Below, piece after piece: positions 1 through 64,000 of a stretch of 64,000 bases of DNA. A program made the position numbers and the translations under genes. This DNA is from Flavivirga algicola (GTDB taxonomy: Bacteria > Bacteroidota > Bacteroidia > Flavobacteriales > Flavobacteriaceae). Position 1 is the first letter of the stretch. The number at the start of each line of letters is the position of its first letter. A model generated the notes under the pieces. The model searched no databases and was not told the DNA's origin. It worked only from the letters and a program-made list of their open reading frames with translations. The stretch is from the NCBI RefSeq assembly GCF_012910715.1, contig NZ_JABBHF010000008.1:124001-188000 (forward strand), written 5' to 3'.

Positions 1-1011
1 AGACGCGCTATCATTTTTTAAAATGTTGTTATAGTCGACTAAACTCTTTTTAAAATCGCTCTTATAGATGTTCAACGTAGCTCTTAAAACTAGAACCCAA
101 TTGGAGTTGGAAGTGTTTTCTGTAAGTTTGCCTATTAAAACCTGAGCTAGTTTGTATTTTTTATTCCAAATTAAAGCTTGAATATAACGCTCTTGGGTTT
201 GTTTTACAATAGAGGAGTCTTTTAAGTGTGGTATGGTATCATAAGCTTCTTTACTAAATTTTAAAGCAGTTTTATTTTTATGATTCAAATGACTTACCAA
301 AGCAAGTCCATTTAATGAAATAGCTTTATTGGCTTTATCACGACCAATAACTTTATATGTGCTTTCAGCTTTATCATAAGCTTCCATAATTAGATAAAGA
401 TTGGCCAAGTTGATTAAGGTTTCTTTTTCGTTTTCAAAAAGAATCAGGTTTTCTTTTAAAAGTTTTTCAGCTTCCGTATAATTTTGTTGCTGTTGGTTTT
501 GATAGGCATAACCTAAATATATATACTTTTTAGAGGTTAAAGCATTTTTATTGTTTGGTGATACTTCCAAAGCCTTATTAACATATAGTAAAGCATCATC
601 GTATATTTTTAGATTGGATAAGGTATTGGCATAACCTAAAAGTGTTGGAAAACTTTGACCGTTTTCTCCGATAAGCATTTCATAATATGTTTTGGCTTTA
701 CCATAGCTTTTGTCCCATAGCAGCGATTCGGCGTAATTTAGTTTAATCTCAAAATTATTAGGATAGGCTTTTAATAAGTCAGAGAAAATAGAAAGTGCTT
801 TTTTAGGATTTCCATTTAGACCTACAGCTCGCCCATAACACAGTTTAGCGGTTTTATTCTTAGGATGGTCATTTAAAACAGTTTTAAAATAAATTTCGGC
901 TGCTTCGTATTTACCAGTTTCCAGATAAGTAAAGCCTTGTTGCATGTTTTGAGACATACTATGTATGCTAAAGAACAAGAATATTACGGCTGCATATGAT
1001 TTAAAATTCAT
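1..1011 (-). CDS. Exported TPR-repeat protein (3' end beyond window)
   Basis: An open frame of 337 codons runs from an ATG at 1011 to the window edge without a stop, so the C-terminus is missing. The N-terminus (MNFKSYAAVIFLFFSIHSMS) is a clear signal peptide. The rest is helical with TPR-like units, for example segments with spaced A/G/Y/P such as GKYEAAEIYFKTVLNDHPKN and later YDDALLYVNKALEVSPNN. TPR proteins of this kind scaffold envelope complexes, often in polysaccharide export loci. It is divergent from the STAS/flippase unit and probably shares its intergenic promoter region. The precise role is not known. Confidence 0.8.
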   Translation of the reverse strand, partial: MNFKSYAAVIFLFFSIHSMSQNMQQGFTYLETGKYEAAEIYFKTVLNDHPKNKTAKLCYGRAVGLNGNPKKALSIFSDLLKAYPNNFEIKLNYAESLLWDKSYGKAKTYYEMLIGENGQSFPTLLGYANTLSNLKIYDDALLYVNKALEVSPNNKNALTSKKYIYLGYAYQNQQQQNYTEAEKLLKENLILFENEKETLINLANLYLIMEAYDKAESTYKVIGRDKANKAISLNGLALVSHLNHKNKTALKFSKEAYDTIPHLKDSSIVKQTQERYIQALIWNKKYKLAQVLIGKLTENTSNSNWVLVLRATLNIYKSDFKKSLVDYNNILKNDSAS

Positions 1012-1053
1012 GAGCGATTTTTAGTACTTGCAAGTTAAGCAATAGATTTCAAT

Positions 1054-1086
1054 CATTCACCTACAGCAAACTGCAACTCACCGAAC
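1054..1086 (+). promoter_or_regulatory. CATTCRYCTACA box with second copy 21 bp downstream (STAS unit)
   Basis: CATTCACCTACA at 1054-1065 lies 97 bp before the STAS start codon. The stretch AACTCACCGAAC starting at 1075, exactly 21 bp later, matches it at 7 of 12 positions. The same arrangement recurs before the GT4 and GT2 genes. Two direct repeats one double helical turn apart are typical of LytTR-family sites; assigning a regulator is inference. Confidence 0.5.
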
Positions 1087-1161
1087 TTGATCTATAATTT
1101 TAATAATTACGGAGCATCTTTACATCAGAAATCAAAATAATATTAATTAAAAATAGAAACT

Positions 1162-1440
1162 ATGGCACTTAAAATTACAGAACAAAACGGAACATTTTTA
1201 ATAGAAGGAACTATTAACACTACGACAGCAATGAATTTTCAAAATCATTTGGAAGCCATTTTAAATAGACGCAATATGCTTACTATAGATATTGAAAACG
1301 TAACAGAGATTGATGCTAGTGGTATGAAAGCACTAAGAGCACTTTACGGTAATGCTTTAATTTATAACAGACCATTTTACATTATTGGTACGGGCTGTAA
1401 GGAAATCTATGATGATTTTACATTTACAGATGCCGCATAA
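1162..1440 (+). CDS. STAS-domain protein (anti-sigma factor antagonist-like)
   Basis: A 92-residue stand-alone STAS fold: alternating strands and helices with the central segment IDIENVTEIDASGMKALRAL. There the Asp-Ala-Ser motif matches the phosphorylatable Ser loop of SpoIIAA/RsbV-type proteins. Such proteins relay signals by binding an anti-sigma kinase or another partner in the cytoplasm; no kinase or sigma factor is present here. It precedes a second STAS-like gene and a flippase, so a role in controlling polysaccharide production is an inference from context. The ATG is preceded by AAAAATAGAAACT, a usual weak Bacteroidota start context. Confidence 0.75.
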   Translation: MALKITEQNGTFLIEGTINTTTAMNFQNHLEAILNRRNMLTIDIENVTEIDASGMKALRALYGNALIYNRPFYIIGTGCKEIYDDFTFTDAA

Positions 1441-1473
1441 TTGTTACTTAATATAAATCCAAATCTAGATATT

Positions 1474-1782
1474 ATGAACTTCGAAATAATAAACAATAAA
1501 GGCGTTTTTGAAATACATGGTGATTTTACAAAAGCGCACACCAATCAGGTTGCCAATTATTTTAACAATCTGCTAGACAAGTATTATGAGATTGTTATTT
1601 GTCTTAAACAAGTTAAATGTATAGATGATAAGGCTTTGAATGTTATGAGGTTTATCGTAGCAAAGGCTAAAAGACGAAGTAAAATATTATTTGTTTTGGG
1701 AAAAGATAACAAACGTATTAACAAACAATTTAAAACTGCTAACCTCAATAATATTTTTAAAAATGATTACGATAGTAAATAA
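1474..1782 (+). CDS. STAS-like protein lacking the phospho-serine
   Basis: I choose the ATG at 1474 (MNFEIINNKGVFEIHGDFT) over an upstream TTG, because the first strand of the STAS fold starts here and aligns with the preceding gene. The product is about 102 residues. The loop that carries Asp-Ser in the first STAS protein reads CIDDKALNVM here, so the phosphorylatable serine is replaced by Asp. This may be a constitutive or phosphomimetic partner (inference). The two genes look like a tandem duplication that has diverged. The 3' end overlaps the flippase start by 20 bp, implying translational coupling. Confidence 0.65.
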   Translation: MNFEIINNKGVFEIHGDFTKAHTNQVANYFNNLLDKYYEIVICLKQVKCIDDKALNVMRFIVAKAKRRSKILFVLGKDNKRINKQFKTANLNNIFKNDYDSK

Positions 1783-3004
1783 TTTTAGGAAAAGAATCTC
1801 TCCAGAACAGTTATTTATGATAAGTGTTCTGGCTGTAAATGGCGGAAATTATTTGTATAATCTAATTCTTGGTCGTTTGTTGGGTCCCGCACAGTTTTCA
1901 GATGCAGCCGTTCTAATAACTTTTTTATTGGTATTGTCTTTCGTAGCAATGACATTTCAGTTGGTCACTGCAAAGTTTTCAGTGCTTTTTGAAGACCAAT
2001 TATTTAAAAGTTTTATTTCAAAAATCTATAAAAATGCCTTAGCCATTGGTTTGGTCATGGGTGCATTGATTGTTAGTTTTTCCACTCAATTACAACAGCT
2101 ATTCAATACCTCGTCTTCAAGTATGTTTGTAATATTTGGTTGTGGTGTACCATTATATTTTTTAATGAGTGTGAATAGGGGCGTATTTCAAGGAAAAAAA
2201 GCATTTAAGGCATTGTCTATAACCTATCAATTTGAAATGTTGAGTCGCTTACTATTCACTTTGGGATTGATTTTTTTATTTAACATACATTCTTCGGTAG
2301 TTATAGCTATTGGTATTTTAATCTCTTTTGTATTTGGTTTAATACCTTTTAAATTCAAGTCGATTCATTTTAAATCGAAATCATTAGTGCCTTTAGTAGA
2401 GGCAAAACAAGTGAGGCATTTTTTTATATTGACCGCGTTTTATGAACTCACTCAGATTATCATTAACAACAGCGATATCCTTTTAGTAAAACACTATTTT
2501 GAACCTTATGAAGCAGGTTTATATGCTTCCTTAGCTTTAATAGGGCGTATTGTTTATTTTATTGCTTGGATGTTTGTCATGTTGTTGTTGCCAACGGTAG
2601 TACAACTTAAAAAAGAAGGCAAGGAAACAGCGTCCATATTATTTAAATATATAGGCTATATAGCAACCATTTCAATAACTATTGTCTTAGTGTGTTTAAG
2701 CTTTCCCGAAACGATTATCAAGCTATTATTTGGCCAGAGTTATATAGCCATGGCACCGCTTTTGTGGAAATATGCCATTGCTACAAGTATGTTTGCCATT
2801 TCTAACATCTTCGCCTACTACTATTTGTCTTTAGATAAATACCTCCCTGTCATTATATCTGGTGTATTTGGAATGCTCCAAATGCTACTAGTCATCTTTT
2901 ACCACAATAGTTTAGAACAGGTTGTATACATGCAGATTCTGGCTATGGTTTTATTGCTGATTATTCAGCTTGTATTCTTCAGATTAGACCATAAAAAAGC
3001 TTAA
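1763..3004 (+). CDS. Wzx/MVF-superfamily polysaccharide flippase
   Basis: A 413-residue inner-membrane protein with about 12 hydrophobic helices. The start region (NFRKRISPEQLFMISVLAVN) is followed by NYLYNLILGRLLGPAQFSDA, the usual GRxLGPxxFG-like motif after helix 1 of Wzx and MATE-like polysaccharide transporters. These flip lipid-linked oligosaccharides or export glycans. The ATG at 1763 is preferred to the in-frame ATG at 1691, which lies deep inside the upstream STAS gene. It shares an operon with the two STAS genes and lies upstream of the GT4 gene. The transported glycan cannot be read from sequence. Confidence 0.8.
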   Translation: MITIVNNFRKRISPEQLFMISVLAVNGGNYLYNLILGRLLGPAQFSDAAVLITFLLVLSFVAMTFQLVTAKFSVLFEDQLFKSFISKIYKNALAIGLVMGALIVSFSTQLQQLFNTSSSSMFVIFGCGVPLYFLMSVNRGVFQGKKAFKALSITYQFEMLSRLLFTLGLIFLFNIHSSVVIAIGILISFVFGLIPFKFKSIHFKSKSLVPLVEAKQVRHFFILTAFYELTQIIINNSDILLVKHYFEPYEAGLYASLALIGRIVYFIAWMFVMLLLPTVVQLKKEGKETASILFKYIGYIATISITIVLVCLSFPETIIKLLFGQSYIAMAPLLWKYAIATSMFAISNIFAYYYLSLDKYLPVIISGVFGMLQMLLVIFYHNSLEQVVYMQILAMVLLLIIQLVFFRLDHKKA

Positions 3005-3380
3005 AATATGTGTCATATCTGCTTCTGATTGACAAAACAATTTCTTAGCTAAGATTATGCGATTTATTAATGCGTTCCATTCATGTCGGTATGAGATCGT
3101 TGAACGGAGTCGAAACAAGGTACGATTGTGACGTCACATCATATAAGGCCAAGCAATGTCCTAGCTAGGCTATGCCATTTCTCTTTACGTTCGAAATGAC
3201 TCAAAACGATCTTTCTTCACTATATCTCAACTCCGCTTAGTGACCAACCAAGAATATCAAAACAGGCTAATCTAAAGCAAGTTACCATTCGTCTACAGTA
3301 AGTGTCAACCCATCTATGATGCTCACTTTTTGGGATTTAAAAGCTGCAATTTTACACTATAACTAAAAAAACAAATCATC
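3005..3380. other. Intergenic region with decayed REP-like repeat sequence
   Basis: This 376-bp stretch has no credible gene. It contains two similar blocks (TTTCTTAGCTAAGATTATGC near 3040 and TCCTAGCTAGGCTATGCC near 3156) and fragments such as GAACGGAGTCGAAAC and CTCAACTCCGCTTAGTGACC. These look like degraded copies of the GTCGAAAC-containing palindromic repeat seen intact at 43560-43695. The last 95 bp carry the regulatory box of the GT4 gene. Confidence 0.45.
3286..3318 (+). promoter_or_regulatory. CATTCRYCTACA box with second copy 21 bp downstream (GT4 gene)
   Basis: CATTCGTCTACA at 3286-3297 ends 84 bp before the GT4 start. AACCCATCTATG starting at 3307 repeats the core (CATCTA) at a 21-bp offset. 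Same layout as at 1054 and 10478. Confidence 0.5.
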
Positions 3381-4595
3381 ATGAAATTAGCAATAGTAAC
3401 AGCATATCCACCAAGTAAAGTCACTTTAAATGAATATGCATATCATTTAGTAAAACATTTTAGACAAAGAGAACGTATAACCGAACTGGTATTGTTAACA
3501 GATACTACAGAAGGTCAAAAAGATATTGAATTTACAGAAGCTGGATGTAAGATAACAATAAAAGAGTGTTGGACATTTAATAGTTATAAAAACATTTTCA
3601 CCGTCATTAAAGCGATTAATGAAACTAAGCCTGATTCTGTATTGTTCAATTTACAGTTTATGAAATTTGGCGATAAAAAAATAGCTGCAGCATTGGGGTT
3701 AATGTTGCCATTGGTATGTAGATTAAAAAAAATTCCAACGATAGCCTTATTGCATAATATTTTAGAGGAAGTAGATCTAGACAGTGCTGGTTTTACATCT
3801 AATAAAACCATGCAAAAAATATATGGGTTTATAGGATCAACTTTAACTAAATTGATTCTACAAGCAGATGTTGTAGCGGTTACCATGCAAAAATATGTGG
3901 ATGTTTTAGAAGCAAAGTATAACGCTAAAAATGTAAAGTTGATACCACATGGTACATTTGAAATCCTTGAAGAACCAAACTTCAATGTTCCTTTGAAGCC
4001 TTTTAAGGTGATGACTTTTGGAAAGTTTGGAACTTATAAAAAAGTAGAGAAATTAATCGAAGCTGTAGAGTGTATTAAAACACATTCAAATTTAAATTTA
4101 GAAGTCGTTATAGCAGGAACAGATAATCCAAATACACCAGGGTATTTAGAGTCCGTGAAAAAAGCTTATAGTCATGTAGAAGGATTAACTTTTACAGGTT
4201 ATGTTGAAGAACAGGATGTACCTAAATTGTTCAAAGAAAGTGCGCTTGTGGTATTTCCTTATACCTCTACAACTGGAAGTTCTGGTGTTTTACATCAAGC
4301 AGGGAGTTATGGAAAAGCAGTAGTCATGCCAGATTTAGGAGATTTAGCTTTATTGGTCAAAGATGAAGGTTATAGAGGAGAGTTTTTCGAACCAACCAGT
4401 GTGAGTAGTTTAGCCTTAGCTATTCAAAAAATACTTGAAAACAATGCTTATCGAGTAGAACTGGAACGTGCAAATTATAGAGCAGCTACAGCTTATCCTA
4501 TGTCTAGAATAACCAATATGTATATAAATGTATTTCAATCTATAATTCTGGAAAAGAAAAGAGAAATATTACGAAGAAAACAGGTTATTGCTTAG
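3381..4595 (+). CDS. GT4-family glycosyltransferase
   Basis: A 404-residue cytoplasmic GT-B glycosyltransferase. The N-terminal Rossmann domain starts MKLAIVTAYPPSKVTLNEYA (donor/acceptor loop after strand 1). The C-terminal domain starts near residue 205 with FKVMTFGKFGTYKKVEKLIEA, the usual strand that opens the nucleotide-sugar domain, followed by LTFTGYVEEQDVPKLFKESA and the SGVLHQAGSYGKAVV segment. The classical EX7E pair is not clear in that segment; the first Glu position reads Ser/Gly. It has its own promoter box and converges on the GH-A gene, with the 3' ends overlapping by 11 bp. It probably adds sugars to the lipid-linked or exported glycan of this locus. Confidence 0.82.
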   Translation: MKLAIVTAYPPSKVTLNEYAYHLVKHFRQRERITELVLLTDTTEGQKDIEFTEAGCKITIKECWTFNSYKNIFTVIKAINETKPDSVLFNLQFMKFGDKKIAAALGLMLPLVCRLKKIPTIALLHNILEEVDLDSAGFTSNKTMQKIYGFIGSTLTKLILQADVVAVTMQKYVDVLEAKYNAKNVKLIPHGTFEILEEPNFNVPLKPFKVMTFGKFGTYKKVEKLIEAVECIKTHSNLNLEVVIAGTDNPNTPGYLESVKKAYSHVEGLTFTGYVEEQDVPKLFKESALVVFPYTSTTGSSGVLHQAGSYGKAVVMPDLGDLALLVKDEGYRGEFFEPTSVSSLALAIQKILENNAYRVELERANYRAATAYPMSRITNMYINVFQSIILEKKREILRRKQVIA

Positions 4596-6102
4596 AGATA
4601 TATTTAAAAGCGGGCTTAGTCTCTCCCTTTTGGTTTATAAATCCGAAATACGCTTGAGTTCGTTTATGCCAAGGAAGCCGTCCAACGACTTCCTTTGGTA
4701 TTTTAGTAAAATCATAAAGTGTCCAGGACATGAACGATATCTCATTTTCATTAAAAATATGTTGTGCTTTTTTGTGATAAGCCGCTTGGTCACTTTCTGA
4801 ATAGCCAAAAGGATTCCAAAGCCCCTTATAAGAAGATATTCCAAATTCTGTAATGACTAAAGGTTTCTCTGGGGTTTCCAGCTTTAAACTATCATATGTC
4901 TTTTCCAAATTATCAAGATCTTCATAATAATGAAACGTGATAAGGTCAAGCTTATCTTTTAGCATCGTAGCACTTTTAGCATTTGACCAACCAATGGTAA
5001 CAGGGTGTTCTTCATCAACAGACTTTACTAAATCTATCATCTGGTCTAACCAAGCGACCACTTGTTGTCGTCCACGAGATTCAAAATCTAAATTAGGTTC
5101 GTTTTTTATATCCCATGCTAACAAAGCGTTATGGTCTTTTAAGGCGGTTACTATGGTTTCTGCATGGCGTTGGTTTAATGTCCAGTCTAATACCGAATAA
5201 TCACCATAAAAATCAAATAAGGTTACAACCACTTTCAATTCTTGTGCTTCAGCAAGATCTAACACTTGGATAAGTTTCATGAGCTTTTCTGTATTTACAC
5301 TAGCTTTCCCGAAACTGGCATAAGGCACAAAAATCCGAATACTATTGAGTCCAGTTTCTTTAATCAGTTTGAAGTCTTTTGAGATGATATCTGCGTTAAA
5401 TGCATCACCAAACATATTCCAAGGCGTGGCTTGTGGGTAGTAATTAATGCCTTTTACGGCTATTTTGTCATGGGAGACGGTTGTGATATTTTCACTATAA
5501 TTAGAAACCTCTTTTTTTATGATATGCCTGATGCGCCAATACCCATCTTCTAATAATAAAATAATTTTATAGGTTGATTTTTCTTTGGTTTCTAAAACGA
5601 TATTTTCATTTTTATAAAGACGTTTATATTCAATAACATCTTTATCTGTAATGACAGCAAGTTGTCCATCTTCACTGAAAAACTCTAGGGTAGGGTGGTG
5701 TTCTAAAGTTGTTTCTTCGATAGTGATATTTTCTGAGACATTGTGTTCTATAATATTAAATATGTTTTCACGTGCACTTTCGGTATAATAATCATTAATA
5801 CCATCGGTTTTATTGGTTTTGTAAGCGATGTGTTTTACGTACCAGGCATCTAAATAATTATTCTCGATAGTGTTTAGGGTTTGTTCATCCATAGGGCGGC
5901 CTTCATTATTTAAAGAAGCCCAAATTATTTTAGGCAGATACTGATCTGCTTTTTTTATTTCTGTATGTAGAATAGAACTTCTGTCTGCACCAGTATTTAG
6001 GTAACTGTATAAGCTACTAATTCCAAAAACTACAAAAGCAATAATAGCCACATAAGAAAGCATCAAAATAATACGTAGTATGTTCCTGTTAAGACCTGTC
6101 AT
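4585..6102 (-). CDS. Membrane-anchored clan GH-A (GH5-like) glycoside hydrolase
   Basis: A 505-residue protein with one N-terminal membrane segment (about residues 9-32), a roughly 160-residue NTF2-like region ending LLLEDGYWRIRHIIKK, then a TIM barrel from about residue 215. Clan GH-A signatures are present: NSIRIFVPY (strand 2), WDIKNEPNLDF near residue 333 (acid/base Glu in NEP), ITFHYYEDL and VITEFGIS near residue 417 (nucleophile Glu). It probably trims or releases the glycan on the periplasmic face, as hydrolases in exopolysaccharide loci do; substrate unknown. Its start overlaps the upstream gene by 4 bp (ATGA), so the three minus-strand genes form an operon. Confidence 0.8.
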   Translation of the reverse strand: MTGLNRNILRIILMLSYVAIIAFVVFGISSLYSYLNTGADRSSILHTEIKKADQYLPKIIWASLNNEGRPMDEQTLNTIENNYLDAWYVKHIAYKTNKTDGINDYYTESARENIFNIIEHNVSENITIEETTLEHHPTLEFFSEDGQLAVITDKDVIEYKRLYKNENIVLETKEKSTYKIILLLEDGYWRIRHIIKKEVSNYSENITTVSHDKIAVKGINYYPQATPWNMFGDAFNADIISKDFKLIKETGLNSIRIFVPYASFGKASVNTEKLMKLIQVLDLAEAQELKVVVTLFDFYGDYSVLDWTLNQRHAETIVTALKDHNALLAWDIKNEPNLDFESRGRQQVVAWLDQMIDLVKSVDEEHPVTIGWSNAKSATMLKDKLDLITFHYYEDLDNLEKTYDSLKLETPEKPLVITEFGISSYKGLWNPFGYSESDQAAYHKKAQHIFNENEISFMSWTLYDFTKIPKEVVGRLPWHKRTQAYFGFINQKGETKPAFKYISKQ

Positions 6103-7307
6103 AGTTTTATATTTCGATATGTTTTTTCAATACCAGCTGTTTCTATTTTAAAAGTATATGTGCTATCTGGGAAACTATCAAGATTTAAATTAAAAGTAGC
6201 ATAGCCTGTAAATGAATCTTTATAAAATGTTTTGATTTTTATATTGTTTTGGAGGATATGTAGTTTTACTTCCAAACCATCTGGGATCATTTGTCCCATG
6301 AAACTTTTTAAGGGACCTACGGTTATGGCTTTGTTCCCTTCAGAAAAAGCAACTTTAAAATATGTAATAGACTGTTTGTATGTGACTGATATACTATCGC
6401 TTTCTGATATACCTTTCACAAAAGCTTTAACTTCCCAAATATCTTGATGATCAGGATGGATTATTTTGGCCGTAGCGATACCTTGAACTGTACTGCCAGA
6501 GGTTTTAAGTATATCATTTGACGCATTAGTAATAAAAAAATCAACATAGGTTCCGTCACTAACTATATTATCATACTTGTCTTTAATGATCGAGGTTGAA
6601 AAGGTTGTTATTTGATTGCCATCGGCATACTCGTGATTACGATTATAAGTTATAGTAAAATCTGTTGGAATAGTTGGTAATATATTAATATCGTATTCTT
6701 TTGAGTTTTTATTTAAACATTCCGAACTAATGAGCATTCTCCCTGTTTTGGTTTTGGAATATATGTTTTTATAACTGATACTATTTTTCATGTAGATGGT
6801 ATCATGACTTTCGTTTGCTAAAAATTGATACATTACTGAAACTTGCGTGTTATCTTTTAAAGGGTTATCATGGATATCGGTGGGGATAACCACGAGCATT
6901 GTATAGTCTGTTTCACCTGTTTCAATACTGGGTGGACCTAAATAGGTTTCCATGGTTGCGACCTCTTGTTTTGGGTGGATATTTAATTTGCCGTACAGAG
7001 TACTACCTAATAATTTCCAGCTAATCATTCCTGTTTTATTACCGAGTGATTTTGGGAGCTGGTAGCTCAATGAGCTTCTATTAATAACGGGCTTAATGAT
7101 TATAGAACCATAGCTGTTACTTAAATATAAGTCTGGTTTAGAATCACTGTTAGTAGAAAACTTTAAAGTAATATCATGACCTGCTTCAAATTCGGTTTGA
7201 GGTGTTAGTAATCTAAATGTATCATTAATTTTTAAAGATTTCATAGAAGCTGTGAATGATAACAATATCATTACAAGAACAAGCAGATGTACATATTTAA
7301 ATCTCAT
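6099..7307 (-). CDS. Exported beta-rich protein of the polysaccharide locus
   Basis: 402 residues with an N-terminal signal peptide or anchor (MRFKYVHLLVLVMILLSFTA) followed by several beta-sandwich-like segments with Ig-like spacing, for example QTEFEAGHDITLKFSTNSDSK and GTYVDFFITNASNDILKTSG; the latter resembles invasin/BIG1-type domains. It has no catalytic motif I recognise. It sits between the GH-A gene (4-bp overlap) and the large membrane protein (1-bp overlap), so all three are translated together. A structural or glycan-binding periplasmic part of the export complex is an inference. Confidence 0.6.
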   Translation of the reverse strand: MRFKYVHLLVLVMILLSFTASMKSLKINDTFRLLTPQTEFEAGHDITLKFSTNSDSKPDLYLSNSYGSIIIKPVINRSSLSYQLPKSLGNKTGMISWKLLGSTLYGKLNIHPKQEVATMETYLGPPSIETGETDYTMLVVIPTDIHDNPLKDNTQVSVMYQFLANESHDTIYMKNSISYKNIYSKTKTGRMLISSECLNKNSKEYDINILPTIPTDFTITYNRNHEYADGNQITTFSTSIIKDKYDNIVSDGTYVDFFITNASNDILKTSGSTVQGIATAKIIHPDHQDIWEVKAFVKGISESDSISVTYKQSITYFKVAFSEGNKAITVGPLKSFMGQMIPDGLEVKLHILQNNIKIKTFYKDSFTGYATFNLNLDSFPDSTYTFKIETAGIEKTYRNIKL

Positions 7308-10300
7308 TAATTTGGGTTTCCTATATAGTTGTTCATTTCAATTTTTATAAACTTATAATTTGGATGGTCAATAGATTGTAGTTTTGTATGCGTATGGTTT
7401 TTAATTCTATTTGGAACTATTTTATTTGAAATAGCCTCATTTGGTAAACCATTAACAAAGCAATTTTTCATATCATTGCTAATTAAGAGTATATCATTAT
7501 TTTTTAAAAGCGAATATTCAAAAGCCTGTTGACGTTGTTGTCTAATGCCTACTTCCAAAAACAGATGATCTACCCAAATCATATTTTTGTTAGCATCGTA
7601 ATAGGTAAATAATAATTGTGGGATGGTAATTTCTTCTAATCCAGAATTAAACAACTTTCCGTTAATCATGTCTGGAGAGATATCTAAATCACTTAAAGTT
7701 GCCTTTTTGTATAAATCTGAACCTGAAACATTACCAGCAACTTGCAAGTTGAATTTAGTAGGCTGTTCATGAAACTCCATGGGTGTGAATTCATCTGGAT
7801 TAAAGGTTTTAGGAATAGAATCTTGGGTTTTAGACCAGGCTATGCCTTCAAAGTTAATTTTAAAAGAACTCACTTCCTTTGGCATTAATTTATGTTTTAC
7901 ATGATATTTGGCGTTAAAGGTGGCTAATTCTTTATTAGCGTCATTATACAACGTGCCTTTTAAAACTACATCGGCAGGAACATTATCGATATTCTGAACT
8001 TCACCAATTAATACATAACTGTTATCAAATTTTATCAATTTAGCTGAAAGTACCTCTAAAACTGGCTGTTTTAAAATATCTTCATGGTGGGTTTGTTGTG
8101 TGGTTATGCGCCTGCGACCTTGATTAAAATAGGTTGTGACATTATTCGAATATAACTGATCTGGGGGTAAATCTAAATCAATATCATCTGGTTGAATAAA
8201 CCACTTACCATTTAATTTGATCAGCGATTTATGATCCGTTTTATTAATTTTCTCTAATGGAGTTATCCAATTTGTATGGACTTTAACGGTTGCTAGGCTA
8301 TCCGTTTTATTCGTTATTATGGTCTCTATAGCATCTAATTTAGCGTAAGAGCTTAATAAACCGTCAGTCACCGAAATTTCTAGCATATATTGGGCAATTG
8401 GGGTATTGCTTTCTGGATTAATGAGACTGTGTGCTTTTTCAAATTCTTTAAAATCAAGTGCATCGTAGTAGGCTATAATAGCATTTTCAGGTGAATGGTG
8501 AGCATTATTTTTTATATAGAATTTATAGATACCAAAACAAACTGCCATGGCTAAAAAAAAGGACCAGATATGTGTTGTTTTAAGTAATCCTTTTGAAAAC
8601 AGGCTGTAATCATTCTTAAAATTCAAGTATTCTGGCAGTGGCGTGACCTTTGTTTTTAATGCTCGAATCCATAGCGATTGAATATTCAACATAAACGCCA
8701 TAATAACTGTTAAAAAAGGTATTACACCCCAAAGTATTTTTTGCCACGTAGCCACATCATCTTTTGGCAGAATGGAAGGCATAGGAGGGATATTTAACTT
8801 TTCCCATACCTCAATACCATTTTCTAACTGTCTTAAGCGTTGCCATCCACAGAAAAACAAAATAGGGTCGTAAAATTTATCATTAGAAAAAATGTATTTG
8901 AGATGGTACTTTTCTGGTGTTGTTAAGAATTGTTGTAGGGACCCGATACCTTCAAGACCTTTAAATTTAGAATTCTCTAAACGCTCTATAGGTCTTGTGG
9001 TAAGCTCTGGTAACCGCCTGGCAGAATGGTAATTACCGTCCACACTCATCGCGTTTGTTTGCGCAGATAACCATGCCATTTGATCACCAAAACCTAAAGT
9101 CATATATCGCCACTGGTCATGTTGGTCTTGATTAAGAAAATTGATGATAGGAAGCATTTTTATTTGCTGAGGTTGCGAGGGTCTAAAATACCCTAAGCTC
9201 ATGGTAAAGATGGTCATGAATATAAATAGTCCTGCCAATATTCCGCCAACAATACGATGGTAAATGGCACCCAACCTTTTCTGAATTAAGGTTTTTAAAT
9301 CACCTTCTGCAAAACGATATACAAACTCACCAAAAAGAGGCAAGGACATGATGGAAGCCCAAAGTGTAAATCGGTCTAGCGTTAAAATATTAAAAGCGGT
9401 ATCTCCTAATATTAGTTTGGGGATAAGCGTTGTACCACCAGTTCCCAAAATAAATAATATGGTTATGGACAAGCCAAAGAATACATAGCGTTTGCTATAA
9501 TATCTATAAAAAATATAAGGGAGTAGTATGAGTAAAATTCCCCAAGGAATTAAAAAGAAAACCAATCCAGAGGATGTGATTTCTAAAAAATTATCACGAG
9601 AACCATGTGGAATAGGCACTTGGGTAATAGGGTTGTTTTTAGAATTTATCCAATAGGGGAGTATGCACCCAATAATAATGATTAGAGAAAACATTCCAAA
9701 GCTTATAACCCGTTTAAAAAGCTTGAAGAAGCTATTTAAAAATACTTTTAATGTGATGGCTTTTATGGATTCGACCTGTTCTCTAGAAGCATCCATAATT
9801 ACCATGCCTATTAAAGGAAAAATAAAGAATATCATCCCAAATATAGGTGTTACATGATGCGATGTTACAGTAACAGCTATTAACGATAAAGCGGTTAATA
9901 AATAACGGTACTTACCTGTCTTTATCCATAAGTAAATTTCTGGTAAAGCATGCATTAAAATGGAAACCCCCATAATACTTGGTAATTGTCCGAATAAATG
10001 TAAGGTCTCAACAAAAGAAGAAGATAGTACAGCAAGTATGGCAGCATAACCAGCTACGGTTTTATTTGAGGTCATTAATAAGGCAAATCGATAAACCCCA
10101 GTGATAAATAATATGATACTAATAATAGCTACCGTAAATAACCCCAATTTTAACCCACCTACAAAAGAAAAAGCCGCTATAGCCTGATGTACTAATGGCG
10201 GATAACTCATTACTGTAAAGCCTGTATACCACTTATAATTCCAAGGTTCAAACCAACTATTGGCATAGTGGTCTGCAAAAAACAAATGTATCAGCGCATC

Positions 10301-10396
10301 ATAGGTGGTTTCTAATGTGAAGAATATGGACGTTCCATGAAATGCCAATCCCAAGAGTAAGGCAACAATTAAATATTTGTTAGTTTTTTTCTTCAT
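7307..10396 (-). CDS. Large multi-spanning membrane protein, PTPS-related/GT-C-like
   Basis: 1029 residues. The first ~590 are a multi-helix membrane domain resembling the 6-pyruvoyl-tetrahydropterin-synthase-related membrane family and GT-C glycosyltransferases: an early acidic loop (ETTYDALIHLFFADHYA) is followed by WYTGFTVMSYPPLVHQ and VTSHHVTP. A last helix lies near residue 640 (TTHIWSFFLAMAVCFGIYKF). A soluble tail follows, with an NTF2-like part (ENAIIAYYDALDFKEFEKAH) and a beta-rich region. GT-C enzymes use polyprenyl-phosphate sugars, which would fit the divergent GT2 gene of the DPG-synthase type. First gene of a three-gene operon. The family call is from pattern only. Confidence 0.6.
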   Translation of the reverse strand: MKKKTNKYLIVALLLGLAFHGTSIFFTLETTYDALIHLFFADHYANSWFEPWNYKWYTGFTVMSYPPLVHQAIAAFSFVGGLKLGLFTVAIISIILFITGVYRFALLMTSNKTVAGYAAILAVLSSSFVETLHLFGQLPSIMGVSILMHALPEIYLWIKTGKYRYLLTALSLIAVTVTSHHVTPIFGMIFFIFPLIGMVIMDASREQVESIKAITLKVFLNSFFKLFKRVISFGMFSLIIIIGCILPYWINSKNNPITQVPIPHGSRDNFLEITSSGLVFFLIPWGILLILLPYIFYRYYSKRYVFFGLSITILFILGTGGTTLIPKLILGDTAFNILTLDRFTLWASIMSLPLFGEFVYRFAEGDLKTLIQKRLGAIYHRIVGGILAGLFIFMTIFTMSLGYFRPSQPQQIKMLPIINFLNQDQHDQWRYMTLGFGDQMAWLSAQTNAMSVDGNYHSARRLPELTTRPIERLENSKFKGLEGIGSLQQFLTTPEKYHLKYIFSNDKFYDPILFFCGWQRLRQLENGIEVWEKLNIPPMPSILPKDDVATWQKILWGVIPFLTVIMAFMLNIQSLWIRALKTKVTPLPEYLNFKNDYSLFSKGLLKTTHIWSFFLAMAVCFGIYKFYIKNNAHHSPENAIIAYYDALDFKEFEKAHSLINPESNTPIAQYMLEISVTDGLLSSYAKLDAIETIITNKTDSLATVKVHTNWITPLEKINKTDHKSLIKLNGKWFIQPDDIDLDLPPDQLYSNNVTTYFNQGRRRITTQQTHHEDILKQPVLEVLSAKLIKFDNSYVLIGEVQNIDNVPADVVLKGTLYNDANKELATFNAKYHVKHKLMPKEVSSFKINFEGIAWSKTQDSIPKTFNPDEFTPMEFHEQPTKFNLQVAGNVSGSDLYKKATLSDLDISPDMINGKLFNSGLEEITIPQLLFTYYDANKNMIWVDHLFLEVGIRQQRQQAFEYSLLKNNDILLISNDMKNCFVNGLPNEAISNKIVPNRIKNHTHTKLQSIDHPNYKFIKIEMNNYIGNPN

Positions 10397-10477
10397 TTAA
10401 ACGTAAGCTGTTTTCTACGAAATAAAGATATGATAAAGTTTTGTATCGACGAGCGGTATTTATCGAAGTAAAGATTT

Positions 10478-10510
10478 CATTCATCTACACAAGGTTTCCA
10501 ACCAACGAAT
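10478..10510 (+). promoter_or_regulatory. CATTCRYCTACA box with weak second copy 21 bp downstream (GT2 gene)
   Basis: CATTCATCTACA at 10478-10489 ends 83 bp before the GT2 start. CAACCAACGAAT at 10499 shares 6 of 12 positions with it at a 21-bp offset. It lies in the 175-bp divergent region that also serves the minus-strand operon. Confidence 0.5.
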
Positions 10511-10571
10511 TACACCCAAAAAAGGCGTTAATCGCGACTACTTTTGACTAAGAAATCAAAACAAATTTATC

Positions 10572-11396
10572 ATGAAAACAGGAATTATTATACCGTGCTA
10601 CAATGAAGAAAAAAGATTAAATGTGAATGCTTTTGTTGCATTTGTTAAATCACATGAAGCCTATCATTTATGTTTTGTAAATGATGGAAGTAAAGACAAA
10701 ACATTACAGGTATTACAGGACATTCAAAAACAAGTCCAAACTAGAGTAAGCATTGTAGATGTGAAAAAGAATGCAGGTAAAGCAGCGGCAGTTAGATCTG
10801 GAGCCCGTTACTTGTTTAATAGACGAGATATAGATTATATTGGTTTTATTGATGCCGATTTATCCACCGACTTTAATGACTTTGAAAAGTTGGTAGATAC
10901 TTTACATCATAATGATAATTTATCATTGGTTTATGGTTCAAGAGGAAAGGGAGAAGGGCAAATTGAAAGAAATTTGTTTAGAAATATATTTTCAAAAATG
11001 GTTAAAATGATTGTATTCTTAATTTTAGGCCTGCCAATTGAAGATACACAGTGTGGAGCAAAAGTGTTTAGACGTAATATTATTCCTGTGGCGTATAATC
11101 AGGCATTTTTAACCAGATGGTTATTTGATGTTGAAATCTTTTTAAGATTAAAAAAACATTTCGGTTCAAAAAATATTATGCATAGTATGCATGAACAACC
11201 CTTGGACAGATGGGTACATGTAGATGATTCTAAATTAGGAATGAAAGACGCTTTACAAATTCCTTATATGTTAATGAGTATTTGGTTTTCCTATACTATT
11301 TTGTCAGCTTTTACTTCCACGCTTGAGGCTAGCAAGGTCATAACAATAGATAATATCAATGTTATCAATAGTTCGAACATAGAAATAGCAGCGTAA
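10572..11396 (+). CDS. GT2-family glycosyltransferase, dolichyl-phosphate glucosyltransferase type
   Basis: 274 residues with a complete GT-A core: MKTGIIIPCYNEEKRLN, FVNDGSKDKTLQVL, KKNAGKAAAVRSGARYL, and the metal-binding IGFIDADLSTDFNDF (DAD). Then comes RNIFSKMVKMIVFLILGLPI with DTQCGAKVF and RWLFDVEIFLRL, the pattern of DPG/DPM-synthase-like enzymes that load a sugar onto a polyprenyl phosphate. A hydrophobic C-terminal segment (MLMSIWFSYTIL) could associate with the membrane. This would supply a donor for the GT-C-like protein encoded divergently (inference). Confidence 0.85.
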   Translation: MKTGIIIPCYNEEKRLNVNAFVAFVKSHEAYHLCFVNDGSKDKTLQVLQDIQKQVQTRVSIVDVKKNAGKAAAVRSGARYLFNRRDIDYIGFIDADLSTDFNDFEKLVDTLHHNDNLSLVYGSRGKGEGQIERNLFRNIFSKMVKMIVFLILGLPIEDTQCGAKVFRRNIIPVAYNQAFLTRWLFDVEIFLRLKKHFGSKNIMHSMHEQPLDRWVHVDDSKLGMKDALQIPYMLMSIWFSYTILSAFTSTLEASKVITIDNINVINSSNIEIAA

Positions 11397-11423
11397 CTTT
11401 ACCTTATATATTTTGTTTGATTT

Positions 11424-11456
11424 AAAGGCAGTACTCTATATGAGGCTGCTTTTTTT
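11424..11456. terminator. Bidirectional terminator between GT2 gene and moaA
   Basis: An imperfect hairpin, AAAGGCAGTACTC then TATAT then GAGGCTGCTTTT, is followed by a T run on the plus strand and preceded by AAA on the other. It lies between two convergent stop codons 58 bp apart and fits a shared rho-independent terminator. Confidence 0.6.
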
Positions 11457-12462
11457 ATCCTCCAATCGTAATCATGCTACGATTATTGTTATGTAATTTA
11501 GGTTCTTGTAATTTTTTTAAGGTATCCATGCCCCCACGGATTTTAAACTTGGCTCGTACTGCTTTTTGGATGATAGGTTCAATGGGGTTTCCAGAACGGA
11601 GCGTGGTTAATAAATCTGATTCTGTTGAAGAAAACAAACAGTTTTTTAGTTGTCCGTTGGCCGTTAACCTCAGTCTGTTACAAGAATCGCAAAACGGATT
11701 CGTAACAGAGCTAATAATAGCAAAGCTACCTTTATAACCTTTTATTTTGTAATTTTTCGAGGTGTCGTTAGGGGCATCTTGTAAGCGTTCAATTTGTGAC
11801 TCAGAAAACGTATTGTTTACATAATCCATGACTTCTGCATAAGAAACCATTTTGCTCATATCCCATTTATTACCATCAAAAGGCATAAATTCAATAAAGC
11901 GAACAGAAATGGGTAGGTCTTTTGTGAAATTGATGAAGTCTATAATTTCATTGTCATTAAACCCTTTCATTAAAACAGCATTTACCTTAACGGTAAAGCC
12001 TTCTTTTACCAATAATAATATATTGTTGTAAACTTTTTTAAATTCATGTCTTCTGGTAATGTGTTTAAACTTCCCTTCGTCCAAAGAGTCTAGGCTCACA
12101 TTAATTTTATTAACACGGTTTGTCTTTAAAACGGCAATAAACTTATCTATAATTACAGCGTTGGATGTGATGGATAATTCTACAGGAAGGGAAGCCAATT
12201 TTTCTAAAATAACAGGAATATCTTTTCTTACCAAAGGCTCTCCTCCAGTTAATCGAATTTTAGTAACACCATGATCTACAAAGGTTTTTGCAATGTCGTA
12301 AATCTCCTCATAAGTCATTAGATGACTTTTCGGAGACAGTTGCACGCCTTCTTCTGGCATACAGTAAGAACAGCGTAAATTACATCGTTCTGTTAACGAG
12401 ATACGTAAATATGCATGGTCTCTACCGTGTGAATCTTGTAATATGGGGGTATCGCTATTCAT
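11455..12462 (-). CDS. moaA: GTP 3',8-cyclase MoaA
   Basis: A 335-residue radical-SAM enzyme for the first step of molybdenum cofactor synthesis, rearranging GTP to 3',8-cyclo-GTP. Both cluster motifs are complete: CNLRCSYC (Cys 27, 31, 34; CX3CX2C) and FCDSCNRLRLTANGQLKNC (CX2CX13C). The protein ends in GG, the conserved catalytic tail. LTGGEPLVRKDI is the SAM-binding GGEP motif. Last gene of the minus-strand Moco operon, 18 bp after moaCB, and placed against a shared terminator. Confidence 0.96.
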   Translation of the reverse strand: MNSDTPILQDSHGRDHAYLRISLTERCNLRCSYCMPEEGVQLSPKSHLMTYEEIYDIAKTFVDHGVTKIRLTGGEPLVRKDIPVILEKLASLPVELSITSNAVIIDKFIAVLKTNRVNKINVSLDSLDEGKFKHITRRHEFKKVYNNILLLVKEGFTVKVNAVLMKGFNDNEIIDFINFTKDLPISVRFIEFMPFDGNKWDMSKMVSYAEVMDYVNNTFSESQIERLQDAPNDTSKNYKIKGYKGSFAIISSVTNPFCDSCNRLRLTANGQLKNCLFSSTESDLLTTLRSGNPIEPIIQKAVRAKFKIRGGMDTLKKLQEPKLHNNNRSMITIGG

Positions 12463-12480
12463 CCTTAATTCTTTTCTTCA

Positions 12481-13392
12481 TTAGTCGTGTCTTGCACCTT
12501 TTAATATTCTAAAAATATGCAGTATCGATGGAAATATAGCATCCATGGATTCTTTTGCGCCATTTGTAGAGCCTGGTAGAGCTAAGACCAACGTGTTGTC
12601 TATTGTTCCAGCAACACTTCTGGATAGCATGGAGAAAGGTGTTCTATCCTGTCCATAGTTACGAATAGCCTCTTCAATGCCTGGGATTCTTCTATCTAAA
12701 AGCGGTAAAAGCGCCTCTGGAGTAACATCTCTAACAGAGAGGCCTGTTCCGCCAGTGTAGATAATTAAATCGACACCTTGTTTTTGATAGTTTTTTGCTT
12801 TCTCTTGAATAATTTCTTTTTCATCAGGAATAATAATGTAATCATCAACTTTTACATCGCTATCTTCTAATTTTTGTATAATAGCTTTACCTGCTTTATC
12901 TTCTTTATGTCCTGCTGAAATGGTATCGGAACAAACAATAACAACCGCTTTTAAGTCCTTTCTAAAACGGTCTCTAAAATCGGATTTACCTCCTTTTTTA
13001 TTGAGCAGTTTTATAGCATGAATCTCGATACCTTTATCAATAGGCTTAAGCATATCGTACATGTTCAATGCGACTACGCTTGCTCCATGCATAGCTTCAA
13101 CTTCTACGCCCGTTTTATAAATAGTTTTAACCGTAAATAAAATCGTAATTTCCAGTCCGTTTATTTCATATTCAACCCCCGTAAATTCGATAGGTAAGGG
13201 GTGGCAGTCTGGAAGGATGTCTGGGGTGCGTTTTACGCCTAATAAACCTGCTGCTTTGCTCATAGAAAAAACATCTCCTTTCGGCACTGTTCTATTTTCT
13301 ATAGCTGCAATGGTTTCTGGCTTGCTAACCTTGATAACAGCTTGAGCAACTGCAGTTCTTAATGTGGTATTTTTATGTGTAATGTCGACCAT
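12481..13392 (-). CDS. moaCB: MoaC-MoaB fusion, bifunctional Moco synthesis protein
   Basis: 303 residues made of two enzymes. Residues 1-~140 are MoaC (cyclic pyranopterin monophosphate synthase): [56 protein letters not shown] and KGGKSDF. Residues ~148-303 are MoaB/MogA (molybdopterin adenylylation): [37 protein letters not shown] and [18 protein letters not shown]. In many bacteria these are separate genes; MoaCB fusions occur and tie an early to a late step in one polypeptide. The start is well placed at the MVDIT motif typical of MoaC. Confidence 0.94.
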
Positions 13393-13409
13393 TTTATGTA
13401 GATTCGTTG

Positions 13410-13826
13410 AATTGTTTAATTGTTGAGTTGTGATTTTCGTAATGCATTAAGCTTGTTGGAAATTTTTTCAATTTCTGCTCTGATAGTTAAATAATTGTTT
13501 TCATCCATAAAATCTAATTCTTTTGAAATAATAATTTGGTTTAAAACTTCCATTAATGAGCTAAAGGCAATGGTAGTAAAATGAGCTTTGTCTTTGTTCG
13601 TACTTCTTGAAGTGCCTTCTGCTATATTTGATGCTATAGATACTGTTGCTCTTCTTAATTGGCTTGTTAATCCAAATTTTTCCTCAGAAGGGAACTTTTT
13701 AGTAGTTAAGTAAATTAATTTTACTAATTCTTTTGAGTCAATCCAAACACTTAGTTTCTCGAATGAAAATGTATACGCCATATTTATATTTTATTTATAA
13801 TTAAGTAGTTACACGATTAAACAATT
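13410..13826. repeat. Inverted repeat AATTGTTTAAT flanking the four-helix-bundle gene
   Basis: AATTGTTTAAT at 13410-13420 (overlapping the stop codon) and its exact reverse complement ATTAAACAATT at 13816-13826 bracket the small gene inside the moa operon. A related sequence (GTGTAACTGTTTAATCG) recurs at 40321-40337 and matches the reverse complement of the right flank in part (GTTTAATCG and GTGTAACT). The pattern suggests a dispersed repeat that has carried or framed this gene. Confidence 0.45.
13416..13781 (-). CDS. Four-helix-bundle protein (23S rRNA intervening-sequence/S23 family)
   Basis: 121 residues, almost fully helical, with the family pattern [40 protein letters not shown] and SNIAEGTSR. 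This is the small bundle protein encoded in 23S rRNA intervening sequences and also found as stand-alone genes throughout Bacteroidota. Its molecular function is unknown. It interrupts the Moco operon between moaE and moaCB, with larger gaps (23 and 54 bp) than the surrounding genes and with the inverted repeat described at 13410-13826. It is probably a passenger, not a Moco gene. Confidence 0.85.
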
Positions 13827-13835
13827 TAACCAATC

Positions 13836-14279
13836 TCATGTATTTACCTTCCATTGATGCGATTCGTCCTCAAAAATCTCTTTCCCAAATACGGGCACAT
13901 CCGCTTTTATAGCTTCAACAATGAATTCTAGAGCCTCAAAAACGACTTTGCGCCTTGGAGAAGACACGAAAACGAACAAACATATTTCGCCAGCTTTCAC
14001 GGTTCCCAGGCTATGATAAATGTGCATACAAGTCAGTTCAAATTTTTCAAAAGCAGCTTCTCGAATGTCATGGAATTTAGCATTTGCCATGTCTTCATAA
14101 GCCGTATATTCTATGGCAGATACCGTTTTGTCATCGATAATATCTGCTCGTACTTGTCCCAGAAAAATATTATGAGCACCAATACTCGTCTTGGTTTGAT
14201 GTTTATATATGGATTCGCCAATAAATTCCGAAGAGATGGCGCCCTGTCTAAATACGTTTTTTATTTTTTTATCTTTCAT
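13836..14279 (-). CDS. moaE: Molybdopterin synthase catalytic subunit MoaE
   Basis: 147 residues. The family core is intact: GAHNIFLGQVRADIIDDKTV, IEYTAYEDMA, IYHSLGTVKAGEICLFVFVS, SPRRKVVFEALEFIVEAIKA and the final PVFGKEIFED(E)SHQWKVN, with the Lys and Arg residues that bind the MoaD C-terminal thiocarboxylate and precursor Z. It converts cPMP to molybdopterin with MoaD. Its start overlaps the 3' end of moeB by 11 bp. It acts in the cytoplasm. Confidence 0.93.
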   Translation of the reverse strand: MKDKKIKNVFRQGAISSEFIGESIYKHQTKTSIGAHNIFLGQVRADIIDDKTVSAIEYTAYEDMANAKFHDIREAAFEKFELTCMHIYHSLGTVKAGEICLFVFVSSPRRKVVFEALEFIVEAIKADVPVFGKEIFEDESHQWKVNT

Positions 14280-15369
14280 CTGATAATGTTTTATACTGTT
14301 CTTTTAGATATGATTTTATGTCTGGAGCGCCTTCAATAATACTATAACAATTAGTAATATCAAGTGCTTCTAATAAAGAAACGGCTCTTTTACTTCGTAT
14401 ACCAGATTGGCAAAAAATAGCTTTTTTATTCTCTGGATTGATTTTTTCTAATTGAGATTCTAATGTGCTTAATGGAATGGATGTCACTTCCAAACTTTCA
14501 ATTTTTGGTGTCTCATGAGTTTCACGAACATCTATAATTTGAATATTCCTTTGTTTAATAACATCTTTTATTGAAATAGAGCTGTCTTTCACTTCACATA
14601 GTTCTTCGACATGATAGGTATGAAAACTTTCTTTCTTGTTTAAAACGTTTTCAATTTCTGTCTCAGACTTATTGATGTTAAGCTTAATCGTTTGATTATT
14701 TAAGGCATGGTAACAAAGTAATGTCCCAGATAGTGTTTTACCAATATCTAATATGATTTTTATGACTTCATTGGCCTGCATAGTTCCAATAATACCAGGT
14801 AATACTCCTAGAACACCAATTTCAGAACAATTAGGAACAGCGCCTTTTTCTGGTGGTGTTGGAAATAAACAACGGTAACTGGGGCCATCATTATAATTAA
14901 ATACAGAGACCTGACCTTCAAATTTGTAAATAGCTCCAAAAACCAATGGTTTGTTGGTTATTATTGATGCATCATTAACTAAGTAGCGTGTGGCAAAATT
15001 ATCGGAGCCATCAACAATGATATCGTATTGATTAAAGAGGCCAATGGCATTTTTATGAGTGAGTTTTTCAGGGTACGCAATAATGGAAATACAATCATTT
15101 AAATCTTCCAAACGCCTTTTTGCTGCAATGGCCTTGTTTTCCCCTAAAGAAGATGTGCCAAATAGCACTTGACGCTGCAAATTTGATATATCTACCGAAT
15201 CAAAATCTACGATACCAAGTGTGCCAATACCTGCAGCTGTGAGATATTGTAAGACAGGGCAACCCAGGCCACCAGCACCAATAACCAATACTTTAGCCTT
15301 AGAAATCTTGTCTTGACCTTCTTGTCCAATTTCAGATAGTATAATATGCCTGTTGTATCTATTTGTCAT
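14269..15369 (-). CDS. moeB: MoeB/ThiF-type adenylyltransferase with C-terminal rhodanese domain
   Basis: About 366 residues from the ATG at 15369 (MTNRYNRHIILSEIGQEGQ, the conserved N-terminus). In-frame starts exist upstream at 15393 (ATG) and 15411 (GTG) but add non-homologous residues. The E1-like domain shows VLVIGAGGLGCPVLQYL (ATP loop), DFDSVDISNLQRQVLF and GVLPGIIGTMQANEVIK. The rhodanese domain near residues 265-360 has IIDVRETHE and the active-site loop FCQSGIRS. It adenylates the MoaD C-terminus and can supply the sulfur through its own rhodanese cysteine. Placed between moaD and moaE. Confidence 0.92.
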   Translation of the reverse strand: MTNRYNRHIILSEIGQEGQDKISKAKVLVIGAGGLGCPVLQYLTAAGIGTLGIVDFDSVDISNLQRQVLFGTSSLGENKAIAAKRRLEDLNDCISIIAYPEKLTHKNAIGLFNQYDIIVDGSDNFATRYLVNDASIITNKPLVFGAIYKFEGQVSVFNYNDGPSYRCLFPTPPEKGAVPNCSEIGVLGVLPGIIGTMQANEVIKIILDIGKTLSGTLLCYHALNNQTIKLNINKSETEIENVLNKKESFHTYHVEELCEVKDSSISIKDVIKQRNIQIIDVRETHETPKIESLEVTSIPLSTLESQLEKINPENKKAIFCQSGIRSKRAVSLLEALDITNCYSIIEGAPDIKSYLKEQYKTLSDER

Positions 15370-15491
15370 TATATTTCTAATTTTGTTTGCCATGTTAACG
15401 GTAGGAGACACCTCATAACAAAGAATAGTTTTTAAGATGATGAGATTTCTCCTTTATTTCGATTACACTCAGTACAAGCCGATTACATTGA

Positions 15492-15725
15492 CTATCCGCC
15501 AGCAAAAGGCGGTAGAAGCGCAATCTCATTTCCAGAAACTTGAGTTTCTAAAGGCACTAATTCCTGATTTTGCGCCACCTTAAAATCTTTATCCTTTAAT
15601 GGTACATACTTTTCATAGAGCTGTTCCATAAGCTCTGAAATCAAAGCACCTGAGAACTCTAAAGATTCCTCTCCTTTTTGAGTAATTTCAGCTATTTGAC
15701 CAAAATATTTAATCGTTATGTGCAT
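15492..15725 (-). CDS. moaD: Molybdopterin synthase sulfur carrier subunit MoaD
   Basis: 77-residue ubiquitin-like protein starting MHITIKYFGQIAEITQKGEE and ending LLPPFAGG. The terminal Gly-Gly is the site of adenylation by MoeB and thiocarboxylation. Its start lies 17 bp inside the mobA gene, so the two are translationally coupled. Confidence 0.95.
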   Translation of the reverse strand: MHITIKYFGQIAEITQKGEESLEFSGALISELMEQLYEKYVPLKDKDFKVAQNQELVPLETQVSGNEIALLPPFAGG

Positions 15726-16293
15726 CTTTCAATTGTTTTAATTCTTCTTTTGTATTCACGTTCATGGTTGTACTATGATCATTAAAATGCAATGCAATAT
15801 TTTTGACACGACATTGACCAACAGCCACACGTAAACGCCTTTCTCCTTTTTTCAATAGATTGCTAAATAGACTACAGCATTGTTGTTTATAAAGGGCTAT
15901 TAAAGGCATCGTTTTACCATGGCTTTCTATTTGAACAATATCAAAGTCGTCATGAGCATTTATAATTAACTTTTCCAATACCTCTGTTTTAATTAGAGGA
16001 ATATCGCAACTTAAAACTAAATTGTAATTTGTATTAGAGGCCTCAAGTCCTGAACAGATTCCAGCAACTGGCCCAGCGTCTTTTATAGTATCTGCGACTC
16101 TTTTATAGCCTAAGGCATCATAATCTGAATGATCAGATACTATGATGATTTCAGAGACCAATGGTTTTATGGCATCTATACTACATTGAACAAAAGACTT
16201 ATCGTTTAATGTTAAAAAACCTTTATCCATCCCCATACGAGAGCTTTTACCTCCTGCCAGAATAATGCCTGTTATGTCTTTTTTCTCCATCAT
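15709..16293 (-). CDS. mobA: Molybdenum cofactor guanylyltransferase MobA
   Basis: 194 residues with the nucleotidyltransferase signature GIILAGGKSSRMGMDKGFL, then IIIVSDHSDYDALGYKRVAD, GPVAGICSGLEA and LVLSCDIPLI (metal-binding Asp). MobA adds GMP to Mo-molybdopterin to make the bis-MGD cofactor. Bis-MGD is the form needed by periplasmic nitrate reductases such as NapA encoded just upstream, so its presence in this operon is consistent. Adjacent to the TauE gene with no gap. Confidence 0.93.
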   Translation of the reverse strand: MMEKKDITGIILAGGKSSRMGMDKGFLTLNDKSFVQCSIDAIKPLVSEIIIVSDHSDYDALGYKRVADTIKDAGPVAGICSGLEASNTNYNLVLSCDIPLIKTEVLEKLIINAHDDFDIVQIESHGKTMPLIALYKQQCCSLFSNLLKKGERRLRVAVGQCRVKNIALHFNDHSTTMNVNTKEELKQLKDAHND

Positions 16294-17034
16294 TTAAGTG
16301 AAAATTAATTTAACACTGGCAATCATTAAAACAAAGGCCAAAATGTATTGTAAGTTTTCGTTATTGATTTTTTTACTACCATAATAACCACCTAAAACAC
16401 CCCCAATTAGTGCAATAGCGACCAATAAAAAGGACGCTTTTTCGAGTCGAACCCCGCTACTGAATTGTCCTATAAGCCCAGATGCTGAATTAACCCAAAT
16501 AAATAGGGCAGAAACAGCAGCGGCCTCTTTCATTTTACCCCAATGCAATAACAAAATGACGGGGGTTAATATAATGCCACCACCAATACCAATAAGGCCA
16601 GAGAAAAAACCAATTATGCCGCCAATGATTAATCCTTGCCAAAGCGTTACTTGTTTTATGACTTGACTTTCTTTTCCGAAAACGTTTAGCATTTTTAGTA
16701 TGGCAAAAATCAATAGAACGGCCAGTATCTTTTTATATATAGAAGCATCTACTTCAATCATACCACCTACAAAAGCTAAGGGGATAGAAGACAATGCAAA
16801 CGAAAGGAATAGCTGTTTGTTAAAAAAACCTTCCTTATAATAATAGTAAAACGAAATTCCAGCGACAAATAGGTTTAACAATAGGGCAGTGGGTTTCATA
16901 CTTTCAGGAGCAAAAGAAAACAATGCCATAAGCGCCAAATAACCACTGGCACCACCATGTCCCACACTAGAATAAAGAAAGGATACTACGGGGAGTATGA
17001 TTAAAAAAATGTATATGTTTTCTGTTTGCAGCAT
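16294..17034 (-). CDS. TauE/SafE family membrane transporter
   Basis: 246 residues with eight hydrophobic segments. The two half-repeats carry the family signatures FLYSSVGHGGASGYLALMAL and GFFSGLIGIGGGIILTPVIL. The family exports or imports sulfur-containing or small organic anions. Inside a Moco operon it may move a sulfur compound or an oxyanion; molybdate uptake would be a guess. No ModABC genes are in the window. It is the first gene after the 192-bp gap containing the palindrome at 17044-17059. Confidence 0.85.
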   Translation of the reverse strand: MLQTENIYIFLIILPVVSFLYSSVGHGGASGYLALMALFSFAPESMKPTALLLNLFVAGISFYYYYKEGFFNKQLFLSFALSSIPLAFVGGMIEVDASIYKKILAVLLIFAILKMLNVFGKESQVIKQVTLWQGLIIGGIIGFFSGLIGIGGGIILTPVILLLHWGKMKEAAAVSALFIWVNSASGLIGQFSSGVRLEKASFLLVAIALIGGVLGGYYGSKKINNENLQYILAFVLMIASVKLIFT

Positions 17035-17043
17035 TTTTTGAGT

Positions 17044-17226
17044 ACTTAAAGTTTTAAGTTATAAGCATTTTAAAGTTTATTAGAGATGGAAGTAAAAAGA
17101 GCTAAAAGTGCTTTGGTTTCCTTATTCTACATTCGAGTTTTTTGCAAATTCTTTATTATCCATAATTTAGTTTTTATTATTATAGCTCACTTTAAGTATT
17201 TCAAATTTTAGGCATTTTAAGTATTT
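17044..17226. promoter_or_regulatory. Intergenic palindrome and TTTAAGTATTT direct repeats before the TauE-mob-moa genes
   Basis: The 192-bp gap upstream of the TauE gene contains a perfect palindrome, ACTTAAA-GT-TTTAAGT (17044-17059). Two direct repeats, TTTAAGTATTT at 17191-17201 and again at 17216-17226, lie 25 bp apart. These may be operators, for example for the ModE-like protein encoded directly upstream; that link is inference. Confidence 0.4.
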
Positions 17227-17565
17227 TTATAAAGCTTCAATTTTCTCCAGTTGCTTATCCAAAAAAGCCCAACAGTTTTTGTTTATCTCATCAAATGCTT
17301 TAATTAAAGATTTTCCATATTCAGTTAATTCGGCACCACCACCTCCTTTACCTCCAATACTATTGATTGTCACTGGTTTTTTAGCCGATTTATTTACCGA
17401 ATCTAAAAGTTGCCACGCTTTTTTATAAGATATATTTAAAGATTTAGCTGCTTTAGATAGTGATCCCGTTTCTTGTATGGCTTTCAATAAGTGTACACGT
17501 CCTTCTCCTAGAAGCACATTGTTTTCAGATTCAATCCAGATTCTACTCTTAATTTTATAGCTCAT
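17227..17565 (-). CDS. ModE N-terminal-like winged-helix regulator
   Basis: 112 residues matching the DNA-binding half of ModE: RIWIESENNVLLGEGRVHLL, IQETGSLSKAAKSLNISYKK, AWQLLDSVN and GGKGGGGAELTEYGKSLI. It lacks the two molybdate-binding MOP domains of full ModE. One-domain versions of this LysR-like winged helix occur in many bacteria near molybdenum genes, and may sense Mo indirectly or act as a plain regulator. It overlaps the monooxygenase gene by 4 bp (ATGA). A likely target is the repeat-containing gap just downstream. Confidence 0.85.
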   Translation of the reverse strand: MSYKIKSRIWIESENNVLLGEGRVHLLKAIQETGSLSKAAKSLNISYKKAWQLLDSVNKSAKKPVTINSIGGKGGGGAELTEYGKSLIKAFDEINKNCWAFLDKQLEKIEAL

Positions 17566-18695
17566 ATGCTCCCCAATTTAAAGATGTTTTCATTTTGCTT
17601 TTTATTAATAGAGGAAGGCGTTAATTGTAATATCGTATTTCGTAATTTAATTAATAAGGGGCTGGAATAGTGCGCCATTTTACCTATGGTCCAACTGGTT
17701 TTAACAACCTGATGTGCTTTGGGTAATCTTATTCTCTGAAATTCATTAAAAGCCTTATTCATTTCATATTTGCTAAGACACTCAGAAAGGATATAAGCAT
17801 CCTCAATAGCTTGACAGGCACCCTGTCCCATATTTGGAGTTGTAGCATGTGCGGCATCTCCAATTAAGCAAACATTTTTTTTATGCCATACCTTTGTCGG
17901 TTTTAAATCTGAAATTTCAGCTTCATTGATATGCTGTATCGGGGTAGAAAGAATAATATCCTTAATAGTAGGATGGAATTTGTAAAATTCTTTTTTCACA
18001 TTATTAAATACCAATTCATCTTTATTTTTTTTAAAAGATTTTAAGGCGTACCAATATACTTTGTCTTCTGAAATTTGCACAAAACCAAAACGTCCCTTTT
18101 CTCCCCAAGCTTCATTCAGTTCATTTTTAAATTTTGATGGCAAATTATAATCTGAGATACCCCTCCAGCAACTTTGATAGGCATGCCGAATACTATTTTT
18201 AGGAAACAACTGTTGCCTGATAACAGAGTTTATTCCATCTGCCCCAATAAGAGTAGAGGAATTATAATCTTTACCATTTTCAAAACGTAACGTAAATTCA
18301 TTTCCATTTTTAATGACGTTTTTGAGCTTGTGGTTTAGAATGATCTCAGTCGATTTTAACTGGTCAATTAATATTTGTTGTAAAAGCCCCCTGTGGATTG
18401 CAATATTCTTTACTTTATATTTTTGTTCAAAATGGCTTAAATCAACTTTAGATAAAGGTTTAAGATTTGATGTAGTAATATTTAGTGATGAAATTAACTG
18501 TCCATTATTTTTAATGATATCATTTAGACCGAATTTTTTATAAACCTGCATGGCATTGTTAGCCAGAATAATACCAGCTCCAACAGGTTTTATTTCTTCG
18601 GCTTGCTCAAAAATTCTTGTTTTTAAACCTTTTTTTTCAAGCGCTATAGCCGTTGTTAAACCTCCTATGCCTGCTCCTATAATATCAATAACCAT
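17562..18695 (-). CDS. FAD-dependent monooxygenase (PHBH/UbiH-like)
   Basis: 377-residue flavoprotein. The Rossmann motif is MVIDIIGAGIGGLTTAIALE, the mid motif STLIGADGINSVIRQQLF is the DG motif, and VCLIGDAAHATTPNMGQGACQ is the GD motif near residue 280, so all three marks of class A flavin hydroxylases are present. The substrate is not known. It sits between moeA (4-bp gap) and the ModE-like gene (4-bp overlap), so it is co-expressed with Moco genes, an unusual partner with no known step in the pathway. Confidence 0.85.
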   Translation of the reverse strand: MVIDIIGAGIGGLTTAIALEKKGLKTRIFEQAEEIKPVGAGIILANNAMQVYKKFGLNDIIKNNGQLISSLNITTSNLKPLSKVDLSHFEQKYKVKNIAIHRGLLQQILIDQLKSTEIILNHKLKNVIKNGNEFTLRFENGKDYNSSTLIGADGINSVIRQQLFPKNSIRHAYQSCWRGISDYNLPSKFKNELNEAWGEKGRFGFVQISEDKVYWYALKSFKKNKDELVFNNVKKEFYKFHPTIKDIILSTPIQHINEAEISDLKPTKVWHKKNVCLIGDAAHATTPNMGQGACQAIEDAYILSECLSKYEMNKAFNEFQRIRLPKAHQVVKTSWTIGKMAHYSSPLLIKLRNTILQLTPSSINKKQNENIFKLGSI

Positions 18696-18699
18696 CTTT

Positions 18700-19881
18700 T
18701 TAAGTATTAGGTAATAAAATAATTTCGACCAGATCGTTCTTTTCTATTTTTGAAACGTTTTCGGGAACATGCACTAAAGCATTAGATAACGCAAATGTTT
18801 GCAGCATGGATGAATTTTGACCTTCCAAAATTTCAACTTCACCATCATTATATATCGCTTTTAAAAACTGGGGTCTATCACCTCTTTTTTCAAATACAGA
18901 AATAGATTTAGCTTTTATTCTAGGCAATTCAATCGTATCATTATCCATCATTTTCTGCAATGCGATGTACACATAAACATAAAAGCAGGACAATGCGGCG
19001 GCCGGGTTGCCTGGCAATGCAAATATGGCTGTGTCTTCTTTTTTTGCAAAAAATAAAGGCTTTCCAGGCTTTTGCTTGACCTTATAAAAAACTTCCTTTA
19101 CTTGTAGTTCCTTAAGTGCTTTGCCAACAAAATCATAATCACCAACCGAGATACCGCCTGTTGCAATCACCAGATCGTTGTCTTTGATTACTGTTTCTAG
19201 TTTGTTTTTAGTTTGTGCATAATCATCTTCTATTTTGTGAATGGTCACATCGTAAAATTTAAGATTGTACAAAGCGTTTAAAAGCATTTTAGAGTTACTT
19301 TCGTATATCTTTCCATACGGTAACGGCATACCAGCCTCAATAAGCTCATTACCCGTAGTAATCAAGGCTATTGAAGGTTTTTTGTAAATATGTGCTTCCG
19401 TGATGCCTAATGATGTTAAGTAACCTATGGCAGCTGGTGTTAATTTGGTGCCTTTCTTTAAAGCTAATTCACCGATTTTAACCTGTTCCCCCATAGGACG
19501 AATATTATGATCTTTAGGAATATTACTTTCCATAGTTATTTTCGAACCATTCACAACAACTTTTTCTTGCATTATTACTGCATTGGCTGTTTCAGGAACT
19601 GGAGCACCCGTAAATATTCTAATGGCCTCTCCTGGTTTTAAAATAGGTTGATGATTGTCACCTGCTTTGACTTCATCAATTAATGTATATGATAAATCAT
19701 TATGCAAAGACAAAGCATAGCCATCCATAGCCGATTGCCTAAAGGGTGGCATATTTATAGGGGAAATGATGTCCTTAGATAGATAATAGCTGCCGCATCG
19801 TTCTAAAGGTTTCACTGTTTCTCTGAAAAGTGGATCAATATTTTTTTCAACAGCATTTATAGCTTCTTTTATAGATATCAT
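18700..19881 (-). CDS. moeA: Molybdopterin molybdenumtransferase MoeA
   Basis: 393 residues with the full MoeA layout: MPPFRQSAMDGYAL, VKAGDNHQPILKPGEAIRIF with TGAPVPETANAVIMQE, VALITTGNELIE-like IALITTGNELIEAGMPLPYG, YESNSKMLLNAL, ATGGISVGDYDFV, KPGKPLFFA and ALPGNPAAALSCFYVYV. It inserts molybdate into adenylated molybdopterin. First gene of the minus-strand Moco operon, divergent from napD across 201 bp, so cofactor synthesis and the main consumer share a regulatory region. Confidence 0.95.
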   Translation of the reverse strand: MISIKEAINAVEKNIDPLFRETVKPLERCGSYYLSKDIISPINMPPFRQSAMDGYALSLHNDLSYTLIDEVKAGDNHQPILKPGEAIRIFTGAPVPETANAVIMQEKVVVNGSKITMESNIPKDHNIRPMGEQVKIGELALKKGTKLTPAAIGYLTSLGITEAHIYKKPSIALITTGNELIEAGMPLPYGKIYESNSKMLLNALYNLKFYDVTIHKIEDDYAQTKNKLETVIKDNDLVIATGGISVGDYDFVGKALKELQVKEVFYKVKQKPGKPLFFAKKEDTAIFALPGNPAAALSCFYVYVYIALQKMMDNDTIELPRIKAKSISVFEKRGDRPQFLKAIYNDGEVEILEGQNSSMLQTFALSNALVHVPENVSKIEKNDLVEIILLPNT

Positions 19882-20014
19882 GTATTATAATCGTTATGTC
19901 TGTGCAAATATAACGATTCTGGTTTTTATTCAAATATGATTTTTGTTAGTTTTTTAACTGCGAAAACGCAGCTTATTTAGATTAGTTTTAAATTGTGACA
20001 GGCTCTTGTTCATA

Positions 20015-20061
20015 TGACATTTGTCAGTTTTTATCTTTTTTAATTAGGATATTTTTATCCT
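20015..20061. promoter_or_regulatory. Two palindromes in the moeA-napD divergent region
   Basis: TGACA-TT-TGTCA (20015-20026) and AGGATA-TTTT-TATCCT (20046-20061, perfect 6-4-6 palindrome) lie in the 201-bp divergent region. The second ends 22 bp before the napD start. TATCTTTT at 20032-20039 resembles the Bacteroidota -7 consensus TAnnTTTG. The 6-4-6 geometry equals that of the TAAGTA-N4-TACTTA sites further along, but the half-site differs. The binding proteins are unknown. Confidence 0.45.
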
Positions 20062-20082
20062 GTTAAAAAACAAACGTATTTT

Positions 20083-20322
20083 ATGCCTATAAAGAGTTAC
20101 TTAGCGCACCCAGAAACAGGTCAAAAAGAAGTACTTATGAAAGCTTTGTCCAAGATTGACCATTGTGATGTTATTCCTGCTGAAAACAAAGAGTTGCTTA
20201 TTGTAGTGACCGATACAGATAATAAAACTGACGACGAAAAAGTAAAAGAATCTATTGAAGCCATAGAGAGTTTAAAACTATTGGCCATGGTTTCTGGCTT
20301 TAATACACCAAAAAACAAATAA
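20083..20322 (+). CDS. napD: NapD-like chaperone for periplasmic nitrate reductase
   Basis: 79 residues, with the ferredoxin-like beta-alpha-beta layout of NapD: IKSYLAHPETGQKEVLMKAL, CDVIPAENKELLIVVTDTDN and ESIEAIESLKLLAMVSGF. NapD binds the twin-arginine signal of NapA and holds it back until the cofactor is inserted. It is followed by napA after 2 bp, which strongly supports the call. It lies first in the nap operon. Sequence identity in this family is low, so the call rests on fold pattern and position. Confidence 0.8.
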   Translation: MPIKSYLAHPETGQKEVLMKALSKIDHCDVIPAENKELLIVVTDTDNKTDDEKVKESIEAIESLKLLAMVSGFNTPKNK

Positions 20323-20324
20323 AT

Positions 20325-22652
20325 ATGCAAAATTCTTTAACTAGCAGAAGAAATTTTTTAAAAAAAATGGCAGCAGCGGCAGCTATGACGGCAGCAGCGT
20401 CGATGTTTCCAGGGATTATATTTGCTTCAGAACAGGATGCCAATCTACCAAAAGGAGCTAATCTAGATTGGAAAAAAGGACCTTGTCGTTTTTGTGGTGT
20501 AGGATGTGGTATCCTTGTGGGAGTAAATGAAGGCAAAGCAGTAGCTGTAAAGGGAGATCCTAATTCTTCAGTAAACAAAGGTTTGCTTTGTGTAAAAGGG
20601 TATCATCAAATCATGTGTACCCAGGCTAAAGATAGATTGACACATGCTTTGGTGAAAAAAAATGGAAGGTATGTTCAAACACCTATTAATGAAGCCTTAG
20701 ATATTGTTGCCAATAAAATGAAAGAAACCATTGAAAAACATGGTAAAGACTCAGTGGCGATGTATACCTCTGGTCAGTCAACAATTCCTGAAGGTTATGT
20801 CGCTTCTAAATTAATGAAAGGAGCTATTGGAACTAATAATCTAGATTGCAATGCCCGCTTGTGTATGGCCAGTGCAGTAGCAGGGTTTTTAACTACTTTT
20901 GGTGCCGATGAACCTATGGGTTGCTATGAAGATATTGACCATGCAGATTACTTTATTACTTGGGGAAACAATATGGCTGAAATGCACCCTGTATTGTTCT
21001 CAAGAATGTTGGAACAAAAGAATAGAAGAGGAGCTAAAATCATAGATTTCGCTACCAGAACAACACGTTCAAGTACGGCATCCAATAAATCCATTTTATT
21101 TGAGCCTCAAACAGATTTGGCAGTTGCCAATGCTATATGTTATGAGATTATTAAAAATGGTTGGGTAAATAAATCCTTTGTAGAAAATCATGTGAATTTT
21201 AATAAAGGATTAACGAATATGGGGTATGGACTGGAGGATAAATTCAAATTTAAGGACAAACCGACTAAAATTGATTTTAAATCTTATAAAGAATTCTTAG
21301 AAGATTATACACCAGAGAAAGTAGCAAAATACTCTAAAGTATCAGTAAAAGACATCAAGTATTTAGCTGCTATTTATGGAGATCCTAATAAAAAAGTAGT
21401 TTCTTATTGGTGTATGGGAATGAACCAGCATACCCGAGGGACTTGGATGAACAATTTACTTTATAATATTCATTTATTGACTGGTAAGATCTCACAACCA
21501 GGAAACGGGCCATTTTCATTAACAGGTCAACCTTCTGCCTGTGGTACAGCCAGAGAGGTGGGGACTTTTACTCATAAACTACCAAAAGGCGTCGTTATGA
21601 ATGAAAAACACCGTCGTTTGGCTGCTAAAATATGGAAAGTACCTTATGAAAGAATCCCGTCGAAGCCCACATACCATGCTACGGAGATGTTTAGAGCTGT
21701 AGATAGAGGTGATATTAAATTTATTTGGACACAAGTTACAAACCCACTCGTGTCGTTGCCAAAAACGAGCCGCTACCGTCCAGGTATGGAAAAAGAATCT
21801 TGTTTTGTTGTGGTTTCTGATGTATTTCCAACACCAACGTCTGATGTAGCAGATGTTATTTTACCAGCTTCTTGGCATATAGAGAAAAGCGGATTGTATG
21901 GAAACTCAGAGCGTAGAACACAACATTGGGATAAAATGGTGGAAGGGCCAGGAGAGACTACTCCCGATGCTTGGATGACCATTGAAATTGCCAAACGTAT
22001 GGGCTATGGCGATTTATTCCCTTATAGTGAAGAAAATCATGTAGAAGAAATATATAATGAATATAGACAGTTCCATGAAGGAGCAAAACATGGAATGGCA
22101 CCTTTGGAGGTACTTAAAAAAGAATCGGGTGCTATTTGGCCTTATGTAAATGGGAAATCTACGCAATGGCGTTTTAATGCCAAGTATGATCCAGCATGTA
22201 GCAATGGCAAAGACTTCGATTTTTACGGAAAACCAGATGGAAAAGCGGTTATTTGGCAGCGTCCTTACGAGCCAGCACCAGAAATTCCAGACGCAGAGTA
22301 TCCATTTTGGTTAAATACAGGTCGTGTTATAGAACATTGGCATACAGGATCCATGACCCGAAGAATTCCAGTATTACATAAAGCTGTACCAGAAGCTTAT
22401 GTGGAATTTCATCCAGACGATGCTAAGGGTTTAGGAATTCGAAATGGTGAAAAAATAAAAGTGAGCTCGCGAAGAGGATCCTGTGTATTACCAGCTTCGA
22501 TAAATGAAAGAGGTTTACCTACCAGAGGACAGGTCTTTGTGCCTTTCTTTGATGAAAATATGCTAATTAACGATGTTACATTAGATGCTTTTTGTCCGAT
22601 TTCTAAGGAACCGGACTATAAAAAATGTGCTGTTAAAGTTGAAAAAGCATAA
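20325..22652 (+). CDS. napA: Periplasmic nitrate reductase catalytic subunit NapA
   Basis: 775 residues. A twin-arginine signal (SRRNFLKKMAAAAAMTAAAS) directs folded export. The N-terminal 4Fe-4S motif starts at Cys54 (CRFCGVGCG) with a fourth Cys in GLLCVKGYHQ. The molybdenum-ligand Cys180 lies in NARLCMASAV. Bis-MGD-binding segments follow (YWCMGMNQHTRGTW, LTGKISQPGNGPFSLTGQ, and the C-terminal WLNTGRVIEHWHTGSMTRR). It reduces nitrate to nitrite in the periplasm with electrons from NapB. It is somewhat shorter than enterobacterial NapA (about 828) and nearer the Desulfovibrio-type length. Confidence 0.96.
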   Translation: MQNSLTSRRNFLKKMAAAAAMTAAASMFPGIIFASEQDANLPKGANLDWKKGPCRFCGVGCGILVGVNEGKAVAVKGDPNSSVNKGLLCVKGYHQIMCTQAKDRLTHALVKKNGRYVQTPINEALDIVANKMKETIEKHGKDSVAMYTSGQSTIPEGYVASKLMKGAIGTNNLDCNARLCMASAVAGFLTTFGADEPMGCYEDIDHADYFITWGNNMAEMHPVLFSRMLEQKNRRGAKIIDFATRTTRSSTASNKSILFEPQTDLAVANAICYEIIKNGWVNKSFVENHVNFNKGLTNMGYGLEDKFKFKDKPTKIDFKSYKEFLEDYTPEKVAKYSKVSVKDIKYLAAIYGDPNKKVVSYWCMGMNQHTRGTWMNNLLYNIHLLTGKISQPGNGPFSLTGQPSACGTAREVGTFTHKLPKGVVMNEKHRRLAAKIWKVPYERIPSKPTYHATEMFRAVDRGDIKFIWTQVTNPLVSLPKTSRYRPGMEKESCFVVVSDVFPTPTSDVADVILPASWHIEKSGLYGNSERRTQHWDKMVEGPGETTPDAWMTIEIAKRMGYGDLFPYSEENHVEEIYNEYRQFHEGAKHGMAPLEVLKKESGAIWPYVNGKSTQWRFNAKYDPACSNGKDFDFYGKPDGKAVIWQRPYEPAPEIPDAEYPFWLNTGRVIEHWHTGSMTRRIPVLHKAVPEAYVEFHPDDAKGLGIRNGEKIKVSSRRGSCVLPASINERGLPTRGQVFVPFFDENMLINDVTLDAFCPISKEPDYKKCAVKVEKA

Positions 22653-22654
22653 CA

Positions 22655-23347
22655 ATGAGAAAAAGACTAGGTATCATATCGCTATTTGTAATTCTGTTTA
22701 TAGCATTTATAGCTATTTGGAATTACAGCTATCAATTAGGGCTGGAAGAAGCCTATATTCCAATAGAGGCTAGTAGCAATGTTCATGCAATTCCTTCGGA
22801 ATCAGGTGTTTTTAAACGCTCTCAGCATGCCTTGGATTATGAGGGTATGCCCGTTGATGGAAAGCATCAAAGATCATTAACAACATATTATAATAACAGA
22901 GCTTATCACGGAGCGCCTCCCAGTATTCCTCATTCCGTAGATGAACATCAAAACATGGGAGGACAAAGTTGTCTGAAATGTCATGAAAATGGTGGTTTTA
23001 CTGAAAAGTTTCAAGCCTATGCACCTGTAACACCACATCCAGAATTGGTAAACTGTAAGCAATGTCACGTAGAGCAAAACACACAAACTTTGTTTAAAAC
23101 AGGAGATTATGCCAGTGTAGTAGCTCCAGAAACAGGAGTTAATAACGCCTTATTGGGAAGTCCGCCAATGATTCCCCACCAAATTCAATTGCGGGAAAAT
23201 TGTTTATCCTGTCATGCAGGACCTAGTGCACCTAAAGAAATTAGGGTATCGCACCCAGAACGGGTTAACTGTAGGCAATGTCATGTACCTAACAATAAAG
23301 AGATGACAGCGGTAGAAACATTTAAAAGAGCTGGTAATGAAGAATAA
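22655..23347 (+). CDS. napB: Tetrahaem NapB, internally duplicated cytochrome subunit
   Basis: 230 residues with an N-terminal membrane anchor or signal (IISLFVILFIAFIAIWNYSY). NapB normally carries two CxxCH haem sites; this protein has four, at about Cys106, 134, 183 and 206. They fall in two repeats of the NapB unit: PPSIPHSVDEHQNMGGQSCL...HPELVNCKQCHVEQN and PPMIPHQIQLRENCLSCHAG...HPERVNCRQCHVPNN. Both copies keep the PPxIPH, CLxCH and HPExVNCxQCHVxxN landmarks, so the second arose by duplication. It passes electrons to NapA. The gene follows napA by 2 bp. Confidence 0.9.
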   Translation: MRKRLGIISLFVILFIAFIAIWNYSYQLGLEEAYIPIEASSNVHAIPSESGVFKRSQHALDYEGMPVDGKHQRSLTTYYNNRAYHGAPPSIPHSVDEHQNMGGQSCLKCHENGGFTEKFQAYAPVTPHPELVNCKQCHVEQNTQTLFKTGDYASVVAPETGVNNALLGSPPMIPHQIQLRENCLSCHAGPSAPKEIRVSHPERVNCRQCHVPNNKEMTAVETFKRAGNEE

Positions 23348-23966
23348 TATAGATATTATGAGTAAAATAGTTTGTTTTTCTTTTTTCTTACTTGCATTCT
23401 TTTCTTGTAAGCATCATGAAAATGAATACCATAGCATAACCGATAAGATTGAGGCAGAAAGTAAAAACTATCATGGAACCTCTATATCGTCTGAAGCCTA
23501 TATCGGTGATATAAAAACAATTGAAATTACCGAGGGCATGCATACCTTTTTAATTCCCGAGCGAAAAAGTCAAATAAAATCGTATGCCTGTACAGAATGC
23601 CATACGAAACCTCTAACTCAGATGCAGAGTAAAGATCTTAAAAAAGCACATTGGGATATTAAACTAGATCATGCAAATGCCAATACCATGAATTGTGTGA
23701 CTTGTCATAATCCAGATAATACGGATGATTTAAAAAGTTTAACAGGAAAATCTATCGATTTTAATAATAGCCATAATCTGTGTAGCCAATGTCATACCAA
23801 GCAATTTGAAGATTGGAAAGGCGGCGCACATGGTAAACGTATTGGTGGATGGGCACCACCTAGGGCATCTATGACCTGTGTAAACTGCCATAACCCGCAC
23901 AAGCCCCATTTTGAATCCAGGTGGCCAGCACGTTTTAATACCCAAAAGGTAAAAGAAAGAGAATAA
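23337..23966 (+). CDS. Tetrahaem c-type cytochrome lipoprotein of the nap operon
   Basis: 209 residues from the first ATG, which overlaps napB by 11 bp. A second ATG at 23358 (MSKIVCFSFFLLAFFSC) gives a cleaner lipoprotein signal and is equally likely. The lipobox is FFSCKHH. Four haem motifs follow: ACTECH, NCVTCH, LCSQCH and TCVNCH, the last in the segment GGWAPPRASMTCVNCHNPHK. It is not NapB, NapC or NrfB by sequence that I can recall. By position it may connect the NrfC/D-like dehydrogenase to NapB across the periplasm (inference). Confidence 0.8.
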   Translation: MKNNIDIMSKIVCFSFFLLAFFSCKHHENEYHSITDKIEAESKNYHGTSISSEAYIGDIKTIEITEGMHTFLIPERKSQIKSYACTECHTKPLTQMQSKDLKKAHWDIKLDHANANTMNCVTCHNPDNTDDLKSLTGKSIDFNNSHNLCSQCHTKQFEDWKGGAHGKRIGGWAPPRASMTCVNCHNPHKPHFESRWPARFNTQKVKERE

Positions 23967-23998
23967 ACACCATTTAAAGGAATTAATAATATTTAGGT

Positions 23999-25126
23999 AT
24001 GAGTGATAATAACAAAAAATGGTTTTCATTAAATCTTGCTAGAAAGGCTCATAAGTCTACTGGTTCTTGCAATTGTGGAAAGACTTCTGGAGGTTGTGGA
24101 ACTTCGTCAAATTCCCATCATATGACTGATGATGAGTTTGCAGCCGCAGCTATAAACGCATCTATAGGAGAAGAAAGAACTAAAGATGGCTTCGAGCAAG
24201 TTTTTGATGTTAAGATGGACCGACGGACAGCTTTTAAAAAATTAACAGCTAGTTTGTTAATTGGAGCCGGCGCAGTGAGTACTTCTTGTAGTGTGATTAG
24301 TGGTGATGAAAGCAAGGAAAAGGCACAAATAGATTGGGAAGAACAGTTTAAAGGGAACTATAAATTGATGACCGATGAAGAGAAAGAAGCTACAGTAGAT
24401 CGGTTGGTGCGTTCATACCAATTAAGAACGGGAAAAACCATAAGTATGTCCTCTAAAAATGCAGAAGAAGATGTATTGTTTGGTTATGCTTTTAATATAT
24501 CTAAGTGCCAGGGATATATGGATTGTGTCAATGCTTGTGTTGAGGAAAACAATCAAGACAGGGATTCGCAAATGCAATATATAAGAATCCATGAAATGAA
24601 GGATGGTAAAGGTTTTAATTTCAATGAAGCCGATGATAATTACTACCACGAGGTGCCAGCTCAAGGGCATTTTTATATGGGAACACAGTGTTTTCATTGT
24701 GATAACCCGCCTTGTGTCGAAGTGTGTCCTGTACAAGCGACGTGGCGAGAAGATGATGGTTTAGTGGTTGTGGATTACGACTGGTGTGTAGGATGTAGAT
24801 ATTGCATGGCCGCTTGTCCTTATGACGGCAGACGCTTCAACTGGAGTAAGCCAGAAGTGCCAGAGGCAGAGATTAATCATAACCAACACTATTTAGGAAA
24901 CCGCATGCGTAAGAAAGGCGTTATGGAAAAATGTACCTTTTGTGTACAGCGTTCTAGAGCAGGCAAAAACCCAGCATGTGTGGAAGCATGCCCTACAGGA
25001 GCACGTATTTTTGGCAACCTGTTGGACCCAAATAGTACTATTAGATGGGTGTTAGAAAATAAGAAAGTATTTAGATTGAAAGAAGACCTGGGAACAGAAC
25101 CAAAGTTCTGGTATTTTATGGATTAA
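23999..25126 (+). CDS. NrfC/DmsB-like 4Fe-4S ferredoxin subunit with displaced Tat motif
   Basis: 375 residues. The C-terminal half holds four 4Fe-4S clusters: CQGYMDCVNAC, CFHCDNPPCVEVCP, CVGCRYCMAACP and CTFC...CVEACP, as in NrfC/PsrB/ActB-type electron-transfer subunits. Instead of an N-terminal signal there is a 70-residue extension with a Cys-rich patch (SCNCGKTSGGCGTSS). Then comes DRRTAFKKLTASLLIGAGA, a twin-arginine-like motif near residue 75 followed by a hydrophobic stretch and STSCS. This resembles the Tat-variant leaders of Bacteroidota alternative complex III subunits. It would pass electrons from the NrfD-like protein to periplasmic cytochromes. Confidence 0.85.
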   Translation: MSDNNKKWFSLNLARKAHKSTGSCNCGKTSGGCGTSSNSHHMTDDEFAAAAINASIGEERTKDGFEQVFDVKMDRRTAFKKLTASLLIGAGAVSTSCSVISGDESKEKAQIDWEEQFKGNYKLMTDEEKEATVDRLVRSYQLRTGKTISMSSKNAEEDVLFGYAFNISKCQGYMDCVNACVEENNQDRDSQMQYIRIHEMKDGKGFNFNEADDNYYHEVPAQGHFYMGTQCFHCDNPPCVEVCPVQATWREDDGLVVVDYDWCVGCRYCMAACPYDGRRFNWSKPEVPEAEINHNQHYLGNRMRKKGVMEKCTFCVQRSRAGKNPACVEACPTGARIFGNLLDPNSTIRWVLENKKVFRLKEDLGTEPKFWYFMD

Positions 25127-25149
25127 TAACGATGCGTAATTATATTTAA

Positions 25150-26373
25150 ATGAAACGATTAAAAGTTTTTGGAAGTTTAGTTAAGGATAGTTTGGACACA
25201 ATTACACATGGTTCCAAAAAGTACCATATATGGATGGGCTTTTTAACATTTGTTATGTTAGCTGGTATGTATTGCTATTCCATTCAGTTGGAACATGGTC
25301 TAAGTGTTACAGGTATGACAGATAGGGTAAGTTGGGGCTTGTACATCTCTAATTTTACATTTTTAGTAGGAGTAGCCGCAGCAGCCGTTATGTTGGTCAT
25401 GCCTACCTACGTTTTAAAGGATATAGATTTTAAACAAGCTGTACTTATAGGAGAAGGATTGGCAGTGGCTGCACTTATTATGTGCTTGGCTTTTGTAATT
25501 GCAGATATGGGAGGTCCTTCTGTTTTATGGCACATGATTCCTGGAATAGGCGTGTTTAATTTTCCAAACTCCATGCTAACGTGGGATGTATTGGTACTTA
25601 ATGGTTATTTGTTTTTAAATATTACGATCCCTTTTTATATTTTGTTTAGACATTATCAAGGTAAAGAAGCCAAATCCAGTGTATATATTCCAGGGGCTAT
25701 TCTGTCCGTATTTTGGGCTGTGGCTATTCATTTGGTAACAGCGTTTTTGTATCAGGGATTACAAGCACGTCCGTTTTGGAATAACGCATTGTTGGGGCCT
25801 CGTTTTTTAGCATCGGCATTTGCTGCTGGACCCGCATTGATTATTCTTGTTTTAGCTATTATTAGAAATTTTACCGAGTTTAAAATTCAGGATAAGACCA
25901 TTAAAAAGATAGCTATGGTAGTTACGGTGGCTGCTCAAATAAATTTAATTATGCTTATATCTGAATTGTTTAAAGAGTTTTACGCCCCGACACACCACAG
26001 TGAAAGTGCCTATTATCTTTTTTTCGGACTAGATGGTAAAGATGCATTGTTGCCATGGATTTGGACGGCCATTCCTTTGAATGTTTTGGCTACAGTTTTA
26101 TTGACTTTCCATAAACTTAGGAATAATTTTAAAGTCTTGTTCTTCTGTTGTTTTATATTATTTATAGCTATTTGGATTGAAAAAGGGTTTGGACTTATAG
26201 TGCCTGGTTTCATTCCAGGACCCTACGGGAAAATAGCAGAATACACACCCACTGGTATAGAAATAGGTGTAACACTAGGTATATGGGCACTTGGCGCCTT
26301 TGTATTTACAATATTGGCTAAAACTGCTATTGGGATAGAGTTAGGCAAATTAAAATATAAAAAGAAATCGTAA
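25150..26373 (+). CDS. nrfD: NrfD-family quinol dehydrogenase membrane subunit
   Basis: 407 residues, about ten membrane helices, with the NrfD/PsrC pattern TDRVSWGLYISNFTFLVGVA, IGEGLAVAALIMCLAFVIAD, GGPSVLWHMIPG, FPNSMLTWDVLVLNGYL and HLVTAFLYQGLQARPFWNNA. It binds menaquinol and hands electrons to the 4Fe-4S subunit encoded 23 bp upstream. Together they probably take the place of NapC or NapGH as the electron source for nitrate reduction, since none of those is in the operon. The substrate assignment is from operon context. Confidence 0.88.
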   Translation: MKRLKVFGSLVKDSLDTITHGSKKYHIWMGFLTFVMLAGMYCYSIQLEHGLSVTGMTDRVSWGLYISNFTFLVGVAAAAVMLVMPTYVLKDIDFKQAVLIGEGLAVAALIMCLAFVIADMGGPSVLWHMIPGIGVFNFPNSMLTWDVLVLNGYLFLNITIPFYILFRHYQGKEAKSSVYIPGAILSVFWAVAIHLVTAFLYQGLQARPFWNNALLGPRFLASAFAAGPALIILVLAIIRNFTEFKIQDKTIKKIAMVVTVAAQINLIMLISELFKEFYAPTHHSESAYYLFFGLDGKDALLPWIWTAIPLNVLATVLLTFHKLRNNFKVLFFCCFILFIAIWIEKGFGLIVPGFIPGPYGKIAEYTPTGIEIGVTLGIWALGAFVFTILAKTAIGIELGKLKYKKKS

Positions 26374-26577
26374 ATTTAGAATGTTACATTTATGTAAATT
26401 CAAATTAAAAATATTATTAAATATGACTTATATCAGTTTATTTATTATTAAATTATGAGAGATTTACACACGGTTTAGAACGGCCTTGTTAATGCTTATA
26501 AATTTTATAGAGTATTCACATAAAGGTCCAGAAATGATCTTAATTTGATGCTTTAACCAAGATAGAAATTTAATAAC
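26374..26577. promoter_or_regulatory. nrfD-nrfH intergenic region with TTACAT-TT-ATGTAA palindrome
   Basis: A 204-bp AT-rich gap separates the nap part from nrfHA. A perfect palindrome, TTACATTTATGTAA, lies at 26384-26397, just after the nrfD stop. No T-run follows on the plus strand, so an operator is as likely as a terminator. I see no TAAGTA-N4-TACTTA site here. Confidence 0.4.
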
Positions 26578-27177
26578 GTGAATCTTAAAAAAAACATTTT
26601 ACCAGATAAAAAATCGAGATGGAGAACCGTCGCGGTTTTTTTAATTGCAGTTATTACTGGATTGGGGCTTTTTATGGCTAAAGAAGCTGAAGTTGTATCT
26701 TATATGTCCGATAACCCCCAAGCCTGTGTAAACTGCCATGTTATGACACCCGTTTATAATAGTTGGATGCACAGTTCACACAGAGAATGGGCCAACTGTA
26801 ACGACTGTCATGTTCCCCATAACAATACATTTAATAAGTATTACTTTAAGGCAAAGGATGGTTTGTTCCATGCCTCTGTATTTACTTTAAGAGCTGAACC
26901 AGAAGTCATGTTTATGCGAGAAGAGTCTCAAGAAGTTGTACAGAACAATTGTATTCGTTGCCATGTACAGCAAGTCACTCAAACCAAGTATGATGGTTGG
27001 ATAGATGACCATGCAAAAAACAGAACGGAAAGAAAATGCTGGAGCTGCCATCAGGAAGTACCGCATGGTACAGTACATGGTATATCCACAATAAAAAATA
27101 ATATAGCACCAATTCCAACAGACACAGAAGAAACAGTGATCCCAGATTGGTTAGAAAAACAAATAGCAGACAAATAA
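26578..27177 (+). CDS. nrfH: Cytochrome c nitrite reductase small subunit NrfH
   Basis: 199 residues, a tetrahaem quinol dehydrogenase of the NapC/NirT family. One N-terminal helix (TVAVFLIAVITGLGLFMA) is followed by four haem sites: CVNCHVMTPVYNSWMHSSH, NCNDCHVPHN, NCIRCHVQQ and KCWSCHQEVPHGTVHG. CVNCHVMTP matches the NrfH haem-1 region, in which Met can act as ligand. The start is a GTG; no ATG upstream gives a better N-terminus. It feeds menaquinol electrons to NrfA, encoded 11 bp downstream. About 40 residues longer than many NrfH proteins, mostly at the C-terminus. Confidence 0.93.
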   Translation: MNLKKNILPDKKSRWRTVAVFLIAVITGLGLFMAKEAEVVSYMSDNPQACVNCHVMTPVYNSWMHSSHREWANCNDCHVPHNNTFNKYYFKAKDGLFHASVFTLRAEPEVMFMREESQEVVQNNCIRCHVQQVTQTKYDGWIDDHAKNRTERKCWSCHQEVPHGTVHGISTIKNNIAPIPTDTEETVIPDWLEKQIADK

Positions 27178-27188
27178 TTATAACAAAA

Positions 27189-28688
27189 ATGAAAAACAAA
27201 GTATTATTTATTGTTACCGCAATAGTGGTATTTCTATTGGGGTTGTTAGCATCAAGCATAGTTAACAGAAAAAATGAAGCGAAATACAAATATGTTCCGC
27301 AAGTTGAAATAAGCGAAAACGAGCCGCGAAATGAAGAGTGGGGTAAAAATTACCCAGCCGAATATCAATCGTTTTTGCAAACAGCAGAAACTGATTTTGC
27401 ATCACAACAAGGCGGGTCTGCTATGAGAGATGTATTGCATGAAGATTCGCGTTTAGTCGTACTTTGGGCTGGCTATGGATTTTCAAAAGATTATAACCAG
27501 GGTAGAGGGCATCAATACGCCATTGAAGACTTGAGAAATACGTTGAGAACAGGTGGGCCAAAAGGAAAAGGAGATGGTCCAATGCCTGCTACATGTTGGA
27601 CCTGTAAAAGTCCCGATGTACCTCGCTTAATGAATGAAAAAGGTATTGCCGAATTTTATTCAGGGAAATGGGCGGATAAAGGTGCTGAAGTTGTTAACCC
27701 TATTGGTTGTGCAGATTGTCACGATTCTAAAACCATGAAACTAACGATTTCTAGACCGGCATTGGTTGAAGCTTTTGAAGAAATGGGGAAAGATATTAAT
27801 CAGGCTACCCATCAGGAAATGCGTTCGCTAGTTTGTGCTCAATGTCATGTGGAATACTATTTTGATAAAAAATTACCTGGTAAAGAAGGTGTTCCTTATT
27901 TAAAATTCCCTTGGAAAAATGGTATGTCTGTGGAAGCTATGGAAAAATATTATGATGATATAGAGTTTAAAGATTGGACACATAAACTAAGTCGTGCCCC
28001 TATGCTTAAAGCACAACATCCAGGTTATGAAACCTATTTAACAGGTGTGCATGCCGATAGAGGCGTATCCTGTGCAGATTGCCACATGCCTTATAAAAGT
28101 GAAGGTGGACAAAAATTTACAGATCACCACATACAATCTCCTTTAAATAATGTATCGAATGCCTGTCAGGTTTGCCATAGAGAAGATGCCGATAAATTAA
28201 AGCAGAATGTTTACGAGCGTCAACGTAAAGCGACAGAAAACAGATTAAAATTAGAAGATTTTATAGTAAGGGCCCATATAGAAGCTAAAAAAGCATGGGA
28301 TTTAGGAGCCACGGAAGAACAAATGAAGGATATCTTAATGGATATTCGCCACGCACAATGGCGTTGGGATTATTCTGCAGCAGCACATGGAGCATCATTT
28401 CATTCGCCAGTTGAAACAGCGCGTGTTATGGGAAGTGCGTTTACGGTTATTCAGGAAGGTCGTTTAAAATTAGCACGTTTATTATCTGAATTAGGACACA
28501 ATAAACCTGTTGAGATGCCAGATATTTCTACTAAAGAAAAGGCTCAAGCTTATATTGGTTTAGATGCTGAAAAAATGAAACAGGAAAAAGAAGCATTTAA
28601 AGAAAACCTGGTTCCAAAATGGTTAGAAGAAGCTAAAGCACGTGAAGCTAACTATGGTGCCAAAGAAGTATCAATGACTACCAACTAA
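27189..28688 (+). CDS. nrfA: Ammonia-forming cytochrome c nitrite reductase NrfA
   Basis: About 499 residues from the ATG at 27189, which gives a proper signal anchor (NKVLFIVTAIVVFLLGLLAS); an in-frame ATG at 27147 inside nrfH is less likely. The active-site haem motif is ATCWTCKSPDVPRLM (CxxCK with Lys ligand). Four normal motifs follow: GCADCH, CAQCH, CADCHMPYKSEGG and CQVCH. The distal residues R (HEDSRLVVLWAGYGFSKDYN), Y and H (KFTDHHIQSPLNN) are in place. It reduces nitrite to ammonium with six electrons in the periplasm, completing dissimilatory nitrate reduction to ammonium. Confidence 0.96.
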   Translation: MKNKVLFIVTAIVVFLLGLLASSIVNRKNEAKYKYVPQVEISENEPRNEEWGKNYPAEYQSFLQTAETDFASQQGGSAMRDVLHEDSRLVVLWAGYGFSKDYNQGRGHQYAIEDLRNTLRTGGPKGKGDGPMPATCWTCKSPDVPRLMNEKGIAEFYSGKWADKGAEVVNPIGCADCHDSKTMKLTISRPALVEAFEEMGKDINQATHQEMRSLVCAQCHVEYYFDKKLPGKEGVPYLKFPWKNGMSVEAMEKYYDDIEFKDWTHKLSRAPMLKAQHPGYETYLTGVHADRGVSCADCHMPYKSEGGQKFTDHHIQSPLNNVSNACQVCHREDADKLKQNVYERQRKATENRLKLEDFIVRAHIEAKKAWDLGATEEQMKDILMDIRHAQWRWDYSAAAHGASFHSPVETARVMGSAFTVIQEGRLKLARLLSELGHNKPVEMPDISTKEKAQAYIGLDAEKMKQEKEAFKENLVPKWLEEAKAREANYGAKEVSMTTN

Positions 28689-28720
28689 AATTTTTATTTG
28701 TCATATCTATAGTTTTTTAA

Positions 28721-28770
28721 AAAGATAGCATTTGATGGATAAAACCGCAAATGCTATCTTTCTTCTTTTA
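28721..28770 (+). terminator. Hairpin terminator between nrfA and ccsBA
   Basis: AAAGATAGCATTTG (28721-28734) and its exact complement CAAATGCTATCTTT (28748-28761) form a 14-bp perfect stem with a 13-nt loop, followed by CTTCTTTTA. It lies 33 bp after the nrfA stop and 20 bp before the ccsBA ATG, so it may set the ratio of reductase to haem lyase. Confidence 0.75.
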
Positions 28771-28780
28771 AGACATACCC

Positions 28781-31700
28781 ATGCAAAAATTATATAAACT
28801 CTTTTCATCCTCAAGTTTGGCACTGTTGCTACTATTAATTTTCGCAATTGCTATGGCAACTGCTACATTTGTTGAAAACGATTTTGGCACCGCTACTGCT
28901 TGGGCTATTATTTATGATGCCTGGTGGTTTGAAGTTGTTATGCTGGGATTGGTTATTTCTTTTGTAGCTAATATTTTTAAATATAAGTTGCTGCGCAAGG
29001 AGAAATGGGCGACTTTATTATTTCATGTGGCATTTATTGTTATCATATTAGGGGCAGCTATTACAAGATATGCTTCTTATGGTGGTATTATGAGAATTAG
29101 GGAGGGGGCTTCCTCTAATATCGTTATTTCTGATACTAATTTCTTAACCGCAACAATAACCGACGGAACCAATACAAAGACAATAAAAGAAAAACTCACA
29201 TTCTCTCCCATAAGCGATAATGATTTTACAATAAAGACAAGTTTTAATGATAAACCTGTAATTATTTCATATAACAGTTTTATTGCTGATGCTATTCCTG
29301 AAGTCGTCAATGACGATGCTTTAGGTGAACCACTTTTAGAAATGGTTGTAACTGTTGGTAATGGCAGAAACACGGTCTATCTTAAAAAAGGCGAAATTGA
29401 AAAAATTGGAGAACATCAACATGAAATAGGGTTTAACTCCAATAAAAAAGGGATTATTAATATTATAGAAAAAGAAGGTGCTTTTAGTATTGAAGCACCA
29501 CACGACCTGGACTTTTTTATTATGTCCTCACAGCAAGCAGGAAAAATTGTTAAGGATAGTTTACAGGCGATTACTTTAAGGACTTTATATAGAGATGGTG
29601 ATATTTCTTTTGTGCCATTGGTTTATCATGAAAAAGGGAAATTTCAATTAAAAAATGCTTCAGATAAGCCCAAGGATAATGATAAGACCAAAGATGACGC
29701 CCTCATTGTAAATGTTTCTGTTGATGGAGAAGAACAACCCGCCAATATTTTATACAGAGAAGGCTTTTTGCCTACACATCATAATTTGGAAGTTAATGGT
29801 TTACAAGTCGTGTTATCTTATGGAGCTGGCGCTATAAAAACACCTTTTTCAATTCAGTTAAACGATTTTCAATTAGAAAGATACCCAGGATCTTCAAGTC
29901 CTTCTGCCTATGCCAGTGAAGTTACTATTCTAGATAAGGATAAAAAGACCCCATTTAGAATTTTTATGAATAATGTACTCGATTATGAGGGGTATCGTTT
30001 TTTTCAGGCTAGCTATGACACTGACGAAAAAGGCACCGTGCTTTCTGTAAATCATGATAGATTGGGGACTATAGTGACCTATTTAGGGTATTTGTTAATG
30101 ATGCTTGGGATGTTTTTTACACTTTTTGGAAAAACATCGCGTTTTCAATTTATTAATAAAAAATTAAAACAGTTAAAGAAAAAAACTGTAGTAATAACGT
30201 GTTTACTTCTTTTAGGATTTACCAATGCCTTTGCGCAAACTTCAACAGACTCGTTAACAGCTGTTGTAGAAAAAGCGATTAAAAAACAAGAAATAGATAA
30301 AGGACATGCCGATTTTTTTGGGAGGCTTTTAGTTCAAGATTTAGACGGTCGTATAAAACCTATAAATACGCTGGCGTCAGAATTCCTTAGGAAAATCTCC
30401 AGAAAATCCAAGTTCTCATACCCTCTAGCTAATAAAAAAATAGAGTTGGATGCTAACCAAACCTTTTTGGCCATGCATATGTTGCCCCAAATATGGCAGC
30501 GTGTACCTATTATTAAGGTAGATTTTATGAAAACAGGTACTTTGTTTGATAGTATTCCCAAAGGAAAAAATAAGCTCATAGCTTTTACTAATTTATTAAA
30601 TAAGGATGGCAACTACCTTTTAACCAATGAAGTAGAAGACGCTAATAAAAAGAAACCATCGGAGCGAAATGAATTTGATAAGGAAGTTTTAAAAATAGAC
30701 GAACGCTTTAATATTCTCTACAATGTCTTTATAGGTAATTACTTGAAGATTTTCCCAAATAGGCATGATAAAAATAATACTTGGTTTAGTTATACACATC
30801 ATTTTAAAGACTTTCCAGATGAAGATGCACAATTCGCAAAAACCATTATACCTGCCTATTTTAAAAATATAGCAACAAATAATTATGAAAGTGCTCATGA
30901 AAAACTCATGTATATCAAAAAATATCAAGAAGTTCTGGGGGCAGAAGTTATTCCAACACCAAAGCGGATTGAAGCAGAACTATGGTATAATAAGGCCAAT
31001 ATTAATTTTTGGTTGTTTCAAGTATTCTTTACACTGGGTTTTGTCTTATTGATCTTGGCTATCGTTAAAATGTTTTCAAAGAAAAAATGGATTGAGTTTT
31101 TAAATAATACGTTCATCATTTTAACATTGATTTCCTTTTTGTGCTTTACAGGAAACATTCTATTACGTTGGTATGTAGCGCAGCATGCTCCGTGGAGTAA
31201 TGGTTATGAAATGCTCATTTTTGTAGCATGGGTATTGGTGTTATGTGGGTTGATTACATTTAGAAAATCGGATTTTTCACTTCCCTTATCGACTTTGTTT
31301 TCTGGTGCTTTATTGTTTGTAAGCTATTTAGATTGGTTAAGTCCAGAAATCACCAATTTAATGCCTGTATTAAAATCATATTGGTTAAAAATTCATGTAG
31401 CTACTATTGTAAGTAGTTATGCGCCTTTGGCATTGTCCGCTATTCTAGGGCTCATGGCTTTGTTATTATTGATTTTTAAAACACCAAAAACAAAAGATAT
31501 TATAGAAATAAAAATTAAAGAACTTACTTATATTAACGAAATAGCCATGACAATTGGTCTGTTTGTATTGGCCGTAGGCACTTTTTTAGGTGGTATCTGG
31601 GCAAATGAATCCTGGGGACGCTATTGGGCATGGGATCCTAAAGAAACTTGGGCATTGATAAGTATTATTGTGTATGCTATCGTTTTACATTTGCGTTTTG

Positions 31701-31933
31701 TTCCTAAATTAAATAATATATATGTGCTTAATGTTGCCAGTATGTTTGCTTTTTGGTCTATTATAATGACTTCTTTTGGGGTGAATTATTACCTCTCTGG
31801 CTTGCATAGCTATGCAGCAGGTGACCCTTTGCCTATTCCTGTATTTGTTTATGTGTTGGCTATATTTATGATAGTTGTTGCTATTGTAGCTGCGGTTAGG
31901 AATAAAGGTAAGCAAGCTGTTTCTACAAAATGA
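28781..31933 (+). CDS. ccsBA: Fused cytochrome c synthase CcsBA (ResB-ResC fusion)
   Basis: 1050 residues. The N-terminal half is CcsB/ResB-like (early helices SSSLALLLLLIFAIAMATAT and WWFEVVMLGLVISFVANIFK, a large periplasmic domain with NNVLDYEGYRFFQASYD near residue 400). A helix near residue 475 ending TNAFAQTSTD looks like an old signal peptide, then another periplasmic stretch leads into the CcsA/ResC part. That part carries the haem-handling WWD-type motif WGRYWAWDPKETWALI. Such fusions attach haem to CxxCH sites in Bacteroidota and Epsilonproteobacteria. In Nrf loci they often serve NrfA, including its CxxCK haem; whether this one is specific for that site cannot be read. Confidence 0.92.
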   Translation: MQKLYKLFSSSSLALLLLLIFAIAMATATFVENDFGTATAWAIIYDAWWFEVVMLGLVISFVANIFKYKLLRKEKWATLLFHVAFIVIILGAAITRYASYGGIMRIREGASSNIVISDTNFLTATITDGTNTKTIKEKLTFSPISDNDFTIKTSFNDKPVIISYNSFIADAIPEVVNDDALGEPLLEMVVTVGNGRNTVYLKKGEIEKIGEHQHEIGFNSNKKGIINIIEKEGAFSIEAPHDLDFFIMSSQQAGKIVKDSLQAITLRTLYRDGDISFVPLVYHEKGKFQLKNASDKPKDNDKTKDDALIVNVSVDGEEQPANILYREGFLPTHHNLEVNGLQVVLSYGAGAIKTPFSIQLNDFQLERYPGSSSPSAYASEVTILDKDKKTPFRIFMNNVLDYEGYRFFQASYDTDEKGTVLSVNHDRLGTIVTYLGYLLMMLGMFFTLFGKTSRFQFINKKLKQLKKKTVVITCLLLLGFTNAFAQTSTDSLTAVVEKAIKKQEIDKGHADFFGRLLVQDLDGRIKPINTLASEFLRKISRKSKFSYPLANKKIELDANQTFLAMHMLPQIWQRVPIIKVDFMKTGTLFDSIPKGKNKLIAFTNLLNKDGNYLLTNEVEDANKKKPSERNEFDKEVLKIDERFNILYNVFIGNYLKIFPNRHDKNNTWFSYTHHFKDFPDEDAQFAKTIIPAYFKNIATNNYESAHEKLMYIKKYQEVLGAEVIPTPKRIEAELWYNKANINFWLFQVFFTLGFVLLILAIVKMFSKKKWIEFLNNTFIILTLISFLCFTGNILLRWYVAQHAPWSNGYEMLIFVAWVLVLCGLITFRKSDFSLPLSTLFSGALLFVSYLDWLSPEITNLMPVLKSYWLKIHVATIVSSYAPLALSAILGLMALLLLIFKTPKTKDIIEIKIKELTYINEIAMTIGLFVLAVGTFLGGIWANESWGRYWAWDPKETWALISIIVYAIVLHLRFVPKLNNIYVLNVASMFAFWSIIMTSFGVNYYLSGLHSYAAGDPLPIPVFVYVLAIFMIVVAIVAAVRNKGKQAVSTK

Positions 31934-32000
31934 TACATTAGTAATAATTTCTTTTTGATTAAGAAATTTAGATGTAAGTAATGCTTTCAAATATGCTGTA

Positions 32001-32030
32001 TTTGTCATTCCTGCGAAAGCAGGAATCCAC
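32001..32030. repeat. Dispersed GTCATTCCTGCGAAAGCAGGAATCC palindromic repeat
   Basis: ATTCCTGCGAAAGCAGGAAT (32007-32026) is an 8-bp perfect stem closed by a GAAA loop within TGTCATTCC...GGAATCCAC, a repeat widespread in bacterial intergenic DNA (it encodes WIPAFAGMT when misread). A decayed copy, ATTCCT...AGGAAT, lies at 32192-32211. Confidence 0.75.
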
Positions 32031-32381
32031 TGTTTTACAGAATGCCCCATGTGTAAATAGTACAATAATGCTACCTTTTACTTTAACGAATAAACTGACA
32101 AAGGCTTTTAGGTTGGAAGAACAAGCGTTTTAGAAGTTATCTATTTGAATTCAAGCTAAGTAATGATTTAATATTTTTAATATTTATGTGTATTCCTACT
32201 TTTTCAGGAATAACAAAGTAATGATTATCAAATAATATAAGAGGGTAGATTAAAAATGAAATCAAAATCACATTTTTTATTTTACGAATATGTCATAAAT
32301 CAATATTCAAAATTTCCATGTTGCAAATTTGAATGTTGATTTTTCGTTTTCTCTTAAAAGTGAATCCTTTAATTATGATAA

Positions 32382-32403
32382 TACGTATTAATACTTATAT
32401 TCG
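32382..32403 (+). promoter_or_regulatory. TAAGTA-N4-TACTTA-type palindrome upstream of the FNR-like gene
   Basis: TACGTA-TTAA-TACTTA (32382-32397) has one mismatch to the perfect palindrome seen before the globin and nitrate-transporter genes. It runs straight into TATATTCG (32396-32403), one base off the TAnnTTTG -7 element. Position fits autoregulation by the Crp/Fnr protein encoded 37 bp downstream. Confidence 0.5.
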
Positions 32404-32439
32404 TGATATCATATGATATTAGAAATATCCTTTTAGAGT

Positions 32440-33198
32440 ATGCAAGCACCCTTAAATAATATAACTGAGGTAAAACAAAAAGCAAAGTCATCGTTTGGTT
32501 TGGCTTGCAGTTCATGTGATAATTATAATTGCCTGATAAAAAGGAATTTATCAGCCCTTGAAAACCTTGATTTTATAGGAAAAAAGAATAATATCAAATG
32601 TAAAAAAGGGCAACAGTTTATTATAGAGGGCGCTCCTGTAAATGGTTTGTTTTTCATTTTAAAAGGGACGGTAAAAGTATTCAGAACAGGCATTAACGGT
32701 AGAGAACAAATTGTAAGATTTGCTAAAGAAGGTGAGATTATTGGTCACCGTGGTTTTGGAACCGAAGAATATTACTCTATTGGAGCTATTGCACTACAAG
32801 ACACCATTTTGTGTTATTTTTCGAAAAATGACTTACAGGAAGTATTGCTTGCTAATCCTAAGTTCACTTACGATATGATGTTGTTTTATGCTAATGAACT
32901 TAATAGAAGCGAGAGCAAAGTAAAATCGATCTCTCAAATGGCCGTTCGCGAACGTGTTATCGATACCTTATTATATATCCACCGAAAATTTGGTGATTTA
33001 AAAGGCTTTTTAAATCTGCCATTAAGTAGACGCGAGTATGCCGATTACGCTGGTACTACGGAAGAGCAAGTAATTCGTACATTTTCTGCTCTTAAAAAAG
33101 AAAAACTCATTATTGCAAAAGGAAAGAAAATTGGCATTAATGATATACAACTGCTTAAAAAAGAAATTAGTGAGCATAATTACTTTTTAGATACTTAG
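32440..33198 (+). CDS. Crp/Fnr-family regulator with N-terminal CX2CX4C
   Basis: 252 residues. The N-terminal ACSSCDNYNCLIK places Cys at 23, 26 and 31 (CX2CX4C; E. coli FNR has CX2CX5C), with further Cys at IKCKKG and ILCYFS that could supply a fourth ligand. The cNMP-like barrel follows (KKGQQFIIEGAPVNGLFFIL, KGTVKVFRTGINGREQIVRF), then a long helix and a winged helix with LPLSRREYADYAGTTEEQVIRTFSAL. A redox or NO-sensing 4Fe-4S cluster is likely but unproven. Placed between the nap/nrf genes and the globin unit, it is the prime candidate to bind the palindromes at 32382, 33647, 37713 and 37744. Confidence 0.88.
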   Translation: MQAPLNNITEVKQKAKSSFGLACSSCDNYNCLIKRNLSALENLDFIGKKNNIKCKKGQQFIIEGAPVNGLFFILKGTVKVFRTGINGREQIVRFAKEGEIIGHRGFGTEEYYSIGAIALQDTILCYFSKNDLQEVLLANPKFTYDMMLFYANELNRSESKVKSISQMAVRERVIDTLLYIHRKFGDLKGFLNLPLSRREYADYAGTTEEQVIRTFSALKKEKLIIAKGKKIGINDIQLLKKEISEHNYFLDT

Positions 33199-33427
33199 TT
33201 GTTTTCTAAAGATGCTTAAACTTCACTGTTTAGACTTCTCTTAAAAAATACAAATAACATACATGTGTACATCTATTGTATGCATTTATATGGCGTATGT
33301 ATTTTTAATTGATTAGTATTGATTTAATATACTTCCGTCCAGTTTTTATTACTCACTAAAGAGATTAATATTTGAATATTCATTAGTCATATATAGTTGA
33401 ATCAGGATAAAATAGCATAGGAAGAGT

Positions 33428-33460
33428 AGACCTGACAGGTTTTTAAAACCTGTCAGGTCT
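33428..33460. repeat. 16-bp-stem palindrome AGACCTGACAGGTTTT
   Basis: AGACCTGACAGGTTTT (33428-33443), one T, then its exact reverse complement AAAACCTGTCAGGTCT (33445-33460). It is 230 bp after the regulator gene and 237 bp before the globin start. It resembles known mobile palindromic repeats in Flavobacteriia rather than a terminator. Confidence 0.65.
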
Positions 33461-33646
33461 CTTAAATTTCTAAAAAATACAAATACAAGCTATGTCAAAT
33501 AATTATGATTTAGCTATAGCTCCTAAGTTTATCCATTTTTAAATAATTTACTGCGTTTTGATAGTTTTTAACATGTAGTAAAAGACCATTTTCAACTGTA
33601 TTATTTCATAATTAATTAAGGAGCTACTATTTATTTTTGCCTCAAG

Positions 33647-33668
33647 TAAGTAGTAATACTTATTTTTT
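33647..33668 (+). promoter_or_regulatory. Perfect TAAGTA-N4-TACTTA palindrome upstream of globin
   Basis: TAAGTAGTAATACTTA (33647-33662) is a perfect 6-4-6 palindrome 35 bp upstream of the globin ATG. It overlaps TATTTTTT (33661-33668), near the -7 consensus. A better -7 match, TATTTTTG, lies just upstream at 33632-33639, so repression from a downstream site is also possible. Confidence 0.6.
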
Positions 33669-33697
33669 ATAAAATACAAACCAAATACACAACATTT

Positions 33698-34111
33698 ATG
33701 GAATCAAAAACGATCACCCTAGTTCAAGAATCATTTGAAAAGGTAAAACCTATAGCTCCAACTGCTGCAAAAATATTTTATGAGAAACTTTTTGATTTAG
33801 ACCCCCAATTAAAACCATTATTTCCTAATAGTGACGATGCTATGAAAGAGCAAGGAAATAAATTAATGAGTATGCTTGGAGCTGCTGTTGCAGGTCTAAG
33901 TAATTTGGATAGCTTAATTCCAATTTTGAAGGACTTAGGGAAAAGACATGTAGAATATAAGGTAGAAGCTTTTCATTATGATACTGTGGGCGAGGCATTG
34001 TTAGGAACCCTTGAGGTTGGTTTAGGTGATGACTTTACTCCTGATGTGAAAGAAGCATGGACAACTGTATATGGAACTATGTCTAATGTCATGATTGATG
34101 CTGCTTATTAA
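33698..34111 (+). CDS. Single-domain globin (flavohaemoglobin-type haem domain)
   Basis: 137 residues with the bacterial single-domain globin pattern: LVQESFEKVKPIAPTAAKIF, YEKLFDLDPQLKPLFPNS (B10/CD region), and LGKRHVEYKVEAFHYDTVGE, in which the His of KRHVEY is the proximal haem ligand, then EVGLGDDFTPDVKEAW (GH corner). Such globins bind O2 and NO; in nitrate and nitrite reducers they often help detoxify NO. The reductase domain of flavohaemoglobin is absent, but an FAD/2Fe-2S reductase lies four genes along in the same orientation. Confidence 0.93.
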   Translation: MESKTITLVQESFEKVKPIAPTAAKIFYEKLFDLDPQLKPLFPNSDDAMKEQGNKLMSMLGAAVAGLSNLDSLIPILKDLGKRHVEYKVEAFHYDTVGEALLGTLEVGLGDDFTPDVKEAWTTVYGTMSNVMIDAAY

Positions 34112-34130
34112 TAACTTAAAACGAAGGCAT

Positions 34131-34940
34131 ATGAAAACTATTTACAAAACCATATTATTATTTACATGTATTATTTTGGCATCTTGCGGAGGTGTTCCAG
34201 AAGAAAAATCTAAGGTAGCAAGTATTGAAAAAGCTTTTTCGGTAGAAGAGGTATTAGAAATGGTTGCCAAAGAGAATGATGTCACAAGAACATTATATAC
34301 TAAAGCCATTGTAGGAAAGGGGAAAGCCCAGGGGATGAAGTTTGATGAAGACTGGAGAAAAGATGATGTAGAAGCAGGACCACTACCAGCATTGTTTCTT
34401 AGAGGCGTAGCAACAAGTATTAGAAAAAGCCCTGTGCCTTTAGGGTTGTATTTAGGTTCTGATTTTCCAGTCAATGCCGCTAACAAATTTGAAGGAAAGC
34501 AGGCCGATTTGTTCGAAGAAATAAAAAAGGATCAAAAACCTCAATTTTTCTATGATGAAGAGCAAAAATTGCATACGGCTATGTTTGCAGATTTAGCTAG
34601 TGCTGGAGCTTGCGTAAGCTGCCATAATAAGCACCCTCAAACAACAAAGTCCGATTGGAAATTGGGTGATGTTATGGGGGCAACAACATGGCAATACCCC
34701 AAAGATTCATTAACATATAAAGAAACTGTAGCCGTTTTAAATGCGTATGCCAAAGGAACTGTAGATATATATGTACAGTATTTAGATGAAATTAAAGCTT
34801 TTGAAGCAAGTGAAAAACCAGAAATAGGTGATAAATGGCCAGCAGAAGGGAACTATCTGCCAACAGCAGAAGTCTTTCTTGATAGCGTTAAGAAGTTATC
34901 TTCTTACGAAACCATGAAACATCTAGTAGCAACAAAATAA
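34131..34940 (+). CDS. DUF3365/Tll0287-like mono-haem lipoprotein
   Basis: About 269 residues from the ATG at 34131, 19 bp after the globin stop; an in-frame ATG inside the globin gene is discarded. A lipoprotein signal (LLFTCIILASCGG) is followed by a PAS-like DUF3365 domain with a single haem motif, SAGACVSCHNKHPQTTKSDW, and the typical WKLGDVMGATTW. DUF3365 proteins are periplasmic haem sensors or electron carriers. Context suggests it handles redox or NO stress together with the globin and the downstream reductase; role uncertain. Confidence 0.8.
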   Translation: MKTIYKTILLFTCIILASCGGVPEEKSKVASIEKAFSVEEVLEMVAKENDVTRTLYTKAIVGKGKAQGMKFDEDWRKDDVEAGPLPALFLRGVATSIRKSPVPLGLYLGSDFPVNAANKFEGKQADLFEEIKKDQKPQFFYDEEQKLHTAMFADLASAGACVSCHNKHPQTTKSDWKLGDVMGATTWQYPKDSLTYKETVAVLNAYAKGTVDIYVQYLDEIKAFEASEKPEIGDKWPAEGNYLPTAEVFLDSVKKLSSYETMKHLVATK

Positions 34941-35044
34941 GTTAAATTTAGTTTTGATTATTCATTGCAGCTTTGCTCATTTCTAAGGCCTCAAAAAAGT
35001 TATGGGCAGGTTGCATTGTTTTCCTAAAAAAAGCTCGATAGTTT

Positions 35045-35524
35045 ATGGTAATTAATAGCAAATCCACTTTAATCGGATTAGTTTTAGTAAGCGTTTTCTT
35101 CTTACAATTTCTTTTGAAATTAGAATGGCATTGGTTGTTTGAACTTCAGCAACAAGAAATGTATAAGCGCTGGTCTGGGTTAGTATTGGCCCTATTTATA
35201 GCCTTTCAATGGATTTTAACATTAACTCGTGTAATTAAGAGGTTTAAAAAACATGCCATGTCTATGCAGGCTATACACAAATGGTTGGGAGCTTTTAGTC
35301 CGCTGTTTTTTTATATGCATAGTATGTCTTTAGGTTATGGTTATTTGTTATTGCTATCTTATATATTCTTTTCAAACACCTTATTAGGGTATTTTAACCT
35401 AGATATCATAAAGAATAATAGCGATTTATTATTTAAAGGATGGATGATTACTCATGTTGCATTATCCATAATAGTTACAATAATGATGGTATTCCATATT
35501 ACCATGGTGTTTTATTATAAATAG
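35045..35524 (+). CDS. Small b-type cytochrome membrane protein, ferric-reductase-like
   Basis: 159 residues with four to five membrane helices. Two helices carry His pairs of identical spacing: H78-X13-H92 (HKWLGAFSPLFFYMH) and H137-X13-H151 (HVALSIIVTIMMVFH). This is the bis-haem ligand layout of the ferric reductase/NADPH oxidase superfamily, which moves electrons across the membrane. The soluble FAD/NAD domain that these enzymes usually carry is encoded separately, 7 bp downstream. It most likely carries cytoplasmic electrons to the periplasmic pentahaem protein (inference from motifs and neighbours). Confidence 0.75.
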   Translation: MVINSKSTLIGLVLVSVFFLQFLLKLEWHWLFELQQQEMYKRWSGLVLALFIAFQWILTLTRVIKRFKKHAMSMQAIHKWLGAFSPLFFYMHSMSLGYGYLLLLSYIFFSNTLLGYFNLDIIKNNSDLLFKGWMITHVALSIIVTIMMVFHITMVFYYK

Positions 35525-35531
35525 ATAACAT

Positions 35532-36560
35532 ATGAAACTGCTAGTAAAAAATATAATTAAAGAAACTAATGATGCTGTAAGTGTATGTTTTAAGAATGGG
35601 AACTTGTTTAAAAAGTTAAAGTACAAACCAGGGCAATTTTTAACCATACATGTTCCCATTGATGAGGTGGTGCATAAAAGAGCTTATTCATTTAGTAGTA
35701 ATCCTTATACCGATAAAGATTTAAAAATTACCATAAAACGTGTCGAGAAAGGTCTGGTGTCAAACTATGTTCATGATCATCTTCGCGTGGGAGAAAAGTT
35801 GGTAGTAGATAATCCAGCAGGTTCTTTTTATGTAGAACCTGTTAATGAACATAAAAAACAATATGTTTTATTTGCTGGAGGTAGTGGTATTACCCCCATG
35901 TTTTCTATTGTGAAATCTGTTTTAACAGAAGAAAAAGATTCGAATGTACTATTAATCTATGCTAATCAGAATGTCGAGTCTATTATTTTTCATGATGAAA
36001 TTAAGGCATTGAAAAATGAGTACCCAGATACATTTTTTGTTGAGCATATCATTTCTTCAAACCTAACCGATAGTGATAATTACCATTCGGGTTTGGCAAC
36101 ACATAAATTATTAAATAAGATATTCTCAAGGCATCAATTGGCTTATGATGATCATACATATATGATTTGTGGACCTTTTGGTTATATGGAAAAGATTAAA
36201 GAAATCTTGAAAGATAATGGAGTATCCAGAGATAAAATAAAGATCGAAGTTTTTAAAAGTCCCAAGGTAAAAGTTTCAGGTAAAAATTTGTTAAGCGATG
36301 TTACTTTAAAGGTAGAAGGGGAGTCGCATGAAATAAAAGTAAGAGGAGATAAATCCATACTAGAACAAGCTATGTTTGAAAGTATTGTTATTCCATATTC
36401 GTGTAGAGCAGGTATGTGCTCTACCTGCAGAGCAAAATGTACTTCGGGAAAAGTAAAGATGACCGAAGGGCATCTATTATCAGAGAGCGATGTGGAAAAC
36501 GGCGACATCCTTACGTGTATTAGTTATCCTGTAAGCGACAAAGTTGTAATTGAAATATAA
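35532..36560 (+). CDS. FAD/NAD(P) oxidoreductase with C-terminal 2Fe-2S ferredoxin
   Basis: 342 residues, three domains. The FAD domain has HKRAYSFSSNPYTDKDLKIT (RxYS) and KRVEKGLVSNYVHDHL; the NAD(P) domain has LFAGGSGITPMFSIVKSV and YMICGPFGYM; the C-terminal plant-type ferredoxin has CRAGMCSTCRAKC (CX4CX2C) plus a fourth Cys in ILTCISYP. Relatives are PaaE and Hcp/flavohaemoglobin-type reductases. It would oxidise NAD(P)H and feed electrons to the b-type membrane protein encoded 7 bp upstream, or to the globin. Confidence 0.88.
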   Translation: MKLLVKNIIKETNDAVSVCFKNGNLFKKLKYKPGQFLTIHVPIDEVVHKRAYSFSSNPYTDKDLKITIKRVEKGLVSNYVHDHLRVGEKLVVDNPAGSFYVEPVNEHKKQYVLFAGGSGITPMFSIVKSVLTEEKDSNVLLIYANQNVESIIFHDEIKALKNEYPDTFFVEHIISSNLTDSDNYHSGLATHKLLNKIFSRHQLAYDDHTYMICGPFGYMEKIKEILKDNGVSRDKIKIEVFKSPKVKVSGKNLLSDVTLKVEGESHEIKVRGDKSILEQAMFESIVIPYSCRAGMCSTCRAKCTSGKVKMTEGHLLSESDVENGDILTCISYPVSDKVVIEI

Positions 36561-36579
36561 TTTAAAATATTATTAGGGG

Positions 36580-37287
36580 ATGTTAAAGGTAAGTCCGTTA
36601 CGCAAAAGACAATTTTTAGGTGGTATAATTGGTATTATTTTAGGTGGGGTCATATTTTATACTTTAACCTTAGAGACTACTGAAAAATATATATCAATTG
36701 GACCTATGAATACAGGGCATCAGGAACTCTCATGTTTTGCATGCCATGCAGATGCTAAGGGAAACCTATTGCAGCAAGTACAATCTAATGTTTCCCATGC
36801 TTTTGGAGCTAGGGAAGAAGGCGTCGATTTTGGTACTAAAGATGTTACTGTAGATAATTGCATGCAATGTCACGATAGACCAAACGACAGACACCCAACC
36901 CATCGATTTTCTGAACCGAGGTTTAAAGAAGCTGTAGAACAGATCGATGCTACGACCTGCATTACTTGTCATACAGAGCATCAGGAGGAACGTGTATCGG
37001 TAGCGTCAATTAATTATTGTGTGAACTGCCATCAAGATTTAGAAGTAGAAAATGATCCGCTTGATATATCGCATAAAAGCTTAATAGCTAAAGAAGAATG
37101 GTTCACCTGTATACAATGCCATGATTTTCATGGAAACCATAAATATGATGTTCCTGAAAAATTATCTGATACCATTCCCATGAAATCTATTCAGAATTAT
37201 TTTAATGGTGGCAAAGACCCTTATGGTACCGCTAAAAAGTATACGGCTTTATCTCAAGAAGCTTGGTTAAAAACTTTAGGCGAATAA
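36580..37287 (+). CDS. Membrane-anchored pentahaem c-type cytochrome
   Basis: 235 residues with one N-terminal helix (FLGGIIGIILGGVIFYTLTL) and a periplasmic part carrying five haem motifs: CFACHAD, CMQCHDRPNDRHP, CITCHTEHQ, CVNCHQD and CIQCHDFHGNHKY. It resembles cytochrome c3/c7-type carriers. It is the last gene of the globin-haem-b-type-reductase unit, 19 bp after the reductase, and would accept electrons from the b-type protein on the outer face of the membrane. The final acceptor is unknown; NrfA, NapB or periplasmic NO are options. Confidence 0.85.
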   Translation: MLKVSPLRKRQFLGGIIGIILGGVIFYTLTLETTEKYISIGPMNTGHQELSCFACHADAKGNLLQQVQSNVSHAFGAREEGVDFGTKDVTVDNCMQCHDRPNDRHPTHRFSEPRFKEAVEQIDATTCITCHTEHQEERVSVASINYCVNCHQDLEVENDPLDISHKSLIAKEEWFTCIQCHDFHGNHKYDVPEKLSDTIPMKSIQNYFNGGKDPYGTAKKYTALSQEAWLKTLGE

Positions 37288-37780
37288 AAAGCCTTCTTTT
37301 ACCATTTATATTATTAAATACACCATATAATTTTCTTGTTTTTCAATATTGCTGAATTATAAAAATAAACAGTAACGACACTTCGGTTCCACTCGGTGCA
37401 AGGACCAATAATAGATTCTATACTTTAAACTAGCGGAAAGTAGTTCGAATAATGTCTTTCGTATTTTATAGCAGAATAGGTATTAATTACCTTTTTATAA
37501 TATGTTTTCTACGTATTTTATCCTTTTGAATAATAAATATTTGATGCTTGTAAGCATAAAACTATTGATTTTTTGTCAATTACTTAGAGCTTTTTCGGTC
37601 TGATTTTTATTTGTAATATTCTTAATATAAGGTTGTTATGTTGTTTTTATGTTTTTTGACAGGTTGAATTATGTGAAAAAAGATGATTGAACATGTGTAT
37701 TTACATAAGGGGTAAGTGTTACTACTTATATATTTGCATAAAATAAGTATAAATACTTAGTTTAATTAAAACTTTAAATT
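37288..37780. other. 493-bp intergenic region before the nitrate ABC transporter
   Basis: No gene seen. Near 37385-37410 there is a decayed repeat fragment (ACTTCGGTTCCACTCGGTGC). The last 70 bp hold two palindromic operators and a -7 element, listed separately. Confidence 0.6.
37713..37759 (+). promoter_or_regulatory. Promoter with two TAAGTA-type palindromes upstream of nrtA-like gene
   Basis: TAAGTG-TTAC-TACTTA (37713-37728) is directly followed by TATATTTG (37729-37736), an exact TAnnTTTG -7 element. A second, perfect palindrome, TAAGTA-TAAA-TACTTA, lies at 37744-37759, 21 bp before the start codon. The upstream site is where a -33 element would lie, which suits an activator; the downstream one could repress or autoregulate. 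Confidence 0.65.
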
Positions 37781-39175
37781 ATGAAATCTCTAATTAAAAA
37801 ATCAACTTGGATTCTACCAATAGCAGTTTTGCTTTTTTCTTGTGGTAACAAGGAAAAAAAGCAAACCATCGCTGAAAATGTAACGCCAGAAAGCTCTAAA
37901 ACAAAAACACTAAATATTGAAAAACCACAACTAACTTTTGGTTTTATCAAATTAACAGATATGGCACCTTTAGCCATAGCTAAAGAAAAAGGATTCTTTG
38001 AAGATGAAGGATTATTTGTTTCTGTTGAAGCTCAATCAAACTGGAAAAATGTATTAGATCGTGTAATTGATGGACAACTAGACGGTTCGCATATGCTGGC
38101 AGGACAGCCAATTGCTGCAGGTGCAGGATTTGGTCGTCAGGCAGATTTAGTAACACCATTTTCAATGGATTTAAATGGCAACGGTATCACAGTATCAAAT
38201 GATGTGTGGTCTAAAATGAAACCAAACGTACCAAAAGACGCAGATGGTAAACCAGTACACCCTATTAAAGCAGACGCTTTAAAACCAGTAATAGATGAAT
38301 ACAAAAATAGCGGTAAAGCGTTTAAAATGGGTATGGTATTCCCAGTATCTACACACAATTACGAGATAAGATATTGGTTAGCTGCTGCGGGTATTCACCC
38401 AGGTATGTACACAGAAGATAATGTACAAGGACAAATTGATGCCGAAGTGTTATTATCGGTAACACCACCACCACAAATGCCAGCAACGCTTGAAGCAGGT
38501 ACCATTTATGGATATTGTGTGGGAGAACCATGGAATCAGCAAGCTGTATTTAAAGGTATTGGTGTACCAGTTACTACTAACTATGATATCTGGAAAAACA
38601 ACCCAGAGAAAGTATTTGTAATGACAAAGAAGTTTGTTGAGGAAAATCCAAATACTGCAATAGCTGTAACTAAAGCATTAATTAGAGCAGGTAAATGGTT
38701 GGATGATCCAGCAAACAGAAAAGAAGCTGTAAAAATATTAGCAATGTCTCAATACGTAGGAGCGCCAGAAGCTGTATTGGCAAACTCTATGACAGGAACA
38801 TTTGAGTTTGAAAAAGGAGACAAGCGTGAGATGCCAGACTTTAATGTATTCTACAAATACAATGCAACATACCCATTCTATTCAGATGGTATCTGGTTCT
38901 TAACTCAGATGAGACGTTGGGGACAAATTCCAGAATCTAAACCTGCCGAATGGTACGCAGAAACTATTAAAGATATTTATAGACCAGATATCTGGAAAAG
39001 AGCAGCAGAATTTTTAGTTGAAGAGGGGAAAATTCCAGCAACCGATATACCTAATACAGATGGTTTTAAACCAGCTACAGCCGATTTTATAGATGGAACA
39101 ACTTACGATGCCAAAGATCCAATTGCATACATCAATAGCTTTGAGATTGGAAACAAGGATAAGGCCGTACAATAA
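37781..39175 (+). CDS. nrtA: NrtA-type nitrate ABC transporter substrate-binding lipoprotein
   Basis: 464 residues with a lipoprotein signal ([17 protein letters not shown]). The mature part fits the CmpA/NrtA family: [100 protein letters not shown] and a C-terminal part with [16 protein letters not shown]. Family members bind nitrate, nitrite or bicarbonate; the nitrate-respiration context argues for nitrate/nitrite. First gene of a five-gene run. Two palindromic operators lie directly upstream. Confidence 0.88.
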
Positions 39176-39200
39176 CAAACAAGAAATTAAATAAAGAGTC

Positions 39201-40307
39201 ATGAAGCAAAGTGTTAGTTTAAATACAGCAGGAAAAATAGCGAGATTTAATATATTTAGGTTTCTATTTCAAGGATCTATTGCTAAAGTAAAGCAAATGG
39301 ATCCAAAGGTTGCACTTAAAAAAGTAGCAATTTCAATTGCCTCAATCCTTTTATTCTTAGGATTATGGCATATGGGAGCTAAAGCGCTTTATAATAAAGA
39401 AGCAGATTTTAAAATTAATAAAGCCTTAGAAGAGCGAGGACAGGCAGCAGCAGATTCTGAGGCCGCTTGTATTGCATCTGGAAATCCTGATTGTCAACCT
39501 AACACATTGCCTTCACCGGCTCAAGTATGGGCTTCATTTAATTCCTTGTTAAAAGATCATGGTATTATTAGTGCAGATAAAGCAGCATTTAAAGAAAAAA
39601 CAGCCGCTTTAAATGCTCAAAGAGAAGCTGAAAATCTGGATCCTATTGTGTATACAGGTAGGCCATCTTTTGTAGATCAAATATGGAGAAGTCTAGGAAC
39701 AGTGTTTGCTGGATTCTTATTAGCATTCTTTATAGCGGTTCCTTTAGGTATTTTTATAGGGTTAAGTCCTAATTTAAAAAGTGCATTTAACTGGTTTATT
39801 CAAGTATTTAAGCCAGTATCTCCGGTAGTATGGTACTTATTGGTTTTTATGATTGTAAAAACTGTACTTATAGGTTCTCCAGATGACAGTTCATTCACCA
39901 TCTCATTTGTCAGTGTTGGTTTATGTTCTATGTGGGCAACGTTAGTAAATACAGCTATGGGTGTATCATCTGTGGATAATGATTATATCAATGTTGCTAA
40001 AGTGTTAAAACTGGGAACGTTTCAAAAGATATTCAAGGTGATATTACCATCATCTTTACCATTAATCTTTACTGGTTTAAAAATTACTTTATCTGTAGGA
40101 TGGATGGTACTAATTGCTATTGAATTATTAGCACAAAGCCCTGGATTAGGAACTTTTGTTTGGGAGGAATTCCAAAATGGTGCGAATGATTCTAATGCAA
40201 AAATAATCGTTGCTATGTTTGTAATTGGTATCATAGGATTCTTGTTAGACAGAATCATGTTAGCTATTCAGAACTCAGTGTCTTTTGTTAAAACAGACGC
40301 CATATAA
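39201..40307 (+). CDS. nrtB: NrtB-type ABC transporter permease
   Basis: 368 residues. A first helix near residue 50 (ISIASILLFLGLWHMGAKAL) is followed by an extracytoplasmic stretch of about 90 residues with two Cys (EAACIASGNPDCQP), then the permease core: SLGTVFAGFLLAFFIAVPLG, VSPVVWYLLVFMIVKTVLIG and the EAA loop VAKVLKLGTFQKIFKVILPS, which contacts the ATPases. The insertion is longer than I expect for this family and may be lineage-specific. Belongs to the NitT/TauT family, with substrate nitrate/nitrite by context. Confidence 0.87.
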   Translation: MKQSVSLNTAGKIARFNIFRFLFQGSIAKVKQMDPKVALKKVAISIASILLFLGLWHMGAKALYNKEADFKINKALEERGQAAADSEAACIASGNPDCQPNTLPSPAQVWASFNSLLKDHGIISADKAAFKEKTAALNAQREAENLDPIVYTGRPSFVDQIWRSLGTVFAGFLLAFFIAVPLGIFIGLSPNLKSAFNWFIQVFKPVSPVVWYLLVFMIVKTVLIGSPDDSSFTISFVSVGLCSMWATLVNTAMGVSSVDNDYINVAKVLKLGTFQKIFKVILPSSLPLIFTGLKITLSVGWMVLIAIELLAQSPGLGTFVWEEFQNGANDSNAKIIVAMFVIGIIGFLLDRIMLAIQNSVSFVKTDAI

Positions 40308-40392
40308 AAAGTGTTGAAATGTGTAACTGTTTAATCGTATAATCGAAAAACAGTTTAACGAATCGACAAATAAACATTTAAACAGAGATAAT

Positions 40393-41235
40393 ATGGCATA
40401 TTTAGAATTAAATAACGTACATAAGACATATATAGAAGGTGAGGAAGAAATACTTTCTAATATTAATCTTTCTATTGAAGAAGGCGAATTCGTGGCTATC
40501 GTTGGGTTTACAGGAAGTGGAAAAACAACATTAGTAAATTTAATAAACGGATTATTAGAGCCTACAAGGGGAGAAGTATTATTTAAAGGAGAACCCGTAA
40601 AAGGGACTAGTCATGAAAGAGGGGTGATTTTTCAGAATTACTCATTATTACCATGGTTAACCGTTGAACAAAATGTGTTGATGGCTGTTAAGGAAGCGTT
40701 TCCAAAGAAAAGCAAAAAAGAGCTAACCGAAATGGTAGCTGAATATGTGGAGATGGTAAGCTTATCACATGCTATAAACAAACGTCCTAAAGAGTTATCT
40801 GGTGGTATGCGTCAGCGTGTAGCTGTGGCAAGAGCCCTTGCCATGAAGCCAGAAATGATCATTATGGATGAACCATTAGGAGCGTTAGATGCTTTAACAA
40901 GAGGAAACCTTCAAGATGAAATATTAAACATTTGGGGTAAAGATAAGCGCACCGCTTTATTAATCACCAATGATGTTGACGAAGGTATTTATATGGCAGA
41001 CAGAATTATTCCTTTACGTCCAGGACCTAGAGCAACTTTAGGACCAGAATTCAAAATTGATATTGAAAGGCCAAGGGATAAAACTGAAATGAACGATAAT
41101 GAAAATTACAAGCAAACGCGTAATGCTATTATTGAGTATCTAATGGATATAGGTAATGAAAGAAAATCTGAAGCTCAAGAAGAACTTGTATTACCAGATT
41201 TAGCACCTAAAGATTTTGTTAATCAATTTAAATAA
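40393..41235 (+). CDS. Nitrate ABC transporter ATPase, first of two
   Basis: 280 residues. Walker A is GFTGSGKTTLVNLINGL, the Q loop GVIFQNYSLLPWLTVEQNV, the signature ELSGGMRQRVAVARALA and Walker B MIIMDEPLGALDALTRG. The switch position that is usually His reads Asn (LLITNDVDEGIYMADRI), while the second ATPase keeps His (MITHDVDEA), so the pair may have one weak and one full catalytic site. The segment RIIPLRPGPRATLGPEF resembles the end of NrtC/NrtD ATPase domains. No solute-binding-like C-terminal extension as in cyanobacterial NrtC. Confidence 0.88.
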   Translation: MAYLELNNVHKTYIEGEEEILSNINLSIEEGEFVAIVGFTGSGKTTLVNLINGLLEPTRGEVLFKGEPVKGTSHERGVIFQNYSLLPWLTVEQNVLMAVKEAFPKKSKKELTEMVAEYVEMVSLSHAINKRPKELSGGMRQRVAVARALAMKPEMIIMDEPLGALDALTRGNLQDEILNIWGKDKRTALLITNDVDEGIYMADRIIPLRPGPRATLGPEFKIDIERPRDKTEMNDNENYKQTRNAIIEYLMDIGNERKSEAQEELVLPDLAPKDFVNQFK

Positions 41236-41244
41236 GCGGTCAAT

Positions 41245-42072
41245 ATGAGTACAATAACAGCAAATAAAACAACAGATTTTGGGCATAACGGAATCTTCCC
41301 GTCAAATGAGGTGATGCTTGATTTAAAGAATTTAAAGAAAGTATACCCTACGCCAAAAGGGGACTATGTAGTACTTGAAGATTTAAACCTTCAAATTAAA
41401 AAAGAAGAGTTCGTTACCATTATAGGACATTCAGGTTGTGGAAAAACCACTATGTTATCTATGATTGCTGGATTAAACGAAATTTCTGGAGGTAATATTT
41501 CAGTATTAGGAAAATATATTAAAGGCCCTGGACCAGATAGAGGTGTCATTTTTCAAGCACCAAGTTTAATGCCTTGGATGACCTCACTGCAAAATGTATT
41601 ATTAGGTGTAAACCAGGTATTCCCACACGCTACAAAAAACCAACGTAATGATATAGCAAAGTACTACCTACAAAAAGTAGGTTTAGAAAATGCATTTCAT
41701 AAAAAGGCATCAGACTTATCACAAGGTATGCAGCAGCGTGTAGGTATAGCAAGAGCCTTTGCTATAAAACCTAAAGTATTATTACTTGATGAGCCTTTTG
41801 GAATGTTAGATTCATTAACAAGGGGTGAACTTCAGGATATTTTAATTGAAATTTGGAACAAAGAGAAAATTACTGCAGTAATGATTACACATGATGTAGA
41901 TGAAGCTATTTTTTTAGCAGACCGTGTGGTGATGATGACTAGTGGACCTAAAGCAAAAATAGGAGACATTCTAAATATTGACTTTGAAAGACCAAGAACT
42001 CGTAAGTCTGTTTTAGAACATGATGATTATTATACATATAGAAAACATTTAATAGATTTTTTAGAGCATTAG
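41245..42072 (+). CDS. Nitrate ABC transporter ATPase, second of two
   Basis: 275 residues. Walker A GHSGCGKTTMLSMIAGL, Q loop GVIFQAPSLMPWMTSLQNV, signature DLSQGMQQRVGIARAFA (Gln in place of the first Gly of LSGG), Walker B LLLDEPFGMLDSLTRG, and the switch His in MITHDVDEAIFLADRVV. Begins 9 bp after the first ATPase. Works with it and the NrtB-like permease in nitrate/nitrite import. Confidence 0.9.
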   Translation: MSTITANKTTDFGHNGIFPSNEVMLDLKNLKKVYPTPKGDYVVLEDLNLQIKKEEFVTIIGHSGCGKTTMLSMIAGLNEISGGNISVLGKYIKGPGPDRGVIFQAPSLMPWMTSLQNVLLGVNQVFPHATKNQRNDIAKYYLQKVGLENAFHKKASDLSQGMQQRVGIARAFAIKPKVLLLDEPFGMLDSLTRGELQDILIEIWNKEKITAVMITHDVDEAIFLADRVVMMTSGPKAKIGDILNIDFERPRTRKSVLEHDDYYTYRKHLIDFLEH

Positions 42073-42139
42073 TAATGGAAATAGCTCGTAAAATTATAGC
42101 AATATAAAGATTAGGTTATATGAGATTTATCATAAACTG

Positions 42140-42163
42140 AAAGTTGAGCCAACTTTATATTTG
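42140..42163 (+). promoter_or_regulatory. AAAGTTG-AGC-CAACTTT palindrome abutting a -7 element before the porin gene
   Basis: A perfect inverted repeat AAAGTTG-AGC-CAACTTT (42140-42156) runs directly into TATATTTG (42156-42163), an exact TAnnTTTG match. The layout copies the nrtA promoter, but the half-site and spacer differ. The porin start is 64 bp further on. Confidence 0.55.
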
Positions 42164-42227
42164 TAGGACAAAAAATTAACAACAAAGATTAAATCAACTC
42201 AAAAATAAAAACTAAAAACAAGAAAAG

Positions 42228-43505
42228 ATGAAAAGACAATACGTGATTTTGGGACTATTGCTAGGGTGCTTACAATTTGCACAAGCTCAATTTACTTTAG
42301 ATGGCGAATTTAGGCCACGTACAGAATACCGAAATGGTTTTGGAAACCTTATAGCCGACGATGCAGATGCAGGTTTTGGTATTTCAACTAGGGTACGTTT
42401 AAATGCTGGATATAAAACAGAAGCTTATAAAGTGTTTGTAAGCCTACAGGATGTTATGGTTTGGGGTGAAAACAGACAAATTTTACCTTATGACCAAAAT
42501 AACTCATTTGCTGTTTTTCAAGCTTGGGCAGAAATTAATTTAGGAGAAGGATGGTCGACTAAATTAGGACGTCAGGTATTGTCTTACGACGATCAACGTA
42601 TTCTTGGGGGCTTAGATTGGGCACAACAAGGACGTAATCATGATGCCGCTTTAATAAAATATAAAAAGGACAAATTTATATTAGACGTGGCATTGGCTTT
42701 TAATCAGGATTATTCACATCCAACAGGTTTTGTATCAACAGGAACAGGCTATAATACTACCGGTTTCTTTTCTTATAAAACGATGCAGTATGCTTATTTA
42801 AAGCAAGCTTGGGACAATTTTTCTGGAAGTTTACTATTAATGAACAATGGTTTTCAGGAATTTGATACCAACAATGATCCTGATGGCGTGAGTAACCTTC
42901 AAACTTTAGGAACACATTTAAATTATAAAGCAGGAAGCTTTGGATTGGCAGCTAATGCCTTTATACAAACAGGTAAAAGGCAAGGAGAAGTAGATGTAAA
43001 AGGTGCTTACCTTCTAGGTTTGGACCTGTCATACAAAGCATCAGATAAAGTTGGCTTAGGTGCAGGTTTAGAAATTATAAGCGGTAATGATGCAGATCCA
43101 GGAGAAACGGGCGCATTTTTCCCATTATACGGAACCAATCATAAATTTAACGGATTTATGGATTATTTCTATGTAGGTAACCATGCAAATTCAATTGGTT
43201 TATTTGATGTTCATGTGAGTGCGAACTTCAAATTAAATGATACTTCAAGCCTTATGGTAAAAGCTTTAAACTTTAGTGGAGAACAAGAATTAGCCAGCGG
43301 TGAAAAATCATTAGGAACAGAGATTGATTTGGTTTATAAAAAGAAATTTAAGGGCTTTGCTTTAGTTGCTGGATACTCTCATATGTTTGCAGCAGACGGT
43401 ATGTATGAGTTAAAAGGTATTACAGAAGATGCAGCAGCAAGCACTCAAAACTGGGCTTGGGCCATGTTGGTGTTAAAGCCTAAGTTTTTAAACACAGCAA
43501 AGTAA
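42228..43505 (+). CDS. Alginate-export-family outer-membrane porin
   Basis: 425 residues with a signal peptide (YVILGLLLGCLQFAQAQ) and repeated amphipathic beta strands ending in aromatic residues. The motifs FRPRTEYRNGFG, AWAEINLGEGWSTKLGRQVL, SYDDQRILGGLDWAQQGRNH and HKFNGFMDYFYVGNHANSIG are typical of the AlgE-like Alginate_exp family in Bacteroidota. The name reflects homology; placed after a nitrate ABC transporter and behind a similar promoter, it more likely lets nitrate/nitrite through the outer membrane (inference). Its 3' end is closed by a long palindromic element. Confidence 0.85.
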   Translation: MKRQYVILGLLLGCLQFAQAQFTLDGEFRPRTEYRNGFGNLIADDADAGFGISTRVRLNAGYKTEAYKVFVSLQDVMVWGENRQILPYDQNNSFAVFQAWAEINLGEGWSTKLGRQVLSYDDQRILGGLDWAQQGRNHDAALIKYKKDKFILDVALAFNQDYSHPTGFVSTGTGYNTTGFFSYKTMQYAYLKQAWDNFSGSLLLMNNGFQEFDTNNDPDGVSNLQTLGTHLNYKAGSFGLAANAFIQTGKRQGEVDVKGAYLLGLDLSYKASDKVGLGAGLEIISGNDADPGETGAFFPLYGTNHKFNGFMDYFYVGNHANSIGLFDVHVSANFKLNDTSSLMVKALNFSGEQELASGEKSLGTEIDLVYKKKFKGFALVAGYSHMFAADGMYELKGITEDAAASTQNWAWAMLVLKPKFLNTAK

Positions 43506-43559
43506 TTATTGTAAAAATATAATCTATTATAGATTTTTTGAGAATGACTAACTCAAAAT

Positions 43560-43695
43560 AAAGAGGGTGTCTAAAAAGTCTTTGTAATTTGATTTGTCAG
43601 GTTGAGCCTGTCGAAACCAACATTGATTATCAGTATTTTAAAAATATTTCGACAAGCTCAATATGACATTGAACATACTTTTAGACACCCTCTTT
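43560..43695. repeat. 136-bp nested palindromic element
   Basis: Outer arms AAAGAGGGTGTCTAAAAAGT (43560-43579) and ACTTTTAGACACCCTCTTT (43677-43695) pair with a single-base gap. Inner arms TGTCAGGTTGAGCCTGTCGA (from 43595) and TCGACAAGCTCAATATGACA (to about 43668) also pair with few mismatches. The whole can fold into one long hairpin ending in a T run on both strands. It separates the convergent porin and response-regulator genes. It can act as a bidirectional terminator and is probably a dispersed flavobacterial palindromic repeat. Confidence 0.75.
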
Positions 43696-43724
43696 TTAGA
43701 TTAAAACAGCTTTAAAAACAAATA

Positions 43725-44366
43725 CTATAACTTATAAATACCATTTTTAATAGCATATAATACAAGGCCTATTCTGTTTTTAACATTTAATTTTTGAAAA
43801 AGAGTATCTCTGTAGCCATCAATTGTTTTTGGGCTTAAAAACATTTTTTCGGCTATTTCCTTATAAGTCATTTCAGAGCAGGTGTGTATTATAAACTCTA
43901 TTTCTCTGTCTTTAAGTTGAATTTTACTTGAATAATCATCACTTAGAGAGTTGATTAAAATATTAGAAACATCTTTAGTATGATAATAACCGTGCTTTAT
44001 AGTTTCTATTAAGGCTAGTTCTAAGACATCTTTTTCAACATCTTTCAGCAAATAACCTTTTGCACCAGCCTTAAGCATTTTAATAATAGTGGTATCGTTT
44101 TCTTCGACAGAAAGTGCTATGACTTTAATTTTTGGATATTCGTTTTTTATGATTCCTGTGGTCTCTATACCATTTAAAATGGGCATATTAACATCCATGA
44201 GGATAATATCTGGAATATTACTTGGAGTTTTAAGTTTAGTAAGAAGTTCTTGACCATTTTTACAGGTATAAAGTACATTGAAATCTTCAAAAGAATTTAC
44301 TAAACTCGCTATAGCCTGAGATAATAAAATATGGTCTTCAACAATGACTACTGTGTGTGCTTTCAT
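43725..44366 (-). CDS. NarL/LuxR-type response regulator
   Basis: 213 residues. The receiver domain has VVIVEDHILLSQAIASLVNS, the phospho-acceptor Asp58 in IILMDVNMPILNG, the Thr/Ser position near VIALSVEENDTT and Lys in GYLLKDVEKD. The C-terminal LuxR HTH is LKDREIEFIIHTCSEMTYKE, IAEKMFLSPKTIDGYRDTLF, QKLNVKNRIGLVLYAI. It is encoded 2 bp after its kinase. Nearness to nap, nrf and nrt genes suggests control of nitrate or nitrite respiration, but the sensor has no NarX-type periplasmic domain. Confidence 0.9.
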   Translation of the reverse strand: MKAHTVVIVEDHILLSQAIASLVNSFEDFNVLYTCKNGQELLTKLKTPSNIPDIILMDVNMPILNGIETTGIIKNEYPKIKVIALSVEENDTTIIKMLKAGAKGYLLKDVEKDVLELALIETIKHGYYHTKDVSNILINSLSDDYSSKIQLKDREIEFIIHTCSEMTYKEIAEKMFLSPKTIDGYRDTLFQKLNVKNRIGLVLYAIKNGIYKL

Positions 44367-44368
44367 GG

Positions 44369-45115
44369 TTAAAGTTTGTAGGTGATCGTTAATTTTGTGC
44401 CTATATTTGGTTCCGATAAAATTGTAGCATGAGCGTTTACCAGTTTTGCCCTATTCTTCATATTGGTTAAACCCAGGCCAGAATGTTCTTGTTTGTTCAG
44501 ATCAAAGCCTAGTCCGTTGTCTTTTGCCGTTATGAGTAACATATCTTTTTGGTAGTTTAAAATAATGCTTAAATGTGTCGCTTTTGCATGCTTTATTGTG
44601 TTAGAAAAAAATTCTTGCAAAATCCTAAAGAACACAATTTCTGTTTTGCTATCTATTTTCCTTTCTTCACCTTTAATGGTAAGCTGAGATTCTATAAAGT
44701 TAAGTCTGTTAAACCGATTGACTTCACCTGATATAGCTTGTTCTAAAGACATGTTCTTTAAAGCATCTGGGCTTATTAATTTAGATAGATCTCTTAATTC
44801 CTTAAGGCACTTGTTTAAAGTTTCTTTGACGTCATCAACCGATGAGTTGTTTTGCAACTGTATTTTGGCCAAGGTTAATAACTGGCCTATGTTATCATGT
44901 AATTCCCAACTAATATTTCTAAAGGTTTCTTCTCTAATTTCGATTTGGGCTTTAGATATTTCCTGTTCAAAATGTTTCTTTTCAAACTCATTTTTTAAAA
45001 GTAAAGCATTCTTTCTTTTCTGAAAAAGAATAAAAAGAGAAATCATTGTAATTATTAAAATAAATAATACTACGGATGATATGATTAAAAATGATTGTAT
45101 TTCTTTTTCGTCCAT
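44369..45115 (-). CDS. HisKA_3-type sensor histidine kinase with minimal sensing part
   Basis: 248 residues. One N-terminal membrane helix (FLIISSVVLFILIITMISLF), a coiled coil, then FRNISWELHDNIGQLLTLAK with phospho-acceptor His73, and the ATPase domain with FRILQEFFSNTIKHAKAT (N box), LLITAKDNGLGFD (G1) and SGLGLTNMKNRA (G2). There is no periplasmic sensor domain. Its start lies 31 bp inside the upstream six-helix membrane protein gene, which could be the sensing partner, as in other flavobacterial kinases of this kind (inference). Confidence 0.88.
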   Translation of the reverse strand: MDEKEIQSFLIISSVVLFILIITMISLFILFQKRKNALLLKNEFEKKHFEQEISKAQIEIREETFRNISWELHDNIGQLLTLAKIQLQNNSSVDDVKETLNKCLKELRDLSKLISPDALKNMSLEQAISGEVNRFNRLNFIESQLTIKGEERKIDSKTEIVFFRILQEFFSNTIKHAKATHLSIILNYQKDMLLITAKDNGLGFDLNKQEHSGLGLTNMKNRAKLVNAHATILSEPNIGTKLTITYKL

Positions 45116-45732
45116 GTGAAACCTATTATGTAAGTACCATATAATACTAAGTTCAGAAAAAATAAAATAATCTTAAATACGGCATTACCAACCCAAACAT
45201 TAAAATATTTTGATAATAATATAAAAGGTATCATGCCTATATTAAACAAGACTAAAGCTATAGTTATCCAGAAACTTAATTTATATTTTATTTTTAAAGT
45301 ATAGTCCGAGTTAAATAGTTGATGCAGATGAAACCCAGCTAAAATTAGAACAAAAGAAGCACCTACAACAAAACTATATTTATGGAATTCGAGATTTAGG
45401 CCATTTAAACCATACAGAATCATAAATATAATGCTTAAAGCTAACGTTATTTTTTTATAGAATTTTTCTATTAAAATAGTGTGGTACCACCAGTAATAAA
45501 ACAAAAAGCTAACGCCAGTATATCCATAATAAAGCCATGTGTTATCAAGTTTAAAATAGCCAGATAAAGGTCCAAAAATGCTATCTACAAAAAAAGTTAC
45601 CCATAAAAAATGTAAAAAATAATGTTCAGATGAATTTACATACTTCTTATAATGAATTAATGCCACTACGGCAGCTATAAGCTCAAGCGCATTAATTGAA
45701 TATGATAAGAAGTATGAATATGTACTGCCCAT
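45085..45732 (-). CDS. Six-helix membrane protein paired with the kinase
   Basis: 215 residues with six to seven hydrophobic helices, for example LSYSINALELIAAVVALIHY, FLHFLWVTFFVDSIFGPLSG and FSFWITIALVLFNIGMIPFI-like segments. It resembles the 7TM membrane proteins that often precede short HisKA_3 kinases in Bacteroidota. The 31-bp overlap with the kinase gene indicates tight coupling. A role as a membrane-embedded sensor is an inference; no family name is certain. Confidence 0.65.
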   Translation of the reverse strand: MGSTYSYFLSYSINALELIAAVVALIHYKKYVNSSEHYFLHFLWVTFFVDSIFGPLSGYFKLDNTWLYYGYTGVSFLFYYWWYHTILIEKFYKKITLALSIIFMILYGLNGLNLEFHKYSFVVGASFVLILAGFHLHQLFNSDYTLKIKYKLSFWITIALVLFNIGMIPFILLSKYFNVWVGNAVFKIILFFLNLVLYGTYIIGFTWTKKKYNHF

Positions 45733-45748
45733 TTCACGTCATGTTTTA

Positions 45749-46240
45749 TTATAAGTCTTTTGGAGGTCTTCCAGCATGTCCATAATTATAAGCTGGAATT
45801 TCTTGAATGTTATCGTTTATAATAACAGTAGAGTTTATAGGTAAAAAACTTGCTTTAGAACGTATTTTATTTCCAGTAGGTACCAGAAAAACAGTAGAGT
45901 AACCAGGATCTGGATATTTTTCATCTTTCGGATATGCCCCATTATAAATGCGAATACCCAAATTTTCGTAACCCAATGGTTTAGCCTCTTGTTCAATATA
46001 AGCAATATATTTTTTTAATTCCTCTAGGTCAAACCAGAACTCACGGCGATCTTCTTCTTCTAAATTTAAATACTTGTTAATAATAGCTCCTCTAGTCTTT
46101 ATAAATTCATCTTCTAAACTATTGGCATATTTGTAATCAATAGTTTGTTTTGGTGCTTCAATTTTTTCTTTGCATGACTGAAAAAAGAATGTCACGATTG
46201 CTAAGAAAAATACTAACTTTTTAATTGATTTTGTTTTCAT
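45749..46240 (-). CDS. Lipoprotein of unknown function upstream of the kinase operon
   Basis: 163 residues with a lipoprotein signal (LVFFLAIVTFFFQSCKEK) and a soluble domain that includes FWFDLEELKKYIAYIEQEAK, GIRIYNGAYPKDEKYPDPGY and STVFLVPTG, ending PAYNYGHAGRPPKDL. I have no family name for it. It is 16 bp upstream of the membrane-protein gene, so probably the first gene of the two-component operon; it might provide an extracytoplasmic input. Confidence 0.6.
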   Translation of the reverse strand: MKTKSIKKLVFFLAIVTFFFQSCKEKIEAPKQTIDYKYANSLEDEFIKTRGAIINKYLNLEEEDRREFWFDLEELKKYIAYIEQEAKPLGYENLGIRIYNGAYPKDEKYPDPGYSTVFLVPTGNKIRSKASFLPINSTVIINDNIQEIPAYNYGHAGRPPKDL

Positions 46241-46542
46241 CGAGATTTTTAATTATACGGTTAGTTCCAAAAATACATATTAATATTTGAAATTTTTGAT
46301 GCCTCTTAGGTGCAGGATAAAGTATTTGTTTTCTTAAGTGTCTTTTAATCAATTATTTGTGGCGATTTTTTGAATGGTTTTTGGGTATTTGTCTTATTAA
46401 AAAAAGGGGAAAACCCCCTTTATTAAAAAAAATACACCTGTAATTATTTAGAATAATCACCTGGCTGTTTTTCGGGCTTTTCTCTCTTGAGTTTATGTGG
46501 CTTTCAAGATACCTTTGGTACAATATTTTAAACTTAAATATT
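46241..46542. other. Divergent intergenic region with AAAGGGG/CCCCTTT hairpin
   Basis: 302 bp between the minus-strand lipoprotein gene and a plus-strand hypothetical. A hairpin AAAGGGG-AAAAC-CCCCTTT lies at 46403-46421, followed by ATTAAAAAAAATACACC. A similar CCCTTT-TTTT-AAAGGG hairpin stands about 115 bp before the AraC-type gene at 53586-53601. Minus-strand frames here look spurious. Confidence 0.45.
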
Positions 46543-47211
46543 ATGGAAACAATTAGTAGTATATTAACTACTACCAATACTATTGACGGCACTTGGGTTA
46601 ATAATGATAAGGATACAAAAAGTACAACAAAAATCATTATTACTAATCGAGGGAAAAATGTTCAGGTATTAGGAGAAAATGATTCAAAAAGTTGTACATG
46701 GGGGACAAGGTCACTAACTCCAGAAACCAATAGTACAAATATGTATTGGGCTGTTTTCGATACTCGTAATGTAAAGTCTATATTCATATTTACTATTGAT
46801 AACAATAAAATGGAAGTAAGATATGAGCAAGACTATAAGTCACCCTCTAGAGAAACAAAACGATTTGTTGAAAATTTTACCAGGCTTAACCTACATGTAT
46901 GTGAGCCTGCAGTTTTATCGACGCCCATGGAAACTATGGAGCTATTAACGACTAAATTAGGAGATTTACCTGAACACAATTCTAACAGCAAGCCCATTAT
47001 ACTTAGCGAAGATGAAGTGGTCTGTCATGATTTTAACCCTTTACATTATTACTTACCTAGCACCTATCATTTAAGTTATAAAGAAGGCATAAGTTCAAGC
47101 TTTCAAAAATGGCTATTGAACGTATCAACATTTATAAGTACCATTTTTAATAAAGTTCGTAATACTGTTTCTATTCGTAGATTCATATCATTACCAGATG
47201 TGACTACCTGA
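46543..47211 (+). CDS. Hypothetical protein with a GTWxNxDxxT...CxWG beta domain
   Basis: About 222 residues from the ATG at 46543, preferred over an upstream in-frame ATG at 46495. The N-terminal ~100 residues (IDGTWVNNDKDTKSTTKIII, then SKSCTWGTRSL and NMYWAVFDTRNVKSIFIFTI) match a recurring beta-barrel-like unit with the GTWxNxDxxTxxxTK and CxWG marks that I know from assorted secreted or lectin-like bacterial proteins. The C-terminal half has no match I recall. No signal peptide is visible. Followed by a terminator, so probably monocistronic. Confidence 0.6.
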   Translation: METISSILTTTNTIDGTWVNNDKDTKSTTKIIITNRGKNVQVLGENDSKSCTWGTRSLTPETNSTNMYWAVFDTRNVKSIFIFTIDNNKMEVRYEQDYKSPSRETKRFVENFTRLNLHVCEPAVLSTPMETMELLTTKLGDLPEHNSNSKPIILSEDEVVCHDFNPLHYYLPSTYHLSYKEGISSSFQKWLLNVSTFISTIFNKVRNTVSIRRFISLPDVTT

Positions 47212-47677
47212 CACAGTAATGGGCGCTAATTAGAGTAAGCTCCCCAGTACTTGAGGTAAGGTTTGCGAAAGAAACTAAATTGCTTGGCATATTCTATTGT
47301 AGAACGGTTGTAAATTTTTTATGTTAAGTATTATAAGGCCCTGAAAAATATTTCAGGGTCTTTCCTTTTTAACTCATTTATAATTAATGATGTAAAGAAT
47401 TAATAGTCAACCATTCTTGCTTTTTTTTAATTATTTCTCATTGTAATAGTTAAAAAATTACATAATAAGTAGGAAAAAAGTTTCTTTTTTGTTAATTTTG
47501 TAATCTTTTACGTGTAATTACTGCAATGACAACTAGTTACAGTTTTTGTTGACAAAGGGTTAAAATGAGAAATAGAATTCATGTTATTTTATTGAAAGTA
47601 TATTTCTTAATCTTTTAAGTAGAACCATATAAATAACATATACGCTTGATGTTTATATCTATATTAAATAAGTTATT
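47212..47677. other. 466-bp intergenic region
   Basis: Holds the terminator at 47335-47370, a possible -7 element TAATTTTG at 47493-47500 and a T/A-rich stretch. No credible gene was seen. Confidence 0.5.
47335..47370 (+). terminator. Rho-independent terminator
   Basis: AAGGCCCTGAAA and TTTCAGGGTCTT pair around an AATA loop (core CCCTGAAA 47339-47346 with TTTCAGGG 47351-47358), followed by TCCTTTTT. It lies 124 bp after the preceding gene. Confidence 0.75.
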
Positions 47678-47908
47678 ATGAGTTGTATAATAAGCTCTGT
47701 GCCTATAGTCAATAATTCAGAAAGTACACTCTTGAATAGATATATAAATATTGTAAAAAGAAACTCCAATATATTTATTCGTTATATAAAGTCTAAAGAC
47801 AATTTTCGTTTTGTAACCTTCGAAACAATTTACGAAGTTGTAAATACTGGTGCCCACAGTAATATGTTGGAGCAGTTTAATGAAAATTTGCTAAAGAAAC
47901 CTCCGTAG
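47678..47908 (+). CDS. Small hypothetical protein, 76 residues
   Basis: 76 residues (MSCIISSVPIVNNSESTLLN...), no signal peptide, no membrane segment, no motif I recognise. The reading frame is complete and has a start in a normal AT-rich context 178 bp after a possible -7 element at 47493. It is upstream of the large secreted enzyme gene. It could be real or a chance frame. Confidence 0.35.
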   Translation: MSCIISSVPIVNNSESTLLNRYINIVKRNSNIFIRYIKSKDNFRFVTFETIYEVVNTGAHSNMLEQFNENLLKKPP

Positions 47909-48158
47909 ATAATAGAAGGATATACCATTTTTAGCCAATCAGCCCCAGCTCAGCGTTTGCGGTACCAATTTATTTTTATAGTTCATGATGTTTATTTATA
48001 GAAATATAAATCAATGGCTCAAAACAAATACTTTAAAAATAATGACCACTAAACAATTGAGAATTTGATTGGACATGTCACAGGTTATTTATTCCATAGG
48101 ACTAAATAGAACTAATCTGTGCATAAATTTTAGCATAAACTTAACCCTACATTATAAA

Positions 48159-51100
48159 ATGAAAAATAAAATTTTCCCTATTTGTATGTTGGTATTATTA
48201 GCCACATGCATCCAAGCGTTAGCACAACGCCCATTTTTTAACAAAAACAAAGATATTTTAATAGCTCAATTTGATAGTAAACCAGATCCAGATGATATTC
48301 ATGCACAAGCAGCTTTAGGCTGTATGCTAGCACACCCAGATCTTGCAGGCGTAAACTATTTTGCGGTTGCAGGAGCCGTAGGCATTCAAGGCGGACAATT
48401 TATAGACTCAGACGCACTGTTTAACATGGCGTTTGGTAGCAATAATTGGACAGATGCAGATGCTAACTGGTCGGCATCGGTGACTAGAATAAAAAACAAA
48501 GTGATACCAGTTCTACAGAATGGTGGTAAGGTATGGGTTCAAGAAGCTGGTCAGTCCAATATAACAGCAGATTGGATTGCACAAGTATTACAAACTGTTT
48601 CGGCCAATACTGTGAAGAACAATGTGATTGTTGTTCAACATAGTAATTGGAATGAAGACAAAACAGCATCATCAGACCTTAGCTACGTAAAAAATAAAGC
48701 AAAGTATTTTGCCATTGATGACGGAAATGCTCCTTTTGGTGCTAATTGGGGTGATCGTGGACCATGGGAAACACCAGAATACAGATCTAGAGCAAGCACA
48801 TGGATAGCTCAGGCAAAATCTTCAGTAAACCCAAAAGCAAAACAACTTTGGAGAGAAGCAGATAGAGTTATTGATGCTATGTGGCCAAATGGATACCCCC
48901 ACGACTGGTCTCATATTCATTATGATGGTGTTGATTATTCAGATTGTGCCGAAAACTGGTGGATTTTCAATATTGGAGACAAAGCAAATAGTAACCCGAA
49001 ATTTTGGAGCAGATATGTAATAAATACACCAAACACACCTGGTGATAATGTAACAGGCGTAACCATTTCGCCAACAGCTATAACTATAACTGAAAATCAG
49101 ACATCAACCCTTACGGCAACAGTGCTTCCAGCTACAGCTAGTAACAAAAATGTATCTTGGAGTTCAAGTAACGAAGCAGTAGCAACTGTGAACTCTAGTG
49201 GTGTTGTAACTGGTGTTTCTCAAGGAACGGTAACCATTACGGTAACTACACAACAGGGCAGTTTTGAAGCATCTTCTTCTATAACCGTAACGGCTGGAAA
49301 TGGAGATACTCAAACATTTAGTGCCATTAACGATGCTTATTTACAAGGAAACACACGCTTTAATACTGCCGACCTGAGAGTAGAATCTGGTAATAGGGTT
49401 TCTTACCTTATGTTTGATCTTAGTTCTGTTTCAGGTACTATTACTAGTGCCAAACTTAAGTTATCAACAAGTAATGATCCAGGAAATGGCACTATTAATG
49501 TAAATTTGGGTAATGGCAATGGTTGGACAGAAACCACATTATCTAATACAAATAAGCCTGGTTCTGGTACACAATTAGGTACATTAAATTCAACTTATGC
49601 ACTAAATCAATCGTACACATGGACATTGGATCCAGCACAAATTAGAGGAGGAGATAAATTAAGTTTAATTGTAGTAGTTACAGGTGGCAATGATGTGTCC
49701 TTTGCTTCTGATGAAAATACAAATGCTTCTAAAAAGCCAGTATTAACAATTACTACTGCTAGTAACCCTTCGTCAATACAACCTGCTAGTGTAACTGTAA
49801 ACCCTGCTTCTTTTTCGCTTCAAACAGAACAAACAAGAACTTTAACTGCTGTTGTACTTCCTGATAATGCAACAAACAAAAACGTTATTTGGAGTTCAAG
49901 TAATACAGCAGTAGCGACAGTGAGTAGTAATGGAATTGTAACTGCAGTCGCTAGAGGAAATGCAACAATTACTGCAACAACAGTTGAAGGAGGGTTCATA
50001 GAAACTAGTGCAGTTACTGTTGTTGGTTCTACAAATACAGATTGTGATAAGGTTTTTGAAGAAAAAAATGGGATTGTTGCAGTTGAAGCAGAAGATTTTG
50101 TGGGGCAATTAAAAATTAACGAAAGAGAATGGTTCACTATTGGTACAGGAGCAGCAACACCTACGCCAGACCCAGATGGTAACCATACGGGAGCTGCTAG
50201 TGGAGGGAAGTATATTGAGTTATTACCTGATACACGCGTAACACATAGTGATCCATTAATAAATGGTGTAAATTTTTCTAACACCCCAGGTGTAGCAGGC
50301 GTTATAAATTATAAAGTTAAATTTAATTCTCCTGGAAAATATTATGTTTGGGTACGAGCTTATTCTACTGGATCTGAAGATAACGGAGTCCATGTTGGAA
50401 TTGATGGTACATGGCCCGAGTCTGGAAAAAAAATGCAATGGTGCAGTGGTAAAAATGCTTGGACATGGGAAAGTAAGCAACGTACAAATGCTAACCATTG
50501 TGGCGTAGAAAAACAAATTTTCTTAGATGTACCATCTGCGGGGATACATACTATTTCTTTTTCGATGCGAGAGGATGGTTTTGAAATGGATAAGTTTATT
50601 TTATCAAAAGCATATACAAAACCCTCAGGTAAAGGGGCTGCCCCTGTTGCGGTTACCTGTGGCGACAATGTGGAAGAGACAATTACACTTTCTCCAATTC
50701 ATGATGCTTATCTACAAGGTTCTATGAACTTTAACAACACTATTATCAGAGTGGAATCTGGAAAAAGAGTGGGGTATCTTAAGTATGATTTAAGTAATAT
50801 TTCAGGAACAATAACTAAAGCAGAACTGAAAATGACTTGTAACGGTGATTCTGGAAATGGTAATATTAATATAAACTTAGGTACTTCCAATAACTGGACA
50901 GAAACAACATTGTCTAATGCAAACAAACCAGCTTCGGGTGCGCTTTTAGGTAGTCTTAATAGAACATATAGTATTGGAACAAATTATACCTGGCCTCTTG
51001 ACGAAAGTGCATTTAATGGAGGTGGGGATATAAGTTTGGTTGTTGTTTCTACAGGCGGTAATGACGTGGCTTTTGCTTCTAAAGAAAATAACGTTACTGA

Positions 51101-51416
51101 GCCTCAGCTAGTAATCACCTATACTACCCCTAGTATAAGAAAGGTGTCGGTTTCGAACAAGTTTTCATCAAACCAACCAACTGCTGAGCTTTTTCCTAAT
51201 CCAATCTCAAAAGGAACATTTGAAATTAGTTTAAAAGACAGCAATAGTTCATCGAATATAAACATATATGATAGTACAGGACGACTGATTTATAAAACTG
51301 TCACTGATGAAAAACAGCTGACCCTTGACTCAAGCATTTTTGTATCAAGAGGACTTTATTTTGTTAATATTTTAAATGATAATAATAGTCAGACAATTAA
51401 AGCAATTGTTAAATAA
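48159..51416 (+). CDS. T9SS-secreted multidomain protein: nucleoside-hydrolase-like domain with BIG2, CBM96-like and CBM modules
   Basis: 1085 residues from the ATG at 48159, which begins a clean signal peptide ([20 protein letters not shown]); an in-frame upstream ATG adds 30 unlikely residues. Order: N-terminal domain ~25-290 opening [20 protein letters not shown], reminiscent of the DxDxxxDD site of nucleoside-hydrolase folds; BIG2 (~300-390); CBM96/DNRLRE-like (~395-530); BIG2 (~545-625); a malectin/CBM6-like region (~640-820, [36 protein letters not shown]); second CBM96-like; and a type A T9SS sorting domain ([20 protein letters not shown]). Probably acts on algal material together with the GH16 encoded 40 bp downstream; catalytic activity unproven. 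Confidence 0.75.
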
Positions 51417-51456
51417 AATCATTTAAGAACTGAAACTTCATAAAGTATATGATCAT

Positions 51457-53385
51457 ATGAAAAGTGTAAAATTTATACTAATACTATATGTATTTTTAAT
51501 TGGAGCCACTGCGCTAGCGGATCCGCCACCTGCGCCTCCTGGGTACAAGTGGCAACTAACTGAGCTGTATTCAGATGAATTCAATGGTAATAGCCTCGAT
51601 CTTAACAAATGGAGAAAAAAGCATCCCTTTTGGAACGGCAGGAAGCCAGCTTGGTTTAATCCTGATGCAGTTTCTGTGAGTGATGGGTATATGAAGATTA
51701 CTAATGGTATTCTTAGTAACCCTTTTAATGGATACGACATCTATGGAGGGGCTGTGACTTCAGTGAATGAAAACACCAAGTTTGCTTATTACGAATGCAG
51801 ATTAAAAGCTTCTTCGACCAGAATGTCAACTACATTTTGGCTAGAAAATAGAAAGGCGCCTTTACCAGGTGGTTGTGGAGGAGACACCTATAGCCAAGAA
51901 TTGGATATTGTAGAAACCATTGGAGATGCTACAAACTTGCCTGTTTTTGCGACTCACCAAAAGTCCAATACGCACTTTAGGTGGAGAAATTGCAACGGTG
52001 GTAATGAGCAATTCTTTTCTAAAGGAACCACCACAGGACCTATAAAGGCTATAAACAGTTCTGGTCAAGAGGTAAATCAGCAGAGTGACGAAGGTTTTCA
52101 TACTTATGGTGCATGGTGGCGTGATTCTAAAGAGGTGACTTTTTATCTTGATGACAAAGAAGGTGAAACGGTTCAATTTAGAACCGATAAAACCTCTACA
52201 CCTTTTAATAGGGGTATGTTTATATGTATGGTGACCGAAACATACGATTGGGAACAGAAGCCTACCAATGCCTCATTAACCGATCCTAACAGAAATACAT
52301 CTTACTACGACTGGGTAAGAGTTTGGACACTAGTGCCAGACGATGGTAGTCCAATTGCAGTGACAGGTATTTCGGTTTCTCCAGGGACAGTTTCATTGGA
52401 TGTAAATCAAACAGAGTCTTTAACAGCTGTAGTATCTCCTTTTAATGCTACAAATAAGGCCGTAGTTTGGAATTCAGACAATACATCTGTGGCTACTGTA
52501 GATGCCAACGGTCTCATAACAGCAATTTCTGCTGGTAACACTACAATAACAGCAATTACTGATGAAGGCAGATTTACCGCTACAAGTATTGTTACAGTAA
52601 ATACATCAAATACAACTCAAACAGTTACGCTTTCACCTATTCATGATGCATATACCCAAAATGGTATAAATAAGAACAATACCCTTATACGTGTTGAGAA
52701 TACAGGTAGAGTGAGAATAGGGTATCTTCAGTATGATTTGGGTGGAATCAATGGTGTTATTTCATCGGCGCAATTGAAAATGACTTGTAATTCTGATGCA
52801 GGAAATGCAGCTTTGGCTATTTCAGTAGCACTAGGTAGCGGTAGTAATTGGGCCGAAGGCAATATATCCAGTGCTAATGCACCTTTACCAATAGGAACAC
52901 TGGGTACTAAACAAGGTCCGTTTAGTCCAGGAACTATTTATACCTGGAACTTAAATGCTGGTTTATTGAACGGTGGTGATAAAGCAAGTATAATCATTAC
53001 CGCTTCTGGTAGTAATGATGATGTCGCTTTTGCTGCTAAAGAGCATAATATCACCGAGCCACAGTTGATGATTACTTACAATTCGGCATCAACAAGCAAA
53101 GGGCTTAAAAAACAATCAGATATTTCTACATTAACGTCTTCTGAATTAAAAGTTTATCCTAATCCAATTGTTGGAAGTAGTTTTGTAGTTGATTTGAGTG
53201 GATATAAAAGTGATGTCCAAATCAGTATTTATGATATACATGGAAGACTTTTATACGAGCATGAATCCAGTCCTGAGAAACTGAGATTAAAATCAGATAT
53301 TTTTCAAACAACAGGGCTTTATGTATTTAAAGTTAAAAGCCTTTCTTTAGGTGATACAAAATCACTACTAATAGCTGTAGAGTAA
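51457..53385 (+). CDS. T9SS-secreted GH16 agarase/porphyranase-type hydrolase
   Basis: 642 residues. Signal peptide (KFILILYVFLIGATALA), then a GH16 domain (~25-290): WQLTELYSDEFNGNSLDLNK, YYECRLKASSTRMSTTFWLE and the catalytic stretch SQELDIVETIG with Glu148, Asp150 and Glu153 (ExDxxE). The aromatic-rich cleft and STTFWLE resemble beta-agarases/porphyranases more than laminarinases; kappa-carrageenase is not excluded. A BIG2 domain (~300-385), a CBM96-like domain (~390-545) and a type A T9SS sorting domain (LKVYPNPIVGSSFVVDLSGY) follow. The BIG2 and CBM96 modules are close to those of the upstream protein. Confidence 0.88.
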   Translation: MKSVKFILILYVFLIGATALADPPPAPPGYKWQLTELYSDEFNGNSLDLNKWRKKHPFWNGRKPAWFNPDAVSVSDGYMKITNGILSNPFNGYDIYGGAVTSVNENTKFAYYECRLKASSTRMSTTFWLENRKAPLPGGCGGDTYSQELDIVETIGDATNLPVFATHQKSNTHFRWRNCNGGNEQFFSKGTTTGPIKAINSSGQEVNQQSDEGFHTYGAWWRDSKEVTFYLDDKEGETVQFRTDKTSTPFNRGMFICMVTETYDWEQKPTNASLTDPNRNTSYYDWVRVWTLVPDDGSPIAVTGISVSPGTVSLDVNQTESLTAVVSPFNATNKAVVWNSDNTSVATVDANGLITAISAGNTTITAITDEGRFTATSIVTVNTSNTTQTVTLSPIHDAYTQNGINKNNTLIRVENTGRVRIGYLQYDLGGINGVISSAQLKMTCNSDAGNAALAISVALGSGSNWAEGNISSANAPLPIGTLGTKQGPFSPGTIYTWNLNAGLLNGGDKASIIITASGSNDDVAFAAKEHNITEPQLMITYNSASTSKGLKKQSDISTLTSSELKVYPNPIVGSSFVVDLSGYKSDVQISIYDIHGRLLYEHESSPEKLRLKSDIFQTTGLYVFKVKSLSLGDTKSLLIAVE

Positions 53386-53715
53386 GCAACTGTTTTATAC
53401 CACCACGTTTAACGTGGTGGTATTTTACAAATGGTTTTTTATGTTTCTTATATCTTTTCTGAAGTCAGGTTACCATTTTTTTACTTTAAAGTTTTTTTAT
53501 TTATAGGTTAAGCAATCTTAATTTCTTATAAATCTATAATTCATTTTTCGGAGCGTTCTACGTGTTTGCAAAATCAGGAAAAACACCCTTTTTTTAAAGG
53601 GCTTTGCCTGAGGGCTTGAAGGTGTACTCTTTTTACATTTGTGGTAGCTCTCCCGCTCACTTTGATTAAAAGAACAAAAGTTAATTACAAATTTAATTTC
53701 TATTAACCTACATCA
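53386..53715. other. 330-bp intergenic region before the AraC-type gene
   Basis: Contains a terminator right after the GH16 gene, and at 53586-53601 a CCCTTT-TTTT-AAAGGG hairpin about 115 bp before the AraC-type start. No gene seen. Confidence 0.55.
53397..53427 (+). terminator. Terminator of the secreted-enzyme genes
   Basis: ATACCACCACGTT (53397-53409), one T, AACGTGGTGGTAT (53411-53423) form a 13-bp perfect stem followed by TTTT. It lies 12 bp after the GH16 stop codon and cleanly separates it from the next unit. Confidence 0.88.
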
Positions 53716-54450
53716 ATGATAGAACCTACTTTAAAAGAGCTGGGCAGTCAAACACTAACGTGCATGCAGCTAAGTTCCAAGCAAGCTGAATTAGATATTT
53801 TACATATTGGAGAAATTTCAAATTGCCTCTATGCTTTTTTTGAGACAGAGGATACAACTTTAAACCCTGCAAACCTCGAGGCTTTTGGTAGCAATTTTGA
53901 TATTGTATTAATAAATAGTGATTGCCAAATGCATAGCAATTGCCCCAGTACAGTTAATGATACCGAGCTTAAAGTAACTTATACAAAAACGCCACCATAT
54001 ATTAATAAGAGCTCAGGTTTTATTGATTCTTCACTTATTCCGATACTTTTAAAGTACCTCTTAAAAATAAAAAGCACCTTCCATGAACTAACTGGTGTTG
54101 ATAGTAAAAATAATATAAACAGCTTCTTAAAGCAGGTGGATACTGTTATTGATGAGCATATAGACGACCACTCACTTAATATGGAGCGCCTGAGTTATTT
54201 GCTTGGTATGAGCAGAAGTACGTTTAGCAAACGGGTAAAAGAGTATACAGGACTTAAGCCAACCGAATATGTTAATGAATATAAGTTAGAAAAAAGCAAG
54301 CATTTTTTAATAATTACAAATTGGCAAGTGAGTAGAATATCAGATGTTTTGGGCTTTTCAACACAGCAATACTATTGTCGTTTATTCAAGAAAAAGGAAG
54401 GCATAAGCCCATCTCAATTTCGAATAAATAATAAAAACTCAATAGTGTAA
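53716..54450 (+). CDS. AraC-family transcriptional regulator
   Basis: 244 residues. The C-terminal ~100 residues are an AraC DNA-binding domain with two HTH motifs: MERLSYLLGMSRSTFSKRVK and VSRISDVLGFSTQQYYCRLF, ending KKKEGISPSQFRINN. The N-terminal ~125 residues (IEPTLKELGSQTLTCMQLSS...) have no recognised sensor domain and no membrane segment. It starts a new transcription unit after a strong terminator and is followed by the S8 peptidase gene after 57 bp, in the same direction, so it may control that operon. Regulation of the upstream enzymes is possible too. Confidence 0.85.
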   Translation: MIEPTLKELGSQTLTCMQLSSKQAELDILHIGEISNCLYAFFETEDTTLNPANLEAFGSNFDIVLINSDCQMHSNCPSTVNDTELKVTYTKTPPYINKSSGFIDSSLIPILLKYLLKIKSTFHELTGVDSKNNINSFLKQVDTVIDEHIDDHSLNMERLSYLLGMSRSTFSKRVKEYTGLKPTEYVNEYKLEKSKHFLIITNWQVSRISDVLGFSTQQYYCRLFKKKEGISPSQFRINNKNSIV

Positions 54451-54507
54451 AACATTAACTCAATAGTTCAAAGGAAAATAGAAAAAGAGAAATAATTTTA
54501 TCCGAAT

Positions 54508-55803
54508 ATGAAACCACACCTCATTATAAAGCTAAATAAAATTAATCAAGTGCCCCAATTTAAGTATTGGGAAAACTTAATTGAAAACAAACAAGGGGTG
54601 AGTAAAAATTTTGTGCCTTCAATAGATCGTGTGGTGAGAGGTAAATATAACATTGACTTTTTTGTAAGCAATAATTATCAACCCAAAGAAGCCCAATGGT
54701 CAGAAGTAGAATTAAAGAATGATCTAAATAAGGTTTATAGACTCATATTATTGACCAATAACCCAGATATACCAGAAGGTCTTATAGAAGAAATTAAGAT
54801 TTTACCAGAGGTTGCCTTTGTGAAAAAAGGACAGATAACAACAAGTAATATTCCTGATCAACAGTATTCAGATTCTCAAAGTTTAAGTTCCAAATACATA
54901 AAAAATGCCATTTATTTAAAAGAAGCGCATAAAATAACAATGGGACACCCCGATGTTAAAATTGCTGTTTTAGATACAGGCATAGAAACTGGCCATTCAG
55001 AATTTGATAACCAATTTAGGTTTGATAAAGATTTTGTGAATATTATTGATGGAGCCTCTCAGTTTGTAGGGGATTTTTTAGATATGGACGATGTCCCAGA
55101 TGATCTTGTAGGTCATGGAACTCATGTTGCTGGTATCATAGCATCTAAAGGACGTAAAATGCCTATAGGTGTTTCTCCGAAATGCCAGATCATTCCTGTC
55201 AAAGTTTTAGGGGCATTGAAAGATAAAGGGCAGGTAGTAGGAGCAGGGTTGATAGACGATATCGATGCTGGTATTAAATATGCTGTCGATAAGGGAGCCG
55301 ATGTCATTAATATGAGTTTAGGTATAAAACACCATGGAGGCGGATTGCCCCATGAAGATATTATTGCTTATGCTTTGGATAGTGGTGTTAGTGTGGTAGC
55401 AGCATCTGGTAATGATGGTAAAAAAGATAAATATTATCCAGGAGCACTCAAAGGCGTTATTGCCGTAGGCGCTTCAGATTATATTGGACATATAGCCCCG
55501 TTTTCTACGTTTGGAGGGCATGTTTCAGTAACGGCTCCAGGTGTAAATGTATACAGCACCTTTTTAAATAATGGCTATGCCATGTCTTCTGGTACATCAC
55601 AAGCATCTCCCTTTGTGAGCGGTACCATAGCATTACTTAAATCGTATGCTATAGAGAAAGGTAAAACCATTAAAAATGAAGACATCATTTATATTTTAAA
55701 GCAAACATGCGATAAGTACTCAAATCGATATAAAGATGAAAAATCAGGATTCGGTAGAATTAACATACTCGATGCCTTAAAAATGTTACGATATAATTTA
55801 TAA
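54508..55803 (+). CDS. Cytoplasmic S8 (subtilisin-like) peptidase with ~145-residue N-terminal domain
   Basis: 431 residues without a signal peptide (starts MKPHLIIKLNKINQVPQFKY). The catalytic triad is intact: Asp156 in IAVLDTGIETGH, His203 in VGHGTHVAGI and Ser364 in MSSGTSQASPFVSG, with the oxyanion Asn in AASGNDG. The N-terminal region (residues 1-145) is not a standard inhibitor_I9 propeptide by eye. It heads a dense operon of unrecognised genes spaced 0-50 bp. A peptidase kept inside the cell with co-transcribed partners suggests regulated proteolysis or a protease effector system (inference). Confidence 0.88.
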   Translation: MKPHLIIKLNKINQVPQFKYWENLIENKQGVSKNFVPSIDRVVRGKYNIDFFVSNNYQPKEAQWSEVELKNDLNKVYRLILLTNNPDIPEGLIEEIKILPEVAFVKKGQITTSNIPDQQYSDSQSLSSKYIKNAIYLKEAHKITMGHPDVKIAVLDTGIETGHSEFDNQFRFDKDFVNIIDGASQFVGDFLDMDDVPDDLVGHGTHVAGIIASKGRKMPIGVSPKCQIIPVKVLGALKDKGQVVGAGLIDDIDAGIKYAVDKGADVINMSLGIKHHGGGLPHEDIIAYALDSGVSVVAASGNDGKKDKYYPGALKGVIAVGASDYIGHIAPFSTFGGHVSVTAPGVNVYSTFLNNGYAMSSGTSQASPFVSGTIALLKSYAIEKGKTIKNEDIIYILKQTCDKYSNRYKDEKSGFGRINILDALKMLRYNL

Positions 55804-55813
55804 AAGTAAAATT

Positions 55814-56923
55814 ATGATACAAAACGGAACCCTTAAAAGTATAATAAGTAGTAAGTCCATGGCGCCTACATATTATAAAAAGATTGACAGGACAAGTGAT
55901 TTGCTTCGAACCGCATCTACTTCAACCAAATCTACATTTAGCTTGCTAACATCTAATTATTATATAGCGCCTTCATCGGTGACATTCGATAATATGGTTG
56001 AAGAAGCTATTTATGAATTAAATAATAGGGTTGTAAGAATGGCTCCGCCATCTAAGGTAGATGTTATTACGAAAAGCATTATAGAAAATAGTATTTCATA
56101 CCCTAGTAATATTAAAAACGCTATTAAATCATATCTGGAAAAAGAGTCCTATACAGGCGTATTGGTTAAAGTAGCATCGCAACTTAATGCATCACGTCTG
56201 GATGCTTTTTCGCGGGCTATCCTATCTGAAGAAGGGATATTCTTCTACCTCGCGTACCGTGCTATTGTTGGTCACGAAGTAACCGATGAATCGGGTATTT
56301 CTACAAAGATGTTAGATGCATTAGGAATCGTGAAATCTTATATCAATGTAACACTTGTTAGCAAGGTAATTGCATCAGAAAACCTAAGTGTTACAAGCAA
56401 GGAAAAAACACATTTAGAAAAGTATTTCTCTAATAGAGAGATAAGTTATAGTTCTGGACAACCAGAAATAGCAATAACCGAATACATTGATAAAATTAAA
56501 AGCAGTGGTAGCCTTTATAGATTGGTTGTAGAGTTTATTAACAGTGATAAGGTAAACCTAAAGCGTGATGTTGATAAAGAAGCATTGGTTCATAAAATGG
56601 TTGAATACTTAGTAAGCATAGGTTATGTGCATAAAGAGGATGATGATAGTAATAATGATAGCGGAGGAGAAAATCCAGATAATCATATTGCAGATGACTT
56701 TGATGAAGCTATTAAAGGTATAGGTCCTAAAAATCAAAAGAAGTTTTTCGAAGCAGGAATCCTTCGTTTCTATCAATTGGCAAAACATAACAATGAAAGT
56801 CTTAAAAAGACTTTGAACGAGGAAGGAAGTGCTTTTGATTATACAAATATTATAGAGCAAGCTAAACTTATTTCAGAAAGTAAGTTTGAAGAACTAATCG
56901 AATTACAAAAGAAAATTAAATAA
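55814..56923 (+). CDS. Hypothetical helical protein with C-terminal helix-hairpin-helix
   Basis: 369 residues. Mostly helical with no signal peptide. Near residues 297-345 there is a helix-hairpin-helix-like segment: EAIKGIGPKNQKKFFEAGIL followed by RFYQLAKHN, similar to DUF4332-type units. Such modules bind DNA or act as protein adaptors. A short acidic/Asn-rich linker (EDDDSNNDSGGENPDNHIAD) precedes it. A related hairpin occurs in the Trypco2-like protein encoded downstream, which supports a shared interaction logic. 10 bp after the peptidase stop. Confidence 0.65.
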   Translation: MIQNGTLKSIISSKSMAPTYYKKIDRTSDLLRTASTSTKSTFSLLTSNYYIAPSSVTFDNMVEEAIYELNNRVVRMAPPSKVDVITKSIIENSISYPSNIKNAIKSYLEKESYTGVLVKVASQLNASRLDAFSRAILSEEGIFFYLAYRAIVGHEVTDESGISTKMLDALGIVKSYINVTLVSKVIASENLSVTSKEKTHLEKYFSNREISYSSGQPEIAITEYIDKIKSSGSLYRLVVEFINSDKVNLKRDVDKEALVHKMVEYLVSIGYVHKEDDDSNNDSGGENPDNHIADDFDEAIKGIGPKNQKKFFEAGILRFYQLAKHNNESLKKTLNEEGSAFDYTNIIEQAKLISESKFEELIELQKKIK

Positions 56924-56933
56924 AAATAATATT

Positions 56934-57920
56934 ATGAGTACAGATGCAATTTTATGGCATACGCTGAGCGAGGTTCTTGAAAGCTCTGGTAACGTAACAA
57001 GAGACCCGGTTAAGAATGTGTACTATGATGAAGTCAATGATTTTGATCATGTAAATTCCTTTCAGTTTTTAGATCCTCTTAATTTGCCTGGAGGCACTAT
57101 AAATGTAGTAAATATACAGAACGCAGCATCTTTATATGCTATTATGATCCTAGGTGATGAGATGGGCATATTTAGGGTAGCTGATACCATTTTAAAATAT
57201 GTTACCATGGGTAGAGTTGATGTTGAATCAACTACAACAGCCACCCGTTTGTACAACTATATGCAATTAAGGGACAATAGAACATCTTTTGAAGAGCGTT
57301 CCATGTGGTACAAGCAAGTATTTAATATAGGTAATGGTAATACAGTATCCGATATGGTTGTAAACGAAGGCTTCCTACCACTTTGGGAAACATATATGGG
57401 AGAAGTCATTAAGTATATTGACAAATATGAAGGCGCAGAAGATCCGTTGCGTGTTTCAAAATCGGGAATCCATCAGGTAGTCACAGATTTACAACATAAC
57501 CTATCCAGGGCAGCAGCAGGTATGGTAAAAATATTTGTTCCAGAAATGTATGCACATTTGGAAGATGCCATAGGTATTATTAATGCCGAGGAATTAAGAG
57601 ACCAGCTTGGACATGGTATATCTAGGGACTTATGGAACATTGTAGAAAGTGTTAGTGCAGAAGAGTTTAGCTATTACCCAAATACTTCAGCATTAAGGAC
57701 TATTGCAGACTCAGCAAGAAATATCATTTTAGATATAGCTACATATAACCAGGTAACATTTAGTGAAGATCAATTTCAAGCTATGGTAAAGAATGTAGAA
57801 GCCTTTATTATAGCACAAAACCAATTACAAGGAGGTAGTACTGGAGACTATAACGAAGGAGACGATTATGAGGGTGATTTGGAAGAGCTTCAGGAAGCAG
57901 AAGATAATTGGGATTTCTAA
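56934..57920 (+). CDS. Hypothetical protein, 328 residues, acidic C-terminus
   Basis: I do not recognise this family. It is helix-rich, with no signal peptide, and starts MSTDAILWHTLSEVLESSGN. Internal marks are FQFLDPLNLPGGTINVVNIQ, YAIMILGDEMGIFRVADTIL and HQVVTDLQHNLSRAAAGMVK. It ends in an acidic tail (GDDYEGDLEELQEAEDNWDF). Located 10 bp after the HhH protein gene and 22 bp before the next, so certainly part of the peptidase operon. Confidence 0.6.
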   Translation: MSTDAILWHTLSEVLESSGNVTRDPVKNVYYDEVNDFDHVNSFQFLDPLNLPGGTINVVNIQNAASLYAIMILGDEMGIFRVADTILKYVTMGRVDVESTTTATRLYNYMQLRDNRTSFEERSMWYKQVFNIGNGNTVSDMVVNEGFLPLWETYMGEVIKYIDKYEGAEDPLRVSKSGIHQVVTDLQHNLSRAAAGMVKIFVPEMYAHLEDAIGIINAEELRDQLGHGISRDLWNIVESVSAEEFSYYPNTSALRTIADSARNIILDIATYNQVTFSEDQFQAMVKNVEAFIIAQNQLQGGSTGDYNEGDDYEGDLEELQEAEDNWDF

Positions 57921-57942
57921 TCATTAAACCAGATTGTAAATT

Positions 57943-58956
57943 ATGACAGATCCTAATAAAATAAAAGACCTGGCACGAACCCGTGCTAGAGAGATACTGA
58001 CAAATAATGATACATTCAAGAATATGAATGTAGAGGATCAAAAGAAAATGTATGTCAGTGTTGTCGAAGATCAAATAGAGGCACTTAAAAATAATGGAGT
58101 GCCAGCTTCCAATGGACAATTGTCCAAAGCGAAAAAAGCTTCAGACCTAATTGACGATAAACGCCATGAGAAGGGGTTTGAAGATGGCGTTGATGCCTTT
58201 GAAGATCTTGTGGATTCTGTAGATTTTCCTTTATTCGTAAGGGATTTGATGAAATCTGTATTCGATGCCAATATCGAAGTGATGCAGGCGCAGACCCAAG
58301 ATTATATCACTTTGATGAAGGCCGCAACATCAGAATTGTCAAAATTTATCAAAGCCATAGATGACACTGCAGCATTTGCTTATCTGGCAGAAAATAAGTC
58401 AGATGAGTTCGGAGTTATCATGGAAGAAGATGCAGATGGCAATGAAGTCATGCAACTTGGAAACCCCAATGGAGAAGCTGTTGATATAGGTGATAACCAA
58501 GTTAAAGCTCAAATTATGGATGCCAAGATTAAAATGGCACAGGAACAGCGAGCCATTTTAAGGGAAACCATACTTAAAGGGGTAACAAGATTGGTTGTTG
58601 AAAAAGGGGTTATTGAGGCCGAAGTGAATTTTGAGTTCCAGGGTAAACGTACTGGGGAGAAGAAAGACAAGGCTCTTGAAAAATCGTCATCATCAGAAGG
58701 GACATCGAAACGAGCAGGAACTGGGTTTTTATCTAAATTAGTTGCTAATGCAAATTATGGAAATACAAAAAGTAAGCAAACAACAAAATTTAGTGTGTCT
58801 TCTGCTAAAAGTACTTCAGAAGATGAACTTAAAGCTAAGTTGAGAGGTTTTGTAAAACTTGAGTTTAAGACTGATTATTTTAAGTTAGACAATTTTGCTC
58901 AAATGTATTCGGCACCATCAGAAGACGAAAAACAAGCAGCTTTACCAGCTGGATAA
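57943..58956 (+). CDS. Hypothetical protein, 337 residues, helical front and beta C-terminal part
   Basis: Family not recognised. Residues 1-200 look helical (IKDLARTRAREILTNNDTFK, FVRDLMKSVFDANIEVMQAQ). After about residue 215 come beta-rich segments: VEKGVIEAEVNFEFQGKRTG, a Ser/Lys/Gly-rich linker, and LRGFVKLEFKTDYFKLDNFA. The paired strands resemble DUF2589- or Trypco-like beta units seen again in the 93-residue protein and in the last gene of the window (pattern only). No signal peptide. It ends QAALPAG. Confidence 0.6.
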   Translation: MTDPNKIKDLARTRAREILTNNDTFKNMNVEDQKKMYVSVVEDQIEALKNNGVPASNGQLSKAKKASDLIDDKRHEKGFEDGVDAFEDLVDSVDFPLFVRDLMKSVFDANIEVMQAQTQDYITLMKAATSELSKFIKAIDDTAAFAYLAENKSDEFGVIMEEDADGNEVMQLGNPNGEAVDIGDNQVKAQIMDAKIKMAQEQRAILRETILKGVTRLVVEKGVIEAEVNFEFQGKRTGEKKDKALEKSSSSEGTSKRAGTGFLSKLVANANYGNTKSKQTTKFSVSSAKSTSEDELKAKLRGFVKLEFKTDYFKLDNFAQMYSAPSEDEKQAALPAG

Positions 58957-58974
58957 TATTTATTAAAGAAATCT

Positions 58975-61167
58975 ATGGCTCTGGCATATTTGAAGTATAA
59001 CGGATATGAAGATGGACATTATATATTTTATGCCGATACAGGAACTGCCAAATTTTTTAGATATGTATTGGGTGAAAAAAGCATAAAACTGCGGGTAGGA
59101 GATAGAGATACCATAAAAGTGCTTTCAGGAAATAAAAAAACGTCTAGTTTATATAAAGTAAATGAAACATTACATGGTTTAACGAGTCTTTTTCCACTAA
59201 GGATTCCAGAACATGAAATAACCGATCGTATAAAATATATACAATTATATAGTTTCAATGATGCTAAAAATAAAGCGCCAACTGTTTCAAATATTCTAAG
59301 GTTAATGCTGGTTAAAAGGCATAATTCTGAATTTGCAGGAGTCACTTTGACTTTAGAAACAAATAAAAAATCAATTGCAAAAGATTATAATACCATGCAG
59401 AATATTCAATTAAAAAATAAAGCATTAAGTTATCGTGAACCACCGTTAAGCAAGGTCATGTTTTGGAATGCTCTGGTTGGAGCACTGCCAAATTTATTGC
59501 AACAAGCAGCTCCCATTCTAGGAGGCTTATTAGGAAATTTAAATCTTGGCGGAACTAATAATGGTCAGCAAACTCAACAGTCTGCCGATATCACCAATAA
59601 AATAGTGGAAGTGTTACAGGCTATATCGAATATGAGTCAAAATGTGCAACAGTCTGGAACACAATCATTACAACATTTAAATTCGACCTATAATATAAAA
59701 CCAGAAACACTTTTGGGTTTACAGCCTGTTCTAGAAAAAATTTTAACCCCAGAAGCTATCGAGGCGATTGGTGACGATTCACAAAAGTTATATATGGCAA
59801 TTAAAGATGCTGTTCTATTAACAGAAGGAAGAGAGACATCCTTAAATGCTGTACCTATTTCGAAATCATCTTCAAAAAGCATAAAATCTGATTTTTCTAA
59901 AGCCAAAGTAGCCCCTGCTTTATTAGCTGCATTACCAGCTTTAATGCCCGTGATAGAAAAAGCTTTGAACCCAGAACTTATAGAAGCAGTAGGGAATCAA
60001 CCCGTAAAATTATTTAAGGCCATTGGGGATGCTGTTTTAAAAATGGACGAACAAGAAATAAAACATTTAGAGGCTATTAATCCAGGTGTAGATTCTGCCG
60101 ACGATATAAGTAAACTACTCCAAGGAATGAGTGTTTCCAGATCACTTTATCAAGAGGATATTATTACATACAATTTGGTAAAAGAGCTTAATCTCAATTG
60201 TATTGGTACAAAAACGGTGTTTTTCAAAAATAAGAACCGGGTATTGTATACCAAAAACAGACAGATTTTATTGCCATTTAGCATCACAACTAATAAAGGA
60301 GAGCGTCTCAACAAGAAGATACCGCGCTCAATAATCCAAATTCTTATTAAGGATCCTAAAACATCGAAATTGGTGTTTAGAAAAACCATAAAGTTGGTTG
60401 ATATTGATATCTCCCAAGATATTCAAGAAGCTTTCATTACAACAAAAGAAAGTCAAGGAATTCCTTGTAATACCGAGTATAAATTGGAAATATCTTATAT
60501 CTGGAAATCAAAATCAGGTAAAAATATTGGTGTGCTAAAAAATCAATATATACACTTTATTAAAGATGTTATTTACGATAGGATAGGAGATCGTATTGGA
60601 GATACGATACCATTTAACAATATAAGTGTCCATAGGAAATTTTGGCATAAAATATGGGCTGGAGGCTATTCTAATAGCCCAAGATGGGAAGTTGCTTTCG
60701 ATATTCAATACATTTTAGCTTTAAGTACCAAGGAATCTGGTATTGCAAAAATGGAAACCAGAACATTGAAAATATCCGATAATATTGAAGAAAGCACACA
60801 ACATCCTAAGCGCCGTCGTATTCATTCGCGACTTAAAAGTGGTTTTGAACTAAGCTTTAAGGCCATAAATAGCATACTGCAACTATTAAATCAAGAACAA
60901 TTAGACGGAGAACTCCTTGGTGCATTAAAACATAGTGATGCAAAGAAATCATTTTCATTATCGGCAAGATACCGAGCCGAGATGAAAGGTCGTGAAGGAG
61001 ATACATCAACACTTTGGTGCTATCCAGAGTTTGTGCTTCGCAAATTACATATGTACAAAGTTGAAATTACCAATGACTATGGACAAGTTATTTCTATGGC
61101 TCCTCAAGAGTATATTATTGCTATGCCCGAGGCCATTCATTTTATAGGAACTAAATCTGAACGTTAA
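58975..61167 (+). CDS. Large hypothetical protein, 730 residues, with internal duplication
   Basis: Largest product of the cassette; no family recognised and no signal peptide. Residues 1-~130 are beta-rich (FYADTGTAKFFRYVLGEKSI). A hydrophobic Gly/Ala/Leu stretch follows near 168-192 (ALPNLLQQAAPILGGLLGNL). Next is a repeated unit: residues 249-~276 (LQPVLEKILTPEAIEAIGDD) and 323-~350 (LMPVIEKALNPELIEAVGNQ), 74 residues apart, each ending KLxxAIxDAVL. Residues ~430-540 look like an Ig-like sandwich (RQILLPFSITTNKGERLNKK). The hydrophobic part could insert into a membrane or pack into an assembly. Confidence 0.6.
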   Translation: MALAYLKYNGYEDGHYIFYADTGTAKFFRYVLGEKSIKLRVGDRDTIKVLSGNKKTSSLYKVNETLHGLTSLFPLRIPEHEITDRIKYIQLYSFNDAKNKAPTVSNILRLMLVKRHNSEFAGVTLTLETNKKSIAKDYNTMQNIQLKNKALSYREPPLSKVMFWNALVGALPNLLQQAAPILGGLLGNLNLGGTNNGQQTQQSADITNKIVEVLQAISNMSQNVQQSGTQSLQHLNSTYNIKPETLLGLQPVLEKILTPEAIEAIGDDSQKLYMAIKDAVLLTEGRETSLNAVPISKSSSKSIKSDFSKAKVAPALLAALPALMPVIEKALNPELIEAVGNQPVKLFKAIGDAVLKMDEQEIKHLEAINPGVDSADDISKLLQGMSVSRSLYQEDIITYNLVKELNLNCIGTKTVFFKNKNRVLYTKNRQILLPFSITTNKGERLNKKIPRSIIQILIKDPKTSKLVFRKTIKLVDIDISQDIQEAFITTKESQGIPCNTEYKLEISYIWKSKSGKNIGVLKNQYIHFIKDVIYDRIGDRIGDTIPFNNISVHRKFWHKIWAGGYSNSPRWEVAFDIQYILALSTKESGIAKMETRTLKISDNIEESTQHPKRRRIHSRLKSGFELSFKAINSILQLLNQEQLDGELLGALKHSDAKKSFSLSARYRAEMKGREGDTSTLWCYPEFVLRKLHMYKVEITNDYGQVISMAPQEYIIAMPEAIHFIGTKSER

Positions 61168-61169
61168 TT

Positions 61170-61319
61170 ATGGAAAATAAAATACCTGATTTATCAAAAA
61201 TGGCTTCCACAACTTTGGAAATGGATCCCATATTGATAGATGGACAAAAGATACTTTTTGACAAAAAAGTAACGCTAATGCCAGTAACATTAGAAGAAAA
61301 AGAAAATGGTTATGAGTGA
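61170..61319 (+). CDS. 49-residue microprotein in the peptidase operon
   Basis: A short frame, MENKIPDLSKMASTTLEMDP... ending EEKENGYE, starts 2 bp after the stop of the 730-residue protein gene. Its stop lies inside the next gene: the TGA at 61317-61319 overlaps the ATG at 61312. Such close packing on both sides argues that it is translated. Sequence shows no known motif. Confidence 0.5.
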   Translation: MENKIPDLSKMASTTLEMDPILIDGQKILFDKKVTLMPVTLEEKENGYE

Positions 61320-61590
61320 TTATATAGATGAAGATTTCATTGAGTTTAGTGGGTTCTTAGAGGAATTCACATCTATAGATCAATACATGGAGGCTAATTT
61401 TGAGCAACAAACTTTGGCGATGCAAGTTGAAAAAATTAGGACAGAAACCCCATGTCAATTAAATGTGGAAGTTGATGATAGTGGAACGGTTAAAATTGGG
61501 AGCATACCACCAATGTATTATGTAGAGACCTCTTTTATGCCTGTTTTTCATAACATAAAAATAAATTTCGAACTCGTAGAAAATAAATAA
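61312..61590 (+). CDS. Hypothetical 92-residue protein with beta C-terminal half
   Basis: The ATG at 61312 (MSDYIDEDFIEFSGFLEEFT) or the one at 61306 two codons earlier. An acidic helical first half is followed by a strand-rich second half: CQLNVEVDDSGTVKIGSIPP and FHNIKINFELVENK. The end strands resemble those in the 337-residue protein and in Trypco-type beta units. No family is certain. The stop codon touches the next start codon (1591-type zero gap), so expression is coupled. Confidence 0.55.
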   Translation: MSDYIDEDFIEFSGFLEEFTSIDQYMEANFEQQTLAMQVEKIRTETPCQLNVEVDDSGTVKIGSIPPMYYVETSFMPVFHNIKINFELVENK

Positions 61591-62328
61591 ATGGCAACAG
61601 CAAACAGGTCTTGGAATCTTGAGTCGTTTTTAGATTCATTAATTGTTGAGCTTGATAAAGCAAGAGAAACACTTGCTATCAAAGCGATTAACAAGCCTTT
61701 GACCTATGCTGTTAAAGATGTTAATTTAGAAATGCAACTGTTCCCAAGTTTCGATGGTGATAATGTTAGCTTTATAACAGCTCAACCAGGACAGGAAGGG
61801 GCTTCTAAAATAGCCATTCAATTGGGGTCAATAACAGACCAACAGATTAGAAAAACGACAAAAGAGCCAACAACAACGCAAGATGTATCAATAGATCTCA
61901 TCGATGAGATAGATACAGATACCAAGAATACACTTCGTAAGATAGGCGTGACATCTGTGAATGACTTGGATAAAATACAAAAGAAAAATGTCGATTTATT
62001 AAAGGCAAGTAACAAAAAAGTAGATTATGGTAAGTTGGCAAACCTTCTAAATAAAGCACGTCGTACAGAAAACCCACCTAGGGTTGGTCGTGTAAACTTT
62101 AATATAAGCAGAAGTGCTTCAACAATCGATGTAGAAGGTGATAACTTAATATTTGATAAGAAGTATAAGCCAGTTGCTGTTTTTAATGGTGAAATGGTAG
62201 ATTTTACATCTGCCACCAAAAGCAACCTTAAGATTCAAATCGATTCAGATAAGGTTAAAGATAAAGATAATGAGCTTATCGTGATATCAGACCCATTTAC
62301 ACTGTTTAAAATGAAGTTAGATAATTAA
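61591..62328 (+). CDS. Trypco2-like + helix-hairpin-helix + beta-sandwich protein
   Basis: 245 residues in three parts. Residues 5-85 (LESFLDSLIVELDKARETLA, then YAVKDVNLEMQLFPSFDGDN and ASKIAIQLGSIT) follow the helix then beta-meander pattern of the trypsin-co-occurring domain Trypco2. Residues ~107-155 resemble a helix-hairpin-helix unit (DTKNTLRKIGVTSVNDLDKI). Residues ~165-245 look like a TIG/IPT-type sandwich (VGRVNFNISRSASTIDVEGD). Trypco2 domains occur next to trypsin-like peptidases in bacterial conflict systems; here the peptidase is a subtilase. The call is by eye without a profile search. Confidence 0.55.
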   Translation: MATANRSWNLESFLDSLIVELDKARETLAIKAINKPLTYAVKDVNLEMQLFPSFDGDNVSFITAQPGQEGASKIAIQLGSITDQQIRKTTKEPTTTQDVSIDLIDEIDTDTKNTLRKIGVTSVNDLDKIQKKNVDLLKASNKKVDYGKLANLLNKARRTENPPRVGRVNFNISRSASTIDVEGDNLIFDKKYKPVAVFNGEMVDFTSATKSNLKIQIDSDKVKDKDNELIVISDPFTLFKMKLDN

Positions 62329-62343
62329 AATTAATAATAAGCG

Positions 62344-63438
62344 ATGAGAAAAAGATCATATAAGAGTTTTGTAATGAATTTTTCGGTTAATAAGGCTAAG
62401 AAAAAACATAGGTCGGTATCTAAAAATGATAACCGAGTTGTCCTAGAACCAAAAATGGAGTCTAAGAAAAAAGCGACTATTGTTGTATCACATTATGATG
62501 AAAACCAGTCTATATCGTTAAGCCTGCCTGAAAGTCTATGTTCCGATCATTCACCCAATGATGAAACCTATGGAAACCAAAATAATAATGGAACATCCAT
62601 ATCGCAGCAACCCAAACGATATGACAATATTGAAGATGCGATTATAGTAAGCGGTTCACAATCGGTTTCCAGCAACACAGAACCATATAGTGACGCGAAT
62701 AATTATTTTATAGCAGCGCATGATGAATTGGAAGATGATGAAGATAAAAATAAGGCATTTTTGTTAGCTAAATCTGTAGACGTAAGTCCGCAAGAAACAC
62801 AACAGGAGCAAGAAGTAAAGGGTGAAAATAATCCGCAAGAGGCACAAAACACAGAAAGTCAAGTTGAAGAAGTACAAAACCCGATTGAATTAGATAGAGA
62901 AGCCGATAAGAAATTTGAAGAAGATTTGCGGGCCATTTTAAGTCAAAAGACTACCAATGACAAGAAAAGAGAACAAAACGACCCTGCCGAGGCATCTAAG
63001 AACAAAGATAATGGGATTGTTGATGAATCGGATGAAGCATTTAAAAAAGAACTAAAAAACAGACATGCCATTTTTGACCAAATAGCACAAAGTATGAAAA
63101 TGGCAGATGCTTATGATTTTGGAGCCATAGCAATGAATAAAAAACTAGATAGCTTAGAAGAAGAAACGAATGAAGATTTTACCCAGAAAATTGAAGAAGT
63201 TTTAAATAGAGAAGAAGAAAAAGAGAGACCTTCATATTCAGGGAAAAGAGAAGATGATAACAAGATACTTACCGAAGATTTCTTAGAAGACATAAATAAA
63301 TTAAATGAACTTTCTTCCGAACAATCCGAAAATTCACAAGACTTTGCAGAAGATGCTATTATTTTAGAAGACACCACAGAACCTAAAAAAGAAGAAAGTA
63401 TAAACGAGCCCAAATCTGATAGTTCGAATCAGCTCTAA
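62344..63438 (+). CDS. Acidic, low-complexity hypothetical protein, 364 residues
   Basis: A basic first ~35 residues (MRKRSYKSFVMNFSVNKAKK) are followed by a long Glu/Asp/Gln/Asn-rich, probably disordered chain with coiled-coil-like segments (EEEKERPSYSGKREDDNKIL, ELSSEQSENSQDFAEDAIIL). No enzyme motif. It could be a linker, scaffold or protease substrate in the cassette (inference). Also part of the operon, 15 bp after the Trypco2-like gene. Confidence 0.55.
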   Translation: MRKRSYKSFVMNFSVNKAKKKHRSVSKNDNRVVLEPKMESKKKATIVVSHYDENQSISLSLPESLCSDHSPNDETYGNQNNNGTSISQQPKRYDNIEDAIIVSGSQSVSSNTEPYSDANNYFIAAHDELEDDEDKNKAFLLAKSVDVSPQETQQEQEVKGENNPQEAQNTESQVEEVQNPIELDREADKKFEEDLRAILSQKTTNDKKREQNDPAEASKNKDNGIVDESDEAFKKELKNRHAIFDQIAQSMKMADAYDFGAIAMNKKLDSLEEETNEDFTQKIEEVLNREEEKERPSYSGKREDDNKILTEDFLEDINKLNELSSEQSENSQDFAEDAIILEDTTEPKKEESINEPKSDSSNQL

Positions 63439-63488
63439 TTTTTAAATAAAAAGAATAATATACGTAATAACCTAATAAAATAAATATC

Positions 63489-64000
63489 ATGAATAATAAT
63501 AGATTTTTATTTCTGGAAGAAGAACTGAAGGGATTTTCAGAACATCCTGACAATAAGTTAATACAAAAGAAAAAACTTTCCACTCAAAAGAACCCGGCAG
63601 CAGGTGTTGCTGTAGCTGGTGCGGTTATTGCTGGCGCTGGTGTGGGATGGCAAATTTTTGAGTTTGCCTGGGCACAAACAGAGGGAGATATTAAAGTGAA
63701 ATTAGCTAGAATGGAAGGGGCTAAACTTCCTAGCGACGATAAATCTTATCAAAACAAAGGCGTTTGGAAAAAGAAAACAGTAAGAATTTATGAAAAATAT
63801 GGAAGCCGAATAGGTGATGAGATTTCGGCAAAATTCGATTTATCTTTTAAGTACAATGATTATGGTGTGGGCTATATAGACATTGATCATGTAGAATCCA
63901 ATGATGCAATTGCTTTTGGATTAAATGTGGAAGCTAAACTTATGGCAGACCCTAATAATTATACATCTAATAATGGCGGGCAATCGATGTCCATGATAGA
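63489..64000 (+). CDS. Hypothetical protein with Gly/Ala-rich segment (3' end beyond window)
   Basis: The frame from the ATG at 63489 is open to the end of the window (170 codons seen). It starts MNNNRFLFLEEELKGFSEHP. A small-residue hydrophobic stretch, AAGVAVAGAVIAGAGVGWQI (residues ~38-57), could be a membrane helix. After it come beta-like strands (RIGDEISAKFDLSFKYNDYG, AFGLNVEAKLM) similar in style to those in the other beta proteins of the cassette. No family recognised. The operon therefore continues past the window. Confidence 0.55.
   Translation, partial: MNNNRFLFLEEELKGFSEHPDNKLIQKKKLSTQKNPAAGVAVAGAVIAGAGVGWQIFEFAWAQTEGDIKVKLARMEGAKLPSDDKSYQNKGVWKKKTVRIYEKYGSRIGDEISAKFDLSFKYNDYGVGYIDIDHVESNDAIAFGLNVEAKLMADPNNYTSNNGGQSMSMI

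Follow-up and report, generated by a model that had tools for sequence, protein, structure and literature searches.

A conserved gene cluster headed by an S8 subtilase appears to encode an undescribed machine carrying cell-wall-cutting and other toxic enzymes

The T10SS releases Tc toxins by means of a holin and an endolysin. In conflict systems, Trypco domains are described as working with trypsin-like peptidases, either as their adaptors or as their partners (PMC7159879 and PMC10907252). For the Hedgehog-type peptidases of bacteria (bacHh), the function of the peptidase activity is stated as unknown (PMC6027127). The operon of Flavivirga algicola described here lies at the end of the window, the whole stretch of 64,000 nucleotides that was analyzed (contig NZ_JABBHF010000008.1, positions 124,001 to 188,000). 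It consists of an AraC-type regulator, an S8 subtilase, nine unassigned proteins, a GH24 lysozyme, and a peptidase combining VanY with a Hedgehog-N-type domain (Table 1); the lysozyme gene and, behind it, the gene of the VanY–HH_signal protein lie past the window end on the contig. About twelve genes, whose order is preserved even between very distant bacteria, appear to build an undescribed protein machine loaded with enzymes that cut cell walls or are otherwise toxic; one of these enzymes is closely related to Hedgehog, the signaling protein of animals.

Table 1. Features of the operon, in window coordinates
Feature	Position	Strand	Basis or remark
AraC-type regulator	53716..54450	+	PF00165 1.1e-19
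S8 subtilase, core gene	54508..55803	+	PF00082 1e-44
p369, 369-aa protein, p328-related, weak HhH-like tail	55814..56923	+	hhalign
p328, helical core protein	56934..57920	+	profile matches and AF2
p337, core protein, candidate β-hairpin ring/channel subunit	57943..58956	+	profile, hairpin signature, AF2
p730, core protein, layout A only	58975..61167	+	profile and alignments
p49, 49-aa conserved protein	61170..61319	+	translation and relatives
p94, core protein	61306..61590	+	alignment, profile, hhalign
p245, core protein	61591..62328	+	N-terminal module marginally Trypco2-like, weak HhH
p364, acidic adaptor-like protein with IFD module	62344..63438	+	sequence comparison
IFD module, 40 aa, inside p364	63064..63183	+	single copy in window genome
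p201, N-terminal docking motif	63489..64000	+	gene cut by the window, end 94 bp beyond; full gene L004:9490-10095

The genes run on the plus strand from position 54508, as the initial annotation had it, with successive gaps of 10, 10, 22, 18, 2, −14, 0, 15, and 50 bp. The genes it described are real; the 138 bp that separate the genes of 730 and 94 aa contain the 49-aa gene, which was overlooked. By eye, no signal peptides are evident in the cluster proteins and no holin was noticed in the cluster. The operon is a discrete insert, as judged by an empty site in the same-genus genome G019; the AraC gene lies within the insert that this genome lacks, and AraC homologues precede the S8 gene in five other loci (L015, L016, L017, L019, and L023). 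The best terminal match of the insert ends is 23 bp at 87%, and promoter-like matches (48 versus 43 expected) are uninformative.

One scan of genomes with p245 as the query, together with two plasmid records, yielded 55 further loci. The carriers belong to Bacteroidota, cyanobacteria, proteobacteria, and the actinobacterial genus Cellulomonas, a spread that comes from one narrow scan. Two fixed layouts occur: both feature S8, p328, p337, p94, and p245, and the core of layout A adds p730 and p49. Order and strand agree without contradiction between the window and the 55 other loci, although some of the latter are truncated where the contig or the fetched segment ends, and this recurrence is judged to be more than chance. 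A lack of co-occurrence in other genomes, which the initial annotation had named as speaking against its proposal, was not seen. Its picture of a co-inherited, undescribed, conflict-type system headed by S8 and adjoined by AraC is borne out by the 55 other loci, the five with AraC homologues, and the position of AraC inside the insert. Among the loci, L004 is the window locus, and L010, L011, and L012 stem from the same genomes as L016, L015, and L025. No description of the gene set was found in open-licence PMC papers, and the available part of PMC12419801 holds nothing relevant to it.

The S8 subtilase is present in 55 of the 59 loci searched and belongs to peptidase family S8 by an Asp/His/Ser triad in a subtilase domain. 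The triad Asp156/His203/Ser364, already reported as intact, does not vary across the 53 aligned rows (a set that includes two duplicates); in PADLOC, the protein matches only the subtilase and IetS models. For the other core proteins tested, nothing convincing turned up in Pfam, PHROGs, NCBIfam, PADLOC, or the PDB, the Pfam scan of p328, p730, and p94 covering the window members only and p49 standing outside all family-library searches. The p328 profile matches 58 of the 59 loci, and the AF2 model is all helical (pLDDT 76.6, pTM 0.70). The protein p369 is related to the p328 family (hhalign 100%) and is fused to p328 in locus L012. Its residues 284–353 resemble the end of an L21-type NCBIfam model—a tail that we take to be HhH-like—with an E value of 5.8e-4, which does not reach the cut-off. 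The protein p730 occurs in 37 of the 59 loci; in 23 of 36 sequences, its KD19 exceeds 1.6, a hydrophobic stretch that would allow a membrane-bound role. BLAST places the small p49 in a linked group of 24 proteins, a few of which are parts of fusions with larger cyanobacterial proteins. The p94 profile matches 44 of the 59 loci, and the p94 proteins of layouts A and B are linked by hhalign at 87%.

The protein p337 occurs in 59 of 59 loci, and layout-B loci can have as many as four copies. Its alignment comprises 54 sequences, drawn from 108 listed ones and the window, and leaves out the last copy of layout B. All 54 rows feature a loop rich in S/T/G/N between two amphipathic strands, and composition and strand alternation fit a membrane hairpin throughout, membrane insertion being a prediction. 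The AF2 model has a pLDDT of 71.1 and a low pTM of 0.41. Compared by Foldseek and VIA-align, the models of p328 and p337 gave weak matches only, with no fold match for p337. Weak Pfam matches of single rows (Focal_AT 9/54, DUF6683 9/54, and GTP_EFTU 2/54) were treated as noise. The protein may form a β-hairpin channel.

The protein p245 likewise occurs in 59 of 59 loci, 53 of which were fetched with p245 as the query. Its C terminus is TIG-like in six of 46 homologues, PADLOC returned Cas11e at E 0.024, and RNA polymerase alpha chains are matched at E 0.26–0.42, a weak HhH. The helix–hairpin–helix units claimed earlier for two proteins can be appreciated in both p369 and p245, each time weakly. 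A Trypco2-like front had also been noted for p245: one of the 46 homologues matches marginally (E 0.0095), and the window protein does not. In the window cluster, Pfam finds no trypsin-like peptidase neighbor, S8 standing in its place, and no MoxR/vWA or STAND NTPase family. With so marginal a Trypco2 match and no MoxR/STAND-type NTPase among the cluster proteins, the proposal of a Trypco system variant is not upheld, and the Trypco link is weak.

Two further elements are candidate adaptors. Of the 34 layout-A loci, 28 contain the IFD module of p364 and two more show it weakly, whereas it was not found in layout B; L032, L034, L035, and L036 carry two copies. In the five genomes searched whole, it has one match in the window genome, one in each of four other carriers, and none elsewhere. 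The p201 domain is common to both layouts and was found in 28 loci at E below 1e-3 (9/34 in layout A, 19/22 in layout B), where in layout B it sits inside head proteins. A moderately hydrophobic Ala/Gly stretch of p201 (KD19 1.64) was looked at as a possible holin.

The genes downstream of the core are variable. Their recurring domains are Amidase_2, GH24, GH108, VanY, M23, Tae4, C70, EndoU, and Ntox11, with lysozymes, amidases, and C70 proteases as recurring classes; in layout A, peptidoglycan hydrolases are the commonest recognized payload domains. A downstream gene is defined as a plus-strand gene of at least 100 aa after p245 with gaps under 450 bp, so the set keeps plain neighbors such as comM (three rows) and arginase (two rows); in L013 and L042, no gene after p245 reaches that length. 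The N-terminal, amphipathic-looking motif NRLxxLExEL, first spotted by eye in the same data, is present in 34 of 102 downstream genes versus one of 397 others (0/199 core genes and 1/198 other genes), counts that leave out layout-B loci (L014 among them) and the duplicates L010, L011, and L012. The lone control gene, L034:14302, is probably a payload too, set off by a wider gap. By locus, the motif is present in 22 and absent from ten of the 32 layout-A loci having a downstream gene. The strict form is missing from two thirds of the downstream genes, and p364, the lysozyme, and the VanY–Hh protein of the Flavivirga operon do not carry it. A matrix built from Bacteroidota recovers 17 of 38 genes elsewhere versus one of 210 controls at an AUC of only 0.75, three near-identical Calothrix loci being among the matches and the 10-residue pattern that selected its training segments having been shaped after all clades were seen. 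In relatives, part of the downstream genes show variable toxin domains behind a common leader, as in polymorphic toxin systems. Judged from sequence, a fixed core is encoded together with variable genes, many of which bear a common N-terminal motif. The recurring payload domains and the motif favor a payload-carrying effector system over the intracellular proteolytic assembly proposed earlier, taken alone.

The VanY–Hh protein features an HH_signal domain (PF01085, 4.7e-52) with the zinc motifs H-X6-D and H-X-H, present as HYEGRGAD and HVH, which places it among the bacHh. Its C-terminal domain is ~53% identical (76/144) to the Sonic hedgehog N-domain. Among 149 genomes of the family, the Hedgehog domain occurs in only three, all with the operon; across the Bacteroidota searched (149 family and 395 phylum genomes and the carriers), it was found in four genomes, each time inside the cluster.

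With moderate confidence, we favor a phylum-spanning payload system made of a core complex, docked effectors, subtilase maturation, a p337 channel, and delivery to a target cell; assembly and delivery are the steps that we infer. The core proteins would assemble in the cytoplasm into a sheath-less, apparently ATPase-free complex, onto which payloads would dock through the N-terminal motif; p364 (by its IFD module) and the p201 domain would act as adaptors in this. Maturation or triggering of the complex would fall to the dedicated subtilase. Oligomerization of p337 would turn its paired amphipathic strands and S/T/G-rich loop into a channel, and the payloads, after release from the producer, would reach the target cell through or together with it. 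In the window genome, these would be the GH24 lysozyme and the VanY–Hedgehog-type peptidase, aimed at peptidoglycan. This reading draws on the consistent order and strand, the recurring payload domains, the motif counts, the IFD module, the p201 domain in both layouts, the p337 hairpin signature, the searches for sheath proteins, and the empty site. Counting against it, no exit route is evident and no immunity genes were recognized; p337 has a low pTM and no fold match, p328 matches weakly, the strict motif is missing from many downstream genes, the IFD module and the p201 domain are unevenly spread over the layouts, and the hydrophobic stretch of p730 may point to a membrane. If true, sequence searches relate this machine for delivery or conflict to none of the known secretion systems, and its short loading signal allows payload discovery to be put to the test. 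A bolder version, held only tentatively, is a new class of delivery machine: self-assembling, sheath-less, and ATP-independent, with rings of p337 and p328, arming by its own subtilase, and interchangeable effectors loaded via a short N-terminal helix, the Hedgehog N-domain peptidase being among the Bacteroidota payloads. The ancestor of the animal morphogen may therefore have been such an effector.

Alternatively, the toxins could be kept inactive on the complex until an invader is sensed, whereupon S8 frees them and the producer dies. Such intracellular suicide or abortive infection is unlikely. In its favor, the site of action of EndoU and Ntox11 domains would be intracellular, no immunity genes were recognized by eye or in Pfam scans, and proteases are at hand in S8 and in the Trypsin_2 domain of 12 of 19 layout-B head proteins; the marginal Trypco2 likeness of p245 would fit as well, given the part described for Trypco domains in conflict systems (PMC7159879 and PMC10907252). 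Against it, the commonest recognized payload domains of layout A are peptidoglycan hydrolases, which do no harm in the cytoplasm as long as no pore forms; Pfam finds no sensor NTPase in the window cluster, and PADLOC yields nothing beyond the models named above for S8 and p245.

That the enzymes open or remodel the producer's own wall, for instance to release large Tc-like proteins encoded nearby, is improbable. GH24 and M15-type enzymes resemble an endolysin set, and large minus-strand genes that look Tc/Rhs-like by eye start beyond comM, ~2 kb after the cluster's final gene; yet the two closest relatives show other genes within the ~1.6 kb read beyond comM, nuclease and protease domains occur among relatives' payloads, and the core is far bigger than a lysis cassette. 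Descent from a phage tail or a contractile injection system, whether as a remnant or as a derivative, might be suggested by a multi-protein core with a phage-type lysozyme and by the listing of Ntox11 with the PVC pathway (PMC3482391). It is highly improbable, since PHROGs (ten window proteins, none of the core proteins except S8 matching at E below 0.01; one of 54 p337 homologues matching one unknown family), 50,697 phage records (no match of p328, p337, or p245), viral contigs (no match of the p245 and p337 profiles), and the window's own genome (no match of VipB or Phage_sheath_1) all speak against it. No tail families were found in the window cluster by Pfam and PHROGs, and eight of 25 carrier genomes match neither a T6SS nor a phage-type sheath.

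The payload system favored here resembles the T6SS, PVC/eCIS cargo, and polymorphic toxins by its variable enzymatic payloads (Tae4, EndoU, Ntox11, and amidases) and a shared N-terminal element. It differs in that no sheath, tube, spike, ATPase, or immunity genes were recognized in the window cluster and that the core families are unrelated by sequence searches. With the protease-activated pore-forming or binary toxins of the aerolysin type, it has in common an S/T-rich loop between long amphipathic strands and an S8-type activating protease; in contrast, no sequence or fold match was found, several paralogous subunits occur, and the payloads are many and seemingly peptide-docked. The T10SS likewise features muramidase and peptidase genes near Tc-like genes, whereas here a large undescribed core is present and relatives' payloads go beyond lysis enzymes. 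With the Trypco/VMAP-MoxR systems (PMC7159879), the operon shares a protease and a small adaptor-like protein per operon and the marginal Trypco2 match of p245; it differs by S8 in the core instead of trypsin and by cell-wall hydrolases as payload, and no MoxR, vWA, or STAND was found in the window cluster. The bacHh or Hh-DD-peptidases (PMC6027127) feature the same HH_signal domain and zinc motifs as the payload; here, the domain follows VanY and belongs to a multi-gene system, and the cluster supplies a genomic context for bacterial Hedgehog-type peptidases.

The operon of the window genome begins with an AraC gene and the S8 subtilase gene and runs past the window end, where the 3' order on the same contig is p201, a GH24 lysozyme, a VanY and HH_signal protein, and then comM (cluster proteins are named by their length in aa). 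The intergenic gaps are -14 to 50 bp across S8–p201 and 5 and 88 bp thereafter. The S8-headed plus-strand operon of the initial annotation is borne out, but a 49-aa gene had been overlooked; of its domain calls, the Trypco2 likeness of p245 is marginal and HhH is weak, so the observation as a whole is confirmed in part. Several proteins of the p49 group are fused to larger cyanobacterial proteins. Of the window core proteins other than S8 and p49, none is convincingly matched in Pfam, PHROGs, NCBIfam, or PADLOC.

Located genes of the operon in the window genome
Feature	Position	Strand	Remark
AraC gene	start 53716	+	first gene of the operon
S8 subtilase	start 54508	+	operon continues past the window end
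p49 gene, 49 aa	61170-61319	+	in a BLAST-linked group of 24 proteins
GH24 lysozyme	after p201, beyond the window on the same contig	+	PF00959, 2e-30
434-aa protein	last cluster gene, beyond the window	+	VanY (3.2e-13) and HH_signal (4.7e-52), Pfam

A p245 scan of 84,980 species genomes yielded 53 loci, assigned by record title to Bacteroidota, Cyanobacteriota, alpha-, beta-, and gammaproteobacteria, Desulfobulbaceae, Candidatus Eisenbacteria, and Actinomycetota (Cellulomonas). Among 59 loci searched—including three duplicates and the window—profiles match S8 in 55, p328 in 58, p337 in 59, p730 in 37, p94 in 44, and p245 in 59, the last count not being independent since p245 was the scan query. 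Gene order and strand are consistent among loci. Layout A, with 33 loci plus the window, reads S8-p328-p337-p730-p94-p245; no S8 gene was seen in L018, L034, L036, and L037, each of which ends too soon or is truncated by the fetched flank. Layout B, with 22 loci of which several are truncated at contig ends, reads p337-p94-p245-S8-p328-p337-p337-p328-p337, where p94 is mostly assigned by position and hhalign (87%) and not by the p94 profile. The layouts are linked by profile comparison, as judged by hhalign of p337 copies (99.7–100%), p328 (98.9–99.9%), and p245 (99.5%). A 350-aa family, p350B (L054:14116-15168 and relatives), is restricted to layout B; its last 60 residues match the C-terminal end of p328, first copy, at 99.1% in hhalign. 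On plasmids, p337 and p245 have tblastn matches in four records, three of Tolypothrix/Microchaete and one of Burkholderia, and an S8 gene adjoins in both records fetched. The Tolypothrix cluster (L013) is flanked by two annotated IS701 transposase copies (L013:1-877 and L013:20823-22133), which share a protein accession and lie on opposite strands—an arrangement that recalls a composite transposon.

The genes after p245 are variable in layout A. For 102 downstream genes, plain neighbors and close relatives counted in, the Pfam matches listed (25 of 40 families) include lysozyme (8), VanY (8), C70 (5), Amidase_2 (5), HH_signal (4), Ntox11 (3), DUF4347 (3), and GH108 (2); Tae4, M23, and EndoU occur in single proteins each. 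The head proteins of layout B (n = 19) carry C70 (16), Amidase_2 (14), Trypsin_2 (12), C92 (10), and CHAP (3). Judged from sequence, these unlike payload enzymes are tied together by an N-terminal motif, the IFD module, and the p201 domain. The motif, N[RKSQ][LFI]xx[LI], is present in 34/102 downstream genes versus 0/199 core and 1/198 other genes. It comes in 26 distinct 10-mers, and 22 of 32 layout-A loci having a downstream gene carry it. Because it was first spotted by eye, it was retested with a matrix from 16 Bacteroidota 10-mers: on cyanobacterial and proteobacterial loci, 17/38 downstream genes versus 1/210 controls lie above the level, at an overall AUC of 0.75, with three near-identical Calothrix loci among the matches and a training pattern shaped after viewing all clades. 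The N-terminus of p245 (NRSWNLESFLDSL, window 61591-61660) itself resembles this docking motif, and p245 homologues rank among the top-scoring controls; the segment is possibly a self-occupying or competing helix.

Profile matches to the 40-residue IFD module are confined to genes of the downstream kind and cover 28 of 34 layout-A loci, with two further weak ones; none was obtained in L013, L027, L033, L042, or anywhere in layout B. The module is single-copy in the window genome and in each of four other carrier genomes, and L032, L034, L035, and L036 hold two such proteins each. The p201 domain occurs in 28 loci at E <1e-3. In the nine of layout A, it stands alone in Bacteroidota and follows C70 or shares its protein elsewhere (L030 and L037); in the other 19, all of layout B, its place is at or near the end of head proteins. 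Cyanobacterial clusters end in proteins with a hydrophobic C-terminal tail (L028:15651-16610, L031:15686-16720, and L046:15741-16628), a possible membrane anchor.

The C-terminal domain of the last payload matches Sonic hedgehog in the PDB (5.6e-43, 76/144 residues identical). HH_signal occurs in 3/149 family genomes—exactly the cluster carriers, each time within the cluster—and in 1/395 phylum-sample genomes, the window's own. Among 37 genomes of other loci, it was found in Lacinutrix (L023), again within the cluster, and in none of the other 36; it is thus one of many payloads. Passages of PMC6027127 state the function of bacterial Hedgehog-type domains as unknown and report membrane-bound bacHh proteins outside Bacteroidota, which are not placed in the present system.

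In a congeneric genome (G019), the GH16 gene is followed directly by comM and the cluster is absent; together with the entire cluster, the AraC gene thus makes up one insert or one loss. In the window genome, these flanks are ∼12.9 kb apart (window 53389 to window-equivalent 66332, by blastn edges). To the left (window 48069-53385), two proteins of secreted appearance carry Big_2, CBM96, and type IX secretion tails, and the second of them also bears a GH16 domain. Downstream of the window, large Tc/SpvB/Rhs-like genes occupy the minus strand (L004:14119-20000 and L005:2-10756; ORF lists, by eye), and the two closest relatives carry different genes beyond comM (∼1.6 kb read there). p328 is present in 3/149 family genomes, the window's own included, and in 2/395 of the phylum sample; the p337 profile matches 2/296 genomes, one being a broken remnant. 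Identities to two related carriers are 94% and 92% for comM, 92% and 91% for p328, 87% for S8, and 49 to 91% for the others, and shared descent at the site with loss elsewhere thus fits better than very recent transfer. A degenerate p337 interrupted by stops (L069, G167:C19:6718-6966), from a different family within the phylum, is consistent with loss. In Lacinutrix neustonica (L023:2730-9729), S8 is in three pieces and p328 and p730 are also split, by either decay or assembly errors.

All 54 p337 rows examined feature an insert of 34 to 75 residues rich in S/T/G/N (0.45 versus 0.21 elsewhere), flanked by two strands in which hydrophobicity alternates in the manner of amphipathic β-strands. 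The AF2 model places two 19-residue strands at the insert, at low global confidence (pTM 0.41). The strand pair and insert, along with the four layout-B paralogues, suggest that p337 may form an oligomeric channel or tube. p328 is helical (AF2, pTM 0.70), and a fold search gave no clear match. In a hydropathy scan (threshold 1.6 per stretch, not a membrane predictor), p94 and p245 lack hydrophobic stretches, which occur in p337 (4/116), p730 (23/36), p328 (13/41), and S8 (11/55); those in p730, p328, and S8 leave room for membrane contact of the core proteins. The window genome has no match to a T6SS or phage-type sheath, and of 25 carrier genomes, seven match VipB, 13 Phage_sheath_1 (one below cut-off), and eight neither, which makes a sheath machine of these families unlikely as the general carrier. 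Since, in addition, Pfam finds no NTPase in the window cluster and p337 has the traits described, the favored reading is a payload carrier: the core proteins would self-assemble in the cytoplasm, and the system's own subtilase would arm the assembly.

An intracellular abortive-infection system, with toxins held inactive on the complex and freed by the S8 protease at the cost of the producer, is improbable and stays alive because some payloads would act within cells and no immunity genes were recognized by eye or in Pfam scans. Searches of open-licence PMC papers gave no description of the gene set, and the core proteins besides S8 are unnamed in the libraries searched; we rate the conserved system as new and infer its function as a payload carrier. 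The proposal of a subtilase-based Trypco variant is not supported: according to passages of PMC7159879 and PMC10907252, Trypco partners trypsin-like peptidases in systems that depend on NTP, a pattern that the present system, with its marginal p245–Trypco2 relation, does not match.
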